A DNA stretch of 64,000 nt, taken from NCBI RefSeq assembly GCF_000512205.2, contig NZ_CP006644.1, positions 4,478,501-4,542,500 on the forward strand. The letters are read 5' to 3'. Positions 1 through 64,000 of the stretch are shown here, piece after piece. Source of the DNA: Sphingomonas sanxanigenens DSM 19645 = NX02 (GTDB lineage: Bacteria; Pseudomonadota; Alphaproteobacteria; Sphingomonadales; Sphingomonadaceae). The notes under the pieces are model-generated. The model was not told where the DNA came from, ran no database searches, and saw nothing but the letters and a program-made list of their open reading frames with translations. Position 1 is the stretch's first letter. Every line of letters starts with the position of its first letter. The position numbers and the translations under genes were made by a program.

Positions 1-392
1 ACGCCCACCGCCTCCTCGCGCCGCACGATCGGCACGCCGGCGAAGCTGTGATACAATTCCTCGCCCGTTTCGGGACGATAGGCGAAATCGGGATGGCTCG
101 TCGCCTCGTCGAGGTTGAGCGTCGCGACATCCTCGGCGATCGTGCCGACCAGCCCCTCGCCCAGCGCCAGCTTGGTGACGTGCACCGCCGCCTGGTTGAG
201 CCCGCGCGTCGCGAACAGCTCGAGCACGCCGTCGCGCAGCAGGTAGATCGAACAGACTTCGCTGTTCAGCGCCTCGCCGATGATGTTGACGACCTGGTTG
301 AGCTTGGTCTGCGCATTGGTGCGCGCAGCCATCACGTCGTGGAGGCGGGTCAGGATCTCGCGGGCAGCGACGGAGGACGAACTGACGGGCAT
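1..392 (-). CDS. ptsP: Phosphoenolpyruvate-protein phosphotransferase PtsP (EI-Ntr), N-terminal part
   Basis: Only the first 130 codons are in the window; the gene runs off the left edge. The visible part starts MPVSSSSVAAREIL and reads as a GAF sensor domain (for example EVCSIYLLRDGVLELFATRGL, then GLVGTIAEDVATLN and YHSFAGVPIVRRE). This is how nitrogen-type enzyme I begins: GAF domain first, PEP-utilising phosphotransfer domains after. In that family the protein passes phosphate from PEP to NPr and the GAF domain senses nitrogen status. It lies downstream of lysC and the nitronate monooxygenase, as is common in sphingomonads. The catalytic domain is not visible, so the call rests on the GAF domain and the neighbourhood. 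Confidence 0.8.
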   Translation of the reverse strand, partial: MPVSSSSVAAREILTRLHDVMAARTNAQTKLNQVVNIIGEALNSEVCSIYLLRDGVLELFATRGLNQAAVHVTKLALGEGLVGTIAEDVATLNLDEATSHPDFAYRPETGEELYHSFAGVPIVRREEAVG

Positions 393-422
393 GAACCGGC
401 GCTAACAGATTGCATGCACCGC

Positions 423-450
423 TGCCAACGTGGAACCGTCCACGTTGGCA
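423..450. other. Strong hairpin between nitronate monooxygenase and ptsP
   Basis: Perfect 12-bp inverted repeat (arm TGCCAACGTGGA, 4-nt loop ACCG) in the 67-bp gap between the monooxygenase stop (460) and the ptsP start (392). No T-tract follows on the minus strand, so it is not a classical intrinsic terminator. It could end or attenuate the upstream transcript, stabilise an mRNA end, or bind a regulator. Confidence 0.6.
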
Positions 451-459
451 TATAAGCGG

Positions 460-1482
460 TCAGTGCGCCGCGGAACGACGCTCGAGCGCGGTCGAAGCCT
501 CGTCGATCAGGGTTGCGATGATGTCCGCCAGCGGCTCTTCCTTGCGGACCATGCCGACCGACTGGCCCGCCATCAGCGAACCGCCCTCGACATCGCCGTC
601 GATCACCGCGCGGCGCAGCGCGCCGGCCCAGTAATGCTCGATCTGGAGCTGCGCCTCGCCCATCGCGATCGTGCCCGCGTCGAGCAGGTTGGCGACCTCG
701 CGCTGCTTGGCGGTGAAGCTTTCGGTGCCGACATTCTTGAGCGCCCGCACCGGGATCACCGGCAGCCGCGGATCGATCTGCACGCTCGCGATCGCCTCGC
801 GCGCGGACGCGCGGATGAACGCCTTCTTGAACGCGGGGTGCGCGATGCATTCGGTCGCGCAGACGAAGCGGGTACCGAGCTGGACGCCGGCGGCGCCCAT
901 TTCGAGATAGCCGGCCATCGCCTCGCCGCGGCCGATGCCGCCCGCCACGAACACCGGCAGCTGATCCGCAATCTCGGGCAGCATTTCCTGTGCGAGCACG
1001 CTGGTGGAAACCGGCCCGATATGGCCGCCGGCCTCCATGCCCTCGATCACCAGCGCGTCGACGCCCGAGCGGATCAGCTTCTTGGCGAGCGCCAGCGCCG
1101 GCGCAAAGCAGATCAGCTTCGCACCCGATGCCTTGATCGCATCGAGGCTGCCGGCCGGCGGCAGCCCGCCCGCCAGCACGACGTGGCCGACCCGGTGCTT
1201 CGCGCAGACCGCGATCAGCTCCATCAGGTCCGGATGCATGGTGATCAGGTTCACGCCGAACGGCCTGGCCGTCAGCGCCTTGGTCGCCGCGATCTCGGCG
1301 TCGAGCAGCGCCGGCGTCATCGCGCCGCAGGCGATCACGCCGAACCCGCCCGCGTTGGACATCGCCGAAACGAGGTTGCGCTCGCTGATCCACGACATGG
1401 CGCCCGCCATGATCGCGACCTCCGAGCCGAGGAACGCCGCGCCCCGCGCCATCAGCGCGGAAAGCCGGGCGGATCCGCTCAA
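460..1482 (-). CDS. Nitronate monooxygenase family flavoprotein
   Basis: FMN-dependent TIM-barrel enzyme of the nitronate monooxygenase (2-nitropropane dioxygenase) family, which oxidises alkyl nitronates to carbonyl compounds and nitrite. Family features are visible: AIMAGAMSWISERNLVSAMSNAGGFGVI near the start, FGVNLI, then EGMEAGGHIG, FVAGGIGRGEAMAGYLEMGAAGVQLGTRF, the FMN-phosphate-binding GG(I)GRG stretch. At 340 aa it is full length. The first codon drawn here is TTG, whose bases overlap the lysC stop (TTGA), implying translational coupling; an internal ATG (Met11) is the alternative. The substrate cannot be told from sequence. Confidence 0.88.
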   Translation of the reverse strand: MSGSARLSALMARGAAFLGSEVAIMAGAMSWISERNLVSAMSNAGGFGVIACGAMTPALLDAEIAATKALTARPFGVNLITMHPDLMELIAVCAKHRVGHVVLAGGLPPAGSLDAIKASGAKLICFAPALALAKKLIRSGVDALVIEGMEAGGHIGPVSTSVLAQEMLPEIADQLPVFVAGGIGRGEAMAGYLEMGAAGVQLGTRFVCATECIAHPAFKKAFIRASAREAIASVQIDPRLPVIPVRALKNVGTESFTAKQREVANLLDAGTIAMGEAQLQIEHYWAGALRRAVIDGDVEGGSLMAGQSVGMVRKEEPLADIIATLIDEASTALERRSAAH

Positions 1483-2744
1483 GCGGCCGGCTCCTCTTCG
1501 GCGTCGAGGCCATAGGCGGTGTGCAGCACGCGGACCGCGAGCTCGGTATAATCCTCCTCGATCAGCACGCTGACCTTGATCTCCGACGTGGTGATCGCGA
1601 GGATGTTGATGCCGCGATCGGCCAGCGCCTTGAACATCATCGAGGCGACACCGGCATGGCTGCGCATGCCGACGCCGACGACCGAGATCTTGCAGACCTT
1701 GGTGTCGTGGATCAGCTTCTGGAAGCCGATCGCCTCCTGCGCCCTGGTCAGCGTGTCCAGCGCGCGCGCCAGTTCGGCGCCCGGCACCGTGAAGGTGACG
1801 TCGGTCGAGCCCGCATCGTGCGCGATGTTCTGGATGATCATGTCGACATTGATGTTCGCGTCGGCGAGCGGGCTGAAGATGCTGGCGACCGCGCCGGGAC
1901 GATCCGGCACGCTGGTCAGCGTGATCTTCGCTTCGTTCTTGTCGTGCGCGATGCCGGTGATGAGCTGGCGTTCCACGTTGGTATCCCCGATCTCTTCCTC
2001 GCCGACGATCAGCGTGCCGCGGTGGCCGCCATCGTCCTTGCTGTCGTCGAAGGAGGAAAGCACGCGCACGCGCACCTTCTCCTTCATGGCCAGACCCACC
2101 GAGCGGGTCTGGAGCACCTTCGCCCCGACGCTCGCCAGTTCCAGCATTTCCTCATAGGTGACCCGGCTGAGCTTGCGCGCGCGCGGCACGATGCGCGGGT
2201 CGGTGGTGTAGACGCCGTCCACGTCGGTATAGATGTCGCAGCGATCGGCCTTCATCGCCGCCGCCACCGCGACCGCCGACGTATCCGAACCGCCACGGCC
2301 CAGGGTGGTCACGCGGCCATCGTCGGCGACGCCCTGGAAACCCGGGATCACCGCGACCTCGCCGGTCGCCAGCGCGGCGTCGAGCGCCTGCGTGTCGATC
2401 GTGCCGATGCGCGCGGAGGCATGGGCATCGTTGGTGTGGATCGGCAGCTGCCAGCCCAGCCAGCTGCGCGCGGGCACGCCGATCGCCTGCAGCGCAATGG
2501 CGAGCAGTCCGCTCGTCACCTGCTCGCCCGAGGCGACGACCACATCATATTCGCGCGGATCATAGAGCGCGGAGGCTTCGCGGCAGAAGCCGACCAGCCG
2601 GTCGGTCTCGCCCGCCATGGCCGACACCACGACCGCGACCTTGTTGCCGTCCTCCACCTCGCGCTTCACGCGCTGGGCGACATTGCGGATCCGCTCGATG
2701 CCGGCCATCGAGGTGCCGCCGAACTTCATGACGATACGGGCCAT
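1479..2744 (-). CDS. lysC: Aspartate kinase
   Basis: Phosphorylates aspartate, the first step towards lysine, threonine, methionine and diaminopimelate. The 421-aa protein starts MARIVMKFGGTSMAG (KFGGTS substrate/ATP motif), has the amino-acid-kinase signature TLGRGGSDTSAVAVAAAMKAD, and ends in two ACT domains (KITLTSVPDRPGAVASIF and KISVVGVGMRSHAGVASMMF), which normally bind the lysine/threonine feedback inhibitors. The length is that of monofunctional class II enzymes. It is divergent from ubiG with a 70-bp shared upstream region and is coupled to the downstream monooxygenase. Confidence 0.96.
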   Translation of the reverse strand: MARIVMKFGGTSMAGIERIRNVAQRVKREVEDGNKVAVVVSAMAGETDRLVGFCREASALYDPREYDVVVASGEQVTSGLLAIALQAIGVPARSWLGWQLPIHTNDAHASARIGTIDTQALDAALATGEVAVIPGFQGVADDGRVTTLGRGGSDTSAVAVAAAMKADRCDIYTDVDGVYTTDPRIVPRARKLSRVTYEEMLELASVGAKVLQTRSVGLAMKEKVRVRVLSSFDDSKDDGGHRGTLIVGEEEIGDTNVERQLITGIAHDKNEAKITLTSVPDRPGAVASIFSPLADANINVDMIIQNIAHDAGSTDVTFTVPGAELARALDTLTRAQEAIGFQKLIHDTKVCKISVVGVGMRSHAGVASMMFKALADRGINILAITTSEIKVSVLIEEDYTELAVRVLHTAYGLDAEEEPAA

Positions 2745-2814
2745 CGGAAAGACGCTTTTCCTTCAAATATTGGCCGTTCCGGAGACGGCGGCGCCCTGAT
2801 AGGGAGGCATCATC

Positions 2815-3540
2815 ATGAACGCAACTGCGACGATCGACCCGCGCGAGGCCGCGCACTTCGGGGCCATGGCGGCAGACTGGTGGAATCCGAAGGGTTCCTC
2901 GGCGATGCTCCACCGGCTCAACCCCGTCCGCCTCGCCTATCTGCGCGAGCAGGTGAACCGCCACTGGGATCTCGATTCCACCGCGCTCAGGCCGCTGACC
3001 GGCAAGCGCGCGCTGGATGTCGGCTGCGGCGCCGGGCTGCTCAGCGAACCGCTCGCGCGGCTCGGGGCGGCGGTGACCGGCGTCGATGCCGCGGCGGAGA
3101 CTATCGCCGCGGCGCGCGCGCATGCCGCGGCCCAGGGGCTGGCGATCGACTATCACGCGGGCGAACTCGACCAGCTTGGCGACGCAACGTTCGACCTCGT
3201 CGTCTCGATGGAGGTGGTCGAGCATGTGACCGACCCGGCGGCGTTCGTCGCCGGTCTCGCAACGCGGCTCGCGCCCGGCGGGCTGATGATCCTCTCCACC
3301 CCCAACCGCACCGCGCTCTCGCGGCTGGCGCTGATCACGATCGGCGAGGGGCTGGGCCAGATCCCCAGGGGCACGCACGACTGGAGCAAGTTCCTGACCC
3401 CCGACGAACTCGCGGCGCATGCGACGGCAGCCGGGCTGACCGAGATCGACCGCCGCGGGCTTTCGCTGGCGCCGACCCGGGGCTTCGTCCTCTCGGACGA
3501 TCTCAGCATGGATTATTTCCTGACCGCCATCGGCGGCTGA
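2815..3540 (+). CDS. ubiG: Ubiquinone biosynthesis O-methyltransferase
   Basis: SAM-dependent methyltransferase for the two O-methylations of ubiquinone synthesis. The N-terminus has the UbiG signature (EAAHFGAMAADWWNPKG) followed by LNPVRLAYL; the SAM-binding motif I LDVGCGAGLLSEPLARLGA lies at about residues 67-85; HDWSKFLTPDEL and SMDYFLTAIGG at the C-terminus are family-typical. At 241 aa it is full length. It starts divergently from lysC; its stop overlaps the start of the next gene by one base (TGATG). Confidence 0.95.
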   Translation: MNATATIDPREAAHFGAMAADWWNPKGSSAMLHRLNPVRLAYLREQVNRHWDLDSTALRPLTGKRALDVGCGAGLLSEPLARLGAAVTGVDAAAETIAAARAHAAAQGLAIDYHAGELDQLGDATFDLVVSMEVVEHVTDPAAFVAGLATRLAPGGLMILSTPNRTALSRLALITIGEGLGQIPRGTHDWSKFLTPDELAAHATAAGLTEIDRRGLSLAPTRGFVLSDDLSMDYFLTAIGG

Positions 3541-4064
3541 TGGCCGCCGGCCTTCCCGCGCAATCGCTGGCGCTGCTCGTCATCGACGTCCAGCCCAGCT
3601 TCGCGGTGCCGGAACGGATCATCGCCGGCATCCGCGCGCTCAGCGGCCGTCTATACACCGTCGCGACCGTCGAACGGCACGACGAGGCGGTGACGCCGTT
3701 CGAGCGCCAGCTCGGCTGGAAGCCCGCGGCCGACGATGACAGCCTCGTTGCGGCGGACCGACTGTTCATCAAGCATGGCTATCTGCCGCCGGCCGCCCTG
3801 ATCGATCATCTGCGATCACGCTCCGTCGAACGCGTGCTCGTCTGCGGTATCCAGGCGGACACATGCTGCCTCGCCGCAGGCTTCATGCTGTTCGACGCCG
3901 GGCTGCACCCCACCCTGCTCAAATGGCTCTGCGTCGGCTCCTCGCTCGATCGCTCCGCCGATCTGGGCGCCCGGCTGTGGCAGCATCATTTCGGCAGCGT
4001 GCTGCACGACGCGGACGAACTGGCGCTCGTGGGCCGAGGCGCCACGACAAGGAGCATTAGCTAG
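3540..4064 (+). CDS. Cysteine hydrolase of the isochorismatase family
   Basis: 174-aa cysteine hydrolase. The catalytic triad of the family can be placed: Asp16 (LVIDVQ), Lys78 (FIKHGYL) and Cys109 (CGIQADTCC). Members hydrolyse isochorismate, nicotinamide, ureidoacrylate or related amides; the substrate of this one is unknown. The family's usual GxxTDxCV reads GIQADTCC here. It is coupled to ubiG by a TGATG overlap, and its stop shares the palindrome CTAG with the stop of the convergent glutathione transferase gene. Confidence 0.85.
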   Translation: MAAGLPAQSLALLVIDVQPSFAVPERIIAGIRALSGRLYTVATVERHDEAVTPFERQLGWKPAADDDSLVAADRLFIKHGYLPPAALIDHLRSRSVERVLVCGIQADTCCLAAGFMLFDAGLHPTLLKWLCVGSSLDRSADLGARLWQHHFGSVLHDADELALVGRGATTRSIS

Positions 4065-4735
4065 AGGAAGTCGACCTTGTCGTAGTGCGCGGGCGGCACG
4101 ATCACTTCCATCCGCTCGCCCAGCAGCGGGCGAAAGCTGGGCCGCGACTTGAGACCGGCATACCAGCGGCTGGTGAGGTCATGCCCGCGCCAGTCGATCC
4201 CGCCGAGATAGTCCGCCACCGAGATGTGCGCCGCCGCGGTCAGATCCGCGAGGCTCAAGGTCGCGCCGGCCAGCCAGTTGCGATGGTCGAGCAGATAATC
4301 GGTATAGTCGAGGTGGCTGACCGCGTTCTTCATCGCCTCCCGCAGCATCTTCGCGTCGGGCGAGGTGCGGTCGACGAGGCGCTTGCGCATCTTCTCGTTC
4401 ATCAGCGGGGCGACGACGTCGCCATAGAATTGCTGATCGAACCAGGTGGTCAGCCGGCGGATCTCCGCGCGGTTCTGCGCGGTGCCGCTGATCATCGGCG
4501 ACTTTTCCTCGGTCTCCTCGAAATATTCGCAGATCGCCTGGCTGTCGATCAGCACGAGGTTGCGGCTATCGTCCGCCATCACCGGGGTCTGCCCGGCAGG
4601 ATTCATGTCGATGAACTCGTCGCGCCGCTGCCACGGCGATTCGCGCACGAGTTCGTAGCCGACGCCCTTCTCACCGAGCAGCAGGCGGATCTTCCGCGAA
4701 AACGGGCACAGCGGGAATTGGAACATCAACCACAT
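4061..4735 (-). CDS. Glutathione S-transferase family protein
   Basis: 224-aa protein with an N-terminal thioredoxin-like domain (FPLCPFSRKIRLLLGEKGV, then NPAGQTPVMADD and DSQAICEYFEE, the cis-Pro loop and glutathione gamma-glutamyl site) and an all-alpha C-terminal domain (WLAGATLSLADLTAAAHISV, the N-capping region). CPFS at the active-site position suggests a cysteine-type class (omega/beta-like). Cytoplasmic; conjugation or thiol-transfer role inferred. Convergent with the isochorismatase-like gene. Confidence 0.9.
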   Translation of the reverse strand: MWLMFQFPLCPFSRKIRLLLGEKGVGYELVRESPWQRRDEFIDMNPAGQTPVMADDSRNLVLIDSQAICEYFEETEEKSPMISGTAQNRAEIRRLTTWFDQQFYGDVVAPLMNEKMRKRLVDRTSPDAKMLREAMKNAVSHLDYTDYLLDHRNWLAGATLSLADLTAAAHISVADYLGGIDWRGHDLTSRWYAGLKSRPSFRPLLGERMEVIVPPAHYDKVDFL

Positions 4736-4805
4736 GGATCGTTCCTGTTAGGACTGAAGCCGGCCGGGTGGAAGCATTAAGATGCGTTAATTGCACCCTG
4801 CGCGA

Positions 4806-5474
4806 TCAGTTGCCGGCGAGCACGCGATCGGCGACGAACGGATTGGTCTGCCGCTCGTAGCCGAAGGTCGAGGTCGGTCCGTGGCCCGGCACGAACGCGG
4901 TCTCGTCCCCCAGCGGCCACAGCTTCTGCGTGATCGCGTCGATGAGATCCTGATGGTTGCCCAGCGGAAAGTCCGTGCGGCCGATCGAGCCCTGGAACAG
5001 CACGTCGCCGACGATCGCCGCCTTCGACGGCGCGTGGTGGAACACGACATGGCCCGGCGTGTGGCCGGGGCAGTGGATCACGTCGAGCACCAGCTCACCC
5101 ACCGTCACCGTGTCGCCGTCCGTCAACCAGCGATCGGGTTCGAAGCAGTGCCCGTCGATGCCATAGGCGCGGCCATCATCCTCCAGCCGGGCAATCCAGT
5201 AGCGATCATCCTCGTGCGGCCCTTCGATCGGCACGCCGAGCTCCTTCGCCAGCACGCCGGCGCGCCCGCAATGGTCGATATGGCCATGGGTGAGGAGGAT
5301 CTTCTCCACCGTCACGCCCAGCTTTTCCGCGGCGGCCTTGAGCTTCGGCAATTCGTCGCCCGGATCGGTAAAGGCACCCCGCATCGTCTTCGTGCACCAG
5401 AGCAGCGTGCAGTTCTGCTGCAGGCGCGAGACGGGCAACAGCGCAAGGCGCATCGGCGGCTGGGATTCGGTCAT
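4806..5474 (-). CDS. MBL-fold metallo-hydrolase (glyoxalase II-like)
   Basis: 222-aa metallo-beta-lactamase-fold hydrolase. The zinc motif THGHIDHCG (His63, His65, Asp67, His68) is followed by HCPGHTPGH, IVGDVLFQGSIGRTDFP and FVPGHGP, the pattern of the small glyoxalase II-like/YcbL group. Likely a thioester or similar hydrolase. The start is the ATG at 5474 (MTESQPPMRL); a second ATG, Met8, is possible. It is divergent from the gene starting at 5574. Confidence 0.88.
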   Translation of the reverse strand: MTESQPPMRLALLPVSRLQQNCTLLWCTKTMRGAFTDPGDELPKLKAAAEKLGVTVEKILLTHGHIDHCGRAGVLAKELGVPIEGPHEDDRYWIARLEDDGRAYGIDGHCFEPDRWLTDGDTVTVGELVLDVIHCPGHTPGHVVFHHAPSKAAIVGDVLFQGSIGRTDFPLGNHQDLIDAITQKLWPLGDETAFVPGHGPTSTFGYERQTNPFVADRVLAGN

Positions 5475-5573
5475 GCGGTCGCAAATGGCCGCTGGCCGGC
5501 GCGGTTGCAAGCGCGGCTCGCCAGCGCGCGCGCGCGCTCGCCTAGGCTGGCGCGGCGCACCGGGGGGAATCGC

Positions 5574-6380
5574 ATGCTGGGCTTGTTCGGGCCGAAACGA
5601 CCGATCGATGGCGACGCGTTCGAATGGATGCTCGCCACGATCAAATGGCTGCTCAGGACCTATGATGGCGTCGCCGGCCTGCACGAGACGCGGCTGGTGC
5701 TGCCGACCACCGATTTCTTCCCGACCTCCGCCGCGACCGGCCATGCCCTGGCCGAGGAGATCTTCGATCGCGTCCGCAGCGCCGCGGGCATGCTCGAATG
5801 GCGCTGCCGCCTGATGCCGGGCGATCCCAGCCGGCCGATGCAGGTCGCACGCGGTTTCGCGTTGAAGCATGAAAGCTTCGCCCCCGCCGGCACCTTCATC
5901 CGCGCCGACGACCGCGACGGCATGCTCGCGATCATCCGCTACAACCCGAACCAGCTCGCCACGCCGCCCACATTGGTCGCCACCTTCGCGCACGAACTGG
6001 CGCATTATCTGCTCTCGGCGGCGCGCGACTATCCGCCGGGCGGCCGCGACCTCAAGGAGCTGGCGACAGACCTGACCGCGGTGTTCCTGGGGTTCGGCAT
6101 CTTCATGGCGAACGGCGCCAAATCCTTCCGCGCGTTCCAGTCGTTCGACGAATCGGGCTGGGAGTCGTCGCGGCAGGGCTATCTGAGCGAGGCCGCGCTG
6201 GTTACCGCGCTTGCGATCGTCGAGCGCCTGTCCGGCCGCTCCCCCAGGGATGCGGCGCCTTGGCTGAAACCGCATCTCGCGAGCGATCTTGCAAAGGCGG
6301 ACGCCTATCTCTCCAGGCGCCACCCCGACCTTGCCCGCGACATCGAGGCGATCGACCTCGACGCCTATCGCGCGGAATAG
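5574..6380 (+). CDS. Uncharacterised protein with HELAH zinc-protease-like motif
   Basis: 268 aa, start chosen at the ATG after a G-rich ribosome-binding site. Residues 140-144 are HELAH, and KELATDLTAVFLGFG follows at about 161-175; the spacing resembles a zincin metallopeptidase with its third ligand (Glu162 or Asp166) one helix later. No signal peptide. A run of hydrophobic residues (TAVFLGFGIFMANG) may be a buried helix. No named family is recognised, and catalysis is inferred only from the motif. Confidence 0.75.
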   Translation: MLGLFGPKRPIDGDAFEWMLATIKWLLRTYDGVAGLHETRLVLPTTDFFPTSAATGHALAEEIFDRVRSAAGMLEWRCRLMPGDPSRPMQVARGFALKHESFAPAGTFIRADDRDGMLAIIRYNPNQLATPPTLVATFAHELAHYLLSAARDYPPGGRDLKELATDLTAVFLGFGIFMANGAKSFRAFQSFDESGWESSRQGYLSEAALVTALAIVERLSGRSPRDAAPWLKPHLASDLAKADAYLSRRHPDLARDIEAIDLDAYRAE

Positions 6381-6390
6381 GCCGGCGCGC

Positions 6391-7806
6391 TCAGCATTCG
6401 ACGACGTTGACCGCGAGCCCGCCGAGCGAGGTTTCCTTGTAGCGTTCGGACATGTCGAGCCCGGTGCGGCGCATCGTCTCGATCACCTGGTCGAGGCTGA
6501 CGCGGTGGGTGCCGTCGCCGAGCATCGCGAGGCGGGCGGCCTCGATCGCCTTGACCGAGCCGACCGCGTTGCGCTCGATGCAGGGCACCTGCACCAGCCC
6601 GCCGACCGGATCGCAGGTGAGCCCGAGATTATGCTCCATGCCGATCTCGGCGGCATTTTCGATCTGCCCGGGCGTGGCGCCCAGCGCCGCGGCGAGCCCC
6701 GCCGCCGCCATCGAGCAGGCGACGCCGACCTCGCCCTGGCAACCGACCTCGGCCCCCGAGATCGAGGCATTTTCCTTGAACAGCGATCCCACCGCGGCGG
6801 CGGTCAGCAGGAAATCCTCCGCCCCCTCCACCGTCGGGCGCGGTGCGAAGCGCTCATAATAGCGCAGCACCGCGGGAACGATGCCGGCGGCGCCGTTGGT
6901 CGGCGCGGTGACGACACGGCCGCCCGCCGCATTCTCCTCGTTCACCGCCAGCGCCCACAGGTTGATCCAGTCGATCACCGAGAGCGGGTCGACCAGCGCA
7001 CGCTCCTGCCGCGCGATGAGCTGCGCGTAGATGCCGGGCGCGCGGCGCTTCACGTTGAGCCCGCCGGGCAGGATGCCGCTGGCGGCGATGCCGCGATCGA
7101 TGCACGCGCTCATCGCCGCGCGGATCGCGGCGAGGCGGGCGGAGACGTCCTCCGCGCTCATCGCCGCTTCCTCATTGGCGCGCATCATCCTCGCGATCGT
7201 CAGCCCGCTTCGATGGGCATGCGCCACCAGTTCGGCGCCCGACGAGAAAGGAAAAGGGACGGCGGCGCCGTCGCCGGCCAGCGGCGGCCCCTGGTTGGCG
7301 CCGAGCGGTGCGCCGGCCGACGCCTGGCGCACCGCGGCCTGATCCTCATCGAGGATCGCGCCGCCGCCGACCGAATAATAAGTGCGGCTCGACACCACAC
7401 CGCCCTCGGCATCGAAGGCGGTGAAGGTCATCGCGTTGCTGTGGAAGGGCAGCCGTTCGCGCTGAAGCAGGCGCAGGTCGCGCGCCTCGTCGAACGCGAT
7501 GCGGTGCGTGCCGGCGAGATCGAGGCTGGCCGTGGTGCGCGCGCGCTCGACGATCGCATCGGCCGCATCGGGGTCGATCCCGTCGGGGGTCTGGCCGGAC
7601 AAGCCGAGCAGCACCGCGCGGTCGCTGGCATGGCCCTTGCCGGTCAGCGCCAGCGAACCGAACAGGGCGGCATCGACGCGGGCGACGCGGGCCAGATCCT
7701 CCCTCAGCCGCCGCACGAAATCGGCGGCCGCGGTCATCGGCCCCATCGTGTGCGAACTGGAGGGACCGACGCCGATCTTGAACAGGTCGAAAGTGCTGGC
7801 GACCAT
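6391..7806 (-). CDS. sdaA: L-serine ammonia-lyase (single-chain, iron-sulfur type)
   Basis: Deaminates L-serine to pyruvate and ammonia. The 471-aa single chain starts with the beta domain ([19 protein letters not shown]) and carries the alpha domain with the cysteines expected to hold the 4Fe-4S cluster: [25 protein letters not shown] and VQVPCIERN. Length and motifs match the bacterial single-subunit form. It stands alone on the minus strand, ending 10 bp from the convergent HELAH gene. Confidence 0.96.
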
Positions 7807-7897
7807 GATGTTTCCGATGCAACCAAAAGCGGCCTGCCCTGGCGCCGGCGCGCCGGGAAAAGCAAGCCCCCGCGGGCCTATGCAACGGATCGACGGG

Positions 7898-8731
7898 TCA
7901 GAACGGCATCCACTTCTGCTTTTCGCTGAACTTCATGTAGCCCGCGCTGATGCCCAACCGGTAGCCGACGCCCAGACGGATCGGGATCAGCACGGTATCG
8001 CCCGACCGCAGGTAGGACGCGGTGAAGCCGCCGACGAAATAGGCGTTGCCCTCACCCGCCGGGAAGCGCTTGTAGAGTTCCTGGCTGTCATAGAGGTTGT
8101 AGACCAGCACGAAGGTCTTGGAGGCGTTGCCGCCCACGTCGAAGCCGAGCGACGGCCCGGTCCAATAGGCGGCGCGCTCACCCTCGACCTTGTGGAACAA
8201 GGTGCCCGAGCCATAGCGCAACCCGACCACGAACGCGCCAGAAGCCTCACGGCCGGCGATATAGGCGTTGGGCTCGCCCTGGTCCTTCAGCACCTTCTCG
8301 ATCAGTTCCGCCAGGCCCTTGGCGCCCTTGCCGAACACGCCCTCGGCGGCGCCGATCAGATCGTCCTTCTTGTAGGTCGGGCCGTTGGCCTGCGGCACGG
8401 TGGAGGCGGTGGCGACCGGCGCGCGTTGGCCATCCGCCGGGGGCAGGCCGCCGTCGTCGACCGGCGCGCCATCGGCGCTGCCATCCGCGAGGCTGCCATC
8501 CGCGAGATCGCCATCGATATCGCCGCCATCGGGATAGGATGAGTCCGCGGGGGCACGCGAGACGCGCGTATCCTGCTCGGCAGCGCGCGACGCAGGGGCA
8601 CCGGGAACGAGATCCGCATCGATCGCGGCATCGGGATCGACCTCGCGAATCTGCGCGGCGGCGGGGACGGCCCCGATCAGCAGCGCGGCGGCCGCCAGAA
8701 CCGCGGTCATCCCCGAAATGCGCGACAGCAT
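7898..8731 (-). CDS. Secreted DUF1134 (EipA-like) protein
   Basis: 277 aa. Start chosen at the ATG preceded by a run of six G residues (ribosome-binding site). A signal peptide is clear (MTAVLAAAALLIGAVPAAAQ, cleaved after AAA-Q). A disordered Asp/Gly/Ala-rich linker follows, then a C-terminal DUF1134 domain (about residues 165-277: GLRYGSGTLFHKVEGERAAYW, SLGFDVGGNASKTFVLVYNL, LGVGYRLGISAGYMKF). DUF1134 includes EipA, a small beta-barrel periplasmic protein needed for envelope integrity in Brucella. A similar envelope role is inferred. Confidence 0.87.
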   Translation of the reverse strand: MLSRISGMTAVLAAAALLIGAVPAAAQIREVDPDAAIDADLVPGAPASRAAEQDTRVSRAPADSSYPDGGDIDGDLADGSLADGSADGAPVDDGGLPPADGQRAPVATASTVPQANGPTYKKDDLIGAAEGVFGKGAKGLAELIEKVLKDQGEPNAYIAGREASGAFVVGLRYGSGTLFHKVEGERAAYWTGPSLGFDVGGNASKTFVLVYNLYDSQELYKRFPAGEGNAYFVGGFTASYLRSGDTVLIPIRLGVGYRLGISAGYMKFSEKQKWMPF

Positions 8732-8917
8732 GGCACCCCCCAAAAGATCTCGCCCCGACAATTCGGGCGAAACTGGTTAACACGCGTAAACCTTAGCTGA
8801 CAATGAACGGCGCGACCAGCCGAGTCCCGATTGCGCCGGAGCGAATCCGCAAAAGAGGCTCGGACCGGATTGATCAGGGCGAATACCCCCGCTATAGGCC
8901 CCCTTCGCGCCGCATCC

Positions 8918-9010
8918 GGAGACGTGGGTGAGTGGCTGAAACCAGCGGTTTGCTAAACCGCCGTAGGGGGATTACTCCTACCGAGGGTTCGAATCCCTCC
9001 GTCTCCGCCA
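8918..9010 (+). tRNA. tRNA-Ser (anticodon GCT)
   Basis: 93 nt including an encoded CCA. The acceptor stem GGAGACG (8918-8924) pairs with CGTCTCC (9000-9006), with discriminator G. The anticodon loop TTTGCTAAA gives anticodon GCT. A long variable arm (type II) fits serine. The T-loop GGTTCGAATCC is canonical. It reads AGC/AGU codons. The 3' end is the integration target of the adjacent prophage. Confidence 0.97.
8997..9010 (+). repeat. attL core (tRNA-Ser 3' end)
   Basis: CTCCGTCTCCGCCA at the end of tRNA-Ser, identical to 51013-51026. The tRNA remains complete at the integrase-proximal end, as usual for integration into a tRNA 3' end. Confidence 0.75.
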
Positions 9011-9176
9011 TACGCACCTCCCAGACCATTCGCCACCGTCCCGGGACCCTTGATTTTCGGGGGTTTTCGCCCCTTATGGATCGGGCCAGCGTTCGCGGCT
9101 GTTCGCGAACATCCCATGGCTGGCATGGTAGATCGCATGGCATCGGCCTTCGCGATCCATGGTATGAGGTTGTACC

Positions 9177-10553
9177 GTGCTGACGGACGCGAAGGTGAAA
9201 TCGGCGAAGGCTGCCGACAAGGATTACAAGCTCGGCGACGGTGGCCAGCTCTACCTATTGGTCACCAAGTCGGGCGGCCGGCTCTGGCGCATGAACTACA
9301 CCTACGGCCGGAACGGCAAAGGGCTGCCCGCGCAGAAGACGCTCGCGCTCGGCGCCTATCCCGCCGTTGGGATCGCGGCCGCTCGCAAGGCGCGCGACGA
9401 CGCGAAGGCCCAGCTTAGCGCTGGCCTCGACCCTGCCGTCGAGCGCCGCGTCGCAACGCTGGCCCAGGCGACGGCGAACGAAAACACCTTCGAGACGGTC
9501 GCCCGGCGCTGGCACGCCTTCAAGCTGCCGACCTGGAGCACGGTGCACGCCAAGGATGTGATCGACAGCCTTGCAGCGGACATCTTCCCCGCGATCGGCG
9601 CCGTGCCGATCACGTCGCTCAAGGCCCCTCGCCTGCTGGAGATCCTTCAGAAGGTCGAAGCGCGCGGCGCGATCGAGACCGCGCACCGGCTGCGCCAGCG
9701 CCTATCTGCCATATTCGTCTATGGTATCGCCGCCGGCATCGCAGAGGCGGATCCCGCCGCCAGCCTGGGCAAGGCGCTCAGGCCGGTGCCGAAGTCGAAG
9801 CCGCAGCCGTCGATCATCGATCGGTACCGCGAGCTTGACGACCAGGTGCGCGTGACCAGGCAACTGCTGATCGATTGCGAGGCGGAGCGGTGCCGCGCGC
9901 AGACGAAGCTCGCCATGCGCTTCCTCGCGCTGACCGCGGTGCGGTCGAACGAGCTCAACAACGCGCGGTGGGACGAAATCACCGGTATCGACTGGGCGCG
10001 GCCGGACGCGGCGCACGAAAGGGCGCTGTGGACGATCTCCGCGCAGCGGATGAAGGGCGATCTGGAGCGGAAGGAAGAGACCGACGGTGACCACCTGGTG
10101 CCGCTATCGCGGCAGGCGGTCGATGTGCTGTTCGTCCTGCGGCGGCTGACCGGCGACCTGCAGCTGATGTTCCCCAGCGAGCGGCACCTGCATCGGCCGA
10201 TCTCGGAGAACACCTTGCGCGCCTTGCTGATTCGCGCCGGCTATTATCAGCGGCATGTCCCCCACGGCTGGCGCTCGGCGTTCAGCACGATCATGAATGA
10301 GCGCGCCGATCGCGAGTGGCGTGCCGAAGGCGGCCGGGGCGCGGCGCCCGATCGCGGCATCATTGACCTGATGCTGGCCCATATCCCCGATCAGACGTCG
10401 GGATCGGAGGGCGCCTACAATCGCGCCGCCTATATGGCCCGCCGGCGCGAGCTGGCACAGGAATGGGCGGATCTGCTGGTGGGCGGCATGTGGGAGCCCG
10501 ACGTCCATATCGGGCAGCCGATTCGGTGGGCAGCGACCGGGCCGGGGCGCTAA
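9177..10553 (+). CDS. int: Prophage integrase (tyrosine recombinase, P4 type)
   Basis: 458 aa with an N-terminal DUF4102 arm-binding domain (LTDAKVKSAKAADKDYKLGDGGQLYLLV), a SAM-like core-binding domain, and a C-terminal catalytic domain. Catalytic residues are visible: Arg in LTAVRSNEL, the HGWR box, and nucleophile Tyr414 in GAYNRAAYMARR, with LAHIPD before it. It cuts and joins att sites for integration and, with an excisionase, excision. The start is a GTG after AGGT. The adjacent tRNA-Ser is the expected attB. It is full length and probably active. Confidence 0.95.
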   Translation: MLTDAKVKSAKAADKDYKLGDGGQLYLLVTKSGGRLWRMNYTYGRNGKGLPAQKTLALGAYPAVGIAAARKARDDAKAQLSAGLDPAVERRVATLAQATANENTFETVARRWHAFKLPTWSTVHAKDVIDSLAADIFPAIGAVPITSLKAPRLLEILQKVEARGAIETAHRLRQRLSAIFVYGIAAGIAEADPAASLGKALRPVPKSKPQPSIIDRYRELDDQVRVTRQLLIDCEAERCRAQTKLAMRFLALTAVRSNELNNARWDEITGIDWARPDAAHERALWTISAQRMKGDLERKEETDGDHLVPLSRQAVDVLFVLRRLTGDLQLMFPSERHLHRPISENTLRALLIRAGYYQRHVPHGWRSAFSTIMNERADREWRAEGGRGAAPDRGIIDLMLAHIPDQTSGSEGAYNRAAYMARRRELAQEWADLLVGGMWEPDVHIGQPIRWAATGPGR

Positions 10554-10562
10554 GATCCCGCC

Positions 10563-10799
10563 TTACCGCGCGTCCTGCAAAGCATCGGCAATAGCTTCTC
10601 CTGCCTTTCTCATCTCATGGGCAACAGCTTCGAGCCCGCCCATCTTTTCTATGGCGCCGTTAAAGCCAAGGCGGTTCAAAGCCGTTGCCGTCCGCTCCTG
10701 TGCTCGCGCCAGTTGTAGAATGGCAAAGGCAATAGCGAATGAGCCATCACCCTTGCGAGCCCGATCCTCGCACACATTCTCAATATGCTGCTCGGCCAT
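10563..10799 (-). CDS. Small phage protein of unknown function
   Basis: 78 aa. Start chosen at the ATG with a GGGAGA ribosome-binding site (MAEQHIENVCEDRARKG). Predicted mostly helical (SFAIAFAILQLARAQERTATALNRLGF). Last gene of the leftward early operon, 10 bp from the integrase stop and convergent with it. No family recognised. Confidence 0.65.
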   Translation of the reverse strand: MAEQHIENVCEDRARKGDGSFAIAFAILQLARAQERTATALNRLGFNGAIEKMGGLEAVAHEMRKAGEAIADALQDAR

Positions 10800-10821
10800 T
10801 AATAGTCTCCCGCGACTCAAC

Positions 10822-11049
10822 TTACGCGGCACTCTGCCCGCTGCTCCGGCTTGCCGCCAGCCCCTCGCGCCAGTCGCGGATCTCCGCTTCGCTCCAGCGG
10901 CTGGCGGCCCCGCCCGGCTTGAACGGCGCGGGGAACGAGCCTTCCTTGATCAGGCGATAGATGGTCGTGCGGCCCAGCCCGGTCAGGTCCATGACGCGCG
11001 CGAGCGGTAGCAGCGGATCTAGCGGTTGAGGGGTATCGGGGGCCGTCAT
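10822..11049 (-). CDS. AlpA/Xis-like helix-turn-helix regulator
   Basis: 75 aa with an AlpA/MerR-like winged helix: LARVMDLTGLGRTTIYRLIKEGSFPAPFKPGG followed by ASRWSEAEIRDWREGL (residues about 16-65). Such proteins act as excisionases or activators of integrase genes; its place near int on the opposite strand fits an excisionase. Start overlaps the upstream gene stop (ATGA). Confidence 0.85.
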   Translation of the reverse strand: MTAPDTPQPLDPLLPLARVMDLTGLGRTTIYRLIKEGSFPAPFKPGGAASRWSEAEIRDWREGLAASRSSGQSAA

Positions 11050-11357
11050 TGAACAGTCGTCCCGGCATCTTGCCGGAGCGCTTCATGCGCGGCCCAAGCG
11101 GTGAGCATATTATCGCGGATGGCGTTCACAAGCTCGAGCCCGCTGTCGGCCTTACCCTCAGTCTCGAGTGTGTGAAGCGTGTGAACCATGGCGTGCCCCG
11201 CGCCATTCATCACTGCCATCAGCGCATCGAGCGGATCAAGAGCAGGGACAAACCGCGAGGCGATATCGAAGAATGAATGGGCGAACGCTTCGGTCGTCTG
11301 GGCAATTGCCTTCACTCGAATGCTCTCGCGATCCTTGGCAGCCTTATAGTTGGTCAT
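11046..11357 (-). CDS. Uncharacterised phage protein
   Basis: 103 aa, start MTNYKAAKDRESIRVKA with a GGAGTGA ribosome-binding site. Predicted all-helical, His/Met-rich in the middle (AVMNGAGHAMVHTLHTLE). It overlaps both neighbours by ATGA, as a member of the leftward operon. No family recognised. Confidence 0.65.
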   Translation of the reverse strand: MTNYKAAKDRESIRVKAIAQTTEAFAHSFFDIASRFVPALDPLDALMAVMNGAGHAMVHTLHTLETEGKADSGLELVNAIRDNMLTAWAAHEALRQDAGTTVQ

Positions 11358-11965
11358 GATTTCACTCCGGCTGAACGGGGATGCACCCGGCGGGCGGGGG
11401 CTATGCCCGCCGGGTGCGCACGCGCGGCCGGGGAGCATCGCGCGTGATCTGAAACTGTGCGGGGTTCGCTGGATTCGACGGCATAAAATGGCCCGGCGGC
11501 GAAAGCCTCACCGCCCGGAGCACTGCCGGGGCCGTCGTTGACGCAGGCCAGGGCAACCGCGGCCCTGGTCTGCGCATCCAGCGCAGGGCTACGGACGCCC
11601 CCGCTGTCGCCCGCCGGAATCCCCGGCGTGCTATTTCGTGCTGCCGCATCTCGTCTCGATGGCGGCGCGCGATTGAGAAAGCGGCTCGACGCGTGCACGA
11701 TCGTCCGATCCGCCGCCGGCACTTCCTCGCCATCATCTGGATCGGGAGAGCCTTCGTAACCGGCCCAGTCGCCGCACACGCGAGCCTCATGCGTCCGCGG
11801 CCAGCAGCCTGCGGATTGCCCGCCAACCTCGATCAGTTCGGGCGGGTTGATCGTGCAGGCGCCGAGGCTCACATCGCTGCCCTTCGGCAAAGCGGTGGCA
11901 GTTGCCAAGCCGGGCGCCTGGCGCTGCCAGTGGAAGCATGTTCCGCAGCGCTCCTCAGTGCTCAT
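11354..11965 (-). CDS. Cysteine-rich putative zinc-binding phage protein
   Basis: 203 aa, MSTEERCGTCFHWQRQ start. The first 70 residues carry a regular metal-ligand set: Cys7, Cys10, Cys37, Cys54, His59 and Cys64 (CGTC...LGAC...AGCWPRTH...VCGDW). The remaining two thirds are low-complexity, Ala/Pro/Arg-rich and uncertain; a competing open frame exists over 11401-11640. The stop makes an ATGA overlap with the next gene, which supports the full length. No named family; the zinc site is inferred. Confidence 0.6.
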   Translation of the reverse strand: MSTEERCGTCFHWQRQAPGLATATALPKGSDVSLGACTINPPELIEVGGQSAGCWPRTHEARVCGDWAGYEGSPDPDDGEEVPAADRTIVHASSRFLNRAPPSRRDAAARNSTPGIPAGDSGGVRSPALDAQTRAAVALACVNDGPGSAPGGEAFAAGPFYAVESSEPRTVSDHARCSPAARAHPAGIAPARRVHPRSAGVKS

Positions 11966-12281
11966 ATCGGCCCTCGATCCGGTCGAAGGCCTCGAGCGCC
12001 TGTGGATCTTCGATCGTGTCGATGATCCGCAGATCGTCGGTGCCAGGCATGGCCGCATCCAGGCTGACCGCGCCCCACCGATTGGCGAAGGCGGCGTAGC
12101 CCGCGCTGATATAGACCTTTGCCATGGTCGCGATTTCGCAGGGGTGAAGCCGACCCTCGCGGATGCCGAGATAGATGTCGGACATGATGTCCTCGCGCAG
12201 CATCGGATCAACGCTGCGCGGAACGGCGCGCCAGATCATCCCGTAGATCGGGTCACGCTGGGCGATGGCGGCCGGCGTCAC
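11955..12281 (-). CDS. Uncharacterised phage protein
   Basis: 108 aa, GTG start overlapping the stop of the upstream gene (GTGA). Mixed helical protein (MIWRAVPRSVDPMLREDIMSDIY; AGYAAFANRWGAVSLDAAM). The N-terminal region, with its short helical REDIMSDIYLGIREG segment, faintly recalls sigma-factor region 2, too weak for a call. Part of the leftward operon. Confidence 0.65.
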   Translation of the reverse strand: MTPAAIAQRDPIYGMIWRAVPRSVDPMLREDIMSDIYLGIREGRLHPCEIATMAKVYISAGYAAFANRWGAVSLDAAMPGTDDLRIIDTIEDPQALEAFDRIEGRYEH

Positions 12282-13084
12282 TTCGCGTCCTCATAGGCCA
12301 TCAGCAGCGCCTTGCGCATCGCGAACGCCTTGTCCTCGCCACCCCTCCGGATACCGATCACGAAGCTTGCCCAGCCCTTTTGGTCATAGGTCAGGAGCGC
12401 GCGGAACAGCCGATCTCGGTCCGGCACCTCGCCGCTCAGGATGATCTTGGTCAGCGCGGAGAACACGGGCGCGCCTGCTGTGAGCACCTCATCCGGAAAC
12501 GCTTCGGCCATCAGCTTGAGGGCATCGGCGCACACCTTCGGCCCGTGCTTGCGCAGGACGTTCCGGATCGATGTCGTGAATGCCACCTCGCCCGGGTTCC
12601 ACGTCTGTGAGCCGGTACGGCGCGCAACCGTGAAGCCGGCGCCGGTGACCAGCGTCCTGATCTCCAACGCCAACTCGTCGCCGCTCGATGCGGCGGCATG
12701 GAAATCGTCGAGCCGGTTGATGGCGCGACGCGACCTGTTCATCGCCACGAACATCGCGGCCTCGTCAGCCACGCTTTCGTACCGTGCCGCCCAGATCGGC
12801 AGCCAAGAGATGTCGCCCCGCATCTTCGCAGCCGCCCAACGATGCTGGCCGTCGATGATGAACAGTCCGTCGTCGCGGATCGAGACGACCAGGGGCAGGC
12901 ACATGCGCCAGTCCCACCCCTGTGCGATCTTTCGGATCAGGCGCTGCGACGCCGACGATTCGATCGAGCGCTGGTAGCTGTCGTCGATGCTCAGTTCGTT
13001 CGGGTGCCGGCTTTCGATCGAAGGCGGCCGGCCGAGGGGTGCTGGCCATGCCTTGGGCTGCGGGGTGATTTCCGGCTGCGACAT
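12278..13084 (-). CDS. ParB-superfamily protein (DUF6551-like)
   Basis: 268 aa with an N-terminal ParB/sulfiredoxin-like fold: SYQRSIESSASQRLIRKIAQGWDWRMCLPLVVSIRD and the nucleotide-binding box IDGQHRWAAAKM at about residues 77-88. ParB-type domains bind CTP or ATP and often act in DNA binding, transcription or nicking. The ATG at 13084 has a perfect AGGAGG site and is preferred; an upstream ATG at 13138, overlapping the previous stop (TGATG), would add 18 residues. Second ParB-like gene of this operon. Confidence 0.78.
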   Translation of the reverse strand: MSQPEITPQPKAWPAPLGRPPSIESRHPNELSIDDSYQRSIESSASQRLIRKIAQGWDWRMCLPLVVSIRDDGLFIIDGQHRWAAAKMRGDISWLPIWAARYESVADEAAMFVAMNRSRRAINRLDDFHAAASSGDELALEIRTLVTGAGFTVARRTGSQTWNPGEVAFTTSIRNVLRKHGPKVCADALKLMAEAFPDEVLTAGAPVFSALTKIILSGEVPDRDRLFRALLTYDQKGWASFVIGIRRGGEDKAFAMRKALLMAYEDAK

Positions 13085-13137
13085 AATCGCCTCCTGATGT
13101 TCGGCCAGTTCCGGCCGGATGAATGCGATGGTGGCCA

Positions 13138-13620
13138 TCACGCGGCCCTTTGCCGGAGAGCATGTGCGCGCTCGACCTCTCCCCAGCGCCAATCCGGGTG
13201 CCTATCCCAGATGTCGCGGGTCACGCGCTCAGCGTTCCGTAGCTTGGCCAGATAAGCCAGGTCGGCGTTGACGCTCTCCTGACGCCTCCGGATCAACCCC
13301 GCGAACTCGATGCGCGTCAGCGCCTCGGTGCGCTTCAGGTCGCTGGCGCGCTTCGCATCATTTTCCTCGCCGTCAATGACGTGCCGATCGTCCAGCCCGA
13401 AAAAGGACATCTCGCGCGGATCCGCATGCGCAGATGCTCGTGACCTGCTTCTGACGTTCGAGGCTATCGCTTTTGAGACATGGCTGCGCACGCACAATTC
13501 GGTCATTTCCTGATCGGCCAACACCTGCGGTACGACAGTGTTGATTGCCGCCTGCCTGTTGATGACGCCATCGACCTCGTGTGCTTCGGTCGCCTCGGTG
13601 ATGATCTTATTCAACGACAT
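13138..13620 (-). CDS. Uncharacterised phage protein, predicted helical
   Basis: 160 aa (MSLNKIITEATEAHEVDGVINRQ). Largely helical and charged (MSFFGLDDRHVIDGEENDAKRASDLKRT, then LTRIEFAGLIRRRQES). Preceded by AAGGAT and overlapping the ParB-like gene by 14 bp. Located between the two ParB-superfamily genes, so it may work with one of them; no family recognised. Confidence 0.65.
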   Translation of the reverse strand: MSLNKIITEATEAHEVDGVINRQAAINTVVPQVLADQEMTELCVRSHVSKAIASNVRSRSRASAHADPREMSFFGLDDRHVIDGEENDAKRASDLKRTEALTRIEFAGLIRRRQESVNADLAYLAKLRNAERVTRDIWDRHPDWRWGEVERAHALRQRAA

Positions 13621-14650
13621 CGGACTGAATCCTTTCAAGGGAGGCGTCGATCCTTGCTCGGCGCGTGCGTTCAGCTGCGGCGAAGCCCGCATGGAATTCG
13701 GAAACCCAGCGATAGATTTGATCAACGGCACCGTCGTCGAAGCCGGCACCGATATAGTGTTCCCACCAAGCCAACATTTCTGCGGCAGTAGGGCCTGCGA
13801 GCAGTGCCTCGATGTGATCGATGACCTGCATTTTTGGCGAATTCGCTTCGAAGTTGTAGGTGGGCACCTCGTCGACTTCGGCGACGGCTTGGTCTTGCAC
13901 CGGCTCCGGCACGACCTTGACCAGGTCGACCAGCACCGCGGTCGGAAAGACCCATGACCCGCTGCACTTTTCCGCGCCCTCGATCTCCCCAGCGCGCGCC
14001 ATTTCCGCGAGGTTGCGAGGGCTGAGGCCGGTGATACGGCTGGCAGTGGGAATACCGGATTCTTCGCTCGTCGCGAACGACAGGTCCGGTTTACGCTCGG
14101 GCTTCCTGCCAGCGATCTCCGGCAGCGGCGGCTTCGGCTTTCCGATCGCGCCGATGCGCATATGCGAGGGATTACCGTGGCGGTCGATGAAGGTGCGTAC
14201 CTCACTGGTATCCGCTACCAGTGAGGCAGGGGGGCGAAGCTTACCGACAAGTGGGTGCTGGACGCCGCACCGCCGCGCTATCTCTCGGTCGCTCCATTGC
14301 GACCACTCTGGATCGTTGAGCAGCGTGAGAACGGCCCGCCGCTTATCCATGTTGCTGCGGGGATAGCCGTGGGTGGCGTTCGCGCCGACGCTATAAAGGA
14401 CCGCGTCGCGGCGCACGCCCTGCTGGATGTCCGCCTCGATCACCTTCGCTTCGATCAGCAGATGCGCCTCAAGGCGGTGGAACCCGTCGGCCAGCCAATA
14501 GTCGGTACCATCATAGAATACGGTCACCGGCGGCATGACGGCGCCGTCTGCCAGCGCCTCGGCATAGTCCTTCGCCACCTCAAGGCTGACATGGTCGCGG
14601 GGTTGCGTGCCGCCGTCACGACGGATGCTTGCGATCGGCAGCGTCGTCAT
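13607..14650 (-). CDS. ParB/RepB-like DNA-binding protein
   Basis: 347 aa. The ParB N-terminal domain (residues about 1-110) has the box LADGFHRLEAH at 53-63; a helix-turn-helix lies at about 119-139 (WSDREIARRCGVQHPLVGKL), the arrangement of ParB/Noc proteins. A further helical DNA-binding-like stretch (GLSPRNLAEMARAGEIEG) lies centrally. Likely a sequence-specific DNA-binding protein of the prophage; no ParA is present, so it is not a normal partition pair. A perfect 11-bp-arm palindrome lies within its coding sequence at 14200-14226. Confidence 0.82.
   Translation of the reverse strand: MTTLPIASIRRDGGTQPRDHVSLEVAKDYAEALADGAVMPPVTVFYDGTDYWLADGFHRLEAHLLIEAKVIEADIQQGVRRDAVLYSVGANATHGYPRSNMDKRRAVLTLLNDPEWSQWSDREIARRCGVQHPLVGKLRPPASLVADTSEVRTFIDRHGNPSHMRIGAIGKPKPPLPEIAGRKPERKPDLSFATSEESGIPTASRITGLSPRNLAEMARAGEIEGAEKCSGSWVFPTAVLVDLVKVVPEPVQDQAVAEVDEVPTYNFEANSPKMQVIDHIEALLAGPTAAEMLAWWEHYIGAGFDDGAVDQIYRWVSEFHAGFAAAERTRRARIDASLERIQSDVVE
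14200..14226. promoter_or_regulatory. Palindrome, copy 1 (candidate protein-binding site)
   Basis: Perfect inverted repeat, arm CCTCACTGGTA and 5-nt spacer TCCGC, inside the ParB-like gene (codons about 142-151, just after its helix-turn-helix). The 23-bp core matches 21 of 23 positions of the palindrome at 23651-23673; the two differences are in the spacer. Such conservation in two unrelated contexts suggests a binding site; which protein binds is unknown. Confidence 0.55.
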
Positions 14651-15267
14651 GCGACTTGCTCTCGGCCGTCGAGAACAATAGCGCGGCTGGGCAAACGGGT
14701 GCCATTGACCTCGATGTACGCGCGCATGCTCTCTTCAAACGACGGGTCGCGACGGGCGCTGAAGCCCCAGCGAAGCGCGAAGGTGCGACGTGGCCACCCC
14801 TCCTGCTGGTCGATCATGATCGGATCGACGAAAGGCCGATCGAGCGAGAACTCGACCGCGCCACCGGGCAAGGCGAACAGCCGGCCACCCAGGCGCAGCG
14901 CGATGTCAGCAGCCTCCGCCGCGGACGTGAAGCCGTGATCGACAGTGAAGATGCCGCGCTCCCATAGCACTCCGATGAGCGCGGCGCGCCGCGCGGGGTC
15001 GCTCAATTGGCGATCGGCGAGCAGGGACAGGCGCCGCGCGCGCTCGCTGATATTGCCATCGGCGATGGCCCCGCAGCGCAAGCTGGCGCCGGACGGGCCA
15101 AACACGACATCAACGGTTAGATGCGCCGCCGCAAAAGCTTCCAGCGCACGGCTTGCATAGGTCTCCGCCCCCTGCAGCCAGGCGCGATCGAGATCCGCGG
15201 CGGTTTCTTCGATGGACCACAGGCGCTCTGTCGGCGCAGCGGTCGGCGATTCCATAATCTCGGCCAT
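14647..15267 (-). CDS. Uncharacterised phage protein
   Basis: 206 aa. N-terminal helical region (LWSIEETAADLDRAWLQGAETYASRALEAFAAAHL) and a C-terminal part with IMIDQQEGWPRRTFALRWGFSARRD. ATGA overlap with the ParB-like gene and 2 bp from the gene before. MESPTAAP (Met5) is an alternative start. No family recognised. Confidence 0.65.
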   Translation of the reverse strand: MAEIMESPTAAPTERLWSIEETAADLDRAWLQGAETYASRALEAFAAAHLTVDVVFGPSGASLRCGAIADGNISERARRLSLLADRQLSDPARRAALIGVLWERGIFTVDHGFTSAAEAADIALRLGGRLFALPGGAVEFSLDRPFVDPIMIDQQEGWPRRTFALRWGFSARRDPSFEESMRAYIEVNGTRLPSRAIVLDGREQVA

Positions 15268-15269
15268 CT

Positions 15270-15755
15270 TCAGGCCTCCATGTTGGGGCGGAACAGCCCC
15301 ACGACGCGGCCGACGAACTTGCTCTGCAGCAGGTTCTCAGGCTGGGCCGGGTCGATGCCTTGGAAGGCGCCAGCGAAACGCCGGCGCAGCGGCTGTGCGA
15401 ACCAAAGGTCGCGGTCGTTGGACGATCGTTGCGCGCGCACGAGGCGCCGATCGACCGCGACGCGCTGCGATCCGGTGCGGTGGAAGGTCTCCCACGACAT
15501 CCCTGCAACGGGGCGCTGATGCTCCATCACATAGATCGCGCCGTCGATCAGGCCTTCAGCGAATATGCAGTCGCTCGGGTCGTAGATCGCCACCTCGCCC
15601 GCGTGCAGCAACGGGCACGCGTCGCGCTCTCCCACCTTGATGACATCGAAGCAGGCCGGCACGGCATCATAGATGCGCAAATCGTTGCGAAACTCGCAGA
15701 GAACCTCGATCACGAGCGTGCCTGCCGGAGCGATCTGGTGCGGGTTAGATGCCAT
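15270..15755 (-). CDS. Uncharacterised phage protein, possibly S24-like
   Basis: 161 aa. The pattern GEVAIYDPSDCIFAEGLIDGAIYVMEHQRP recalls the beta-rich C-terminal half of S24/LexA-type proteins (GD.V.ID followed by GDIYV), but no catalytic Ser/Lys pair can be assigned, so this is only a fold-level guess. It overlaps the upstream gene by 11 bp. Leftward operon. Confidence 0.6.
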   Translation of the reverse strand: MASNPHQIAPAGTLVIEVLCEFRNDLRIYDAVPACFDVIKVGERDACPLLHAGEVAIYDPSDCIFAEGLIDGAIYVMEHQRPVAGMSWETFHRTGSQRVAVDRRLVRAQRSSNDRDLWFAQPLRRRFAGAFQGIDPAQPENLLQSKFVGRVVGLFRPNMEA

Positions 15756-15951
15756 TGCACACCTCCGCCCGGCTGCGCCGCGGGGCGCGTCCGTACTGGA
15801 TGCTCAAGTGCAGCCCGAACCACTGCAGGTCGAAGAATCGGACCTGACTGGAAACGAGCTCGTCCTCAGTGCGGGCGTTCAGGTTCTCGATCTCGATGAC
15901 GCCCCAGTCATACCAAGGCTCAAGCGCGGCGATGATGCGGGCGATCAGCAT
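15745..15951 (-). CDS. Small uncharacterised phage protein
   Basis: 68 aa (MLIARIIAALEPWYDWGVIEIENL). Aromatic-rich (WFGLHLSIQYG). Overlaps both neighbours by 7-11 bp, which supports its reality as a coupled operon gene. No family recognised. Confidence 0.55.
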   Translation of the reverse strand: MLIARIIAALEPWYDWGVIEIENLNARTEDELVSSQVRFFDLQWFGLHLSIQYGRAPRRSRAEVCNGI

Positions 15952-16244
15952 GATACACCGCCCGTCTCGTCGGTGAGAAACATCTGCGCCTCGGTGAAGA
16001 GGGCGGCGTCATCAATCTTTTGCCGCTCGCCGCAAAAGCCGCGAGCAGTCAGCCCAGACGCGATCAGCAGTTTGCGGATGAACTGCCCCGCCGTAATTGC
16101 CGGCATCGCGATCAACTCATCCTCGAGCGCGCACAGCAGCTCACCCGCGGCGTCCTCATCATCGGCCGAGCCCATGTTGATCGCGGCCGTGAGGGCGCCG
16201 ATCTGCAGCGCCAGCGCGTCGAATGCTTGCGAGGCCGCGCTCAT
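15945..16244 (-). CDS. Tandem paralogue family, member 1 (short)
   Basis: 99 aa. Carries the motif PAITAGQFIRKLLIASG (residues 48-64) and then DDAALFTEAQMFLTD (78-92). The same two blocks recur in the next two upstream genes (16241-16903 and 16900-17487), so the three are diverged tandem copies. Predicted helical; no known domain. Coupled by ATGA to its upstream neighbour. Confidence 0.68.
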   Translation of the reverse strand: MSAASQAFDALALQIGALTAAINMGSADDEDAAGELLCALEDELIAMPAITAGQFIRKLLIASGLTARGFCGERQKIDDAALFTEAQMFLTDETGGVSC

Positions 16245-16903
16245 GACCCCGGCCTTTCAGGATAGAGGAAGTCGTCGCACAGCCGGGCGAAGCGATATGC
16301 GTCACGCATCACGGCATCGAGATCCTCCTCAGGAAAGCCGCAAAAATCGCGATATCGCTTCGTCAGAAGGTCCATCTTAAGTCGGAGCGCTTCTTCGTTC
16401 GGCGCCTCCGCCTGGATCAGATCATCCATGCGCGCGCATTTCGCCTCGTTCAGGGCGTCGCCATCCGGATCATGGACGGGAAAATCGTCCTCAGTATCGC
16501 GGGCGATCTGGAACGCCGTGCGCAGCTTGCGCCACTTCGACCAGCGGTCAGCCTGACCACGTGCTGCCTCGGCCAAGAACCGATCGATGGAGATCTGCAG
16601 TTTCGTGCGCGGCTCCATGGCCTTTTGCACGAACCGCGTCGCCTCGCTGCACAGCGCGGCATAGTCGACTCCGCGCAGCGGCCCGGCCTCTGGCTCCCAG
16701 CCATCCTGCATGAAGGCAGCGAGGAACTTGATGATAACCTGTTCGGGGGTCACCGCTGGCGTCGCGATCAAGTCTCGCTGTGCTGCGGCAAGGGCGTTAT
16801 CGAGTTCTTCGATCCGCGGCTGCGCTTCGACGGCATCGACCGCGCGGCGCGCGTCTCGCACGCGATCAAGCGCGTCGGCCCAAGTCACTGGCGTGACCGT
16901 CAT
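16241..16903 (-). CDS. Tandem paralogue family, member 2 (long)
   Basis: 220 aa. Shares PAVTPEQVIIKFLAAF (residues 49-64) and DYAALCSEATRFVQK (80-94) with its neighbours and adds a charged C-terminal half (SIDRFLAEAARGQADRWSKWRKL; MDDLIQAEAPNEEALRLKMDLL). Predicted helical, cytoplasmic. Overlaps both neighbours by four bases. Function unknown. Confidence 0.7.
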   Translation of the reverse strand: MTVTPVTWADALDRVRDARRAVDAVEAQPRIEELDNALAAAQRDLIATPAVTPEQVIIKFLAAFMQDGWEPEAGPLRGVDYAALCSEATRFVQKAMEPRTKLQISIDRFLAEAARGQADRWSKWRKLRTAFQIARDTEDDFPVHDPDGDALNEAKCARMDDLIQAEAPNEEALRLKMDLLTKRYRDFCGFPEEDLDAVMRDAYRFARLCDDFLYPERPGS

Positions 16904-17487
16904 CGGCCCACCTCCTCAGCATCTGCCCTGTCGTCCTCGGCAAGGGCGTGCGACACGAGGTCCAGTCCCGCGGTGATCAGAAGGCTGCATTGCAGGGAGG
17001 ATTCGTGCTGCGTCGCAGCTTCCAGTACAGCCCCAAGCTGCTGGAGGGCGACGCGCAGTTCGCCATGCTGCCACATGTAGGAGGGCTCGCGGGTCGGCGC
17101 GACATCTTGCGGTTTATCACGCCCGGTCAGGAAGGGTTGTGCCTCATCGAAGAGCGCGCGGGTGACGTCGTCATTGACGTCTTTCCGATCCCAGCGGTCA
17201 CCGTCTTCTGTCATGAAGGCCGTGAGCAGCTTGAGGATCATTTGGGCCGGCGTCGCCGCAGGGACGGCCAGCAACGCACGCTCGACTGCAATTTCCGCCT
17301 GGCAGAATAGAGCAGCGGCGTCATCCGATGGTGCATTGCCCAGCGCCGCACGCACCGAGTCGATCGCGCGCTCTGCGGCGTCCCACGCAAGCCTATTGTT
17401 CGGGTTGATGCGCTGCGCAGCAGACGCAAGGTTGTCGTATCCGCGGACGCGTGGCGCGCCGCGGTTGATGTTGCCTTCACAGGCCAT
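16900..17487 (-). CDS. Tandem paralogue family, member 3; first gene of the leftward operon
   Basis: 195 aa. Start chosen at MACEGNINRG because GGGGAG lies 7 bp upstream; other in-frame starts (ATG 17493, TTG 17505) are worse placed. It contains PAATPAQMILKLLTAF (residues 76-91) and ALFDEAQPFLTGRD (111-124). An extra DDAAALFCQAEIAVERA block precedes the motif. First gene after promoter PL, so expressed early and kept off by the repressor. Confidence 0.7.
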   Translation of the reverse strand: MACEGNINRGAPRVRGYDNLASAAQRINPNNRLAWDAAERAIDSVRAALGNAPSDDAAALFCQAEIAVERALLAVPAATPAQMILKLLTAFMTEDGDRWDRKDVNDDVTRALFDEAQPFLTGRDKPQDVAPTREPSYMWQHGELRVALQQLGAVLEAATQHESSLQCSLLITAGLDLVSHALAEDDRADAEEVGR

Positions 17488-17628
17488 GGTCATACTCCCC
17501 AGCAATGTGAGGCGAGACCGGCGGAGGCTGGAGCCAGCTACTTAGGCGCGCAGCGCGGCGGTCAGGCCGTCTGTCAGCAGGGACCGGAGCGGCGCCTTAG
17601 CGGGCGCACCAGATCAACTGATGCGCCC

Positions 17629-17657
17629 ATGATGGGTGTGCCATAAAACACTGTCAA
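17629..17657 (-). promoter_or_regulatory. Leftward early promoter PL
   Basis: On the minus strand, -35 TTGACA (17652-17657, perfect consensus), 17-bp spacer, -10 CATCAT (17629-17634, 4 of 6). The spacer contains the imperfect operator at 17635-17652; the perfect operator lies just upstream of the -35. It would transcribe the operon from 17487 down to 10563 with a leader of about 135 nt. Confidence 0.7.
17635..17652. promoter_or_regulatory. Operator OL2 (imperfect)
   Basis: Half-site GGTGTGCC matching the arms of the perfect operator at 17663, followed after 2 nt by a degenerate second half (4 of 8 matches). It lies between -35 and -10 of PL, so repressor bound here would block transcription. 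Confidence 0.55.
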
Positions 17658-17662
17658 GAGGC

Positions 17663-17684
17663 ATCGTGTGCCGTGGCACACGAT
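17663..17684. promoter_or_regulatory. Operator OL1 (perfect palindrome)
   Basis: Arms ATCGTGTGCC and GGCACACGAT separated by GT. The core half-site GTGTGCC is the same as in the operators on the other side of the repressor gene. It ends 6 bp from the repressor stop codon and lies upstream of PL. Confidence 0.75.
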
Positions 17685-17690
17685 TTTAGT

Positions 17691-18389
17691 TCACACCTTG
17701 CGGCCGATCCATATGACCCGCCCCGCGATGAAGAGGTCTTCCGCGTCGACGTCCTCGGGAGGTATGGCGGTGTTGTCAGAGAGAACCCTGACCCGGCCCG
17801 GGCCAACTGTCCGCAAGCGCTTGATCATTGACGCGCCATAAATGCTGATCGCCCAAATCCGATCCTGCATGTTCAGGTAACGCTGGGTGGTGTCGATCAT
17901 CACTTGATCGCCGTTGATCAAAGTAGGGAACATGCTGTCGCCATCGCCACGAGCAACATAAAGGCGATCGGCAGGAGCGCGCGTAAGGGTCCGGAGGAAG
18001 CCGGGATCAAACAGCACCGGCAGTTCGTCGGGGAAATCCTCAAGCTCTTTGCCGGTGCCCATTGCATAAGCCAGATCGACTTGACGGATCGCGACCGCGC
18101 CGTCGTCCCGCGACGCCGATAATAGCGGCGGCTGGTCAGGCTCCTCACCGCTGGGCCGAGCAGTCTTGAACGCGTCCGGAAGTAGATCCGCGACGGACAG
18201 ATCAAGCGCCTTCGCCAACCTCTCGACAGTGCTCAACCTCACGTCCTTCGTCATCCCCTGGATGATGTCGCGAACAACGGTTTCTCCGACCCCCGCCGTC
18301 TTGGCGAGCGCTTTGGGGGTGACGTTACGAAACTCGATTGCCTTTGAAAGGCGCGCGCGGAGGATCTCGATCGTGGCTTCAGATGTCAT
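17691..18389 (-). CDS. Prophage repressor (HTH plus S24/LexA-like C-terminal domain)
   Basis: 232 aa. N-terminal XRE-type helix-turn-helix (TPKALAKTAGVGETVVRDII, residues 24-43, and LSTVERLAKALDL). The C-terminal S24 domain has Ser152 (GDGDSMFPTLINGD) and Lys190 (GASMIKRL), the catalytic dyad of LexA/CI-type proteins. An obvious Ala-Gly cleavage site is missing: AMGTG at residues 109-113 stands where it is expected, so self-cleavage is uncertain. Flanked by matching palindromic operators; it should maintain lysogeny by shutting PL and PR. Confidence 0.92.
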   Translation of the reverse strand: MTSEATIEILRARLSKAIEFRNVTPKALAKTAGVGETVVRDIIQGMTKDVRLSTVERLAKALDLSVADLLPDAFKTARPSGEEPDQPPLLSASRDDGAVAIRQVDLAYAMGTGKELEDFPDELPVLFDPGFLRTLTRAPADRLYVARGDGDSMFPTLINGDQVMIDTTQRYLNMQDRIWAISIYGASMIKRLRTVGPGRVRVLSDNTAIPPEDVDAEDLFIAGRVIWIGRKV

Positions 18390-18424
18390 GCTGCCGTTTC
18401 CCATTTCCGTGACTTGAGTGCTAG

Positions 18425-18442
18425 ATGGTGACGCGGCACACC
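18425..18442. promoter_or_regulatory. Operator OR2 (imperfect)
   Basis: Half-site GGCACACC (18435-18442) with a degenerate partner half (4 of 8). It lies between the repressor start and OR1, where it could modulate the repressor's own expression. Confidence 0.45.
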
Positions 18443-18449
18443 GCGCCGC

Positions 18450-18478
18450 TTGCAAATGTGCCATGGCACACCTAATAT
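18450..18478 (+). promoter_or_regulatory. Rightward early promoter PR
   Basis: -35 TTGCAA (18450-18455), 17-bp spacer, -10 TAATAT (18473-18478). The perfect operator OR1 fills the spacer. Transcription would start at about 18485, at the ATG of the first rightward gene (18486), so that mRNA would be leaderless or nearly so. Confidence 0.72.
18457..18470. promoter_or_regulatory. Operator OR1 (palindrome)
   Basis: Perfect 14-bp dyad TGTGCCATGGCACA, with the same half-site and 2-nt spacing as OL1. It sits between the -35 and -10 of PR, a classic repression position. Confidence 0.75.
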
Positions 18479-18485
18479 TCCGTTT

Positions 18486-18743
18486 ATGGCTGACCCCCTC
18501 CTCGAAGAAATCGAAGCGTTCCTGCGCCTGACAGGGATGAGCCCGACCCGCTTCAGCATCCGCGCCACACGCGACCGGCATTTCGTTCGGCATCTGCGGA
18601 AGGGTAGGAATGTCTGGCCCGGCACGATGGATCGCGTGCGCGCCTTCATGCGCGGCTTCGATCCCGCGCAGGAGCCGCCGCCCGTGCGACGCGGCCGAGC
18701 TCCGGCCAATGCGGGAATTCAATCTCCTGCACCGGCGGCTTGA
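18486..18743 (+). CDS. Cro-position small DNA-binding-like protein
   Basis: 85 aa, first gene of the rightward operon, divergent from the repressor. Predicted helices LLEEIEAFLRLTGMSPTRFSIRAT and RHFVRHLRKGRNVWPGTMDRV resemble a short helix-turn-helix protein of the kind common in sphingomonad phages (SPTRF...R.R...FV..L..GR.....T...V). By position it could be the anti-repressor (Cro analogue). Start ATG 18486 has no ribosome-binding site; PR predicts a leaderless message. Confidence 0.7.
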   Translation: MADPLLEEIEAFLRLTGMSPTRFSIRATRDRHFVRHLRKGRNVWPGTMDRVRAFMRGFDPAQEPPPVRRGRAPANAGIQSPAPAA

Positions 18744-18745
18744 CC

Positions 18746-19033
18746 ATGACGTGGCCCCCAGCGCCTCCAGCGACGCAGCTTTATCGCGACACTCTGCACT
18801 GGTCGATCCAGGTCATGGACGGCGACGATCCGGATCTCGGATTCACGGCGTCGCTTCTCGCACATGCCCTGAAATACGAAGGACTGAGCGACAAACAGGC
18901 GCGATATGCTGACCGTATCGTCGACCGCCTGACCGCGCTCTATCGGCGTGGGCATCTCGCAAGCCAGATCGACAGCGCGGGTGATGGCCAGCCCGAGGGG
19001 CTAGCAGACGCCCAGATCGCGGGTCACGCATGA
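18746..19033 (+). CDS. Uncharacterised early phage protein
   Basis: 95 aa (MTWPPAPPATQLYRDTLHWSIQVMDGDDPDL), helical C-terminus (LSDKQARYADRIVDRLTALYRRG). Starts 2 bp after the upstream stop; ends in an ATGA overlap with the next gene. No family recognised. Confidence 0.65.
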   Translation: MTWPPAPPATQLYRDTLHWSIQVMDGDDPDLGFTASLLAHALKYEGLSDKQARYADRIVDRLTALYRRGHLASQIDSAGDGQPEGLADAQIAGHA

Positions 19034-19578
19034 CGGGGTGGTTCGTGGTGCCTCGCGGATGGATGTCCGATTTCAAACCCGAACCCTTCACAGATCGGGA
19101 AGCCTATCTTTGGTCGATCGAGAACGCCGCCTATGTCCCGCATAGCCGGTGGTTCAACGGTCGCCAGTTTTATTTAAATCGCGGGGAACTGGTCACGTCC
19201 GTCAGGCACATGGCCGAGGCATTTACGTGGCCGGCCAGCCGGGCGAAGCGATTTCAAGACCGAATGGTCGCCGCTGAAAAGTGGAAACAGCGGCCCGCCT
19301 ATGACGGGGCACAGTCACCAACCGTCCTAACCATTTGCAGATACGGTGAAATTCAGAGCCCGGCCGACGTAGGCGGAACAGTGGAAATCATCGCCTCTGA
19401 AACAGCCGTGAAACAGTGGCGGAACAGCGGCGAAACACAAGATAAACAAGGGAACAATGGAACAAGGGAACAAAGCTCCAAGAAGAATTCCCAGCCGGTG
19501 TATCAGAATTTGTCTCGTACACGTGCGTGTGCGCATGCGCGCGAGGACGAGACCCCGTTTGATCGGGTGCGGCCGTGA
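19030..19578 (+). CDS. Putative phage replication-initiation or helicase-loader-like protein
   Basis: 182 aa. The N-terminal 100 residues (FTDREAYLWSIENAAYVPHSRWFNGRQFYLNRGELVTSVRHMAEAF followed by SRAKRFQDRM) form a winged-helix pattern found at the start of many phage replication proteins (REA...LL..A.........G...L.RGE...S.R.LA..). The C-terminal 80 residues are polar and probably disordered. It directly precedes the helicase and primase genes, which supports a replication role; the function is inferred. Confidence 0.7.
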   Translation: MTGWFVVPRGWMSDFKPEPFTDREAYLWSIENAAYVPHSRWFNGRQFYLNRGELVTSVRHMAEAFTWPASRAKRFQDRMVAAEKWKQRPAYDGAQSPTVLTICRYGEIQSPADVGGTVEIIASETAVKQWRNSGETQDKQGNNGTREQSSKKNSQPVYQNLSRTRACAHAREDETPFDRVRP

Positions 19579-21098
19579 CTGCGCCGGTGACCGACCTCGT
19601 CGCAGCGGCCGAGCAGCTTCACGGCGCCTCCGGCCGAAAGACGCTCCGGCCTCACCAAGTCCGGGCGATCGAGATGCTCCGCTCCGCCATCGGCAAGGAA
19701 GGGGTGAAGCGGGTCATGCTGATGCTGGCGACCGGCGCCGGCAAAACCGTGATCGCAGCCGCCATCATCCGCATGGCTCGGGAGAAGGGGAACCGCGTCC
19801 TGTTCGTGGTCGATGCGATCTCGTTGGTCGACCAGACCGTAAAGGCGTTCTACGACGAGGGGCTTCACGGCATCGGCGTGATCCAGGGCAATCATCCGAT
19901 GGAGGATTGGTCGAAGCCGGTGCAGGTGGCGTCGGTTCAGACGCTCGAACGCCGGGGAATGCCCAAGGCTGATCTCGTCATCATCGACGAGGCACACAGC
20001 CAGCGCGAGTACATGATCAAGATCATGGCCGATCCGGAGTGGGCGAAGGTACCGTTCATCGGTCTTTCGGCGACACCGTGGGCCAAGGGGCTAGGCAACG
20101 TCTATCAGAAGTTGATCGTGCCGGTGACGATGCAGGAGCTCATCGACCAGGGCTATCTCTGCCCATTCCGGGTGTTCGCGGCGGACCATCCAGACCTCAG
20201 CGGGGTGAAGATCGAGCGCGGCGATTATCACGAAGGTCAACTCGGCAAGGTCATGAATGACAGCGGCCTGATTGCCGACATCATCGCGACCTGGAAGCGC
20301 CTTGGCCAGAATCGTCCGACCCTGTGCTTCTGCGTCGATCGCGCGCACGCCAAGGAGGTTCAGCGCCGCTTTGAGATGGCGGGTGTGCCCGCCGGCTACA
20401 TCGATAAGGATACTCCGCGCGAAGAGCGCAACGCGATCCGTCGTCAGCTCGATGCGGGGGAAATCCGGGTGGTTTGCAACGTCAACTGCCTGACCAAGGG
20501 CGTCGACTGGGCGATCGGTTGCATCATCCTCGCCCGACCGACCCGGTCCGAGATGCTTTACGTTCAGATGGTGGGGCGCGGCCTGCGGGTGAACGAAGGC
20601 ATTCCCGACTGCGTGATTCTAGATCATGCGGACAACACGTTGCGCATGGGGTTCGTCACCGACCTTCAGCACGACAAGCTGTGCACCGCGGTGAAAGGTG
20701 AGCGTTCGAAGGTCGAACGCAAGGAGGCGCTACCGAAGGAATGCCCCTCCTGCAAATATCTGAAGGCTCCGAAGGTGCGCGAGTGCCCATCGTGCGGCTT
20801 CATTCCGAACATCCGATCGGACATCGAAGAGGAGGATGGCGAACTCATCGAGGTGACGCGCGGCAAGCCAAAGCCGACCATGGCGGACAAGCAACGCTGG
20901 TATGCCGAGCTAAACTGGATATCGATCAACCGCGGATACAAATCCGGCTGGGCGTCCAACCAGTACCGCGAAAAGTTCGGGGTGTGGCCGAACAGCCTCG
21001 ATAAGCGCGCGGTTGCACAGCCGAGCCCCGAAGTTCTGTCCTGGGTGCGTTCGCGGGCGATCCGTTACGCGAAGTCGCAGAAACCGAGGGCCGCATGA
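19575..21098 (+). CDS. SF2 DEAD/DEAH-box helicase with C-terminal zinc finger (RadD-like)
   Basis: 507 aa. Motif I GAGKT (54-58), motif II DEAH (138-141), motif III SATPW (about 165-169) and motif VI QMVGRGLR identify a superfamily 2 ATPase of the type III-restriction/RadD group. A zinc ribbon follows (CPSCKYLKAPKVRECPSCGF), then a C-terminal domain ending WVRSRAIRYAKS. Probably the replicative or recombination helicase of the phage. Overlaps its neighbours by ATGA-type junctions. Confidence 0.93.
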   Translation: MTAPVTDLVAAAEQLHGASGRKTLRPHQVRAIEMLRSAIGKEGVKRVMLMLATGAGKTVIAAAIIRMAREKGNRVLFVVDAISLVDQTVKAFYDEGLHGIGVIQGNHPMEDWSKPVQVASVQTLERRGMPKADLVIIDEAHSQREYMIKIMADPEWAKVPFIGLSATPWAKGLGNVYQKLIVPVTMQELIDQGYLCPFRVFAADHPDLSGVKIERGDYHEGQLGKVMNDSGLIADIIATWKRLGQNRPTLCFCVDRAHAKEVQRRFEMAGVPAGYIDKDTPREERNAIRRQLDAGEIRVVCNVNCLTKGVDWAIGCIILARPTRSEMLYVQMVGRGLRVNEGIPDCVILDHADNTLRMGFVTDLQHDKLCTAVKGERSKVERKEALPKECPSCKYLKAPKVRECPSCGFIPNIRSDIEEEDGELIEVTRGKPKPTMADKQRWYAELNWISINRGYKSGWASNQYREKFGVWPNSLDKRAVAQPSPEVLSWVRSRAIRYAKSQKPRAA

Positions 21099-22003
21099 TG
21101 ACCGGCATAGGCGAGCAGTGCGTCCACCGGTGGCGTTCGATCCTCCCTCAGCTCGGGGTCTCGAGCAAATATCTCACAGGGAAGCAGGGGCCGTGCCCGA
21201 AGTGCGGCGGCAAGGACCGATTTCGGTTTGACGACAAGGACGGGAGAGGAACGTTTTACTGCAACCAATGCGGAGCAGGTGACGGCGTGACGCTGGTCAT
21301 GCTCGTGACTGGGAAGGTGTTTCGCGACGCGGCGGAGACCATCCGCCAGATTGCCGTCGGCGCCGCCGTGAGCCGTCCAGCCTATACCCTTGACCAGGAG
21401 AAACGAGTGCAATCGCTGCGTGACATCTGGCGTGCCAGCCAGCCCATTACCGCTGATGACGAGGCGGGAAGATACCTTGCGTCGCGGGGTATCGAGCCGC
21501 CGTTCAGCGAAGCCCTCCGCTTCATTCCCAAACTGCGGGTTAGCGGCGAGAGCATGACGCATCTCGCCGCCATGATCGCCTTGGTGCGGGATCCGGACGG
21601 AGAGCCATTGACGCTCCATCGCACCTATCTTCAGGGTGGGCGGAAAGCCGCTATCTCCAGCCCGCGCCGGATGATGCCGGGCAAGACTCCGCACGGCAGC
21701 TATGTTGAGCTCGCGCCCGCGGCAGAGGAAATGGGCGTCGCGGAGGGCATTGAAACGGCGCTGCGTGCGCGGCAGCGATTTGGAATTCCGTGTTGGGCGC
21801 TGATCAGCGCGGACGGCCTGAAGGCGTTCACGCCTCCGATAGTCGTCAAGCGTCTCCGTATCTTCGGGGACAATGATCGCAACTATACCGGTCACGCCGC
21901 GTCCTACGCGCTCGCTCACCGGCTTGCTGTCCATAATGACCACATCGATCTCTCAGTTGAGATCCCCGAAGTCGTTGGCGCCGACTGGGCAGATGCAGCC
22001 TGA
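21095..22003 (+). CDS. Phage DNA primase (zinc-binding plus Toprim)
   Basis: 302 aa. An N-terminal primase zinc finger (CPKC at 34-37 and CNQC at 56-59, with KDRFRFDDKDGRGTFYC between) is followed by a C-terminal Toprim domain with VAEGIETALRA and RIFGDNDRN, the Glu and Asp-x-Asp metal-binding motifs. It synthesises primers; no hexameric helicase domain is fused, so it probably works with the helicase encoded just upstream. ATGA overlap with that gene. Confidence 0.93.
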   Translation: MMTGIGEQCVHRWRSILPQLGVSSKYLTGKQGPCPKCGGKDRFRFDDKDGRGTFYCNQCGAGDGVTLVMLVTGKVFRDAAETIRQIAVGAAVSRPAYTLDQEKRVQSLRDIWRASQPITADDEAGRYLASRGIEPPFSEALRFIPKLRVSGESMTHLAAMIALVRDPDGEPLTLHRTYLQGGRKAAISSPRRMMPGKTPHGSYVELAPAAEEMGVAEGIETALRARQRFGIPCWALISADGLKAFTPPIVVKRLRIFGDNDRNYTGHAASYALAHRLAVHNDHIDLSVEIPEVVGADWADAA

Positions 22004-22004
22004 C

Positions 22005-22616
22005 ATGAGGACATCAACGAACATGCAAGACAACGGCATCACATCCGCTTTCGATATCACCGCCGGCCTACCGGATAATCTGTTTAGTGATCTGAACCTG
22101 CATCAGCGGCGGATGATCGCCATCGTCGCCTCCCGCGCGGCCGAGCGTGCATATCGGCGCGGGTTCCAGCAGGGCGCGCATATCGCTGTCGAACATCCGG
22201 CCAACCTCCCGGCCGACCTTCACGCCTGGCGGTATGGCGCATCGGCGGATCTGGCGCCTTGGGCCGACTGCCCGGCGGTGGAGCCTTCGATCGAGCGCCT
22301 ATATTCCGAGAACAAGCAACTCTACCGGATCGGACTGGCGGAGGAGCGGTCTAACGCCAGTCGCGAGCAGGTTGAGCAAATCGCTGGTGTTCTTCGGGCG
22401 TGCGCTCAGGAACTCGTCGATGCGCGTTTGAACGCGCCAGACGATGAGACCGAGAATGGCGCGCTCGCCAGCAATCTCGCCGATGCCGTCGAGACGGTGG
22501 AAGCCGCATGCCCCAACTTGCTGACCGAGGTGCTGACTGGGCGCCGTCGCGAGATGTCGGCTGAAGTGGTTCGTGAAATCTTGCGGGCCATCGAGACTGC
22601 TTGGGCGGGATCGTGA
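22005..22616 (+). CDS. Uncharacterised phage protein with coiled-coil tendency
   Basis: 203 aa (MRTSTNMQDNGITSAF; Met7 at 22023, with GAGG upstream, is an alternative start). Helical throughout: HQRRMIAIVASRAAERAYRRGFQQGAH, then VEPSIERLYSENKQLYRIGLAEE. Early rightward operon, after primase. No family recognised. Confidence 0.65.
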   Translation: MRTSTNMQDNGITSAFDITAGLPDNLFSDLNLHQRRMIAIVASRAAERAYRRGFQQGAHIAVEHPANLPADLHAWRYGASADLAPWADCPAVEPSIERLYSENKQLYRIGLAEERSNASREQVEQIAGVLRACAQELVDARLNAPDDETENGALASNLADAVETVEAACPNLLTEVLTGRRREMSAEVVREILRAIETAWAGS

Positions 22617-22783
22617 TGAACGACGGCGATCAGTCTGGGCAGCATCCGCCGGATCGGATCAGGGAGATCGCCGACCGGCTCGGACGGCTACGACCCGATT
22701 GGAGGAACCCCGAGCGCTTTTTCGAGAACCGCTCCGACCTGGAGCATGATCTGCGCCGCTTGGCGAAGGAGATTGACGAGTGA
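22616..22783 (+). CDS. Small uncharacterised phage protein
   Basis: 55 aa, MNDGDQSGQHPPDRIREIADRL. Starts on the last base of the preceding stop (TGATG). Charged and helical (ENRSDLEHDLRRLAKEID), a pattern common to tiny phage orphan proteins. Overlaps the next start by GTGA. Confidence 0.6.
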   Translation: MNDGDQSGQHPPDRIREIADRLGRLRPDWRNPERFFENRSDLEHDLRRLAKEIDE

Positions 22784-23499
22784 CCAAGCACCGCACCCGC
22801 GACGTGATTGATGTCCGCCGGCGCAGTTCGGCGATCGAAACCATGGCGGCGATGACCCGCGGCGCGCACGTCCAGCCTGTCGGCCGTGCGAAGCCGATGA
22901 AGCCGACTGCGGAGCAGATGCGCCACGGCTCGTTCGAGGAAGTCGATATCGTCGACAAGAAAGCGGGGGGTACCAATGTCACGATCGGGCACGCCTATCG
23001 GCGCCAGCCGCGATATGTGTCGATCGATGGCCTTGGCACGGCGCAGATGAAGGCGCTTTCCTTCTACCGCGCCGTTTACGATCGGTCGGAACGATCTGAA
23101 ACGCGCTGCGCGCTTGATGCACGATGGGGCAGCAGTGGCGCTGGTGCCGGGATTGGCGCGCTAGAACTGACCGAAGGCTTGGCGCACGCGCGCAGCTTGC
23201 TGGCATCTATCGAGTCCGGGATCGGCGCCAATCTCGATACCCTCCGCGCGGTGGCATTGCAGGATCAGACGTTCAGCGAAGTCGCGATGGAACGCTATGG
23301 CAGCCGTGAGGTGGAGCGCGTGGTGGCGGGCAAGGGGCGAGTACCTCCCGCGATCGTGAAGACGTTGGCGCCGCGTTCGGGCAAGCATCGCACCCTGGTC
23401 CGCGATCAGTTCATGACAGCCCTCGCCCGCTTGGTGGATGCGGTCGAACCGTACCAGCAAACAGCTTCGCGGGGGGGCTTGCGCGGGGGCACGGCATAA
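22780..23499 (+). CDS. Uncharacterised phage protein, possibly regulatory
   Basis: 239 aa, GTG start overlapping the upstream stop. The middle has MKALSFYRAVYDRSERSETRCALD and the C-terminal half a helical segment that could hold a DNA-binding helix-turn-helix (QDQTFSEVAMERYGSREVERV). Last gene before the 190-bp gap and the late operon, the usual place for an antiterminator or late activator; that role is only positional inference. Confidence 0.65.
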   Translation: MTKHRTRDVIDVRRRSSAIETMAAMTRGAHVQPVGRAKPMKPTAEQMRHGSFEEVDIVDKKAGGTNVTIGHAYRRQPRYVSIDGLGTAQMKALSFYRAVYDRSERSETRCALDARWGSSGAGAGIGALELTEGLAHARSLLASIESGIGANLDTLRAVALQDQTFSEVAMERYGSREVERVVAGKGRVPPAIVKTLAPRSGKHRTLVRDQFMTALARLVDAVEPYQQTASRGGLRGGTA

Positions 23500-23650
23500 G
23501 GCATAGCAGATACCGTAGGATTGCGCCTCGGGCCGAAAGCGGTGCCGGGGCGTTTCTGTATCTGGTGTGGCTGATCACTATCCGAGTGATGTGTGAGCCG
23601 CATCTTAAAATCGTTTTATGATAGGCGGCGACCGGGGTCGCGCTGGCGCA

Positions 23651-23673
23651 TCACTGGTATCTACTACCAGTGA
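23651..23673. promoter_or_regulatory. Palindrome, copy 2 (candidate protein-binding site)
   Basis: Inverted repeat, arm TCACTGGTA and 5-nt spacer TCTAC, 17 bp upstream of the HNH start codon in the 190-bp gap before the late genes. It matches the core of the palindrome at 14200-14226 at 21 of 23 positions. Here it could act as an operator for the late operon. Confidence 0.6.
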
Positions 23674-23689
23674 CAGGAGCGGAGGGCAT

Positions 23690-24001
23690 ATGCCGACCAA
23701 GCCGCCCCCGCTTCGCCCCAAGCCTGCGCGCAAGCAGTCCAACTGGAACCGCCGAGCCTCGCGCCAGTCGCGAGGATATGGGCGCGAACATGAGCGGATC
23801 CGCGCCGAACTGCTGCAGGACGAGCCGCTATGCCGCGAGTGCGCCAAGGTTGGGCGTGTCACTGCCGCGGTGATCGCTGACCATATCGTGCCGCTGTCGC
23901 AAGGCGGATCGGGTGAGCGGTCGAACTATCAGCCGCTGTGCCGCCCGCACTCAGATGCGAAGACCGCGCGCGAGGCTGCTGCAGGAAGGACGAAGCCATG
24001 A
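23690..24001 (+). CDS. HNH endonuclease
   Basis: 103 aa; start after a GGAGGG ribosome-binding site. HNH motif: zinc pair CREC, then ADHIVPLSQGGSGERSNYQPLCRPHSDAKT. In HK97-type phages an HNH nuclease encoded next to the terminase takes part in DNA packaging at cos; the same role is likely, as the terminase genes follow. ATGA overlap with the next gene. Confidence 0.92.
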   Translation: MPTKPPPLRPKPARKQSNWNRRASRQSRGYGREHERIRAELLQDEPLCRECAKVGRVTAAVIADHIVPLSQGGSGERSNYQPLCRPHSDAKTAREAAAGRTKP

Positions 24002-24141
24002 CGGTGATCCTGCTGCCGTGGCATTGGCGCTGGAGATGGACCGGGCGGATGCTGCTCGTGAGCCTGACCGCGACGGCCGATGATCACGGCGCGCTATACC
24101 GCGATTGGGTTAGGCTGTTCGGCGTGAGGACAAGGCGATGA
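23998..24141 (+). CDS. Tiny phage ORF
   Basis: 47 aa, MTVILLPWHWRWRWTGRMLL, Trp/Arg-rich with a short hydrophobic stretch. Supported only by its ATGA coupling to the HNH gene and to the next gene. Confidence 0.45.
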   Translation: MTVILLPWHWRWRWTGRMLLVSLTATADDHGALYRDWVRLFGVRTRR

Positions 24142-24386
24142 AGCTCAAGGTCATGATCCTCAACAATGACTGGGTCATCGGCCGCGGCATCGTCCTGTGC
24201 ACCGAGGATGGCTTAGTGCTGCCTGGACAGGTCAAGGTCGATAGCACTGGCCCGGATAGCATTGAGGGGCACACGACGATCGCCGTCCAGTTCATCGTTG
24301 ACGGTGAGCGCGTGGCATGGTCGAACGACGTGCCCGTGCCGCTGCTGCGCGATGAACAGGCCCCGGGGGGCGGGTCGAAAGTCTAG
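24138..24386 (+). CDS. Small uncharacterised phage protein
   Basis: 82 aa (MKLKVMILNNDWVIGRGIVLCTEDGLVLPGQ), a beta-rich pattern with the conserved-looking segment TTIAVQFIVDGERVAW. Located between the HNH and small terminase genes. No family recognised. Confidence 0.65.
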   Translation: MKLKVMILNNDWVIGRGIVLCTEDGLVLPGQVKVDSTGPDSIEGHTTIAVQFIVDGERVAWSNDVPVPLLRDEQAPGGGSKV

Positions 24387-24435
24387 GGCGGCTCGTCTCA
24401 GGACCGCGCGGGAACCTCTCTTTCTGCATGCACGA

Positions 24436-24466
24436 ATTAAACTTTCGGGCCGGATTAAATTTTCGG
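24436..24466 (+). repeat. Two 13-bp direct repeats upstream of small terminase
   Basis: ATTAAACTTTCGG at 24436-24448 and ATTAAATTTTCGG at 24454-24466, 12 of 13 identical, 18 bp apart, in a short AT-rich patch directly before the terminase small-subunit start (24474). In cos phages terminase-binding sites lie here; promoter or activator sites are the alternative. Confidence 0.55.
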
Positions 24467-24473
24467 AGGCTTG

Positions 24474-24920
24474 ATGCAACGCGGACGCAAGGCTGATCCG
24501 CCGGCGGACAAGGCCGCGCGGCGCGGCATGGCGCCGCCCAAGAAAGTCGACGGCCATATGGTCATGGACGGTCGCGCCGAACTGATCGTGCCGGGCTCCC
24601 CGCCACTCATGCCGGACTATCTCACGGCCGAAGCCGAACTGGTCTGGCAGGAGGAGATCGGGCGCGTGATGGCGGCCGGTGTCGTGGAGATCGATAGCTC
24701 GCTGTTTGCGCGATACTGCGCGCTTGAGGCGCTGCTCCGGAAGGCGTTCTCTGATCCGGAGGGCGAACCTCCGCCGGCGGCTTATCTGACAACGCAGCGC
24801 CAGATGGCCGAACTGCTCGGCATTGCCGGCCGCAAGAGCCGAGTCGGAAAGGTAGGCGATGACCCGACGAGGCCGGCCGGCAACCCGTTCAGCCGAACCG
24901 GCAAGCGAGCAAGAGCGTGA
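24474..24920 (+). CDS. terS: Terminase small subunit (P27 family)
   Basis: 148 aa. Start after CGGAGG. The N-terminus (RGRKADPPADKAARRGMAPPKK, then PLMPDYLTAEAELVWQEEI) is typical of P27-type small terminases, which recognise the packaging site on phage DNA. The C-terminus overlaps the large-subunit gene by 62 bp in another frame. Confidence 0.87.
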   Translation: MQRGRKADPPADKAARRGMAPPKKVDGHMVMDGRAELIVPGSPPLMPDYLTAEAELVWQEEIGRVMAAGVVEIDSSLFARYCALEALLRKAFSDPEGEPPPAAYLTTQRQMAELLGIAGRKSRVGKVGDDPTRPAGNPFSRTGKRARA

Positions 24921-26667
24921 CTATGTGGCGATCGCGCTGGCCTATGCCCGGGCAGCGGTCGCCGACAAGCGTCAGGACAGCCATTGCAAGCTGGTCCGCC
25001 TGGCGTGCCAACGCCAGCTCGACGACCTCAAGCGCGCGCGGGGGAAGGACTTCCCCTACCGCTACTCGCCGGAGCACGCCGCCGATGTCTGCCGGTTCAT
25101 CGAACTGCTGCCGCACATCGAGGGCGTTTGGGAAACGCCGACGATCCGCCTGGAGCCCGCGCAGATCTTTATCCTGACCACCGTGTTCGGATGGCGCCGC
25201 AAGGATAACGGGCTGCGCCGGTTCACGATGGCCTATGAAGAGGTGGCCCGCAAAAACGCGAAGTCGACCAAGACGGCAGGCGTGTCGCTCTATTGCCTCA
25301 CCTGCGAGGATGAGGTCGGCCCGCAGGTGCTCACAGTCGCGACGACGTTCGACCAGGCCAAGAAGGTGTTCTACCCGGCCAAGCGCATGGTCGAGAAGAC
25401 GCCGGACCTGCAGGAGGCTTTCGGCGTCACGCCTTGGGCGAAGTCGATTACCTGCGGCGAGAACGGCGGCTATATGCAGCCGCTGCACGCGAAGTCGAAA
25501 TCGCAGGACGGCCATAACCCGCACCTGGTCACGCTCGACGAGTTCCACGCGCACAAGGATCGTGGCCTGTTCGACGTGATGCGCTCGGCGTTCGGCTCGC
25601 GGAAGCAACCGCTGATGTGGGCGATCACGACGGCCGGGCCCAACATCCATGGCCCGTGCTTCGAAGAGCGCAGCTTCGCGGTGAAGGTGCTGGAGCGGTC
25701 GGTGATCGCCGAGCACTATTTCGCAATCATCTTCACGCTCGATCGTGCCGAGGACTATGACGACGGGCGGAAAGAGGGTGACGACCCGTTCGACGAAACG
25801 AAGTGGATCAAGGCCAACCCGCTGCTCGGTGTGGCTGTGCAGACCGAAGAGCTTCGCCAGTATGCGATCGAAGCGCAGGCGAACCCCGCGGCGCTCGGCG
25901 AGTTCAAGACGAAGCGGCTTAACATCTGGTCGGGCTCGCTCTCCGCATGGCTCAACGTGGCGCAATGGGAGCGCTGCGGCGCCGAGCTGACGCTCGACGA
26001 TTTCGAAGGGCTGGACTGCTGGATCGGCGGCGACCTGTCATCGGTCGATGACCTTTCCGCGATCGTGCTCGCTGCGCTCGACGCAGACGATCGGCTGCTG
26101 GTCAAGACGTGGCTGTTCCTGCCCGAGGTGCGGCTGGCGAGCAAAGACAACGCGGTCAAGCAGGTCACCGACCTCTACAAGCGGTGGGTCGCGGACGGGC
26201 ACCTGATCGCCACGCCCGGCAACTTCATCGACCACCGCGCGATCGAGGACAAGATCCGCGAGTTGAAGGCGCGCCTGGCAGTTCGCAAGGCCACGTTCGA
26301 CCAATGGAACAGCGGCCTCGCGATGGCGGCGCGGCTGAACGAGGACTTCGATGATGGCGGCGAGGCCTTCGCTGTCCAACTCGCGAAGAACGCGAACAAT
26401 CACACCGATCCGGCGCGCGCGATCGAGGCGCGGGTGAAGGCTGGCCCGAACAAGCTGTGCCACGACGGCAACCCGGTGATGACGTGGATGATCGGCAACG
26501 CGTTCGTCGACCGCAAGGTCAATGGCAGCATCCTTCCGAAGAAGGAGACGCCGAACAGTCCGAACAAGATCGACGGGGTGGATGGCATGATCAACGCGAC
26601 CGCCCCGATGCTGCTGCCGGCAGAGGATGATGACGCTGCAGCGCTGATCGCGAGCCTCGCCGCGTGA
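24859..26667 (+). CDS. terL: Terminase large subunit
   Basis: 602 aa packaging motor and nuclease. ATPase: Walker A ARKNAKS (residues 130-136, the ARKNGKS-type loop of this terminase group), Walker B LVTLDE with Asp227 and Glu228. Nuclease domain: GGDLSSVDDL (Asp392) and further acidic residues (GMINATAPM at the end). Length is normal for the HK97-like cos group. The start overlaps terS; the stop overlaps the portal start (GTGA). Confidence 0.95.
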   Translation: MTRRGRPATRSAEPASEQERDYVAIALAYARAAVADKRQDSHCKLVRLACQRQLDDLKRARGKDFPYRYSPEHAADVCRFIELLPHIEGVWETPTIRLEPAQIFILTTVFGWRRKDNGLRRFTMAYEEVARKNAKSTKTAGVSLYCLTCEDEVGPQVLTVATTFDQAKKVFYPAKRMVEKTPDLQEAFGVTPWAKSITCGENGGYMQPLHAKSKSQDGHNPHLVTLDEFHAHKDRGLFDVMRSAFGSRKQPLMWAITTAGPNIHGPCFEERSFAVKVLERSVIAEHYFAIIFTLDRAEDYDDGRKEGDDPFDETKWIKANPLLGVAVQTEELRQYAIEAQANPAALGEFKTKRLNIWSGSLSAWLNVAQWERCGAELTLDDFEGLDCWIGGDLSSVDDLSAIVLAALDADDRLLVKTWLFLPEVRLASKDNAVKQVTDLYKRWVADGHLIATPGNFIDHRAIEDKIRELKARLAVRKATFDQWNSGLAMAARLNEDFDDGGEAFAVQLAKNANNHTDPARAIEARVKAGPNKLCHDGNPVMTWMIGNAFVDRKVNGSILPKKETPNSPNKIDGVDGMINATAPMLLPAEDDDAAALIASLAA

Positions 26668-27905
26668 ACCTGCTGCAGAAGGCGGTCTCCGTCCTGGCAC
26701 GCTCGGTAGGCCTCGCCGATCCGCGGCTGAACGAGATACTCGGCTCGATCGACTCGTCTTCCGGTGAGCGCGTCACGCCCACGACAGCGCTCGGGATCTC
26801 GGCGGTGTGGGGGTGCGTCAGCCTTCTCGCCGGCACGATCGCGTCATTGCCGCTGATGGTTTACCGGCGCCAAGGCGGCATCCAGACGGTTGCATACGAT
26901 CATCCGCTCTATCGCCTGCTGCACGAAAGCCCGAATTACGATCAGACCGCGATGGATTTCTGGGAGTTCATCGGCGCATCGCTTGAGCTGCAGGGCGACG
27001 GAATCGCGCGCATTGAGCGTTCGGGCGATCGTGTCATCGCGCTTCACCCACCGGTGCCGCCGGAGATCGTCGACCGCCGGCGCCTGAGTTCCGGCGATAT
27101 TGGCTATCGCTGGTCGCTTGACGGCAAGTCGTGGGATCTGCGGCAGCGCGACGTGTTGCATGTGCGCGGTTTCGGCGGGAACCCGCTCGGCGGGCTGTCC
27201 ACCCTCGCTTTCGCACGCCAGTCCCTTGGCCTTGCGATGGCGATCGAACGCGCGGCCGGGGAGACCTTCCGCAACGGCATTCGCCCGAGCGGCGTCTACC
27301 AGACCGCGACCAAGATGACGCCAGACCAGCGCGTTGAGATCGAGGAGCATCTCGCGAAGCGCCACGCCGGCGCGATCAATGCCGGCCGGCCGATGGTGCT
27401 GGGCTTCGATCTGAAGTGGGAGCAACTGACCATCAATCCGAACGACGCGCAGATGATCGAATCGCGCTCGTTCTCGGTGGAGGAAATCTGCCGATTCTTC
27501 GGCGTCCCGCCCTTCATGGTCGGCAGCACGGAGAAGGTGACGAGCTGGGGCACAGGGCTGGAGCAACAGACGCTCGGCTTCGTGAAGTTTACGCTCCGCC
27601 GCCGGTTGCGCCGCATCGAGCAGGCGCTGGCGAAGCAGTTGCTGACCCCGCGCGATCGGCTCGACGGTGTCAGCATCGAGTTCAACCTTGAAGGCCTGTT
27701 GCGCGGCGACAGTCAGTCGCGCGGCTCCTTCTACCAAACCGGCCTGCAAAATGGCTGGCGCACCATCAACGAGGTCCGCGCGCTGGAGAACCTGCCGCCG
27801 GTACCGGGCGGCGATGTGCCGCGCATGCAGTCGCAGAACGTGCCGATCACGGACGCGCCGAGCATTGGCGACATCGATCAGCCGCAGCTTGGGGATGAGG
27901 AATGA
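26664..27905 (+). CDS. Portal protein, HK97 family
   Basis: 413 aa. Family pattern: TALGISAVWGCVSLLAGTIASLPLMVYRR, LLHESPNYDQTAMDFWEFI, RSFSVEEICRFFGVPPFMVGS and WGTGLEQQTLGFVKFTLRRRLRRIEQAL. It forms the dodecameric ring for DNA entry and exit and head-tail joining. GTG start overlapping terL stop. Confidence 0.96.
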   Translation: MNLLQKAVSVLARSVGLADPRLNEILGSIDSSSGERVTPTTALGISAVWGCVSLLAGTIASLPLMVYRRQGGIQTVAYDHPLYRLLHESPNYDQTAMDFWEFIGASLELQGDGIARIERSGDRVIALHPPVPPEIVDRRRLSSGDIGYRWSLDGKSWDLRQRDVLHVRGFGGNPLGGLSTLAFARQSLGLAMAIERAAGETFRNGIRPSGVYQTATKMTPDQRVEIEEHLAKRHAGAINAGRPMVLGFDLKWEQLTINPNDAQMIESRSFSVEEICRFFGVPPFMVGSTEKVTSWGTGLEQQTLGFVKFTLRRRLRRIEQALAKQLLTPRDRLDGVSIEFNLEGLLRGDSQSRGSFYQTGLQNGWRTINEVRALENLPPVPGGDVPRMQSQNVPITDAPSIGDIDQPQLGDEE

Positions 27906-28588
27906 TCCAGACCAAGAACAGCCCGGAGCCGATCGACCTCAAGGAGGTCGGCGAGACCGGCACGATCAAGGGCTATATCTCCGTCTTCGGCAACGTCGAC
28001 AGCTATGGCGAGATCGTCGAGCCCGGCGCGTTTGCCGATAGCCTGGCGAAGTCGGCGCGTGCCGGCCGCAAGGCCAAGCTGCTGTGGCAGCACGATCCGC
28101 ATCAGCCGATCGGCATCTGGGATGAGCTGACCGAGGACAAAAAGGGCCTCTGGGGCGAGGGCCGCCTGCTGATCGATGAGTCGCCGCGGGCGCGCGAGGC
28201 GCACGGCCTCCTGCGCGCCGGCGCACTCGACGGCTTGTCCATCGGCTATCGCACCCTGAAGGCCGCGCCGAAGCAGGGGCGCGAGGGCATCCTTTCGCTG
28301 GTGAAGCTGGACCTGCTGGAAGGCAGCGTCGTCACCTTCGCCGCCAACGATCGCGCGCGCGTCGAGGTCGTCAAATCCATGCTGGACGCCGGCACGCTGC
28401 CGACCGTCCGCGAGTTCGAGGGGCTCCTGCGGGATGCAGGATTCTCGAAAACCAAGGCCACCGCGATTGCCGCTGTGGCCGCGCCGCATCTTCGGGGGGA
28501 GCCCGAGGTCGAGGCGGATCCACTGGCGTCGCTTTTCGCAGCAATGCGCGGCGCGCCGATCATCGACCTGACCGGCGCGCCTGACTGA
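27902..28588 (+). CDS. Prohead maturation protease, HK97 family
   Basis: 228 aa serine protease of the U35 clan that processes the capsid delta domain. His64 (LWQHDPHQPIG) and Ser113 (LDGLSIGYR) are the catalytic pair, with Glu140 in the LEGSVVTFAAN segment probably completing the site. Coupled to the portal gene by ATGA and followed by the capsid gene, the HK97 order. Confidence 0.95.
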   Translation: MIQTKNSPEPIDLKEVGETGTIKGYISVFGNVDSYGEIVEPGAFADSLAKSARAGRKAKLLWQHDPHQPIGIWDELTEDKKGLWGEGRLLIDESPRAREAHGLLRAGALDGLSIGYRTLKAAPKQGREGILSLVKLDLLEGSVVTFAANDRARVEVVKSMLDAGTLPTVREFEGLLRDAGFSKTKATAIAAVAAPHLRGEPEVEADPLASLFAAMRGAPIIDLTGAPD

Positions 28589-28608
28589 GCCGCCGAGGGA
28601 GAACCCAC

Positions 28609-29820
28609 ATGAGTGAGCATAAGACGCTGGAGCAGATTGCCGGCGAGGTGAAGGCTGACTTCGAAAAGAAGTTCGACGAGGTAAAGAAGATCGCGCAGGA
28701 CGCGATCGGCAAGGCCGAAAAGGGCGAGCCGCTCAGCAAGGAGGCCAAGGAAAAGGCCGACGAAGCGCTGCTTGGCATGAACGAGACCAAGGGCCGGCTC
28801 GATGAGTTGGAACAGCGTCTGGCGCGCGAAGGCGGCAAAGACGACGAGAAGGTCAAGTCGCTCGGCGAGCAGTTCGTCGAGAGCGAGTCCGCGAAGCAGT
28901 TGCTGAAGGATGGCAGCGGCTTCCGCGGCAAGGCGTCGTTCGAGGCAAAGGCGACCCTGACGCTCGCCACCACCGACGCGGCCGGTTCGGTCGGCGATGG
29001 CGTGCAGGCCACCCGCCTGCCCGGCATCCTGCCGCTCGCCCAGCGCCGCATGACGGTGCGCGATCTCATCACGCCCGGCCGGATGGACGGCAACACGCTG
29101 GAGTACGTCAAGGAGACCGGCTTCGTGAACAATGCCGGCATGGTGGCGGAAGGCGTGGCGAAGCCGCAGTCCGACATCAAGCTCGATCTGGTCACGACCA
29201 GCGCCAAGGTGATCGCGCACTATATGAAGGCGTCGCGCCAGGCGATGGACGACGTCGCGCAGCTCCGTTCGCTGATCGACAACCGGCTGCGGTACGGCCT
29301 CGCTTTCAAGGAAGAGCAGCAGCTCCTCAGCGGCGACGGCACCGGCCAGAACCTGCTTGGCATCATCCCGCAGGCGACGCCCTATGTGGCGCCGACGGCG
29401 CTCGCCGACATCAACATCATCGACGTCCTGCGCATGTCGATGCTGCAGGCGGTGCTCGCGGAATATCCGGCGACCGGCCACGTGCTCAACCCGATCGACT
29501 GGGCGATCATCGAGACGCTGAAGGACAGCCAGGGCCGCTATATCATCGGCAATCCGCAGGGCACGGCGTCGCCGACCCTCTGGGGGCTGCCGGTCGTGGC
29601 GACCCAGGCGATGACCTACCGGAAGTTCCTGACCGGGGCCTTCATGCTCGGCGCCCAGCTGTTCGACCGTTGGCTCGCCCGCATCGAGATCGCGACCGAG
29701 AACGAGGACGACTTCATCAAGAACCTCGTCACCGTCCTCGGCGAAGAGCGTCTCGCCCTGGCGGTCTATCGCCCCGAAGCGTTCGTCTACGGCGACTTCG
29801 ACACGGCGCTCGCCGCCTGA
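28609..29820 (+). CDS. Major capsid protein, HK97 fold
   Basis: 403 aa. Residues 1-105 are a charged coiled-coil delta/scaffold domain (KADFEKKFDEVKKIAQD, NETKGRLDELEQRLAREGG), probably removed by the protease; the HK97 fold follows (RMTVRDLITPGRMDGNTLEYVKET, AQLRSLIDNRLRYGLAFKEEQQLLSGDGTGQNLLGI, PTLWGLPVVATQAM). Start has GGGAGAA upstream. Confidence 0.96.
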   Translation: MSEHKTLEQIAGEVKADFEKKFDEVKKIAQDAIGKAEKGEPLSKEAKEKADEALLGMNETKGRLDELEQRLAREGGKDDEKVKSLGEQFVESESAKQLLKDGSGFRGKASFEAKATLTLATTDAAGSVGDGVQATRLPGILPLAQRRMTVRDLITPGRMDGNTLEYVKETGFVNNAGMVAEGVAKPQSDIKLDLVTTSAKVIAHYMKASRQAMDDVAQLRSLIDNRLRYGLAFKEEQQLLSGDGTGQNLLGIIPQATPYVAPTALADINIIDVLRMSMLQAVLAEYPATGHVLNPIDWAIIETLKDSQGRYIIGNPQGTASPTLWGLPVVATQAMTYRKFLTGAFMLGAQLFDRWLARIEIATENEDDFIKNLVTVLGEERLALAVYRPEAFVYGDFDTALAA

Positions 29821-29868
29821 TCCGACACGCCGGCGGGGCCGCGCTCCGCCGGCGACGGGAGACCTTCC

Positions 29869-30093
29869 ATGCCCCAGCGCACCTATCGCGTCGTCCGCGA
29901 GCATGACGGCGACCGCTACTATCTCGAGGGCGACACGCGGATCGCCGATTCCAACGATGTCGCGCACCTCATCCCTCACGTCCTCATGCTGGATGAAGAG
30001 GGCGAGAAGTCCGACGCCCCCGAGGAAAACAAGGCGCTCGGCGCCGCTCCGCAGAACAAGGCCGCTGCCGGCCGCAAGCCCAAGGGCGCCTGA
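29869..30093 (+). CDS. Small head-region phage protein
   Basis: 74 aa, MPQRTYRVVREHDGDRYYLEGD, with an acidic then Ala/Lys-rich tail (EENKALGAAPQNKAAAGRKPKGA). Preceded by a GGGAGA site. Encoded between capsid and connector genes; similar short proteins are common at this position but have no assigned role. Confidence 0.75.
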   Translation: MPQRTYRVVREHDGDRYYLEGDTRIADSNDVAHLIPHVLMLDEEGEKSDAPEENKALGAAPQNKAAAGRKPKGA

Positions 30094-30119
30094 AGCGTCC
30101 GAATCCGAGGAGAATGACC

Positions 30120-30491
30120 ATGCGTCGCTACAAGGTGACCGTGACCACGGCGGCCGACGGTACCGCCACCGCTTACACGCCGCGCGTCAGCGGCAAGCTG
30201 CACAGCGTCCATTACGTGCCCGACGGGGCGAACGCCTATCCGAACACCGTCGACGTAACGATCACGTCGGAGGTGACCGGCGAGGCGCTGGTGACCCGCA
30301 CCAACGTCGCCGCGGCGTTCGTGACCTATCCGCGCAAGGATACCGCCGGCGCCGATGGCACGGCGGCGCTGTTCGCCGCCGGCGGCACCGCGGTGCAGGA
30401 CAAGCCTGCGCTGGGCAACGATCGCATCAAGATCGTCCTCGCCCAGGGCGGCAACGCCAAGGTTGGCGCATTCCACTTCCTGGTGGACTGA
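30120..30491 (+). CDS. Small beta-rich phage protein, possible capsid decoration
   Basis: 123 aa from the ATG 8 bp after the AGGAG site (MRRYKVTVTTAADGTAT); an ATG at 30114 adds two residues but sits too close to the site. Beta-rich sequence (KLHSVHYVPDGANAYPNTVDVTITSE; GNDRIKIVLAQGGNAKVGAFHFLVD). Position after the capsid and the beta pattern suggest a head decoration protein; inference only. Confidence 0.72.
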   Translation: MRRYKVTVTTAADGTATAYTPRVSGKLHSVHYVPDGANAYPNTVDVTITSEVTGEALVTRTNVAAAFVTYPRKDTAGADGTAALFAAGGTAVQDKPALGNDRIKIVLAQGGNAKVGAFHFLVD

Positions 30492-30499
30492 GCGCCGAC

Positions 30500-31093
30500 G
30501 TGCGCACGATCGTCGTCACTGCTCCCGCGCCCGTCGTGACGTGGGAGGAGGCCGCCCGGCACCTTCGGCTTGAGGACGACGACGAACAGCGTCCGATTGT
30601 CGAAGGCATGATCGCCGCGGCGACGGCGCATATCGACGGGCCGGACGGCTGGCTGGGTCGCTCCCTCGGGGTGCAGACGCTGGAAGCGCGGGCGGACGTG
30701 TTCCGCGATTGCATGTCGCTGCGCTATCCCCCGATCATCGACATCGTCAGCGTGAAGTATCTCGACGCCGAAGCGGCTGAAATCACGGTCCTGCCGACCG
30801 AATATGAACTGCGCGGCAGCCTGATCGGGTCCGCTTTCGGGAGGCGCTGGCCGTCCGTGCTCGCGCAGCCGGAGTCGGTGCGGATCCGGTACCGCGCCGG
30901 CTTCGTTGCCGACGCCACCGCCGACCCCCTTGCGCCCGCGCTGCCGGCGCCGATTCGCGCCGCCATCCTGCTGATGGTCGGCGACCTATTCGAGAACCGC
31001 AGCAGCACGGCGTCATTCTCCGGCGCCGGCGCGGCCGTGCAGATGTCGACCACGGTCGAGAACCTGCTCGCGCCCTTTCGGCGCTTCTATTGA
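30500..31093 (+). CDS. Head-tail connector (gp6-like)
   Basis: 197 aa, GTG start. Family pattern of HK97 gp6/phiE125 gp8-type connectors: VTWEEAARHLRLEDDDEQRPIVEGMIAAATAHIDGPDGWLGRSL near the start and ILLMVGDLFENRS near the end, followed by LLAPFRRF. It builds the ring beneath the portal. Next to the head closure gene. Confidence 0.88.
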   Translation: MRTIVVTAPAPVVTWEEAARHLRLEDDDEQRPIVEGMIAAATAHIDGPDGWLGRSLGVQTLEARADVFRDCMSLRYPPIIDIVSVKYLDAEAAEITVLPTEYELRGSLIGSAFGRRWPSVLAQPESVRIRYRAGFVADATADPLAPALPAPIRAAILLMVGDLFENRSSTASFSGAGAAVQMSTTVENLLAPFRRFY

Positions 31094-31094
31094 G

Positions 31095-31427
31095 ATGATC
31101 GGCGCAGGCGCACGCGATCGCCGGGTCCGCTTCGAGAGATCGGTCATCACCGAAGACGATTTCGGCGGAGCGGTACGAACGTGGGAGTTGCTGTGCATGG
31201 CCTGGGCGCATGTGCGCTTCAGCGCCGGCGCCGAACGACGCGACGCCGCGCAGGAAGGCGCGAGCGCCGCCGCGACGTTCGTGGTGCCGCACAACCCGCG
31301 CACGCGCGATATCTCGGTAAACGACCGTATCCAGTTCGACGGCAGCGCATGGGACATCGTCTCCAACATCCCCAGCCGGGAACTGAATGCGCTCCGCGAG
31401 ATCGAAGCCGTAAGGAGCGTGCAGTGA
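31095..31427 (+). CDS. Head closure / head-tail adaptor protein
   Basis: 110 aa. Family pattern: GARDRRVRFERSVITEDDFGGAVRTWELLCMAWAHVRF, then RDISVNDRIQFDGSAWDIVSN, typical of SPP1 gp16/HK97 gp8-like adaptors. Follows the connector by 1 bp and overlaps the next start (TGATG). Confidence 0.88.
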   Translation: MIGAGARDRRVRFERSVITEDDFGGAVRTWELLCMAWAHVRFSAGAERRDAAQEGASAAATFVVPHNPRTRDISVNDRIQFDGSAWDIVSNIPSRELNALREIEAVRSVQ

Positions 31428-31606
31428 TGAACATCATGAAGGTGAAGGCATCAGACGCGATGCGCGGCTTGACGCTGAGGGCCGAGGTGACCGGTTTGAA
31501 GAGGCTGGCGGTCCGCGCCTGGATCGGCACCCGCATCCTCATGCTCGCCGCGATCATGTTCGGATGCCGTGTCGAGGTCGTTATCGCGGATCGACGCGAA
31601 GCGTGA
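31427..31606 (+). CDS. Small phage protein
   Basis: 59 aa (MNIMKVKASDAMRGLTLRAEV), with a hydrophobic segment IGTRILMLAAIMFGCRVEVVI that may cross or touch the membrane. Coupled to both neighbours (TGATG before, GTGA after). Tiny proteins of this type occur between head closure and gp10-like genes in other alphaproteobacterial phages; role unknown. Confidence 0.65.
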   Translation: MNIMKVKASDAMRGLTLRAEVTGLKRLAVRAWIGTRILMLAAIMFGCRVEVVIADRREA

Positions 31607-32037
31607 AGCGCCTGACGGCGGAGGTCGAGGGCCTCGATAGCCTGATGAGGAAGCTCGATCAGCTTCCCGAGGCGATCGGCGAGAAAGTCCAGCGGCAGAT
31701 TCTCATGGATGCGGGCGAGATTATTGCCGAGCTCGCGCGCGACCTCGTACCCGTCGATACCGGCGATCTGCGCGGCAGCATTACGGTCAGCGACACGATC
31801 GTCGGCTATGATGGGCAGGGCCTTACCCTGGGGCTTGGCGGCACCGTCACTGTTTACATCGGCCCGCAGCGAAACAGCAAACCGGACGGCTGGTACGGTC
31901 ACCTGGTCGAATACGGGACCATCAAGATGGCTGCGCAGCCGTTCATGCGCCCCGCCTTCGATTCGACCAAAGGCCAGGTGCAATCGCGCATCCGCAACGA
32001 TCTCGCCGCGGCCATCGCCAAGGCGGCGAAGGGGTGA
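31603..32037 (+). CDS. HK97 gp10-family tail completion protein
   Basis: 144 aa, GTG start. Family pattern: VEGLDSLMRKLDQLPEAIGEKVQRQILMDAGEIIAELARDLVPVDTGDLRGSI, then HLVEYGTIKMAAQPFMRPAFD. The VPVDTGDLR and GT..M.AQPFMRPA boxes are diagnostic. Part of the head-tail junction. Confidence 0.93.
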   Translation: MKRLTAEVEGLDSLMRKLDQLPEAIGEKVQRQILMDAGEIIAELARDLVPVDTGDLRGSITVSDTIVGYDGQGLTLGLGGTVTVYIGPQRNSKPDGWYGHLVEYGTIKMAAQPFMRPAFDSTKGQVQSRIRNDLAAAIAKAAKG

Positions 32038-32040
32038 TCG

Positions 32041-32439
32041 ATGGAAGAAAGCCTGCGAAACCGACTGCTCGCGTACGCTGACCTGTCGGCACTGGTTGCG
32101 CGTCGCATCTGGTGGATCGATCGGCCGCAGGGATCAAGCCTACCGGCGCTGACGCTGCAACTCATCTCGCCGAACCGGACATACACGCTGGACGGCCCGT
32201 CGGGCTTCTACGGGCCCCGGGTCCAGTTCGACAGTTGGGGAGCCAGCTACGCAGACGCGAAGCTGGTCTCTCGGATCGTGACTGCCGCGGTGGAACTGCC
32301 GGCCACGGCAGACGGCATCCGGTTCGATGCCGGGTTCATCGATTCTGAACGGGACATGCCGATCACCGACATTCCCGGCGGGGGCAAGGCCTACCGCGTC
32401 AGCCAGGATTTTTTCGTGTGGTGGAAACCTCAAAGCTGA
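32041..32439 (+). CDS. DUF3168 tail terminator-like protein
   Basis: 132 aa (MEESLRNRLLAYADLSALVARRIWW; LPALTLQLIS; YGPRVQFDSWGASYADAKLVSRIV). DUF3168 proteins cap the tail tube in siphophages (lambda gpU-like role). Position between gp10-like and tail tube genes fits. Confidence 0.9.
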   Translation: MEESLRNRLLAYADLSALVARRIWWIDRPQGSSLPALTLQLISPNRTYTLDGPSGFYGPRVQFDSWGASYADAKLVSRIVTAAVELPATADGIRFDAGFIDSERDMPITDIPGGGKAYRVSQDFFVWWKPQS

Positions 32440-32452
32440 GAGGACGTGAATT

Positions 32453-32893
32453 ATGACTGGTGTTCTGGGGTTGGGTACCGCGCTGTACCTGACCAATGGG
32501 GCCGGCGTGCTGACCAAGGTCAACGGCCTGCTCAACGTCAACCGCCCGAACCTGACCGTGGAGACGGTGGATACCACGACGCATGACAGCGCCGATGGCA
32601 TCCGCGAGTTCATCGCCGCGCTCGCCGACCCCGGCGAACTTTCGGCGACGATCCATTACGAGCCGGGCTCCGCGACCGACGACCTGCTGCTCGAGCATCT
32701 CGTCTCGCGCGAGAAGCGGGCGTTCAACATCGTGACGAAGGGCCCCGCCGGCGCGCTCGAGGATAACGAGGGCATGGTGATCCTCACATCCTATGAGCCC
32801 GACGACGCGCCGATCGACGGCGTTCGCCAGGCGACCATCACTGGCAAGGTGAGCGGCGCCGTTGAACAGGCGGCGCAGCCCGAGGAGCCCTGA
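32453..32893 (+). CDS. Major tail tube protein
   Basis: 146 aa. Pattern: VNRPNLTVETVDTTTHDSADGIREFIAALADPGELSATIHYEPGS, then ATITGKVSGAV, which is the phage tail tube (lambda gpV/GTA g9-like) signature with the small beta-sandwich. Preceded by a GAGAGGA site. Confidence 0.9.
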   Translation: MTGVLGLGTALYLTNGAGVLTKVNGLLNVNRPNLTVETVDTTTHDSADGIREFIAALADPGELSATIHYEPGSATDDLLLEHLVSREKRAFNIVTKGPAGALEDNEGMVILTSYEPDDAPIDGVRQATITGKVSGAVEQAAQPEEP

Positions 32894-32895
32894 TC

Positions 32896-33255
32896 ATGGC
32901 GAACAAGATGCGCGGTGAGGCGACGATCAAGGTTGAAGACCGGGAGCTCACCCTCCGGCTCGACTTCAACACGTTCTGCGATATCGAGACCAGCACCGGC
33001 CTGGGCATCCAGCAGCTTGGGCCGGCGCTGTCGAAGAACCCCTCCGCGACCCTCCTCCGCGCGCTCGTCTGCGCGTGCCTGCAGCACCATCATCCCGGCA
33101 CGACCGAGCGGCAGGCTGGCGAGTTGCTGTCGGTCGTCGATCAGGATGAGATCGGGGAGGTGCTCGGCAAGCTGTTCGAAGCAGCGATGCCCGCGCCGGA
33201 CCCTCAGAACGGCGCGCCGCGGGCGGAGACGCGGCGTGGAGCTGGGAAGCGCTGA
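32896..33255 (+). CDS. Tail assembly chaperone, first frame (GTA gp10-like)
   Basis: 119 aa (MANKMRGEATIKVEDRELTLRLDFNTFCDIETSTGLGI), the pattern of RcGTA gp10-type proteins encoded between tail tube and tape measure; equivalent to lambda gpG by position. Its last codons overlap an open -1 frame that continues into the next protein (see 33252-33566). Confidence 0.85.
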   Translation: MANKMRGEATIKVEDRELTLRLDFNTFCDIETSTGLGIQQLGPALSKNPSATLLRALVCACLQHHHPGTTERQAGELLSVVDQDEIGEVLGKLFEAAMPAPDPQNGAPRAETRRGAGKR

Positions 33256-33566
33256 TCGCGGAATGGTCGGCGGAGGGTTTCGCACCCGATACCTTCTGGA
33301 AGCAGACGCCGCGATCCTTCGCCGCGGTGATGAAGGGGCGCCGTTCAGCGAACGAGCGCCTCTACGAAATCGCGGGCTGGATCGTCTGGCATGCTGGCTT
33401 GCTCACCGGCATCGGGACCAACGCCCCGAACAAATATCCGAAGCTCGAACGCCTGATGGGGCTGAAACCCAAGCCGGTCGCGAAGCCGCAGAGCGAGGTC
33501 GAGTTGAATGCCAACCTGCGCGCATGGGGGGCGCTGTTGAAGCGGGCGGCTAAAACTTCGTCTTGA
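33252..33566 (+). CDS. Tail assembly chaperone, second frame (TIGR02216-like), no standard start codon
   Basis: The frame is open from 33150 and encodes EALIAEWSAEGFAPDTFWKQTPRSFAAVMKGR, the conserved start of the small phage protein family encoded before tape-measure genes (W.P..FW..TP.E). The first ATG/GTG in frame is at 33324-33327, after these conserved residues, so it cannot be the true start. Either a CTG at 33252, overlapping the upstream TGA, is used (GGAG lies 10 bp upstream), or ribosomes shift -1 from the previous gene, as in the lambda G/GT pair. The coordinates given assume the CTG. Confidence 0.75.
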   Translation: MIAEWSAEGFAPDTFWKQTPRSFAAVMKGRRSANERLYEIAGWIVWHAGLLTGIGTNAPNKYPKLERLMGLKPKPVAKPQSEVELNANLRAWGALLKRAAKTSS

Positions 33567-33933
33567 AGTCGGGAAAGCCGGTGAAGGGGGCTGGGGTGCA
33601 GGTGCCCTCGTACTTCATGACAATCAGGCTCCGTCGATAGCCGCTACTGACTAGAACGTGATGCTGGCCAGTTTCTCGATTGATGAAGTTCGATACAGAC
33701 GCTTCTGTCGTGCCGCTGCCCTTCTTATCTTCCAGCGTAATTTGCGCAGGTTGAACAGACACGATTGGGTGATGCGCTTTGCATTCGCCCTCACACCACT
33801 GATTTGTGTTCAGATCTACCCGATACTCATCGCGATAACTCTCAGACTTGGTGCCTTCAAACGACGTGACGGCTAGCGCGCCAGTGCAGATTAGATTGAA
33901 CGTCATCGCTGCCGCTGCCGCACTCGTGAGCAT
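33550..33933 (-). CDS. Secreted moron-like protein encoded against the tail genes
   Basis: 127 aa. Start MLTSAAAAAMTFNLICTGALAV with a GGAGGA ribosome-binding site gives a clear signal peptide (cleavage near ALA-V). The mature part has four cysteines (QWCEGECKAHH; YEGTCTPAPF) that could form disulfides. Antisense to the tail operon, overlapping the chaperone end by 17 bp, and visibly lower in GC than its neighbours: features of a lysogenic-conversion gene (moron). No family recognised. Confidence 0.75.
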   Translation of the reverse strand: MLTSAAAAAMTFNLICTGALAVTSFEGTKSESYRDEYRVDLNTNQWCEGECKAHHPIVSVQPAQITLEDKKGSGTTEASVSNFINRETGQHHVLVSSGYRRSLIVMKYEGTCTPAPFTGFPDFKTKF

Positions 33934-34043
33934 CTTCGTCCTCCGCAACTGATTCTGCGCGGTTCTACGACCGGCCTCGGCCGACTTCAACGCGCCCGAC
34001 GGGCGCCGTCAGCGGTCCCCACACAATCGAAGGAACCGAGCCG

Positions 34044-37000
34044 GTGGCAACAACCGAGATCGGCGGGCTGCGCATCAGCCTCAGCCTGGACAGCTCCAGT
34101 TTCCTCGGCGGCCTCGCGCAGGCCCAGCGCTCGCTCGCGGCGTTCGCCGGCCGCGTCGAAGCGCAGTTCGCCCGGTTGAACGATTCGATCAACCGGATCA
34201 GCGCCCGGATGACGGTGGCGATCACGCTTCCCGCGGTGCTTTCGGCCCGGATGGCGGTCAACGCGGCGTCCAGCGTCGCGGAGATGCAGAGTGCGTTCGA
34301 ATATACCTTCGGCAAGATGGCGGACGACGTCGAAGCCTGGGCGGAGCGCACGGGCGATGCGATCGGCCGATCGACCTACGAGCTGCAGCAGGGCGCGCTG
34401 GCTTTCCAGCAGATGTTCCGCGTGGCGGCGCCGACGGGAGAGGCGGCAGCGGGCCTGTCGAAGCAGTTCGCGCTGCTGACGCAGGATCTGTCCAGCTTCT
34501 ACAACGTCACCGGTGACGTGGCGCTGATGAAGCTGCGCTCCGCGCTGCAGGGAGAGAGCGAGCCGATCCGCGATTTCGGCGTGTTCCTCACCGAAGCGGC
34601 CGTCGCGCAGGAAGCTGTCAGCATGGGCGCGGCGAAGACGACGAAAAACGTCTCCGAACAGGCGAAGATCCTCGCGCGCGCGAACATCATCCTGCGCGAG
34701 ACGATCACCGCGCAGGGGGACGCGACCCGCACCGCTGGCAGCTATGAAAACCAGGTGCGCGCGCTGCGCTCGCAATTCGAGGAGTTGTCGGTCAAGATCG
34801 GCAAGATCCTGCTGCCCTTCGCCGAGAAGCTGGTCACTGTGCTCACGCGGATGGTGACGTGGGTTTCCAACCTGTCGGAGACGACGCACCGTGTGATCGC
34901 GGCCGTGGTTGCATTCGCCGCGGCGCTTGGCCCGCTGCTGGTGGTGATCAAGGGGCTGGTGGTGTTCTTCACCGCGCGGTGGATCATGTCGACATTCGGC
35001 GTGTTCGGCTCGATCCTGTCGTATCTGATCGCGCCGCTTCAGACGCTCGCCACCACACTCGGCGGGCTCGCGGTCCGCCTCGTCTCTATCCAGGGCCTGA
35101 CCCGCATTGCCGCCGTTCTCTTGAAGCGCCTGGCCGGGCCGATCGCTGTCGTGGTATCGACCTTCCTGCTGTTCCGCGACTACATCATCCCTGTTCTCGA
35201 TCAGCTGTGGCAGACGATGCAGGCGACGCTGGGCCCCCGGCTGCATCAGATCTTCGCGGCGCTGGCGGAGTTGTTCGGGAAGCTGGCGAACGGCCCCGTC
35301 GGCACCGCGATCACGTGGCTGATCGGCGCGATCGAGGTGCTTTTCGACGTCGTCGGCACGGTCATGGCACTGTTCGTCAGCGAGACCGGTCAGCAGCTCG
35401 TCAAGGCGTTCGAGCTGGTGCTGATCACCATCCGCTATGTGGTGGAGGCGATCAGCGGCCTTGTCGACGTCGTCACGGGCCTGATGACCGGTGATTGGGC
35501 GAAGGCGTGGAACGGGGCCGGCGCCGTCGTCGATGCCGTCGCCGGCGGCTGGATCGATTCGCTCGGCGTGTTCTCGAAGGAGGCGGAGGCGTCGCTGCGT
35601 TCGGTCTATGGCAGCGCGAAAAAGTGGCTGGTGGACGAGTTCGGCAAGCTGGCCAGCGGCTTCTCGCGGATCGTCGATGCCATCGTCTCCGCCTTCAACA
35701 ACCAGTTCCCCGAGATCGCGAGCACCGCGCAATGGGTATATGGCGAGGTCGAGAAGTGGCTCGTGAAGGCGTTCGGGCCGCTGGTCGAGTTCGCGAAGTG
35801 GGCGGCGAAGGAAATCGGCGACGCCTATGTCGCGCTGAAGAAGCGGATGGGGCTCGGCGGCGATGGCGGCACCGGCCAGTCCGGTGACGCGGCCGGCGCA
35901 GCGGCAGGTTCGGCGATCGGCGGATTCCTGGCCGCGAATGCCAAGCCGCGCCCGGCCATCGGTGACGACAAGAAAAAGAAGAAAGGGCGGAGCGGACCTA
36001 CCGATGAGGACCGCCGCCGCAACTATGACGACGAGTTGAGCCGCATCGAGGATCGGATCCTCGATATGCAGCAGGAGTTGGCGACCAACCTCGAAGACCG
36101 CCTGCTCATCGCGCAGAAGCGCGCCGTCAACGATCTGGAGGCCTATGACGCGGAGATCGACGAGAAGGTCAAGCGCAAGGAACTGACACCGAAGGCCGGC
36201 GAAGAGCTGAAGCTGCGCAACGCGCTTTTGCGGGAGTTGCAGGCGCAACTGCACGCGCGCGAGTGGGATCGCGAGCTCGACGAAGAGGCGCTGCGCATCA
36301 AGCGGGCGATGGTTGACGCTGAGGCCGACCTGCTGCGCTCGCGCCTAGATCTCGCCCGTACGGCCGCCGAGCGACGTGAAATCGAGATGCGGCTGCTGGA
36401 CGCTCAGCAAAAGCTGCAGCGCGAAGAGCTCGAGCGCCTCAGAGATTCGACCAGCGCGAGCCCGCGAGATCGCCGACTTGCTCAAGAGCGCCTCGATCAA
36501 CTCGACGAGATCCAGCGCAATCAGCGCGAGCGCACCAGGCGGGACACGGCCGGCCCGCTGGAAAGCTATCTCGACAACATTCCGAGCACGATCGGGGAGA
36601 TCAACGAACAGCTCGAGGAAATGGCGGTCAACCGGCTGAAGGCGATCGAGGACAGCTTTGCCGGCATCGCGCAGAAGGTGCTCGGCGTGAACGGCGCGCT
36701 GGGCGAGACGCTCGGCATGCTTCTGCGGATCGTAGCGCAGCAGGCCATCCTCGCCGCATCGAACGGCAGCGGGGTCGGCGGCTTCCTGAGCGGCGTCGGC
36801 AGTGCTCTTGGCGCCGCGTTCGGCGGCGGCGCATCGCCCAGTCCTACCGCTATCGCGCAGTCAAGCGCGGCAACCGCAGGCAATTGGTCTCTTTCGGGCT
36901 GGGCGAGCGGCGGTGGCGGCTTGATCAAGGGGTTGTCGGGTCTCGACCGGAATACGCTGTCGATGAATGGTATTCCGCTGGCGCGGGTGAGCCGCGGCGA

Positions 37001-37187
37001 GATGTTGAGCGTGACCCCGACGAATGACATGGGCCGGCGGCCATCCGTCATGATCAATGCCGACTTCCGCGGCGCCAGCCCCGAGGCGGTGACCGCGATG
37101 AGCGCCCGGCTCGACCAGTTCGAGCAGAACCTGCCGGGCATGGTGATCCAGGTCGCCAGCAAGGGCAAGGAAAGGCGCTTCTGGTAA
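34044..37187 (+). CDS. Tape measure protein
   Basis: 1047 aa. N-terminal tape-measure pattern (GGLRISLSLDSSSFLGGLAQAQRSLAAFAGRVEAQF; AFEYTFGKMADDVEAWAERTGDAIGRSTYELQQGALAFQQMF), hydrophobic segments at about 290-370 (VIAAVVAFAAALGPLLVVIKGLVVFFTARW), a long charged coiled coil at about 640-860, and a Gly-rich C-terminal part with RVSRGEMLSVTP. It sets tail length and is ejected with the DNA. At about 0.15 nm per residue a tail near 150 nm is expected. Confidence 0.95.
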   Translation: MATTEIGGLRISLSLDSSSFLGGLAQAQRSLAAFAGRVEAQFARLNDSINRISARMTVAITLPAVLSARMAVNAASSVAEMQSAFEYTFGKMADDVEAWAERTGDAIGRSTYELQQGALAFQQMFRVAAPTGEAAAGLSKQFALLTQDLSSFYNVTGDVALMKLRSALQGESEPIRDFGVFLTEAAVAQEAVSMGAAKTTKNVSEQAKILARANIILRETITAQGDATRTAGSYENQVRALRSQFEELSVKIGKILLPFAEKLVTVLTRMVTWVSNLSETTHRVIAAVVAFAAALGPLLVVIKGLVVFFTARWIMSTFGVFGSILSYLIAPLQTLATTLGGLAVRLVSIQGLTRIAAVLLKRLAGPIAVVVSTFLLFRDYIIPVLDQLWQTMQATLGPRLHQIFAALAELFGKLANGPVGTAITWLIGAIEVLFDVVGTVMALFVSETGQQLVKAFELVLITIRYVVEAISGLVDVVTGLMTGDWAKAWNGAGAVVDAVAGGWIDSLGVFSKEAEASLRSVYGSAKKWLVDEFGKLASGFSRIVDAIVSAFNNQFPEIASTAQWVYGEVEKWLVKAFGPLVEFAKWAAKEIGDAYVALKKRMGLGGDGGTGQSGDAAGAAAGSAIGGFLAANAKPRPAIGDDKKKKKGRSGPTDEDRRRNYDDELSRIEDRILDMQQELATNLEDRLLIAQKRAVNDLEAYDAEIDEKVKRKELTPKAGEELKLRNALLRELQAQLHAREWDRELDEEALRIKRAMVDAEADLLRSRLDLARTAAERREIEMRLLDAQQKLQREELERLRDSTSASPRDRRLAQERLDQLDEIQRNQRERTRRDTAGPLESYLDNIPSTIGEINEQLEEMAVNRLKAIEDSFAGIAQKVLGVNGALGETLGMLLRIVAQQAILAASNGSGVGGFLSGVGSALGAAFGGGASPSPTAIAQSSAATAGNWSLSGWASGGGGLIKGLSGLDRNTLSMNGIPLARVSRGEMLSVTPTNDMGRRPSVMINADFRGASPEAVTAMSARLDQFEQNLPGMVIQVASKGKERRFW

Positions 37188-37834
37188 TGGCGATCACCTA
37201 TCCCCGGCCGATGCCCGAGCTTACCGGGATGGCCGGTCGCCTGACGCTGGAACGGGTGGACTATCTCTCGCCCGAGCGCACCGGCGTCATCGGCGGGGTG
37301 ACGGCGGGCTGGCCGCTGTGGATGATGCGGCTGTCGTTCAACAACATGGCGTTCCGCGACGACGACGAACTGACCGCCTGGCTGGACAGCCTGCGCGGAT
37401 CGCAGAAGCGGTTCTTCGGCTATGACCAGACGCGGCCCGAGCCGCGCTTCCATGCGGACGGGCGCCCCTACACGAAAACGACGACGACATGGTCGGAGTC
37501 GATCGACAGCGGGGGCACCTGCAACCTGACGCTCGGCGGGCTGCTGAGGGGGCAGGTGTTCTCGCCACGGGACTATGTCGGCTTCGAGTGGGGCGACAAT
37601 CGCCGCGCGCTGGTGCGAAGCATGGAGCCTGGTGTGGTCAACGCCGGCGGGACGGTGACGATCGCTGTGGAGCCTGCGGTGCATGCGGTCGTGCCGCCCA
37701 CCGCGACGGTGCAGCTCTATCGGCCATCGTGCCTGATGCGGATCCTGACCGACGACACCGAACTGATGGATCAGGGGTTGGCCTTCGTCGGCGCCGGCAG
37801 CCGCATCGCGGCCGTGCAGGACATCATCGCATGA
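37187..37834 (+). CDS. Tail tip / distal tail-like protein (RcGTA g12 position)
   Basis: 215 aa (MAITYPRPMPELTGMAGRLTLERVDYLSPERTGVIGGVTAGWPLWMMRLSFNNM). Family members follow the tape measure in many alphaproteobacterial phages, in the position of GTA g12 (DUF2460). Beta-rich; probably a baseplate hub ring. Starts on the last base of the tape-measure stop. Confidence 0.8.
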   Translation: MAITYPRPMPELTGMAGRLTLERVDYLSPERTGVIGGVTAGWPLWMMRLSFNNMAFRDDDELTAWLDSLRGSQKRFFGYDQTRPEPRFHADGRPYTKTTTTWSESIDSGGTCNLTLGGLLRGQVFSPRDYVGFEWGDNRRALVRSMEPGVVNAGGTVTIAVEPAVHAVVPPTATVQLYRPSCLMRILTDDTELMDQGLAFVGAGSRIAAVQDIIA

Positions 37835-38415
37835 AGACGATCGGCGTTTCGGCCGTCGCGGCGATGGCGCGCGGCGAGGCGATCGTCACCGCGGCGGTGT
37901 CGTTCTTCAGCGTCGAGCCGATCCATGTGTTCGGCGGCTATGGCGTGTTCGAGATGGGCGGCGACGCCTTCCATGGTCTCGGCGACCGCGCGCTCGCCGA
38001 GGTGACGGGCGGCGCGATCGGCGGTTCGGAACAGAATGTCACGCTGACGCTCTCCGGCGTCGATCCGGAAGCGGCCGCGCTGATGGACGCCGAAGAGGTC
38101 ATGGGCGTGGGCGTCGTGATCTACCGCATGATCTTCGACGGATCGGGCCGCAACCTGCTCGATGTCCGGCCCTACAAGCGTGGCCGCGTCGACGAGATCG
38201 TCGCGGAAGAGACGATCGGCGGCACGTCGACCATCACCGTGCAGGTGGAGAGCGCGGCGCGCGGGCTCGGCCGGAACAATGGCCGGATGCGCAGCGATGC
38301 GGATCAGCGGCTGATCGACCCGAACGACGGGTTCTTCAAGCACACCGCCTATGCGGGCGAGAAGCAAATCTACTTCGGAGGCAAAATCAGTTCCGCCGTC
38401 AGATCGTCTTTCTAA
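37831..38415 (+). CDS. Tail tip protein (DUF2163-like, RcGTA g13 position)
   Basis: 194 aa (KTIGVSAVAAMARGEAIVTAAVSFFSV; ALAEVTGGAIGGSEQNVTLTLSGVDPEAAALMD; NNGRMRSDADQRLIDPNDGFFKH). The last block matches tail-hub proteins of GTA g13-like type (R.SD.D.R.I.P.D..F). ATGA overlap with the previous gene. Confidence 0.8.
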   Translation: MKTIGVSAVAAMARGEAIVTAAVSFFSVEPIHVFGGYGVFEMGGDAFHGLGDRALAEVTGGAIGGSEQNVTLTLSGVDPEAAALMDAEEVMGVGVVIYRMIFDGSGRNLLDVRPYKRGRVDEIVAEETIGGTSTITVQVESAARGLGRNNGRMRSDADQRLIDPNDGFFKHTAYAGEKQIYFGGKISSAVRSSF

Positions 38416-38425
38416 GGGGGCAGGA

Positions 38426-38815
38426 ATGCGCGACCTGGTGGCACTTCGCCATTATCTGGCAGAACGTGAGGCGATGCCCTTCGATTGGGGGCGCCGGCGG
38501 AACGACTGCGGAAGCTTCGTGCTGCTCGGCATTGAGGCGCAGACTGGTCGCGACGTGCTGCCGGGCATCAGCTGGGCGACGGCACGCGGGGCGCTGCGTG
38601 TGATCCGCAGCCATGGCGGTCTCGACGGGGTCGTCAACAGCGTGCTGACGCCAGTCGCCTCCGCGCGCGCTTTGCGCGGTGACGTGGCGGCAATCCGTGT
38701 CGATGGCGAGATCAGCCTGGTGCTGGTGGAGGGCGAGACGCTTGCAGGCCCGGGCGAGAGTGGCATCGTCCGCCTGCCGAGATCGGCGATGGTTCTCGCC
38801 TGGAGCATTTGCTGA
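38426..38815 (+). CDS. NlpC/P60-like tail protein (DUF6950)
   Basis: 129 aa. MPFDWGRRRNDCGSFVLLGIEAQTGRD contains the catalytic-type Cys of NlpC/P60-like folds (NDCGSF); ARALRGDVAAIRVDGEI and SAMVLAWSI complete the DUF6950 pattern. It corresponds to the GTA g14 / lambda gpK position and may cut peptidoglycan during DNA entry, though the His partner is not clear. Confidence 0.82.
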   Translation: MRDLVALRHYLAEREAMPFDWGRRRNDCGSFVLLGIEAQTGRDVLPGISWATARGALRVIRSHGGLDGVVNSVLTPVASARALRGDVAAIRVDGEISLVLVEGETLAGPGESGIVRLPRSAMVLAWSIC

Positions 38816-40968
38816 TGGGAAAGGTGGTTCGCGCCATCGCCGGCGCTGCGATCGCCGGCATCGGCGTTATCATTGGCAACCCGCAACTTGCGCTTGCGGG
38901 TGGCAACCTGTTCTGGACCAGCGTAGCGGCGATTGCTTTGTCGCCGGGCCAAAAGGCGCCACGCGCACAACCTACCACGGCACAAATTGGTGAGGTTGCG
39001 AGATCAGGGATTTTCGGCAAGGCCGCCGTAGCGGGATCGCTGGTCGACGCTTACAATCATGGCGGAAAGTACGGCACTGACTGGACGGTGCTCATTATCG
39101 CGCTTGCTGACCATCGGTGCGAGGCGCTCGAGGGATTTTACGTCAACGATCAGTATGTCGCCTTCGCCGGCGATGGTATGGTCGCTGGCTATAAGGAGCA
39201 ACTGCAGGTCTTTTGGCGACCGGGCACATGGGACCAGGCGGTTCCTTCCTACGTGCTGACGACCGCGCCGGTATTCCCGGCCGGGCACGCGCTGGCGGGA
39301 CAGCCGACATGGACCGCGAACGACCGCGGGCGCGGCGTTTCCTATGTCGTGGTCGGCTACAAGGCCGACAAGTCCGACGCCAAGGATCCGGTGTGGACGT
39401 CGGGCCGCCCGCAGTTCCTGTGGGTGGTGAAGGGCCTGCAGGTCTATTCGGCGCGCGACGATTCGACGGTGGCGGGCGGCAGCGGCGCGCACCGCTGGGA
39501 TGATCCGGAGACGCGGGAATGGTCCGACAACCTGATCGACTGTCGCTACACCTGGGCCCGCGGCATCTATGCCGGCGACCGGGTGGACGAACCCGACATG
39601 CTGCTGCTCGGCCGCGGGCTCACGGCGGTGGAGGCGCCGCCCGAGCATGTCGCCTTCTATGCGAACATCTGCGATGAGCCTGTCGCCCTGAAAGCTGGCG
39701 GAACCGAGCCGCGCTATCGTGCCAACGGCCAGTGGTCCGCGGATCAGGAGTTCGTCGACGTCGAGCTGATGTTCGCGTCGGCGTGCGGCGGTGTGCTGAT
39801 CGAGCGCGAGGGCAGCGTGGAGGTTGAGCCCGGCCACGCCAAGTCGCCGGTATGGTCGATCACCGATGACGATCTCGTCGTCGGCACGCAGGTGACGCGG
39901 CGCGACGTGCCGACCCGCACGGACAATGACTGGGTCAACACCGTGGCGGCCCGCTACATCGAGCCTTCGCAGAAATACAAGCTGCACGGGGCGCCGGTGC
40001 GCCGCTCCACCGCTGACGTGATCGCCGACAAGGGGCCGCGCGAGGCGACGCCCGCGCTGGATCTGGTGACGTCGGGCACGCAGGCGCAGCGGGTCGCCGA
40101 GATGGCGCGCCGGTTGGGCAGGCTGTGGAAGCGCCGGTCGATCGTTCTGCCGCCGCGCTTCGCGGGCGTAGAACATGGCGACTGGCTGCTGTGGAACTCC
40201 GCCCGCTACGGCGGCACCATGCTGATGCGGGTGGAGAGCGATCAGCTCGGCCGCGAATGGAGGAACACCCTGTCGCTCCGGCAGGTCTCCGCGGACTTCG
40301 CGGACTGGAACGCTGCGCTCGACGAGCTGGACGACAAGAGCGTGGCCGTGAATCCCGATGTGCCGGGCGGCATCGGGGCGCCCGGCGCCGGTGCCTGGTC
40401 AGTCGCGCTCGTTGGCAACACCCTGGTGATCACCGGCGCCGCCGATGACGACTATGCCTCATCGATCACATTCGAATTTGCCAGCGGATCGGCGCCGGAC
40501 CCCGATGTCGATGACGACTGGACGCTGATTTCCACGGGCGGGCAGACCGCGACGCGCGCGGAGCTGGCCGGCGTGGCGGTCGATACCGACTATTATGCCG
40601 CGGTCTCCTATGTGGTTGACGGCGAGCGCGGTGACCGGCTCGTGCTGGGGCCGGTGAGCTATGCCTCGGAGGATGTGCCGCCGGGCCCGGTGACCTTCCT
40701 GAGCGCCACGCCCGGCGTCGGCGAGGCGGACATCGCGTGGCGCAACCCGACCACCAGCAATTTCGACTATGTGGTCGTCTACTCCGCCACGACGACCGAT
40801 TTCGAGGACGCCGTCGCCGTCTCCGGCGAACTCCGCGGCGGTCTCGGTGCCGACGGGGCCTTCAATCATGTCGTGGCGGCGGGTGTGCGCTCGTGGTGGG
40901 TGCAGCCCTTCTCCGATGACGATGTGCCCGGCGCCATCGCCGGGCCCGTGACGGCCACCGTCACCTGA
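38815..40968 (+). CDS. Central tail hub / host-specificity protein (gpJ-like)
   Basis: 717 aa. Starts MGKVVRAIAGAAIAGIGVIIGNP on the last base of the previous stop. The middle (YVVVGYKADKSDAKDPVWTSGRPQFLWVVKGLQVYSARDD, DNLIDCRYTWARGIYAGDRVDEPDM) is typical of gpJ-like hub proteins; the C-terminus has a fibronectin III-like domain (PPGPVTFLSATPGVGEADIAW). It forms the tail tip that contacts the receptor. Confidence 0.88.
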   Translation: MGKVVRAIAGAAIAGIGVIIGNPQLALAGGNLFWTSVAAIALSPGQKAPRAQPTTAQIGEVARSGIFGKAAVAGSLVDAYNHGGKYGTDWTVLIIALADHRCEALEGFYVNDQYVAFAGDGMVAGYKEQLQVFWRPGTWDQAVPSYVLTTAPVFPAGHALAGQPTWTANDRGRGVSYVVVGYKADKSDAKDPVWTSGRPQFLWVVKGLQVYSARDDSTVAGGSGAHRWDDPETREWSDNLIDCRYTWARGIYAGDRVDEPDMLLLGRGLTAVEAPPEHVAFYANICDEPVALKAGGTEPRYRANGQWSADQEFVDVELMFASACGGVLIEREGSVEVEPGHAKSPVWSITDDDLVVGTQVTRRDVPTRTDNDWVNTVAARYIEPSQKYKLHGAPVRRSTADVIADKGPREATPALDLVTSGTQAQRVAEMARRLGRLWKRRSIVLPPRFAGVEHGDWLLWNSARYGGTMLMRVESDQLGREWRNTLSLRQVSADFADWNAALDELDDKSVAVNPDVPGGIGAPGAGAWSVALVGNTLVITGAADDDYASSITFEFASGSAPDPDVDDDWTLISTGGQTATRAELAGVAVDTDYYAAVSYVVDGERGDRLVLGPVSYASEDVPPGPVTFLSATPGVGEADIAWRNPTTSNFDYVVVYSATTTDFEDAVAVSGELRGGLGADGAFNHVVAAGVRSWWVQPFSDDDVPGAIAGPVTATVT

Positions 40969-41013
40969 CATCCTCCGCGCCGCCGGGCGCGGCGCTTCAC
41001 GAACGGAGATTCT

Positions 41014-41409
41014 ATGACCGAGCGCGTCGATCTGGCGGCGTCGAGGAACGTCGACCCGTGGGGTGATACCATCGATTTCATCTACAGCGGCGCGCCGCTG
41101 CCGCCGATCACCTCGATCGACATGGAGGTGCGCCTCTATCCCGGCGCGCCCGGCGCCGCGCTGCTGACGCCGACGGTGACCTTCGAGGATCTGGCCGACC
41201 CGACCGAGGAAGATCCGCTGCAACGCATCCTGCGCGTCATGCCGTCGGCGCCGCAATCCGCGCTGGAGGGCATGCCGACCGGGCTCAACAAGCCCGATCC
41301 GGGCGATGCCGACCTGTTCTCGCACGACATCATCATCACCTATGCCGACACGGTCGAAGAGAAGATCGGCTTCGGTGATTTCCTTCTGCAGCCGGGGGTT
41401 ACCATCTGA
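41014..41409 (+). CDS. Small tail-tip-associated protein
   Basis: 131 aa (MTERVDLAASRNVDPWGDTIDFIYSGAPLPPITSIDMEVRLYPGAPG), beta-rich, probably a baseplate or fibre-attachment protein from its place between hub and spike genes. Stop overlaps the spike start (TGATG). Confidence 0.72.
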   Translation: MTERVDLAASRNVDPWGDTIDFIYSGAPLPPITSIDMEVRLYPGAPGAALLTPTVTFEDLADPTEEDPLQRILRVMPSAPQSALEGMPTGLNKPDPGDADLFSHDIIITYADTVEEKIGFGDFLLQPGVTI

Positions 41410-44400
41410 TGGCCGACATTCGCAAAGTGCAGTTTCGTGGCCTGCGTGGGCCGGGGCTCACCGACGAAGATCAAATCAATCTCGACGCCAAGGTCGAGGA
41501 GGCTGCCGGTTATGCCGATACGGCAGCCGAGCAGCTCGGCCTCGTAAACGCGGCGCGAGCGGATGCCCTCACGGACATCAACACCGCGATCACCGACGCC
41601 AACGCCGAGCTGGATGGCAAGGTCACTTCGGCCGACGCGTCTGTCATCGCCGCGGCCGCGCAAGCCGAGGCCGCGCGGCAGGCGGCGGCAGCGATCAAGC
41701 CGATCGGTGGAAGTCTGCGCCTCCCCTACGACAACAACAGCCAGTTCCCGCTTCAGGAGAACATCCCCGGGATCTCCAATACGGGGCAGAAGGGCTGGGT
41801 CACGCAGGCCTTCGCGTCGCGCACGGCACACCCGCTGCGCTTCAATGTCGACTCCTGTTTCTGCGGCGTGGTCGAGCTCGACGATCGCCTCTATCCCGAC
41901 GTTGCGATGCGGCTGGGCGGCATGGCGAGCTTGTCGCCCGGCAGCGGGCTTGGCTGGGCGTGGACCTATTACAGCGCCACCTCCGGCAGCAACGATGCGC
42001 TTCGCCTGCAGCAGCGCCGCTTTTCCTTCTATCTCAACTCCGGGTCGGGCGCGAACATCACGGTGTGGAGCCGGCAGAAGCCGCGCCACTGGCGCCGCGT
42101 CGCTGCCGTCCTGCATCGCAATTCGAACGTGTTCCGCGTGGACCTGTGGAACCTGCAGACCGGCGAGATCCTGACCGGCACCGGCACCGATAACGCGGCG
42201 TTCCTCGCCGAGCTCAGCGTGACCAACGCCAATATCAACATCACGCAGGGGGCGACGAGCGGCACATTGCCGACGGCGTTCGGCCTGGGCGCGATACTGA
42301 TCAACAACGCACTGCAGCCGGCCGCCCAGCCGCTCACCGAATCCGCGTCGATGATGTCGCATGGCTTGACCTTCTATGCGGAGGAGGCGGTCACGAACGC
42401 CGACCTGCAGGCGATCTTCGCCGGCGCGCATCCGACCACGGTGATCACCGCCAGCGCGATCAAATGGCTGCGCAAGTTCAGCCTCGATCCCAATTCGGTG
42501 AAGAAGGATGCGCTGGTTACCGGCGACACCACGGTCGATAGCGTGCTCAACGGCCGCTATTCGGCGGGCAGCGATCTCATCCCGAAGGGCGCGGGCACGG
42601 CGACGATCGATCCAGCGCCGCGGCATCGCTACATCTACGGGGTCAAGCCGGGGCGGAAGTCCTACCCCGTGCCCGTGTCCGGCAAGTGCTGGCCGACGGA
42701 AGACAGCACCGTCGAGGTGCGGTGGGTGGATGCGACCGGCAACGTGGTGCGCGACTGGACGCCGGTCGCCACCGTCATGGCGCCCGGCGCATGGCAGGGC
42801 GCGACCAACAAGGTGGGCGGCACCGGCGGCGCCACCGGCACGTACGCGCTGGGCATTACGGGTGACGGCACGGGTGCTGCCGGCCGCTTCACCGTCACGA
42901 GTGGCTCGCTGAACACGATCCTGGTCGACTCCCCCGGGTCCGGTTACACGACCATGGCGTTCGACTTCTCCGCGGCGTCCGGCCTCACCGGCGCATCGGC
43001 GACGCCGGCGCTTTCCCCGGCGGATACCAGCAATTGGGCCGGCATCATCGACACGCCGCTCCACCGGGAGTTCTGTTTCAAGGAAGTCAGGCTGCGCGGG
43101 AAGTCGGGCGCGATCGGCGCGTCCTTCATAGACGGCTCACAGAGCGTCGTCGGATACAAATGGCTGCTGGTCGGGCAATCTCAGCTGGCGAACGGCCTGG
43201 CCTCGACCGGCCAGAACACCCAATATTCCGGCATCCCCGCCAACCTCACGCGGCTGGCGACGAACTATTACACCGCCAACCTGCCGCAATATACCACGGT
43301 CGAGCCGCTCGGCCTGCGGATCGGCGCCGATCAATACAAGGCGTTGGCGATCGAAATGAACCGCTGGGCCGACGCGCCCTTCGAGATCGTGGTCGCGGCA
43401 CAGGGCGGCACGGGACCGGGCGATCTGCTCGAAAACCATTATGTCGCCCAGACGGCGAGCGGGATGTACGATCAGCTGCTCGACCTGGTGGCGGCTGGCG
43501 GATCGGATTATTCCGGCGTGCTCATGGGCTGGCACACCGATCTCACCGATGAAGGTGGGCGGTTCGCTCAAGCGATGCTCGAGGGCTTCTGGCTGGGGCG
43601 CGGGCCGATGGCCTATGCCATTCCCGATCACTTCTTCGGGCGCGCTACCTTCTCCGGCACGACCATGACGGTGAACAGCGTGATGCGCGGAACGCTGACC
43701 GTCGGCACCACGATCCGCATTCTCTATGAGAATGGCGGCCGGCAGACGCCTCTCGACACGACGATCACGGCGCTCGGCACCGGAAGCGGCGGCACGGGCA
43801 CCTATACCTTGTCGGCGGCGGTCACGCCCAGCGATCCGACGAATGAGGTTTCGATCATCGGCCTGCATGAACAGCCGGGCGTGGACCCGGTGTTCTCGGG
43901 CTATATCACCGGCGGCAGCGCCGCGACGCTGGTGGTGACGTCGATGACGTCCGGCACCCTGCAGGTTGGCGACCGCATCATCGCGACCAGCGGCGGGGCG
44001 CAGTCGTCGCCGCTGAGCTTCATCAAGATCTTCGCGACGGGCACCGGCGGCGTGGGAAACTATACCCTCTCTGCCGGTGCAGCGCTTGGATCGTCGGGTT
44101 CGCCGGTCACCTTCAAGGCAATCCGAGGCACGTCGAAGCGTATCGCGGCTGTCATGGATGTGGTCGCCAAGGGCACGCCGATTTTCTACATGCCGCCCAC
44201 CCGCCACAACTCTCCGACCGTGGTAGGCTCCGCGTCCGATTTCGATCTCACCTCCGCACAGCCCTACGTCGAAGGGGTGAAGCAGGGCGGTGTCGGCGCG
44301 GCGCGGGACAGCGGCGTGGCCTGGGCAAAGAACCGCGGCTATCCGGTCGGCGTCCACGCGATCGATTACACGCAGCCTGACGCCTACCACCCCGACAACA

Positions 44401-44942
44401 CCGCGAACGGCAAGATCATCGTCGGCCGGGAGCTCGCGATCACCCTCGCGAAGTGTCAGGAGCTTGTGAAAATCGGCCAGCCTGCGGTGCTCGCCGGCAC
44501 CGGCAAGTTCACGGACGGCACACGCAACAAGTTCCGCTTCCAGGTCGACTGCCCGAACTATGGCCGCCTCCGCTCCGGCGATGGGCTGGGTGTGGTGACG
44601 CCATGCGTCGAGCTTTCCCGCGATGCAGGCGTTACGTGGTCGCGCAGCAAGCACACCGCCGCGGTGAACCCGACGTCCGGCGGCACCCTGCCGGGCGATA
44701 TCGTCGAGGTGACGGTCACCGATGCGCTCTACCGCGTGGCTGGCCTCCGGTACCGCGTGCTTTCGGGTGGGCCGTTCGCATGGGGCGTGGACAACTCGCC
44801 CAACACGATCTCCGCGCCGGAGGCGGAAGCCAACGACGCCGCAATCAACAAGATGCTTTATGAGGAGATCGACATCATCACCGGGCGGCCCGGCCTGTGC
44901 GTCGCCCCTTCGCAGAGCATCTACACGGTGGCCGACGCATGA
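41409..44942 (+). CDS. Tail spike/fibre with lectin-like and SGNH-hydrolase regions
   Basis: 1177 aa. Residues 1-100 are coiled coil (virion attachment). About 100-330 look like a concanavalin/LamG-type beta domain. From about 585 a SGNH (GDSL-like) esterase begins: WLLVGQSQLANG carries the nucleophile-type Ser near residue 588, VAAQGGTGPGDLLE follows, and DAYHPDN near 991 is the Asp-x-x-His block. Two similar beta repeats of about 85 residues (GTLTVGTTIRI...GTYTLS; GTLQVGDRII...NYTLS) are inserted between these blocks. It probably binds and deacetylates a surface polysaccharide. Confidence 0.85.
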   Translation: MADIRKVQFRGLRGPGLTDEDQINLDAKVEEAAGYADTAAEQLGLVNAARADALTDINTAITDANAELDGKVTSADASVIAAAAQAEAARQAAAAIKPIGGSLRLPYDNNSQFPLQENIPGISNTGQKGWVTQAFASRTAHPLRFNVDSCFCGVVELDDRLYPDVAMRLGGMASLSPGSGLGWAWTYYSATSGSNDALRLQQRRFSFYLNSGSGANITVWSRQKPRHWRRVAAVLHRNSNVFRVDLWNLQTGEILTGTGTDNAAFLAELSVTNANINITQGATSGTLPTAFGLGAILINNALQPAAQPLTESASMMSHGLTFYAEEAVTNADLQAIFAGAHPTTVITASAIKWLRKFSLDPNSVKKDALVTGDTTVDSVLNGRYSAGSDLIPKGAGTATIDPAPRHRYIYGVKPGRKSYPVPVSGKCWPTEDSTVEVRWVDATGNVVRDWTPVATVMAPGAWQGATNKVGGTGGATGTYALGITGDGTGAAGRFTVTSGSLNTILVDSPGSGYTTMAFDFSAASGLTGASATPALSPADTSNWAGIIDTPLHREFCFKEVRLRGKSGAIGASFIDGSQSVVGYKWLLVGQSQLANGLASTGQNTQYSGIPANLTRLATNYYTANLPQYTTVEPLGLRIGADQYKALAIEMNRWADAPFEIVVAAQGGTGPGDLLENHYVAQTASGMYDQLLDLVAAGGSDYSGVLMGWHTDLTDEGGRFAQAMLEGFWLGRGPMAYAIPDHFFGRATFSGTTMTVNSVMRGTLTVGTTIRILYENGGRQTPLDTTITALGTGSGGTGTYTLSAAVTPSDPTNEVSIIGLHEQPGVDPVFSGYITGGSAATLVVTSMTSGTLQVGDRIIATSGGAQSSPLSFIKIFATGTGGVGNYTLSAGAALGSSGSPVTFKAIRGTSKRIAAVMDVVAKGTPIFYMPPTRHNSPTVVGSASDFDLTSAQPYVEGVKQGGVGAARDSGVAWAKNRGYPVGVHAIDYTQPDAYHPDNTANGKIIVGRELAITLAKCQELVKIGQPAVLAGTGKFTDGTRNKFRFQVDCPNYGRLRSGDGLGVVTPCVELSRDAGVTWSRSKHTAAVNPTSGGTLPGDIVEVTVTDALYRVAGLRYRVLSGGPFAWGVDNSPNTISAPEAEANDAAINKMLYEEIDIITGRPGLCVAPSQSIYTVADA

Positions 44943-45430
44943 CCGCCGCCACCACCACCCACACAGAACAGGGGGTCGCAATGGCTTGGGTCGAAGCGGC
45001 CTTCGCAAAATACGGATGGATTCTGATCGGCCTCTCGTTCGGCTTCGCGGCGAAATACGCGTTGCTGCTCAAGCGCGGCGTGGTGATCAAGCCGCAGCTG
45101 GTGCTCGCCGACGTGCTGCTGCTGCCGCTGGTCGCGCTGATCGCCTACCACATCGCCAACCAGTTCGGCGCGAGCGGCGAGGCGGCGGCGCTGCTGGCGG
45201 CCTTCTCCGCTGTCGGCGCCGATCGGCTCGTCAAGCTGCTGACCGAGCAGTTCTTCCGCCGGGTGGAGAACGACATCACCGCCGTCTCGCAGCGCGTGCG
45301 CGGCCAGGTGCGGCAGGAGGTGCAGGCCGAGCTCAGCGGGCAGGCCATCATCGATGACACGCTGAGCGGCCGGGCGCCGACCGAATATGCCGCGCTGCGC
45401 CCGCGGCCGGATCCCGACGAAACAATGTGA
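44939..45430 (+). CDS. Putative holin or membrane protein of the lysis cassette
   Basis: 163 aa from the ATGA-coupled start (MTAATTTHTEQG); an internal Met (44981, AMAWVEAAF) has a better GGGGG site. Two or three hydrophobic segments (YGWILIGLSFGFAAKYALLL; LVLADVLLLPLVALIAYHIA; EAAALLAAFSAVGA) then an amphipathic charged tail. Directly before the amidase and spanins, so holin is the likely role, from topology and position only. Confidence 0.65.
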   Translation: MTAATTTHTEQGVAMAWVEAAFAKYGWILIGLSFGFAAKYALLLKRGVVIKPQLVLADVLLLPLVALIAYHIANQFGASGEAAALLAAFSAVGADRLVKLLTEQFFRRVENDITAVSQRVRGQVRQEVQAELSGQAIIDDTLSGRAPTEYAALRPRPDPDETM

Positions 45431-45458
45431 GCACGCCATGCCGAAAGAGGAATCTTTG

Positions 45459-45677
45459 ATGACCCACCTTACAGCGAGCGAGTCGCGTCAAATGAAACGC
45501 CGACTGGCGATTGGCTGCGCCTGCGCGATCAGCCTGGTCTGCCTTGGCGGATGGCTCGCCATCGTGCCGACATTGGTCCTCACCGCGTTGGCGACCGGCT
45601 TCGGCGAGACCGTCGCGGTTGTCGGGCGGCGCAAGGCTGACGAGGATGAGCTGCGGCGCTGGAAGCTCCGCGCCTGA
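45459..45677 (+). CDS. Small membrane protein of the lysis region
   Basis: 72 aa. Start chosen with AGAGGA upstream (MTHLTASESRQMKRRLAIG); Met at 45438 would add seven residues. Two adjacent hydrophobic stretches (LAIGCACAISLVCLGGWLAIV; TLVLTALATGFGETVAVV). It may be a second holin or an antiholin. Confidence 0.6.
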   Translation: MTHLTASESRQMKRRLAIGCACAISLVCLGGWLAIVPTLVLTALATGFGETVAVVGRRKADEDELRRWKLRA

Positions 45678-45678
45678 C

Positions 45679-45816
45679 ATGACCCCGGAGCCCGAGCCCG
45701 ACGAGCGGCCGGCTGATGCCGACGCCGCCGATGAGCCGCGCCCGCCGCTGACCGATCGCGAGCGAATCCTGTGCGGCCTCGCGCCGCTGATGCCCCCTGA
45801 CGAATGGAGCGTATGA
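45679..45816 (+). CDS. Tiny acidic phage ORF
   Basis: 45 aa, MTPEPEPDERPADADAAD, very acidic and Pro-rich, then LTDRERILCGLAPLMPPDEWSV. Starts 2 bp after the upstream stop and overlaps the amidase start (ATGA); the packing supports its reality. Confidence 0.55.
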   Translation: MTPEPEPDERPADADAADEPRPPLTDRERILCGLAPLMPPDEWSV

Positions 45817-46247
45817 CCATGACGACCCCGGCCTATATGGACCCGAAGAAGATCCACTCCCTGACCCTTCACTGCGCCGCAACGCCCGAGGGCCGCGACG
45901 TGAAGGCCGCGACCATTTCCCAATGGGATATCGCGAAGTTCGGCCAGGTCAGCTATCACATCGTCGTCGAGCTCGATGGGAGCGCGGTGCGCACGCTGGC
46001 CGACGATCGCCGCGGCGCGCACGTCGGCGGCAAGAACACCGGCAACATCGGTATCTGCTACGTCGGCGGTGTCGATGCCCAGAACAAGAAGCCGAAGGAC
46101 ACGCGCACCGAAGCGCAGAAAGCGACGTTGCGCCGCCTCGTCGCCGAATATCGCCAGCGCTACCCCGGCATCGTTGTTCGGGGTCATCGCGACTGGCCGG
46201 GCGTTGCCAAGGCCTGCCCCAGCTTCGACGTGGCGAGCGCGCTATGA
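45813..46247 (+). CDS. Endolysin: N-acetylmuramoyl-L-alanine amidase
   Basis: 144 aa, T7-lysozyme-like amidase (Amidase_2). Zinc-ligand pattern: His in LTLHCAAT near the start, then YHIVVELDG, HVGGKNTGNIGICYVGG, and the C-terminal RGHRDWPGVAKACPSF with His and Cys ligands. It cuts the amide bond between MurNAc and L-Ala. No signal sequence, so it needs a holin. Start overlaps the small acidic ORF. Confidence 0.94.
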   Translation: MTMTTPAYMDPKKIHSLTLHCAATPEGRDVKAATISQWDIAKFGQVSYHIVVELDGSAVRTLADDRRGAHVGGKNTGNIGICYVGGVDAQNKKPKDTRTEAQKATLRRLVAEYRQRYPGIVVRGHRDWPGVAKACPSFDVASAL

Positions 46248-46579
46248 TCGTCGCCTTCCTCATGCGGCTGGGGCTCTCCCAGCGCCTCGCCGGCGTCGCG
46301 GTGTGGATCATCGCCGCGGCGCTGCTGCTGCTCGCCGTCTGGTGGCTGCGCACCAGCGCCTACAGCGCGGGCGTCAGCGACACGGACGCCAAATGGAAGG
46401 CGGCCAGCGAAGAGGTCGAGAAGCAAGCCGAGGTCGCGACCGCGGTTGCGGACAGCGCCGCCGAGGTCCGCGCCGTCGAACACGTCCAGCAGGTCGAGAA
46501 AGAAAAGGAGAAGATCGATGAAGCGGTTCGCGAAGGCAGCAGCCCTCTTGACGTTTTGTTCGGCGGCAACGGCATGTAA
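46244..46579 (+). CDS. Inner-membrane spanin (Rz-like)
   Basis: 111 aa. One N-terminal membrane segment (RLAGVAVWIIAAALLLLAVWWLR) then a periplasmic coiled coil (DAKWKAASEEVEKQAEVAT through VQQVEKEKEKIDEAV). This is the i-spanin plan. ATGA-coupled to the endolysin gene, and its 3' end contains the start of the next gene in another frame, as in Rz/Rz1. Confidence 0.85.
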   Translation: MIVAFLMRLGLSQRLAGVAVWIIAAALLLLAVWWLRTSAYSAGVSDTDAKWKAASEEVEKQAEVATAVADSAAEVRAVEHVQQVEKEKEKIDEAVREGSSPLDVLFGGNGM

Positions 46580-46856
46580 CGGCCGGCCGGCGTTCCAGCC
46601 GATCAAGCCGTCGGCGGAGCGCCTGGTCTGCGAGACGCGCGGCCTGCGGCCGACGATTCCCCCTGAGTACGTCATTGACTGGTCGACGGTGACGACGGTC
46701 GAGCAGGCGCGGGCAGAGCACCAGCGCTACGTCGCGTCGATCCGCACGCGCGAGGGCGTGGTCGCTGGCTACGTGCTGAAGGTGGAGGACAAGCTGTTCG
46801 TGTGCTCCAACAACACGCAGTGGTTGCGGGAGTTTTTCGGCGCGCTGCCTAATTAG
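46518..46856 (+). CDS. Outer-membrane spanin-like protein (Rz1 position)
   Basis: 112 aa, starting inside the Rz-like gene (62-bp overlap). Signal peptide with a possible lipobox, MKRFAKAAALLTFCSAATAC; Cys20 would be lipidated, but position -3 is Ala rather than Leu, so this is uncertain. The mature part (PAFQPIKPSAERLVCE, then a globular C-terminus) is larger than a classic Rz1. By position the o-spanin partner for outer-membrane disruption. Confidence 0.7.
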   Translation: MKRFAKAAALLTFCSAATACNGRPAFQPIKPSAERLVCETRGLRPTIPPEYVIDWSTVTTVEQARAEHQRYVASIRTREGVVAGYVLKVEDKLFVCSNNTQWLREFFGALPN

Positions 46857-46869
46857 CGAGCGTAGACCG

Positions 46870-46878
46870 TTTTTTTTT
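46870..46878. terminator. T-tract at the end of the late operon
   Basis: Nine consecutive T residues 14 bp after the last lysis gene, between it and the convergent cargo gene. Only a weak hairpin precedes it, so intrinsic termination is plausible but not proven. Confidence 0.4.
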
Positions 46879-47468
46879 CAAATTCCCGCGTCACGCAGCT
46901 TACTCAGAAGCTCGTTGGGGTCCTCGGAAAATACGACAAGGGGAATCATGTCTTCCGCAAGCTTATTTCGACGCTTGCTTTGAGCCTTTTTTATGGCACT
47001 TCGCGTTCCCGCTGGTATTGTGCCTAGCATATCTATGTGATGTAATTTGCCGCGGTCGTCCGTGGCATAAACCCCGAACCACTTTTGATCATCTTCTATG
47101 TACGCTCGGAGGGTTTCGACGCTCACAACGATGGCTCCAACTAGAACCCTAGTCTCGACTTCCGTTGACGTGAGATCGTCAATTGTCTGCAGGATTTCGG
47201 CGTCTGAAGCGCCTTGCCGTATCATGCTAAGGCCCATCGAATAAATATGCGTCAGCTTACCGGCAAGGATCGTGGAGGTTTCTTCATTGTAGCTGTCAGG
47301 AGACGTTAAGATGCGGGCCATGAGTTCGCCTGACTGAACTCCGGGGCCTCCGACTTCAGTTAAGGAATAAGGCTCACACGCACATTGAGGGAAGGCGGCG
47401 TCAAGTGCGACCGCCCTCTCATAGTCGGCTGCGTGGTTGAACGTATCCCTGCAGGCCTCGGCCGACAT
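46878..47468 (-). CDS. Cargo cassette gene 3: unknown protein
   Basis: 196 aa, no signal peptide. Sequence alternates helical and beta regions (AGKLTHIYSMGLSMIRQGASDAEILQTIDDL; VLVGAIVVSVETLRAYIEDDQKWFGVYATDDRGKLHHID; EDMIPLVVFSEDPNELLSKLRDAGI). Start overlaps the stop of gene 2 (TAATG). Base composition is clearly less GC-rich than the phage around it. No family recognised. It forms one transcription unit with the next two genes. Confidence 0.75.
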   Translation of the reverse strand: MSAEACRDTFNHAADYERAVALDAAFPQCACEPYSLTEVGGPGVQSGELMARILTSPDSYNEETSTILAGKLTHIYSMGLSMIRQGASDAEILQTIDDLTSTEVETRVLVGAIVVSVETLRAYIEDDQKWFGVYATDDRGKLHHIDMLGTIPAGTRSAIKKAQSKRRNKLAEDMIPLVVFSEDPNELLSKLRDAGI

Positions 47469-47998
47469 TAAGCACCATAGGTGCTAATATAGTCGACCAA
47501 TGCCGGCGGAAGCTCCAGACCGTCAAACGCGACATCCTCATCACTTGGAGCATCATCGTCCGAAAAGAAATAGTCAAACTTTCCGGATTCAGTCATGATA
47601 ACTTCGCCGCTACATGGCTTGGCGTAGACAAACATCGGGTGGCCCTCCGCCGTCAGTGTCACCTGAGGGGCGCGATAGACGGAAAGAAGGCTAAACAAAC
47701 GAACGGCACCATCAACGGTCGCCGGATCCGGTGCTCTCGATCCCTCGGAGTCCCAATTGTCCGGCCAGTCCCGAAAGGCGCGCAGGCGCTCTATCCCAGC
47801 AAGCGCAGGCGAATCCACCAATGTATAATCTGTAGGAACGCGATTGCTCGTCGACGCGCCGCGAACTCTTTCACGCCTGGAGTCGCTGAGAAGAATCCTG
47901 TTGCTTCTCGTTTGAACCTCGGGCTGCCACGGCAGATCCGTGTACCAGACGTATGCAGAGGGGATATAGCTCTGGGTGATGGGTGCGTATGCGTCCAT
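47468..47998 (-). CDS. Cargo cassette gene 2: unknown protein with WDSEGSRAP motif
   Basis: 176 aa. The middle holds IERLRAFRDWPDNWDSEGSRAPDPATVDGAVRLF followed by APQVTLTAEGHPMFVYA; this motif (LP..WDGEG...P....I..A), then a beta strand reading like a ligand-binding face, recurs in many uncharacterised proteins of accessory regions. The C-terminus is acidic. Lies 5 bp after gene 1 and one base into gene 3. Function unknown. Confidence 0.75.
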   Translation of the reverse strand: MDAYAPITQSYIPSAYVWYTDLPWQPEVQTRSNRILLSDSRRERVRGASTSNRVPTDYTLVDSPALAGIERLRAFRDWPDNWDSEGSRAPDPATVDGAVRLFSLLSVYRAPQVTLTAEGHPMFVYAKPCSGEVIMTESGKFDYFFSDDDAPSDEDVAFDGLELPPALVDYISTYGA

Positions 47999-48003
47999 TT
48001 TTT

Positions 48004-48873
48004 TTAACTCCCCAGCGATATCATGTCGGTCGCCTCGCGTGTCAAGACCTCTGCCAAGCGCTTCTTAAGTGTCAGGTGCGTCTGATCTAGGCTCGAAAGT
48101 ATGGATTCGGCCTGAGAAAGCTCAGCGGCGCGATCTGAATTGAAGTCGGTCACTTGCTCGGCTTCGAAAGTTCTAATCGTGATAGTTCGCCGTATACCCA
48201 CCGGACCGTTTGCATCTGCTACACCGATGTCCAGGTTAACGAGATTGCGCGTGACGGCCGATATTTTCTCGAACCATCCGGAATGCGAATGCCAAGGCTC
48301 CCGTCGATGAAATGCTTTTGAGCCGAAGCAGTTGGATTTTCTATCGATTATCAAGCCGCAGTCTTGAGGCTCGGGCAAAGTGGCATAGAAAAAATCTGTA
48401 TATTCAAGACCAATTTGACTGGTCTGAACAGCGGACGAAATGATCGGCATAGATGTCGAGAGAAATTGCGAAAATTGCTCCCTGAATGCTACCCAGCGAG
48501 TGTATGACGTCGTTTCGAGCCTCAGCGCGTCGTTGGCGACCGCCAGTGCTTGCACCACCGTAGTGCCTTGTAGGTCCTGAAAGACGACGCCTGATTCTGC
48601 CTCAGCGGTTTTCCGCGGCGCTAGGCCAGGCTGCACCTCAACTGCGATGTGGTGCATCGGCTCCTCGCGCACGAGCCCAACCCTGCGCGCCGGTCCTCGC
48701 AATGCGTCGATCGTTTTGCGAAGGGTAAGCGACGTCATCGGTTCGGAGAAGGTTACGAACGCAACAGCTTTCTGAATCGCGTGCGCGGGGTGAATAGGTG
48801 CCCAAAACGTGCGCGCTGCTCCACCCGGCGGCAGCTGGCCACCGGCGTGATAGTTTCCAAATCGATTCGCCAT
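48004..48873 (-). CDS. Cargo cassette gene 1: TIGR04255 family protein
   Basis: 289 aa from the ATG (MANRFGNYHAGGQLPPGG); a GTG at 48948 would add 25 residues. Recognised as TIGR04255-like from overall layout: N-terminal AP...AV.FVTF, central SQIGLEYTDFFY, and a C-terminal helical hairpin (AESILSSLDQTHLTLKKRLAEVLT). The family is widespread, often in mobile regions next to other unknown genes, and has no proven function. Promoter-proximal gene of the cassette; lower GC than the phage. Confidence 0.75.
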   Translation of the reverse strand: MANRFGNYHAGGQLPPGGAARTFWAPIHPAHAIQKAVAFVTFSEPMTSLTLRKTIDALRGPARRVGLVREEPMHHIAVEVQPGLAPRKTAEAESGVVFQDLQGTTVVQALAVANDALRLETTSYTRWVAFREQFSQFLSTSMPIISSAVQTSQIGLEYTDFFYATLPEPQDCGLIIDRKSNCFGSKAFHRREPWHSHSGWFEKISAVTRNLVNLDIGVADANGPVGIRRTITIRTFEAEQVTDFNSDRAAELSQAESILSSLDQTHLTLKKRLAEVLTREATDMISLGS

Positions 48874-49078
48874 CACAGAACAGCGCTGCTCTGGCGAAAA
48901 GGTTGCGCCTTCATTCGTTCGTTCCTTGACCTCACGGGGAAATGGCACTTCTGTCGCAAGCTTGCAAGCAAGGCCGGTGGTGCAGCCGCATCTCTCCGAG
49001 GCTAGCGGCTACCGAACCCGTTTTCACTGAGCGACCAAACTGCGCAGGTTTTGCGCTTACACACGCAATTCGTGCGCT

Positions 49079-49291
49079 TCAGACCTCGGGCGCATCCCTG
49101 ATCGCCCGCACCTTCATCGCGATGGCGCGCCACGTCGCAACGCCGTCCGCGTCGTCGAGCAAGGCCAGCAGCCCCATCCTCTCAGCGATGAACTGGTCGC
49201 AGTCGCAGCGCTGAACCATCCGGCTCGCTACCGCCAGGATCTCCCATTCGGTGAGAGGCGTCGGGGGTAGCGGGTCACACGGATCGAGCAT
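49079..49291 (-). CDS. DUF6961-like small protein
   Basis: 70 aa. Start chosen at MLDPCDPLPPTPLTEWEI with AAGGAA upstream. The segment QFIAERMGLLALLDDADGVATWRAIAMKVRAI matches the small DUF6961-like proteins (FIAERI.ALA..GD..GV..W..IA) common in sphingomonad genomes and prophages. Overlaps the next upstream gene by 17 bp. Confidence 0.7.
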   Translation of the reverse strand: MLDPCDPLPPTPLTEWEILAVASRMVQRCDCDQFIAERMGLLALLDDADGVATWRAIAMKVRAIRDAPEV

Positions 49292-49484
49292 CCAGTTCCT
49301 TGCGCTTTTCTGCTCGATTGGCATCGTGATCGGCAATTTCGCGATCCGTGGGCAGTCGCCATCCGTCCGTGTCTCGGATCAGACGGGCGCCACAGCGAAC
49401 GCAGCCAGTCCAATAATCTTGGCCATCATGGCGAGCGCCGCCTCGGTCGACCTTGTGCCCAAAAAGCTTACATCTCAATGCCAT
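49275..49484 (-). CDS. DUF1660-like zinc-binding prophage protein
   Basis: 69 aa: MALRCKLFGHKVDRGGARHDGQDYWTGCVRC. Cys5, His10, and the later CVRC pair give a small zinc site typical of DUF1660 phage proteins (C..FGH......C.RC). Start follows GGGGATC. Role unknown. Confidence 0.7.
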   Translation of the reverse strand: MALRCKLFGHKVDRGGARHDGQDYWTGCVRCGARLIRDTDGWRLPTDREIADHDANRAEKRKELDARSV

Positions 49485-49640
49485 GCCGTGATCCCCAGCT
49501 CGACCGAACCGCCTTCGTAGAGGAAAGGGGGATGGTGTCACGTTCAAGTTGCGCAATCAGGAGTGCGGGTAGGCGGCGCCTCTCATACGCCGCCATCCCC
49601 TAACCTTCGCCGTCGTCGACCCGGCGGGGCTTCAAGAAAT

Positions 49641-49931
49641 TTACATTCTTTGCGCTGAGGCGCCAGATGATTCGAGCGCCTCAGCCAAGGGCCGCCCAAA
49701 ATAGCGCTGCAGCGCGGCCAGCTCGTCGGCCGGCAGCCGATGCAGCGTGCCGCGGCGCGCCCGATCGGCGAGGTATCCGGCGGACCGCCTCAGCATGCGC
49801 GAGAGGTCAGCATAGGTTTCGCCTTCCGCCTCGATCAGATCGGCGAGCGGAACCCGCGCGATCAGTGCAGGCCTGCGGGCTCGTCCCCCAATTTCTCGAG
49901 ATGCATCAGGCAGTCGGCGATCGATATCCAT
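49641..49931 (-). CDS. Small HTH-like phage protein (start uncertain)
   Basis: The coding core is ARVPLADLIEAEGETYADLSRMLRRSAGYLADRARRGTLHRLPADELAALQRYFG, a helix-turn-helix-type pattern (LSRML.R...YL....RRGT...L.......L..YFG) common in sphingomonads. An ATG at 49931 gives 96 aa but overlaps the upstream gene by 70 bp. A non-standard CTG overlapping the upstream TGA would fit the operon packing better. Probably a small regulator. Confidence 0.6.
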   Translation of the reverse strand: MDIDRRLPDASREIGGRARRPALIARVPLADLIEAEGETYADLSRMLRRSAGYLADRARRGTLHRLPADELAALQRYFGRPLAEALESSGASAQRM

Positions 49932-50098
49932 AGCGCGACGTTCTCGTGCTGCCCGGCCTCCGAAGCCGCCTTGGCCATCGCAACGACGTGACTCGCTGTC
50001 TGTTCGCCGTTCAGTTCGAGAAGCCCGGCGGCCATCTGCCAGATTTCCTCGCGGGAATAGCCGCTCCGCGCGACCATGTAGGGGTGCAACCCGTCCAT
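49862..50098 (-). CDS. Small uncharacterised phage protein
   Basis: 78 aa (MDGLHPYMVARSGYSREEIWQMAAGLLELNGEQTASHVVAMAKAASEAGQ), all helical, with a GAGG site upstream. Belongs to the group of small genes at the right prophage end. No family recognised. Confidence 0.65.
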   Translation of the reverse strand: MDGLHPYMVARSGYSREEIWQMAAGLLELNGEQTASHVVAMAKAASEAGQHENVALWISIADCLMHLEKLGDEPAGLH

Positions 50099-50116
50099 CC
50101 AGATCCTCGTACATCA

Positions 50117-50488
50117 TCAGTAGCAGAGCCATTCGATCTCGGCCGCGTCGAGCGCCTCGAACATGTCGGCCTCTGCGCCGACCTCGGATAGCCGATGGCG
50201 CACCGCCTCGGGGTCCCCTGCCTTCGGGAACGACCGGTCTGCCTTCGCCGCCTTGCCCAGCCCGCCGATCCAATCGTCACGCTTTTCCTGCCGCAGCAGC
50301 CAGGTACCGAATGGGGTTGAGGGCATTGGCTTGGCCGGCGTGTTCGCTGGCGGCGCTGCCGCGGTGTCGGGCGACAGGATTTCTCCGGTCTCCGGATCGA
50401 AGGGCACGGCTTCAACAAGGCCTGACGGGATGCCGTAGACCAGCATCTGTAACTGTTCGCGGCGGACTGCCGCTTGGGCGTTGCTCAC
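50117..50488 (-). CDS. YozE-like SAM-fold phage protein
   Basis: 123 aa, GTG start with AAGGAAA upstream. The C-terminal 60 residues (FGTWLLRQEKRDDWIGGLGKAAKADRSFPKAGDPEAVRHRL) match the YozE_SAM_like pattern (F..WL..Q..R.D..G.LA.....D..FP). Divergent from the HIRAN gene, with 50 bp between. Function unknown. Confidence 0.75.
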   Translation of the reverse strand: MSNAQAAVRREQLQMLVYGIPSGLVEAVPFDPETGEILSPDTAAAPPANTPAKPMPSTPFGTWLLRQEKRDDWIGGLGKAAKADRSFPKAGDPEAVRHRLSEVGAEADMFEALDAAEIEWLCY

Positions 50489-50538
50489 GATGTTTTCCTT
50501 GACCGACTCGGGAACGATGAAGGCATTATGTTCCTAAT

Positions 50539-50919
50539 ATGTTCCACAGTCGAGTCCGGCCGAACGTGGCCTCCAGCTTCCTGCTTCCCGTGGTCGGGGA
50601 GCGCTTCGATAATGCCGACGGCAGCAGCCGGCAGGAGGAGATCCGCCGCTGCCGACCGGGCGAGGCGGTGTGGCTTGAGCGTGAGCCATCGAACCGCTTC
50701 GACCCATCCGCCGTGGCGGTGTTCTCCGATCGCGGTTTCCAGCTCGGCTATATCGGGGCCGACCGCTGCGGCTGGATCGGGTCGAAAATCGACCGGGGCT
50801 TCAACGTCGATGCGGTGGTTGAGGGCATTTCTGGCGATGTCAGCGGCGCCCTGCCCTGCCGCTTGACCATAAGGCTTCGGCTGACGATCACGGACACAAC
50901 CGATGCCCCGATGGGGTAA
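50539..50919 (+). CDS. HIRAN-domain protein
   Basis: 126 aa, the HIRAN domain alone: LPVVGERFDNADGSSRQEEIRRCRPGEAVWLEREPSNRFDPSAVAVFSDRGFQLGYI. HIRAN domains bind DNA ends or damaged DNA and are usually fused to helicases such as HLTF; stand-alone bacterial copies often lie in phages and defence regions. Last gene before attR. Confidence 0.85.
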   Translation: MFHSRVRPNVASSFLLPVVGERFDNADGSSRQEEIRRCRPGEAVWLEREPSNRFDPSAVAVFSDRGFQLGYIGADRCGWIGSKIDRGFNVDAVVEGISGDVSGALPCRLTIRLRLTITDTTDAPMG

Positions 50920-51012
50920 ATATTTAATCCATGGTATTATCCATGGTACGTTTGAACACGCTTGATAATTTATCGTGTTTTTTCAATGCATTTAATGCGT
51001 CAGTTCAACGGG

Positions 51013-51026
51013 CTCCGTCTCCGCCA
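51013..51026 (+). repeat. attR core
   Basis: CTCCGTCTCCGCCA, identical to the tRNA-Ser end at 8997-9010 and in the same orientation. A GTTC also matches at the T-loop offset upstream. It lies 94 bp after the last prophage gene and gives a normal element length of 42,030 bp. Confidence 0.72.
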
Positions 51027-51131
51027 ACTGCGCCTTAGAGGCCGCGGAAATCCTGAATTTTCAGAGACTTTTATTTCTTTCCCCACCGGCGCCCCAACTT
51101 CGCGCCGTCGCTGGGTGCAAGCCGATCTTTG

Positions 51132-51557
51132 CTACTGCCCTTCGGCGAGATCACGCTGATAGTATGCGATCTGCGTCTGCAGCAGGAGTTGCCCTTGTTG
51201 GCTCAGATGCCCCATGATTGGGGAAGGCTTGCCACGGAGCGGGGTGAAATATTCCGCCGCTCAAGGCAGCGTCATGCAACGATCCAGGCAGAAACGCGTC
51301 GCGCACTTCAGATGGCACATGTCCATCTCGGATAGCTTGGAAACAGTGAAGTACTGGTTGCCGCGCCTGTTCGGATCGACAGAGGTGCCAAACACCACCT
51401 CAACCCATGGATTGCCATCCTGATCAGCTGCGACGCTTTTTACCAGCCCTGGGTGAGGATCAGGCCCAGGCATGTCCGGGTTCTCCACATACGGAAACCG
51501 GCACCATACAGTATCGTATGGCGCCGGTGCACTGCCTAGGGGGTAGAAGGTGGGCAA
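51132..51557 (-). pseudogene. Unknown gene interrupted by an in-frame TGA
   Basis: Reading from a TTG at 51557 (directly after the upstream TAA) gives 98 codons (PTFYPLGSAPAPYDTVWCRF, then NPWVEVVFGTSVDPNRRGNQYFTVSKL), a TGA at 51261-51263, and then 42 further in-frame codons that still look coding (EYFTPLRGKPSPIMGHL; QTQIAYYQRDLAEGQ) to a TAG at 51132. LPW to LP-stop by one base change is the simplest reading. Either the last third is lost or the TGA is read through. No family recognised. Confidence 0.6.
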
Positions 51558-51737
51558 TTACCAGCCCGGTTCGCCGATCGGTGTGAGCTTGAAATTTGCC
51601 GGCTTTTCAGCGTCGACATGACGCTGCAGCGCATCCAAGTACTCCGTCGTGATCTCGGTATGGTAATTCGGCTGTGCCCGAATCGCGCGCGACCCGTAAG
51701 CGGCGCTGATTCCCAGCCGCTCCTTAAGTTGCCGCAT
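51558..51737 (-). CDS. Small unknown gene
   Basis: 59 aa (MRQLKERLGISAAYGSRAIRA; then EYLDALQRHVDAEKPANFKL). GGAGC lies upstream of the ATG. Its TAA directly abuts the TTG start of the interrupted gene, so the two form an operon. Just outside attR. No family recognised. Confidence 0.65.
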   Translation of the reverse strand: MRQLKERLGISAAYGSRAIRAQPNYHTEITTEYLDALQRHVDAEKPANFKLTPIGEPGW

Positions 51738-51981
51738 TTTAGCTCCTTCTCTGAGCGCCAGTGGATCTGGTACGCTCCATCAACGTGTGACGTGGGGGGG
51801 AGGCTGCGCCGTTTCAACAAAAAGTTGATCAACCATTGTTTCGGCGCGACGAGCGACCTCCCCTGCTCGGCACAGCTTTCCTGTGGACAACTTTTTCACT
51901 CAACGCAAGCTAGACTCGTTTCGTCGCACCCAATCTGCGATTTAGCGCACTACGAATGAAACTGAATCGCAAGGGCGGCGG

Positions 51982-52131
51982 TTAGCCGTCGTCCGAGGCT
52001 CCCCAATAGCGCCGGCCATGCACCCAGATCGGTGCGAGGCCGTCGTCGGCCGCGGTGCAGCGGTCATCTTCCGGTTCATCATCCGCATCCCCGTCGAGCA
52101 TGCCGAGCGCCTCGATCAGCCGCTCAATCAC
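51982..52131 (-). CDS. Tiny acidic ORF
   Basis: 49 aa from GTG: VIERLIEALGMLDGDADDEPEDD, then APIWVHGRRYWG. The block (I..RLI..L...DGD.D.E) recurs in small ORFs of alphaproteobacterial mobile DNA. Overlaps the gene before it by 8 bp. Possibly a remnant. Confidence 0.45.
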   Translation of the reverse strand: MIERLIEALGMLDGDADDEPEDDRCTAADDGLAPIWVHGRRYWGASDDG

Positions 52132-52246
52132 CTGCTCGACACCGGAGCGGCCATAGCGTCCAGATTGCGCCGATCGTCAGCACGAAGAACGCCCAGACTA
52201 CCGTATGAACCGCCTTGATGGCGCGAAGCGTCGTGCGGGCGGTCAT
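52124..52246 (-). CDS. Tiny membrane ORF, probably truncated
   Basis: 40 aa, MTARTTLRAIKAVHTVVWAFF, with one hydrophobic helix (VVWAFFVLTIGAIWTLWPL). The start resembles longer sphingomonad membrane proteins (KAVHT..WAFF), which suggests a truncated copy. It begins 13 bp after the nitroreductase-like stop. Confidence 0.45.
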   Translation of the reverse strand: MTARTTLRAIKAVHTVVWAFFVLTIGAIWTLWPLRCRAGD

Positions 52247-52259
52247 TTCAATCGTGCCG

Positions 52260-53357
52260 TCATATCACGATAACGGCATCGACCGGTCGGCGTGGCGACC
52301 AGGGCAGCGTCGGACCATAGCCGAACCGCATCACGATATCGGGCCGCCTTCCGCGCAGGCCGATCAACGCTGCCAGTTCGGGGCGGAGTTGGGCAACCTC
52401 CACAGGCTGGTTGATGAAGGCGTGCTTCAATCCCAACGCCGTCGCTTGAAGCGCGAAACGCTGGCAGGCCTGCCCGACCGCCACCCAATCGGCAGGGGTT
52501 TCTCCGGCCCCGACGAACACCGCGATGCCGGCCGAAGACCTGATCTGGCGGGCATAGGCGTCATTCTGCGCCTTTGCCGTCGAGAACCAGTCGAATGCAA
52601 TTGGCCCAAGCCAGTCGGGCAGCGCGGGGTTGCCGCTGGCCACGCTGTAGAGGCCGTCGCCGGTTCGCAGCGCCTGTCGCGGGTTGAACCGAAGCCAGGA
52701 TTTCAGTTCGCGGACGAATGCGGCGTCGGCCATCTGCGTGCTGTTCCCCGCCACGACGAGGTCGCGCAGTTGATCGACCTGATTGCGATCCGTGAGCAGG
52801 ATGAGATCGACGCCGGGCACCGACACAGCCTTAGCAAGCGCGTTGAGATCGGCCGGGATGACCATGCGGCCATCGAAATCGGCACGGGTCGATTGCCTCT
52901 TGGCGATGGCATCGAACATGATGGACGGGATCGCCCGCCCCGGCTCGAAGTCGAAGACGACTGCGGCTTCGTTGCCCTGTTCGAACTGAATGGCGCCGGG
53001 TGCGCCACGTGCCGCTGACGCCAGCGACAGATTCTCGGCCGCCGCGCCGAGGCTGATGAAAACATGATGATCGTCAGGATCGACGACCGGTGTCCGCCGT
53101 GAAAGATCGGGCAGGATATCGATCTTCTTGTCGCCGATGCGAAAGAGCCATGGCTGCGCGTTGTGGCCATTGGGCGCCAAGGTCGCATAGCGGATCAGAT
53201 CGCGCGCAGATGGCATCTCCGCCAGTTGCCTTCGTAGAGGGGCGATCCCGGCGGCATAGTCCGGTGACGACCCCATGCCAGATAGCGTGAGATAGGCCGC
53301 TCCGCCGCCAAGCGCGGCGGCAGCCCCCGTGCCGATGAGCATTTGTCGTCGGTTCAC
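52260..53357 (-). CDS. Tat-exported nitroreductase-like (Acg-type) protein
   Basis: 365 aa, GTG start with AAAGGAAAT upstream. Twin-arginine signal at the N-terminus (NRRQMLIGTGAAAALGGGAAYLTL). Two nitroreductase-like halves follow: RYATLAPNGHNAQPWLFRIGDKKIDILPD, then KRQSTRADFDGRMV and GEAC-like VAVGQACQRFALQATALGLKHAFINQP. Acg-type proteins (Rv2032-like) have this layout and may sequester flavin rather than reduce substrate. Periplasmic by signal. Its place before the ars operon may be accidental. Confidence 0.85.
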   Translation of the reverse strand: MNRRQMLIGTGAAAALGGGAAYLTLSGMGSSPDYAAGIAPLRRQLAEMPSARDLIRYATLAPNGHNAQPWLFRIGDKKIDILPDLSRRTPVVDPDDHHVFISLGAAAENLSLASAARGAPGAIQFEQGNEAAVVFDFEPGRAIPSIMFDAIAKRQSTRADFDGRMVIPADLNALAKAVSVPGVDLILLTDRNQVDQLRDLVVAGNSTQMADAAFVRELKSWLRFNPRQALRTGDGLYSVASGNPALPDWLGPIAFDWFSTAKAQNDAYARQIRSSAGIAVFVGAGETPADWVAVGQACQRFALQATALGLKHAFINQPVEVAQLRPELAALIGLRGRRPDIVMRFGYGPTLPWSPRRPVDAVIVI

Positions 53358-53759
53358 GGTTATTTCCTTTGTTCACAAACTATTTTCTATAATATCCATG
53401 CAAGATTCATGTGAGCGTTACGCGCTGCAATTGTTAGCGTCGGAAACTACTTAAGTTCCGATAAAAATGAGGGATGCACATGCATCACTATGCCCGGCTG
53501 GCCAGGCGGCGCCAGCTGGCCCCGAAACGCCCGCAATGCGGCTTAAGAGTGCTATAGCGAGACGTAGCGATCATCTTCGCCGGGCACGGCCCGCCAGCAT
53601 CACATTGCTTTTGCCGCGTTTTTCCCGAGTTTGGCCGCTTAGCCGCAACGGTGCGCAGAGTGCCGGGGCGCCGCAGGCAGATTTCTTGTTGTCGTGCGTT
53701 CCCCGGCGCTGCCACATCGGCAATGTTCAAATCGCGACGGATGGAAGCGGGTCGAAGGG
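53358..53759. other. Intergenic, no convincing gene
   Basis: 402 bp between the nitroreductase-like gene and arsH. The first 60 bp is AT-rich and probably holds the promoter of the former. The rest has weak open frames on both strands (80-124 codons) with poor coding character; a decayed mobile-element fragment is possible but not recognisable. Confidence 0.5.
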
Positions 53760-54506
53760 CTACTTCTGCCGCGCGATGGCAATGCCCGACAGGTCCGTCA
53801 TCGCGTCGACCGGCACGCCGGCTTGCTTTCGTTCCGAATAGCGATCGACAAGCTGGTCGGCGTGCGGGCGCAGGAGGACGGTGAAACGCACCAGTTCCTC
53901 CATGACGTCGACGATACGGTCATAATAGCTTGAGGGCTTCATGCGACCGGAGTCGTCGAACTCCTTATAGGCCATGGCGACGGAGGATTGATTCGGGATC
54001 GTGAACATCCGCATCCAGCGGCCAAGCAGGCGCAGCGTGTTGACGGCGTTGAAGGACTGCGATCCGCCGGACACCTGCATCACGGCGAGGGTGCGCCCCT
54101 GCGTCGGTCGCATCCCTTTCATCTCAAGCGGCAGATGATCGATCTGCGCCTTCATGATGCCGGTGATCTGACCGTGTCGTTCAGGACTGCACCACACCTG
54201 CCCCTCCGACCACATTGCCAGCTCGCGCAGTTCGTGGACGGCGGGATGATCGTCGCCGGGCACCTGATCGGGCAGCGGCAGCGTCGATGGATCGAATATC
54301 CGCGTGTCGGCACCAAACAGGCGGAGCAGGCGGGCGGCCTCTTCAACGGCGAAACGCGAGAATGATCGCTCGCGCAAACTTCCGTAGAGCAACAGAATGC
54401 GCGGGGCTGGATCGGTCGCGCCGAGGCCAAGCGCGGGCCGATGGTGCACGAAGGAAGGACAGAGCGCCGGCACGTGATCCGGTTCAGGCAGGTCACGGAG
54501 GGGCAT
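53760..54506 (-). CDS. arsH: ArsH, NADPH-dependent FMN reductase / organoarsenical oxidase
   Basis: 248 aa. Flavodoxin-like fold with [26 protein letters not shown] (FMN-phosphate loop GSLRERS) and [20 protein letters not shown], both signature ArsH blocks. ArsH oxidises trivalent methylated arsenicals. Last gene of the ars operon, coupled to arsB by TGATG. Confidence 0.95.
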
Positions 54507-55792
54507 CAGGCAATTCCAATGCGCAGCGCGAGCGCCGCAAGCGTGACGAGCAAGACGGGCACCGTCAGGGTGACGCCGACGCGGAAATAATAGCCCCAGC
54601 CGATCCGCACGCCTTTTTGGCCGAGGACGTGCAGCCAGAGCAGCGTGGCGAGCGATCCGATCGGCGTGAGCTTTGGGCCCAGGTCGCAGCCGATCACATT
54701 GGCGTAGATCATTGCCTCCTTGACCGCGCCGGTGGCGTGGGTCGCATCGATCGACAGCGCGCCGACCAGCACGGTCGGCATATTGTTCATCACTGAGGAT
54801 AGCACCGCGGCGATGATGCCGGTTCCCAGCGCCGCACCCCACACACCGCCCTGTGCCGTGCGATCGAGCAGCGCGGCCAGGTGGTCGGTCAGGCCGGCGT
54901 TCCGCAGGCCGTAGACGACCAGATACATGCCGAGGGAGAAGATGACGACCTGCCATGGCGCACCGCGCAGGACCTTGCCGGTCTGGATCACATGTCCCCG
55001 CGCCGCGATTGCCAGCAGCAGGATGGCCCCGGCCGCCGCCACCGCGCTGACGGGCACGCCACGTGGCTCGAGCAGGAAGAAACCGGCGAGCAGGAGCGCC
55101 AGGACGACCCATCCGACGCGGAACGTCGCGACGTCGCGAATGGCTTCCTCGGGTCGTCGCAGCTGACCCATATCATAATTGGCGGGTATGTCGCGGCGGA
55201 AGAACAGGAGCAGCGCCCCCAGGGTCGCGGCGATCGCCACCAGATCAACCGGTACCATGACGGCCGCATATTCGCCGAAGCCGATGCCGAAGAAATCGGC
55301 CGACACGATGTTGACGAGGTTCGAGACCACCAGAGGCAGGCTGGCAGTGTCGGCGATGAACCCAGCGGCCATGACGAAGGCGAGCATGGCCTTCGCGCCG
55401 TAGCCAAGCGCGCGCAGCATGGCGATCACGATCGGTGTCAGGATCAGCGCTGCACCGTCATTGGCGAACAAGGCCGAGACCGCTGCCCCGAGCAGCACCA
55501 CCAGCGCGAAAAGCAGCCTGCCATCGCCCCTGCCCCAGCGGGCGACGTGAAGCGCTGCCCACTCGAAGAATCCGGCTTCGTCGAGTAGCAGACTGATGAC
55601 GATGATCGCGACGAATGCGCCGGTCGCATTCCAGACGATATCCCACACCACGGGCACGTCGGACAGCGTGACGACGCCCGCCAGCAGCGCAACGGCAGCG
55701 CCGCCCATCGCGCTCCAGCCGATGCCGAGCCCCCTGGGCTGCCAGATGACGAGCGTGATCGTGGCGACGAAGATCAGTACGGCAATGAGCAT
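54506..55792 (-). CDS. arsB: ArsB-type arsenite efflux transporter
   Basis: 428 aa, about 11-12 hydrophobic segments ([56 protein letters not shown]-like [15 protein letters not shown]). Matches ArsB/NhaD ion-transporter superfamily rather than ACR3 (length, [12 protein letters not shown]). Exports arsenite across the inner membrane. One-base overlaps with both neighbours. Confidence 0.93.
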
Positions 55793-56217
55793 CAGGCGAG
55801 GCGCTGACCGGACGCGTCGACCACCTGCTGACCATCCTCTTTCGCGAAGGCCCCGAGCTGGCCTGTCGGCAAAAGGTCAAGCACCGCTTCCGATGGGCGG
55901 CAAAGCTTCACCCCCAGCGGCGACACGACGAGCGGACGATTGATGAGGATCGGGTGAGCCATCATCGCGTCGATCAGCGCGTCGTCAGAGAGCGACATAT
56001 CGTCGAGACCGAGTTCCCCATAAGGTGTCCCCTTCTCCCGCAGCAGATCGCGCGGGGTCATTCCGGCGCGGCCGATCAACTGGACCAGCATCGCGCGGCT
56101 GGGCGGCGTCTTCAAATATTCGATGACATGCGGCTCGGTTCCGGCGTTGCGGATCAGGCCAAGAACATTGCGCGACGTACCGCATTCGGGATTGTGATAG
56201 ATGACGATATCGGTCAC
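55792..56217 (-). CDS. arsC: Arsenate reductase, glutaredoxin-linked type
   Basis: 141 aa. N-terminal [20 protein letters not shown] has the catalytic Cys12 of the E. coli-type arsenate reductase; [13 protein letters not shown] and [23 protein letters not shown] complete the family. Reduces arsenate to arsenite using glutathione/glutaredoxin. Coupled to arsB. Confidence 0.95.
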
Positions 56218-56228
56218 GCTCGGTTCCC

Positions 56229-56753
56229 CTAGAGACTATGCTCATTCTCGACGAGATCGTCGTGAATGGCCTGGAGCCGTTGCCGGATGGCCATGGCGGG
56301 CACGTCACGGGTCTGGATCGGCAGTTCGACGAGCTTGGCGATGCGCTTCGACAGGGCATCGTGAGCGGCCTCGAATGCTGCGTCGACCGCCGCGTCGTCA
56401 CCGGATACGGCCGCAGGGTCGGGCAACCCCCAATGTGCCTTGATCGGTGCGCCCGGCCAGATCGGGCAGACTTCACCGGCGGCATTGTCGCAGACCGTGA
56501 TGACGACATCGATGTCAGGACCGCTGGCATCGGCGAACTCGTCCCAGCTTTTGGAGCGTAGGCCAGAGGTCGGGTAGCCATGTCGCTCGAGCAGCCGCAG
56601 GGCGCCAGGATGCACTTGCCCCTTCGGAAAGGAGCCTGCCGAGAAACCGCGGAAGCGCCCCTTCCCCAATCGATTCACGATCGCCTCGCCAAGGATCGAC
56701 CGGGCGCTGTTGCCGGTGCAAAGCACCAGGACATTGGTGGTGTCGGCCCTCAC
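56229..56753 (-). CDS. arsC: Arsenate reductase, low-molecular-weight phosphatase type
   Basis: 174 aa, GTG start overlapping the arsR stop (GTGA). P-loop VLCTGNSARS (C-x5-R-S) at about residues 10-19, as in thioredoxin-linked arsenate reductases; DVVITVCDNAAGEVCPIWPG holds the redox cysteine region. Same overall reaction as the following arsC by a different fold. An extension of 40 residues is helical. Confidence 0.93.
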   Translation of the reverse strand: MRADTTNVLVLCTGNSARSILGEAIVNRLGKGRFRGFSAGSFPKGQVHPGALRLLERHGYPTSGLRSKSWDEFADASGPDIDVVITVCDNAAGEVCPIWPGAPIKAHWGLPDPAAVSGDDAAVDAAFEAAHDALSKRIAKLVELPIQTRDVPAMAIRQRLQAIHDDLVENEHSL

Positions 56754-57103
56754 GCCAAAGCCTGCGCGTCGCAGCGGCTGCGCAGGACGACCTCGGCGAG
56801 TGACGCGCAGATTTCGGGCGACCCGCCGCAGCAATCCTTCATCAGAAACTCGAGCAGTCCGGTCATGTTCTCATACCTCGCCGTATAGATCACCGAGCGC
56901 CCCTCGCGCCGGCTTTCGACCAGACCGGCGTGCGACAGGATGGTGAGGTTGGCTGAAAGCGTATTGGGCGGGACATTCATGCGCCGGGCGATTTCTCCGG
57001 CCGCGATGCCCGTCGGCCCCGCCTGCACGAGCATACGGAAAACCGAGAGGCGCCCTTCGTGAGCGAGCGCCGAAAGCCCGGCGACGGCATTCTTCATGTC
57101 CAT
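56750..57103 (-). CDS. arsR: ArsR-family arsenite-responsive repressor
   Basis: 117 aa winged-helix repressor (LSALAHEGRLSVFRMLVQAGPTG; NVPPNTLSANLTILSHAGLVESRREGRSVIYTARY). Cys91, Cys92 and Cys99 (DCCGGSPEICASL) lie near the C-terminus, matching the site described for Acidithiobacillus-type ArsR and not the CxC of E. coli. It should repress its own operon until arsenite binds. Confidence 0.94.
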   Translation of the reverse strand: MDMKNAVAGLSALAHEGRLSVFRMLVQAGPTGIAAGEIARRMNVPPNTLSANLTILSHAGLVESRREGRSVIYTARYENMTGLLEFLMKDCCGGSPEICASLAEVVLRSRCDAQALA

Positions 57104-57123
57104 ATTTCGTCTTTAGAGGAAAT
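57104..57123. promoter_or_regulatory. Possible ArsR operator
   Basis: Imperfect dyad with ATTTC and GAAAT outer arms 10 nt apart, directly upstream of the arsR start codon in an AT-rich patch. Position fits autoregulation; the symmetry is weak. Confidence 0.35.
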
Positions 57124-57157
57124 GTCGCGACGGGCAACATGCCCTCCCGTCACGGCG

Positions 57158-57538
57158 TCATCCCAACCAGCGGATCTCGAACCGCCCCGAGCCTCCCGCT
57201 TCGATGACCTGTTCGCAGCCCTTGCGGGTCTCTGTCGGCAAGGGGCAGGAATACAGGCCACGGCGCATCGTGAGTGTAAGCTGTTGGTCGGAAGCGGCCT
57301 GGTAAGAACACTGACCGCCACGCGCTTCGAGCATCGACAATCGCTGCGATCTCTTGCCCGAACCCCGCAGTGCGCGGGTCACGGTCTCACCCTTCTTGTT
57401 CTGCAACGCGCACGTCAGGACCCAAGCGCCCGCTCCCCTGGCGTCGATCAGCAGGACCTCGGAGGGAGGCTCCCACTGGGCGGCAGCAGGTACGCCGGGC
57501 AGCGCAAGCGCAACCGCGACTACTGTAAATAGCTTCAT
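57158..57538 (-). CDS. Secreted unknown protein
   Basis: 126 aa. Signal peptide MKLFTVVAVALALPGVPAAAQ. The mature protein has four cysteines (TCALQNKKG, GGQCSYQ, YSCPLP, KGCEQV) and beta-rich sequence. It lies upstream of arsR on the same strand with 54 bp between, so it may be separately transcribed. No family recognised. Confidence 0.75.
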   Translation of the reverse strand: MKLFTVVAVALALPGVPAAAQWEPPSEVLLIDARGAGAWVLTCALQNKKGETVTRALRGSGKRSQRLSMLEARGGQCSYQAASDQQLTLTMRRGLYSCPLPTETRKGCEQVIEAGGSGRFEIRWLG

Positions 57539-57988
57539 CAGACTGTCCCCTCTGCATGATCCGCGATCGACGGCCACCCCATCGATTCGTTATTTCCACG
57601 ATACTGGAATATTGGATCATTTCAAGCCAGCCGCTTCGGGGTGGGTCGTCGGGCGTCAGACAGAGATCACCGTGGGATGGGCAGCGCCGCGGGATCCGCT
57701 CCGATCCGCAGTGACGCCAGGCGGATTTGACGGCTTAGGGGGGTGATGCGACCAACCGCCGCGGCGATCGGCTTCAGCGCGCGGGCCAGCGTATGATTCG
57801 AGCATCATTCTGCGATGCCCCCGGTTCCGGCCGAAGCGGGATCGATCGATGCTGGCGGACGATCTGCTCTCCAGCTTACCGCCGAGGCCGCCTCCGGTTG
57901 AGAAGCGTTATCCCGGACAGCGCAGAAGGGCCGGCGGCGATCGGCGTTTTCGACACGCCGCCGCATCGCTAACGGAATGGGTCCAGCA
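57539..57988. other. Intergenic, no convincing gene
   Basis: 450 bp between the secreted protein gene and the small gene at 57989. A patch at 57580-57640 is AT-richer and may hold the promoter of the secreted protein gene. Open frames here (for example a 70-codon Arg/Pro-rich one at 57849) lack coding character. Confidence 0.5.
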
Positions 57989-58195
57989 TCAGTTGCTGGA
58001 TGCGACCGGCCGTTCGTCGAGCTGGCGGCGGGCCGCTTCGGCCGCGGTTATGAGGCTGTGACCGGTCTGCGCAGCGGCGTCCGATGTCATGGTGACGGCA
58101 ACGCCATTGGGCCCATCGAGAATGACGAACCCATCTTCCGCCGAGGCTGTGCCCGGTTTGGTCTGCGGCTGCGGCATGGCATTGGGATCGGTCAT
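57989..58195 (-). CDS. Small unknown protein coupled to a Crp-type regulator
   Basis: 68 aa (MTDPNAMPQPQTKPGTASAEDGFVILDGPNGVAVTMT). Disordered start, then a short beta pattern and a helix (GHSLITAAEAARRQL). Start overlaps the regulator's stop (ATGA). Similar small proteins follow Crp/Fnr regulators in sphingomonads; no function known. Confidence 0.72.
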   Translation of the reverse strand: MTDPNAMPQPQTKPGTASAEDGFVILDGPNGVAVTMTSDAAAQTGHSLITAAEAARRQLDERPVASSN

Positions 58196-58944
58196 CGGAT
58201 TGGCCTCGTTTGCGATGATGGAATGCCGGGCAACGGCTTGGCGATGTAAAGATAATCGGGATCGAACTGGGCGCGGGCGGCGAGCCGCTCTGGGTCCATG
58301 ATCTCGACCAGCGACGAGCGGAACACGCACATTCCGTCTTCCCGCAACTGCCGCATGACCCGGTTGATGTGCACCGGCGTCAACCCGCAGATCTCGCCGA
58401 GATCGGCCTGCGTGAGCCCGAGCGCGAAGCGCCGTCCGTCGCTCAGCCCCGCCGCGGCGAGCCGGACGTTCATCTCGCAGAAGAAGTGCGCCACCCGCCC
58501 GACCGCGTCGAGCCGCCCGAGGCGGAACAGCCATGCGCGGTGGATCGCGGCGTCCAGCAGCGTCGAAAACCACAGCTTGCGCGCAAGCTCCGGGTACTCG
58601 CGGGTGATCGCATCCAACCGCGTGTGCGGCACCAGCGCGACCGTGACCGCCGTCATCGTCCCGACTTCGTGGTCGAGGATCTTGAGCGGATAGGCGTGAA
58701 GATCGACGAAATCGCCCGGCACGTGAAGTGCGACCAACTGCCGCAACCCGTTGCGATCGTCGATATGCCGGGACATGATGCCCTCGATCAGGAGCGTGCT
58801 GTGATTCAGCGGTTCGCCGGTGAAGGCGAGCGTGGTCCGCGGGCCGAACGTCTTGACCTCGCTGATCGCATTTTCGAGAATTTCGCGCTCCTCGGACGTC
58901 AGGGCGGCGCCCCGCTTGTCCCGCAGAAAGCGTTCGGTAAACAT
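58192..58944 (-). CDS. Crp/Fnr-family transcriptional regulator
   Basis: 250 aa. N-terminal cyclic-nucleotide-binding-type beta-roll (TTLAFTGEPLNHSTLLIEGIMSRHIDD; LVALHVPGDFVDLHAYPL), dimerisation helix, and C-terminal helix-turn-helix (LGLTQADLGEICGLTPVHINRVMRQLREDG). No N-terminal Cys cluster, so not an oxygen-sensing Fnr. This group in alphaproteobacteria often controls stress genes. Divergent from katE, which it may regulate. Confidence 0.9.
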   Translation of the reverse strand: MFTERFLRDKRGAALTSEEREILENAISEVKTFGPRTTLAFTGEPLNHSTLLIEGIMSRHIDDRNGLRQLVALHVPGDFVDLHAYPLKILDHEVGTMTAVTVALVPHTRLDAITREYPELARKLWFSTLLDAAIHRAWLFRLGRLDAVGRVAHFFCEMNVRLAAAGLSDGRRFALGLTQADLGEICGLTPVHINRVMRQLREDGMCVFRSSLVEIMDPERLAARAQFDPDYLYIAKPLPGIPSSQTRPIR

Positions 58945-59016
58945 GATCGATACATCTCCAGTATCGGCTTCGACGGCCGGTCAGCGGTGTGCGCTATAAA
59001 CTGCCGATCCAGCAGG

Positions 59017-59037
59017 GTGTTGCGGACGCCGCAACAC
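59017..59037. promoter_or_regulatory. Dyad between crp-type gene and katE
   Basis: Perfect inverted repeat, arms GTGTTGCGG and CCGCAACAC with a 3-nt centre, midway in the 255-bp divergent gap. The inner TTG...CAA recalls Crp/Fnr-type sites, though the spacing (9) is one longer than the FixK/Fnr consensus. Candidate binding site for the adjacent regulator. Confidence 0.5.
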
Positions 59038-59199
59038 AATCGTCATGATGCATGTTAGTTTGTTCGCGGCCGAGCAACTTTCGCGACCTGCGGGGGGTTT
59101 GTTTTTCGCATCCCGCCACCGGCGTCGCGGCCCCTCGTCCGGAGCGATCCTGACGGCCCCTCGCCATGACCTCGATCCAGCCAACCGACGAGAACCAGC

Positions 59200-61425
59200 A
59201 TGGCAAAGAAAACCACTTCTCCCAAATCATCGCGCAAGCCCGCTCCGGCAGCGTCCGCGAGCCCGGCGGATCCCGATATGAAGGTCGCAGCACCGCCGGG
59301 CGCAGCCCCGCTGCCTGCCGACGTCGCGCTCTCTCACAGCTTCGCCGAGGAACAGGGCGGTGGCGGCGAAACGCACCAGTCCGCCGGCGGCGACGTCGCC
59401 ACGCTGACCACGCAGAACGGCGTGCCGGTTTCCGACGACCAGAACAGCCTCAAACAGGGTGCGCGCGGCCCGACGCTGATCGAGGACTTCCATTTTCGCG
59501 AGAAGATCTTCCATTTCGATCATGAGCGCATTCCGGAGCGCGTGGTCCACGCCCGCGGTTATGGCGCGCACGGCTTCTTCGAGCTCACCGACAGCCTGGC
59601 GGACATCACCCGCGCGGACCTTTTCCAGCGCGTGGGGGAGCATACGCCGGCGTTCGTGCGCTTTTCCACCGTCGCCGGCTCGAAGGGGTCGGCCGATCTC
59701 GCGCGCGACGTGCGCGGCTTCGCGGTCAAGATCTACACGCAGGAGGGCAATTGGGATCTGGTCGGCAACAACATCCCGGTCTTCTTCATCCAGGATGCGA
59801 TCAAGTTTCCCGACCTGATCCACGCGGCCAAGCCGGAACCGGATCGCGGCTTCCCGCAGGCCCAGACCGCGCACGACAATTTCTGGGACTTCATCAGCCT
59901 CACGCCGGAATCGATGCACATGATCATGTGGATCATGTCCGACCGCACGATCCCGCGTTCGTTCCGGTTCATGGAGGGGTTCGGCGTCCACACCTTCCGG
60001 CTGCTCGACGCCGAGGGCAAATCCACCTTCGTCAAGTTTCACTGGAAGCCCAAGCTGGGTCTCCAGTCGGTCGTCTGGAACGAGGCGGTCAAGATCAACG
60101 GTGCCGATCCCGATTTCCATCGCCGCGACCTGTGGAATGCGATCACCGCGGGCGATTTCCCCGAGTGGGAGCTCGGCGTGCAGCTGTTCGACGAGGCCTT
60201 CGCCGAGACGTTCGATTTCGACGTGCTCGATCCCACCAAGATCATCCCGGAAGAGGTTCTGCCCGTCCGGCCGATCGGCCGGCTGGTGCTGGATCGCGTC
60301 GTCGACAACTTCTTTGCCGAGACCGAGCAGGTCGCCTTCTGCACGCAGAACGTGCCGCCGGGCATCGATTTCTCGAACGACCCGCTGCTCCAGGGGCGCA
60401 ACTTCTCCTATCTCGATACCCAGCTCAAGCGGCTGGGCTCGACCAACTTCACCCACATTCCGATCAACGCGCCCAAGAGCCCGGTCGCCAACTTCCAGCA
60501 GGACGGGCACATGGCGATGCGCAACCCGGTGGGGCGCGCGAACTACGAACCGAACAGCTGGGGTGCGACGACCGGCGGACCGCGCGAGGATCCGGTTCGC
60601 GGGTTCCGCAGCTATGCCGAGGTGGCCGAGGGTCCCAAGCTGAGGATCCGCCCGGAAAGCTTCGCCGATCATTACAGCCAGGCCCGGCAATTCTATGTCA
60701 GCCAGACGGCGATCGAGCAGAAGCACATCGGCGACGCGCTGGTGTTCGAACTGTCGAAGGTCGAACGTGCCGACATCCGCGCGCGGATCGTCTCGCATCT
60801 GCTGAACATCGACGGTGACCTCGCCGCGACCGTCGCCGACGGGCTCGCCTTGCCGCTGCCGCAGCCGGCGCAGGCGGCACGGCCCACGATCATGGACCTG
60901 CCGCCGTCGGCGGCGCTGAGCATCGTCGGCAACGGGCCGGAGAGCTTCGAAGGCCGCAAGCTCGGCATCCTCCTCACCGACGGCAGCGACGCCGCGCTGC
61001 TGGCCGCGCTGGCCGGCGCGGTCGAGAAGGAGGGGGGCGTCTACGAACTGATCGCGCCCAAGGTGGGGGCGGTGACCCTGTCGGACGGCAGCGCGATGGC
61101 CGCCAATCACAAGGTCGACGGTGGTCCGTCGGTGCTGTTCGACGCGGTCGCGGTGCTGCCCTCCGCCCGGGGCGCGGCGCTGCTGGCGATCGACAAGTCC
61201 GCCAAGGATTTCGTTTCCGATGCCTTTGCCCACTGCAAGTTCATCGGCATCGGCGCCGACGCCGCCCCGCTGTTCGACAAGGCAGGGCTGAGCGACGATC
61301 TCGACGAAGGCTGCCTGCCGTTGGGCTCGCCCAAGGATGTCGGCGCCTTCCTGGCAGCATGCAAGCGGGTCCGCCACTGGCCGCGCGAGCAGGCGGTCGA
61401 CCTCGATGCCCAGCCCGATGCCTGA
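59200..61425 (+). CDS. katE: Large-subunit monofunctional catalase (HPII type)
   Basis: 741 aa. Splits hydrogen peroxide. Catalytic His117 ([13 protein letters not shown]), Asn at 190/191 ([17 protein letters not shown]) and the haem-proximal Tyr in [12 protein letters not shown] are present. A C-terminal flavodoxin/DJ-1-like domain ([29 protein letters not shown]) follows from about residue 580, as in clade II catalases. The Ala/Pro/Lys-rich N-terminal 35 residues are disordered. The stop lies inside the ankyrin gene's start. Confidence 0.96.
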
Positions 61426-61969
61426 GCACGCGAGCCAGGGCGAGCCGGCCCCGCTGCCCCCGCGGGAACGGCTGCAGGACCTTCTCTTCGATGCCGCGCG
61501 GCTTGGCCGCGCGGACATGATCCCGGCGCTTCACCGCGCCGGGATCGATCTCGAAGCGACCGACCTGCGCGGCTATACCGCGCTGATCCTGGCCAGTTAC
61601 AACGGGTCGCTCGAGACGACGCGCGCCTTGCTGGACCTTGGCGCCGCGGTCGACACGCCGGATACGGGACGCGGCAATACCGCGCTGATGGGCGTCGCCT
61701 TCAAAGGCTATCGGCAGATCCTGCTGTGCCTGCTCGAGGCGGGCGCGGCCGTCGACCGCCGCAACCTTGCGGGCCAGACCGCGCTGATGACGGCGACCCT
61801 GTTCGGACATGCGGCAATCGTCGAGGACCTTCTTGCCGCCGGCGCCAATCCCCTCCTTGTCGATATCGCAGGCAACTCCGCCCGATCGCTGGCGGGTACG
61901 CAGGGCAATGTCGCCTTGCTCGAGGTTCTGGACAGTGCGTGCCCGCCGACCGGCACGCTCGACGGCTGA
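61406..61969 (+). CDS. Ankyrin-repeat protein encoded with catalase
   Basis: 187 aa from ATG 61406 ([14 protein letters not shown]); ATG 61418 is equally possible. Four to five ankyrin repeats: [104 protein letters not shown]. It overlaps the end of katE by 8-20 bp. In Pseudomonas aeruginosa an ankyrin protein (AnkB) encoded with a catalase supports its activity; a similar partner role is inferred. Confidence 0.9.
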
Positions 61970-62019
61970 CGGCGCGAGCATCAGCGCGCGCTGCCGGTCT
62001 TCGTACCTGTCGTCGCAGG

Positions 62020-62856
62020 TTATATCGTTCGTGTTTCCGCGAGCTCTTCCGCGGTCGGCGATCTGAGAAACACGAGCGCATCCCGGCGCCACGCCACGAG
62101 GCCGAGATCGTCCAGCGCTTCGAGCCAGCCTTCCATCGGCCAGCGCCCCCATCGGGCGTGGAAGCGCGTAGCATTGCGGACGATGTCGCGCACATGCTGG
62201 ACCGGCGGTTCGTGCGACGCGTGATGCTGGTGGCACGCGGTCGCCCCGCCGACGAAGATCAGCGGCGTGCCCTGCGCCGCCGCGCGATAGCCGAAATCGG
62301 TATCTTCGCCGCCATAGCCGACAAAGTCGGCATCGAACCCGCCGAGGGCTGCGTAGCGATCCCGCCGGATGGCGAACGCCAGCGACCAGAACAAGCCCGC
62401 ATTCTGCTCGACCCGATAGCCGTGGGACGGAAATCGCCGCACCGGATGCGGCTTGCCGCGCAGGCGCAGTTCGGCTTCGGTCCACGCGCCGCGGGCGTCG
62501 TCCGGCCCGAGATAAAGCACGTCCGCGCACAGCAGCCCGTCGATCGTTTCCAGCAGCGAACCCAGGCCGCCGAGGCAATCGGACATCGGAATGCAATCGA
62601 CATCGAGGAAGACCAGCTGATCCTGCCGCGCACGTGCGGCGGCGCGATTGCGTGCCGCCGCCAGCGGCAGCCCCTGGGTCTCGAACCGATCGACGACAAC
62701 CGGAAACGGGCAGGATGGAATGGCGGCGGGCGTATCGCTCATGTCGACGATGACGAGTTCGTCGGGCTGGCGCGCGCTCCGGCGAAGACCTTCGATCAGT
62801 TGATGGAGATGCGCCTCGCGATTTCGCACGAGCGTAAGGACGGAGATGCCGCTCAC
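62020..62856 (-). CDS. Glycosyltransferase family 2-like
   Basis: 278 aa, GTG start overlapping the previous stop (GTGA). GT-A fold: SVLTLVRNREAHLHQLIEGLRRS, DELVIVDMSD, ARNRAAARARQDQLVFLDVDCIPM (Asp-x-Asp metal site), and GGFDADFVGYGGEDTDFGYRAA (galactosyltransferase-type ED motif). Cytoplasmic; adds a sugar to an unknown acceptor. In an operon with the methyltransferase and PIG-L deacetylase. Confidence 0.9.
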   Translation of the reverse strand: MSGISVLTLVRNREAHLHQLIEGLRRSARQPDELVIVDMSDTPAAIPSCPFPVVVDRFETQGLPLAAARNRAAARARQDQLVFLDVDCIPMSDCLGGLGSLLETIDGLLCADVLYLGPDDARGAWTEAELRLRGKPHPVRRFPSHGYRVEQNAGLFWSLAFAIRRDRYAALGGFDADFVGYGGEDTDFGYRAAAQGTPLIFVGGATACHQHHASHEPPVQHVRDIVRNATRFHARWGRWPMEGWLEALDDLGLVAWRRDALVFLRSPTAEELAETRTI

Positions 62857-63437
62857 CGCCGGGCCCACAGATCCAGCCGATAGCGGTCGTGCCGTTCCGC
62901 CCGCACCACCCCGAAATCGCGCCCGATCGCGTTCCAAAGCCGCTCGACCGCCGCGTCGCCGCCTTGCGGATAGTCGGTCGCGCCGGTGTAGTGGACGAGG
63001 ATGACGCGCCCGCCCGGGGCGATGTTCTCCCGCAGCCAGTCGGCGGCGCGGGCAAGGTCGCCAGTGTCCCAATAATAGATGACCTCCGACAGGATCACGA
63101 GGTCGAACGTCTCGCCCACCGGAGCCTCGCGGGGGAATGCCATCGTCCTGAAGACCGCTTGCGCGCGGTCACCCAGTCGCTGCTGCGCCAGCGCCAATGC
63201 GCGATGGCTGATGTCGACCGCGAGCAGCGTGTCGCACAGATCGACGATCTGCGCCGTCAGCACGCCATGCGCGCACCCCACCTCGAACGCGCTGGCATAG
63301 CGGCGGTCGGCGAGCACGGCGCGCGTCTGCGCGAACTTCGCGGCTTCATAATCGCTGGATGCGAGACCCCAGGGATCGTCATCCTTCGCGAAGATGCCAT
63401 CGAAATAGGCGGCATCGAGGCTGCCACCGCCGGTCAT
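62853..63437 (-). CDS. SAM-dependent methyltransferase (NodS-like)
   Basis: 194 aa from MTGGGSLDAAYFDGIFAKDDDPWGLASSDYEAAKFAQT. SAM motif FEVGCAHGVLTAQIVDLCD; later FDLVILSEVIYYWDTGDL. The YF...DPW.......E..K start is typical of NodS-type N-methyltransferases. Overlaps both neighbours by four bases. Confidence 0.9.
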   Translation of the reverse strand: MTGGGSLDAAYFDGIFAKDDDPWGLASSDYEAAKFAQTRAVLADRRYASAFEVGCAHGVLTAQIVDLCDTLLAVDISHRALALAQQRLGDRAQAVFRTMAFPREAPVGETFDLVILSEVIYYWDTGDLARAADWLRENIAPGGRVILVHYTGATDYPQGGDAAVERLWNAIGRDFGVVRAERHDRYRLDLWARR

Positions 63438-64000
63438 GCCCGAACCCGGCAAAGATCGAGGATATCGAACGGCGTCATCCGGCATTGCTCCGCTGACAAT
63501 CTGAACCCGTCGCCCATGACCGGGGAAAGCTGGCTGCGATGGGCGCGCAACGCATGGCGGCGATGCCCCGGCCGCAAGGCTGCCGTCCGGATCCGCCGGC
63601 GTGCGTTCGGCGGCGCCGCGCTCCACACATGATAGGCGAACAGCGCGACGCGCCGACGCGCCTGCCGAACCGCGGCCGCCGCGAAGCCGAAGGCGGCGAC
63701 ATGATCGCAATGGCTTTCGGCCCGGTCGGTCACCGCGATCGCATCGATCCGGCGGCGGCGCAGCATGGCGGCAAGCCATGCGACATCGCGATCGAAGCGC
63801 GGGCTGCCGGGTGCATGCGGATGCGCATCCTGCCAGCCGACCCAGTCGATCGCCGTGCCGCGGGGCGAGAGCCGGCGGATCGCAGCCCTCGCCTCGGCCC
63901 TGCGCGCTGCGGCGAGCCGCGGCGTTCCGTCGGGATGCGAGCCTGACCCGTCCGTGAGATAGAGGATGCCGCCCAGGCGCCCACCCCGCGCCGCCTGCCC
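63434..64000 (-). CDS. PIG-L family deacetylase, partial (5' end beyond the window)
   Basis: The last 188 codons are visible; the start lies beyond the right edge. LGGILYLTDGSGSHPDG, AIDWVGWQDAHPHAPG and AVTDRAESHCDHVAAFGFAAAAV (the H-C-D-H block) fit the LmbE/PIG-L fold, which de-N-acetylates amino sugars with zinc. The HPDDE motif would be upstream of the window. Stop overlaps the methyltransferase start (ATGA). Confidence 0.85.
   Translation of the reverse strand, partial: GQAARGGRLGGILYLTDGSGSHPDGTPRLAAARRAEARAAIRRLSPRGTAIDWVGWQDAHPHAPGSPRFDRDVAWLAAMLRRRRIDAIAVTDRAESHCDHVAAFGFAAAAVRQARRRVALFAYHVWSAAPPNARRRIRTAALRPGHRRHALRAHRSQLSPVMGDGFRLSAEQCRMTPFDILDLCRVRA

Follow-up and report, generated by a model that had tools for sequence, protein, structure and literature searches.

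Background

Behind the lysis genes of a prophage of Sphingomonas sanxanigenens, and antisense to the late operon, lie three tightly packed genes of comparatively low G+C content, the first of which encodes a protein of the TIGR04255 family. Do these three genes form a functional unit, and what would such a unit do? A sequence-only reading of the region had proposed that the three proteins act together and may be a superinfection-exclusion or defence system. Here, the window means the whole stretch of DNA that was analysed (64 kb).

Results

Position and composition of the cassette

The limits of the prophage are suggested by a 14-bp repeat of the 3' end of a tRNA-Ser gene and by the integrase. 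The putative attL core (8997..9010, + strand) is the last 14 bp of tRNA-Ser(GCT), the integrase gene adjoins this tRNA (9177..10553, + strand; phrog_1 integrase, E 1.6e-40), and the putative attR core (51013..51026, + strand), likewise found by repeat comparison, is an exact 14-bp repeat of attL. A second 14-bp match of equal length appeared in the same comparison; length alone thus proves nothing, and the assignment rests on where the repeat lies, adjacent to the integrase and at the end of the tRNA gene. The 3' part of the late operon, on the + strand, encodes a holin-like protein, an amidase/endolysin (45804..46247; phrog_822 amidase, E 9.2e-49) and an Rz-like spanin (46244..46579; phrog_4297, E 4.6e-7), as assigned with PHROGs, plus one ORF without a PHROG match, the last on this strand, which stops at 46856, 21 bp before the antisense cassette.

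The cassette (46878-48948) consists of three minus-strand genes. Gene 1 (48004..48948) encodes P0003, a TIGR04255 protein of the WHSHSGWF (WHxHxGWF) subfamily with 314 aa if read from GTG 48948; gene 2 (47468..47998) encodes P0002 (176 aa), a W(D)xxGS / WDGYGA-like protein and candidate antitoxin or immunity protein; and gene 3 (46878..47468) encodes P0001 (196 aa), a candidate toxin/effector with the signature E48xxxR52, GxS81xxR84 and H144. The shared strand, the 5-bp gap between genes 1 and 2 and the 1-bp overlap of genes 2 and 3 are as the sequence-only reading had described them, and so is the AT-richer composition. The G+C content is 0.545 (54.5% against about 65% around), and windows of 2071 bases elsewhere in the 64 kb average 0.652 (sd 0.023; z = -4.8 for the cassette), the lowest non-overlapping one reaching 0.5915. 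The cassette had been placed at the prophage end; it does follow the lysis genes, but is not at the very end, as some 2 kb with small ORFs separate it from the putative attR. The absence of structural-phage resemblance, also claimed earlier, was borne out: the lone PHROG row at E<=1 among the three proteins was a 12-residue match of P0003 (E 0.26). A scan for promoters and terminators gave no excess over shuffled sequences, and none of P0001-P0003 has a strongly hydrophobic segment (highest 19-residue mean, 1.31). The S. sanxanigenens genome has the cassette in a single copy, and a 41,743-bp contig in IMG/VR encodes three proteins identical to P0001-P0003.

The TIGR04255 protein (gene 1)

P0003 matches the NCBIfam model TIGR04255 (sporadTIGR04255) with 44.4 bits over residues 56-306, above the curated cut-off of 30, in agreement with the identity previously given to gene 1; the WHxHxGWF subfamily to which it belongs is divergent within the family. 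The NCBIfam entry gives no function. The AF2 model of P0003 has a mean pLDDT of 84.5, with 209 of the 314 residues at 90 or more, and residues 1-38 are disordered in it. Since the gene 1 product of the nearest relative, a locus in a Sphingorhabdus MAG (L049), also has a short N-terminus, gene 1 may well start at ATG 48873 (residue 26, giving 289 aa) rather than at GTG 48948, the start taken earlier. By eye, neither start is preceded by a clear ribosome site.

The best Foldseek match of the P0003 model was AdoMetDC (E 3.4e-4, TM 0.25) and the best VIA match was arginine kinase (Z 7.8, rmsd 4.0 over 185), which falls in the non-specific range of the tool; a clear structural relative was thus found with neither. 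The model looks two-halved by its strands and helices, but the halves have no profile similarity to each other, so the description refers to the look of the secondary structure only. SecB stands at rank 40 of the Foldseek list (prob 0.33). Its relationship to TIGR04255 was demoted to a rival reading, because hhalign comparison of the two, whole or by halves, stayed at control level (with 20 of the 22 SecB sequences found); SecB is also absent among the 50 VIA matches listed, which excludes nothing.

The middle protein (gene 2)

With P0002, no row at E<=1 was obtained from Pfam, NCBIfam, PHROG or PADLOC, and a search of 289 genomes with P0002 alone returned its own copy and six matches at E 0.001-0.01. 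P0002 scores 61 bits against a profile made from the remaining 12 gene 2 rows. When the gene 2 family was compared by hhalign with the middle proteins of other TIGR04255 operons, the probability was 98% (E 2.9e-13), against 0.0-0.4% for unrelated pairs; judging from these profiles, the two are one superfamily. For genes 1, 2 and 3, respectively, 1 of 19, 10 of 32 and 3 of 28 proteins have a 17-residue stretch with a mean hydropathy of at least 1.6, P0002 being without one; in most of the gene 2 proteins, shuffling the sequence gives stretches that are just as high (1/32 below 0.05).

The candidate effector (gene 3)

P0001 likewise gave nothing beyond chance in Pfam, NCBIfam, PHROG or PADLOC, and no consistent Pfam match was found for the relatives of genes 2 and 3. 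Searches for sequence relatives of the three families in PDB gave rows at E 0.14-0.53 or none. By hhalign, the gene 3 family aligns with the small proteins encoded third in other TIGR04255 operons at 94.7% (E 5.7e-8; unrelated pairs, 0.0-0.4%), and on this measure the two types are one superfamily. Among 30 aligned third proteins, some of which were assigned by their position and by eye, H144 is conserved in 30/30, E or D at position 48 in 30/30, S81 in 29/30, R52 in 26/30, G111 in 25/30 and R84 in 23/30. The conserved polar residues form an active-site-like set, D/E-x3-R / S / H.

The AF2 model of P0001, made from 13 sequences, has a mean pLDDT of 93.6 and a pTM of 0.88. Foldseek found no match at E<=0.001 for it in PDB or BFVD (viral). 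After re-alignment to 999 PDB chains with VIA, 10 chains reached Z 2; among the matches listed (9 of the 10), six are TreTu (the best; Z 3.1, rmsd 4.4, 94 aligned), MTX (Z 3.0), Xre-RES (Z 2.7), two ParT (Z 2.2 and 2.1) and Arr-2 (Z 2.1), and the other three are Rpd3S, Mcf and RizA. TreTu, MTX, Xre-RES, ParT and Arr-2 are all ADP-ribosyltransferase-fold proteins, and the concentration of such rows in the model comparison is suggestive, at weak scores. Identification of gene 3 as an ADP-ribosyltransferase by sequence was tried and rejected: hhalign with RES (PF08808) gave 0.1-0.3% (14 of the 25 RES matches aligned), and the Pfam scans contained no RES row.

Recurrence of the three-gene unit

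Four aligned sequences of the WHxHxGWF subfamily were used to scan GTDB genomes, which gave 20 loci, and viral contigs, which gave 7, the own prophage included. The three genes were found in the same order and on the same strand in the Sphingorhabdus MAG, Gemmobacter, Rhizobium, Tardiphaga, Undibacterium and others, and this co-occurrence in unrelated contigs outside the phage upholds the earlier proposal that the genes belong together. The closest relative, L049, has identities of 35, 28 and 49% for genes 1, 2 and 3. Partners of the gene 2/3 type in this order and strand are present at 10 of the 20 genome loci (L049, L050, L051, L052, L054, L055, L056, L061, L064 and L066), and a different middle gene with a HEPN-like third gene at 7 (L053, L057, L058, L059, L060, L063 and L067); L062 and L065 (contig ends) and L068 (short gene 1) stand outside the partner count. 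The three-gene operon is thereby kept in 17 of the 17 judgeable genome loci of the subfamily. Among the viral contigs, L011, L071, L073 and L080 have the gene 2/3 type, and L069 and L072 the HEPN type, where L011 is the same place as L051 and L069 the same place as L057.

The partner types were assigned first by eye and then with leave-one-out profiles from which near twins were also removed. These recovered 13/13 gene 3 proteins (61-111 bits), 13/13 gene 2 proteins (25.6-100 bits, the weakest being L051) and 7/7 proteins of the HEPN type (74-96 bits); L053 was found at E 1e-13 by a HEPN profile built without it. One of the three HEPN-type proteins scanned passes Pfam PF05168. On a tree of the subfamily (21 of the 22 rows, L061 being left out, and L062 labelled HEPN-type from genes 1-2, with its third gene beyond the contig), the HEPN and gene 2/3 labels need two changes, against a mean of about 7 for shuffled labels. 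The long-branched L053 is involved in one of these changes, and the true number may be one. Partner type and TIGR04255 type have thus largely been inherited together, and at least one switch has occurred.

Surveys from gene 3 and from TIGR04255

When 398 genomes of the phylum were searched for gene 3, 8 had it, among them the own genome; 5 of the 8 were new, sequences from the own genome, G467 and G694 having been part of the query alignments. Gene 2 is adjacent on the same strand in 8/8, and TIGR04255 lies upstream in 5/8; further middle-protein matches were obtained in G491, G512 and G596. No TIGR04255 gene was found adjoining the pair in G508, G552 and G555, nor adjoining a weaker pair in G473, and in G555 an AAA-like ATPase gene stands in its place (partly by eye). 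Because of these four pairs, TIGR04255 is not essential to the gene 2-3 pair: genes 2 and 3 are the inner pair and TIGR04255 is a frequent third member.

Taken from the other side, TIGR04255 was found in 30 of the 398 genomes (32 matches, two without a locus; 29 loci read). A relative of gene 2 is present in 8 of the 29 loci (L020, L030, L034, L042, L043, L044, L045 and L047), a count that includes the weak L043 (profile E 0.007) and not L038, which is equally weak. At the remaining loci the partners are HTH, HEPN-like or unknown, or there is no partner. By tblastn, P0001-P0003 had no match in plasmids, and the L066 relatives had none in plasmids and phages.

Genomic neighbours

Outside the prophage, copies of the operon lie in phage contigs, in chromosomes and on a plasmid, which shows it to be mobile. 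In L011 the genes before the cassette are, by eye, endolysin-like and holin-sized, and here they share its strand. A Mycobacterium plasmid with the L014 protein has, in a row, a relaxase (MobF), TIGR04255 and two hypothetical genes; the middle gene of the operon is recovered with the gene 2 profile made from related operons (E 1e-13), and the third, for which there was no gene 3 profile match, was placed by position and eye. The L049 cassette lies beside uvrA (Pfam), with no phage gene recognised by eye in its 8.4 kb, and uvrA also flanks L018 and L146 (by eye). For a sample of flanks (54 proteins from 16 loci, chosen by eye and paired with their matches by eye), the matches listed include 3 phage integrases and 2 HsdM-like proteins, and many of the other proteins are housekeeping ones. 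HsdM-like genes lie on both sides of L061 (by eye), the one locus of the sample with a clear restriction-gene setting, and in G705 an integrase-like gene is directly 3' of the cassette (by eye).

Relation to known systems

P0001-P0003 had no match in PADLOC; in particular, P0002 misses PDC-M32A and P0001 misses PDC-M32B at E<=1, and gene 1 proteins scanned singly (P0003 and 5 relatives) had none either. The gene 2 relatives L014 (E 4.5e-10) and L018 (E 4.1e-8) do match PDC-M32A, over the C-terminal third of that model (about 260-370 of 375), whereas L029 does not; the third protein of L018 gives a weak match to PDC-M32B (E 0.0046), and that of L029 gives none. With 48 cassette proteins at E<=0.1, 5 matched the best M32A model (PDLC04575), 3 the best M32B model and 2 HEPN_IX (best 3.6e-4). 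PDC-M05B and PglZ were matched by single members of the same set. A PDC-M32A search of 142 genomes gave one match, the middle protein of a TIGR04255 operon in G070, so the N-terminal part of PDC-M32A, about 250 extra residues, was not met among these genomes. Because the genes of the related TIGR04255 operons match both the window's genes 2 and 3 (hhalign) and PDC-M32 (PADLOC), the inner gene 2-3 pair would touch, through relatives, a candidate that PADLOC already lists. PDC-M32 is listed for a Sinorhizobium meliloti prophage in PMC12429752, the one paper that a full-text search for its name found, and the present cassette is prophage-borne as well.

CmdTAC, which protects against T-even phages, is made up of an ADP-ribosyltransferase, its antitoxin and a SecB-like chaperone (PMC9519451, PMC11618068), a capsid protein drawing the chaperone off the antitoxin so that the ADP-ribosyltransferase is freed (PMC11618068). 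The CmdTAC toxin depends on its antitoxin for folding (PMC11618068). The cassette shares with this and other toxin-antitoxin-chaperone systems the three-gene plan, a constant partner, differing toxins and possibly an ADP-ribosyltransferase toxin; it differs from CmdTAC in gene order, and no PADLOC match points to CmdT or CmdA. With Xre-RES / ParST it has in common the weak resemblance of the gene 3 model to RES and ParT; profile similarity to RES is absent, gene 2 differs, and the cassette has three genes, not two. A full-text literature search for TIGR04255 by name found no paper, and in main texts searched as TIGR04255 / PDC-M32 neither the three-gene unit nor its variant with a HEPN gene nor the signature of conserved residues was found described.

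Discussion

We read the cassette as a conserved, mobile, prophage-borne three-gene unit; that it is of toxin-antitoxin(-sensor) type, most likely for abortive anti-phage defence, we hold to have about an even chance of being right. Its conservation and mobility are observed in the loci above. The toxicity, the enzymology and the defensive role, which we infer, could be as follows. Gene 3 would be the toxic effector, perhaps an enzyme of the ADP-ribosyltransferase fold acting through R52, S81 and H144, and gene 2 would keep it inactive. The TIGR04255 protein would be an exchangeable sensor or chaperone that either lends stability to gene 2 or detects a phage product; exchangeable, because one subfamily pairs with genes 2 and 3 or with a different protein and a HEPN-like gene. 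On infection by a second phage, the arm of TIGR04255 and antitoxin would be lost or diverted, the toxin would be freed and the host cell stopped, a mechanism of release modelled on CmdTAC as set out in PMC11618068 and PMC9519451. The defence proposal of the sequence-only reading is supported indirectly by the PDC-M32 matches of the relatives of genes 2 and 3 and by some loci near integrases, a relaxase and type I restriction genes, and the many housekeeping flanks speak against it. More tentatively, TIGR04255 may be the two-halved sensor or chaperone of a large modular class of mobile defence systems with swappable antitoxin-effector pairs (here a new ADP-ribosyltransferase-like toxin with a D/E-x3-R, GxSxxR, H signature; elsewhere HEPN-like or unknown ones).

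Other readings explain parts of the same evidence. That the three genes are chance neighbours without joint function is scarcely credible: gene 2-3 pairs without TIGR04255 do exist (3 of 8 genomes plus G473), but this reading is contradicted by co-occurrence, namely the operon in every judgeable locus of the subfamily and gene 3 beside gene 2 in all eight genomes. Cargo specific to this phage, for superinfection exclusion or lysogenic conversion and acting at entry or at the envelope, would suit the position after the lysis genes on the opposite strand, which is frequent for prophage cargo; it is very improbable, with the cassette also in a contig without recognised phage genes nearby (L049), a relative on a plasmid, and no strongly hydrophobic segment in P0001-P0003.

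Two further readings seem unlikely to us, and about equally so. In one, the cassette is a module for regulation or stress, working in signalling or post-translational modification, that has no connection with phages and is mobile by happenstance; the sporadic distribution fits, as do the chromosomal copies beside housekeeping genes, three of them at uvrA, whereas the finds in the prophage, viral contigs, the plasmid and near integrases, and the tie of relatives to PDC-M32, do not. In the other, the cassette is a toxin-antitoxin-chaperone system of CmdTAC type in another order, with TIGR04255 as the SecB-like chaperone, gene 2 as the chaperone-addicted antitoxin and gene 3 as the ADP-ribosyltransferase toxin. 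Here the three genes, the common partner and the swappable effectors are as in CmdTAC (PMC9519451, PMC11618068), and the SecB row of Foldseek, the fold hints for gene 3 and the greater frequency of hydrophobic stretches in gene 2 point the same way; against it are the control-level profiles of TIGR04255 and SecB, gene 2 stretches mostly not above shuffles and the lack of any in P0002.

The proposed toxin-antitoxin(-sensor) unit bears on a widespread family whose function is absent from NCBIfam. The conserved unit, the swappable effectors and the PADLOC candidate together allow a direct test of the role of TIGR04255, and gene 3 may represent a new effector family with defined residues to mutate.

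Partner genes of TIGR04255

A different three-gene type of TIGR04255 operon was found in loci L023, L026, L033, and L048 of other genomes or contigs, in which the TIGR04255 gene was followed by that of a 171-208-aa protein (HTH_3 passed in the Pfam scan for L026) and then by a gene whose longer product carries a motif resembling 'SHPCSLLN/THACTVV'. A further partner type was represented by L024, L027, and L039, where TIGR04255 preceded a 102-123-aa ORF and the gene of a 190-212-aa protein containing 'LSN(T/S)CD(M/V)S'. The protein downstream of TIGR04255 in L022 and L019 shared 'LA(W/F)HH...GKGLTCATF' and possibly has a cysteine-peptidase-like fold; the Pfam scan of the L022 protein gave no match.

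Neighbouring genes

In L151 (2559-3594), HigA-like and Phd-like antitoxin genes, recognized by eye, adjoined the TIGR04255 operon. Just inside the putative attR of the window, the protein encoded at 50539-50919 appeared by eye to be HIRAN domain-like, and matched phrog_27141 (a PHROG of unknown function). In L146 (4389-6311), a 474-aa AAA-like ATPase gene (by eye) preceded the gene 2-3 pair (candidate antitoxin and candidate toxin/effector), at the usual place of TIGR04255.

The uvrA gene immediately adjoined TIGR04255 or gene 2-3 loci in three different genomes: L049, the nearest relative, from a Sphingorhabdus MAG (4704-7709; assigned by Pfam), L018, a related TIGR04255 operon (3-1250; by eye), and L146 (282-3479; by eye). 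Because these three loci from different genomes lie directly at uvrA, a recurrent insertion spot for TIGR04255 and gene 2-3 loci is suggested beside this gene.
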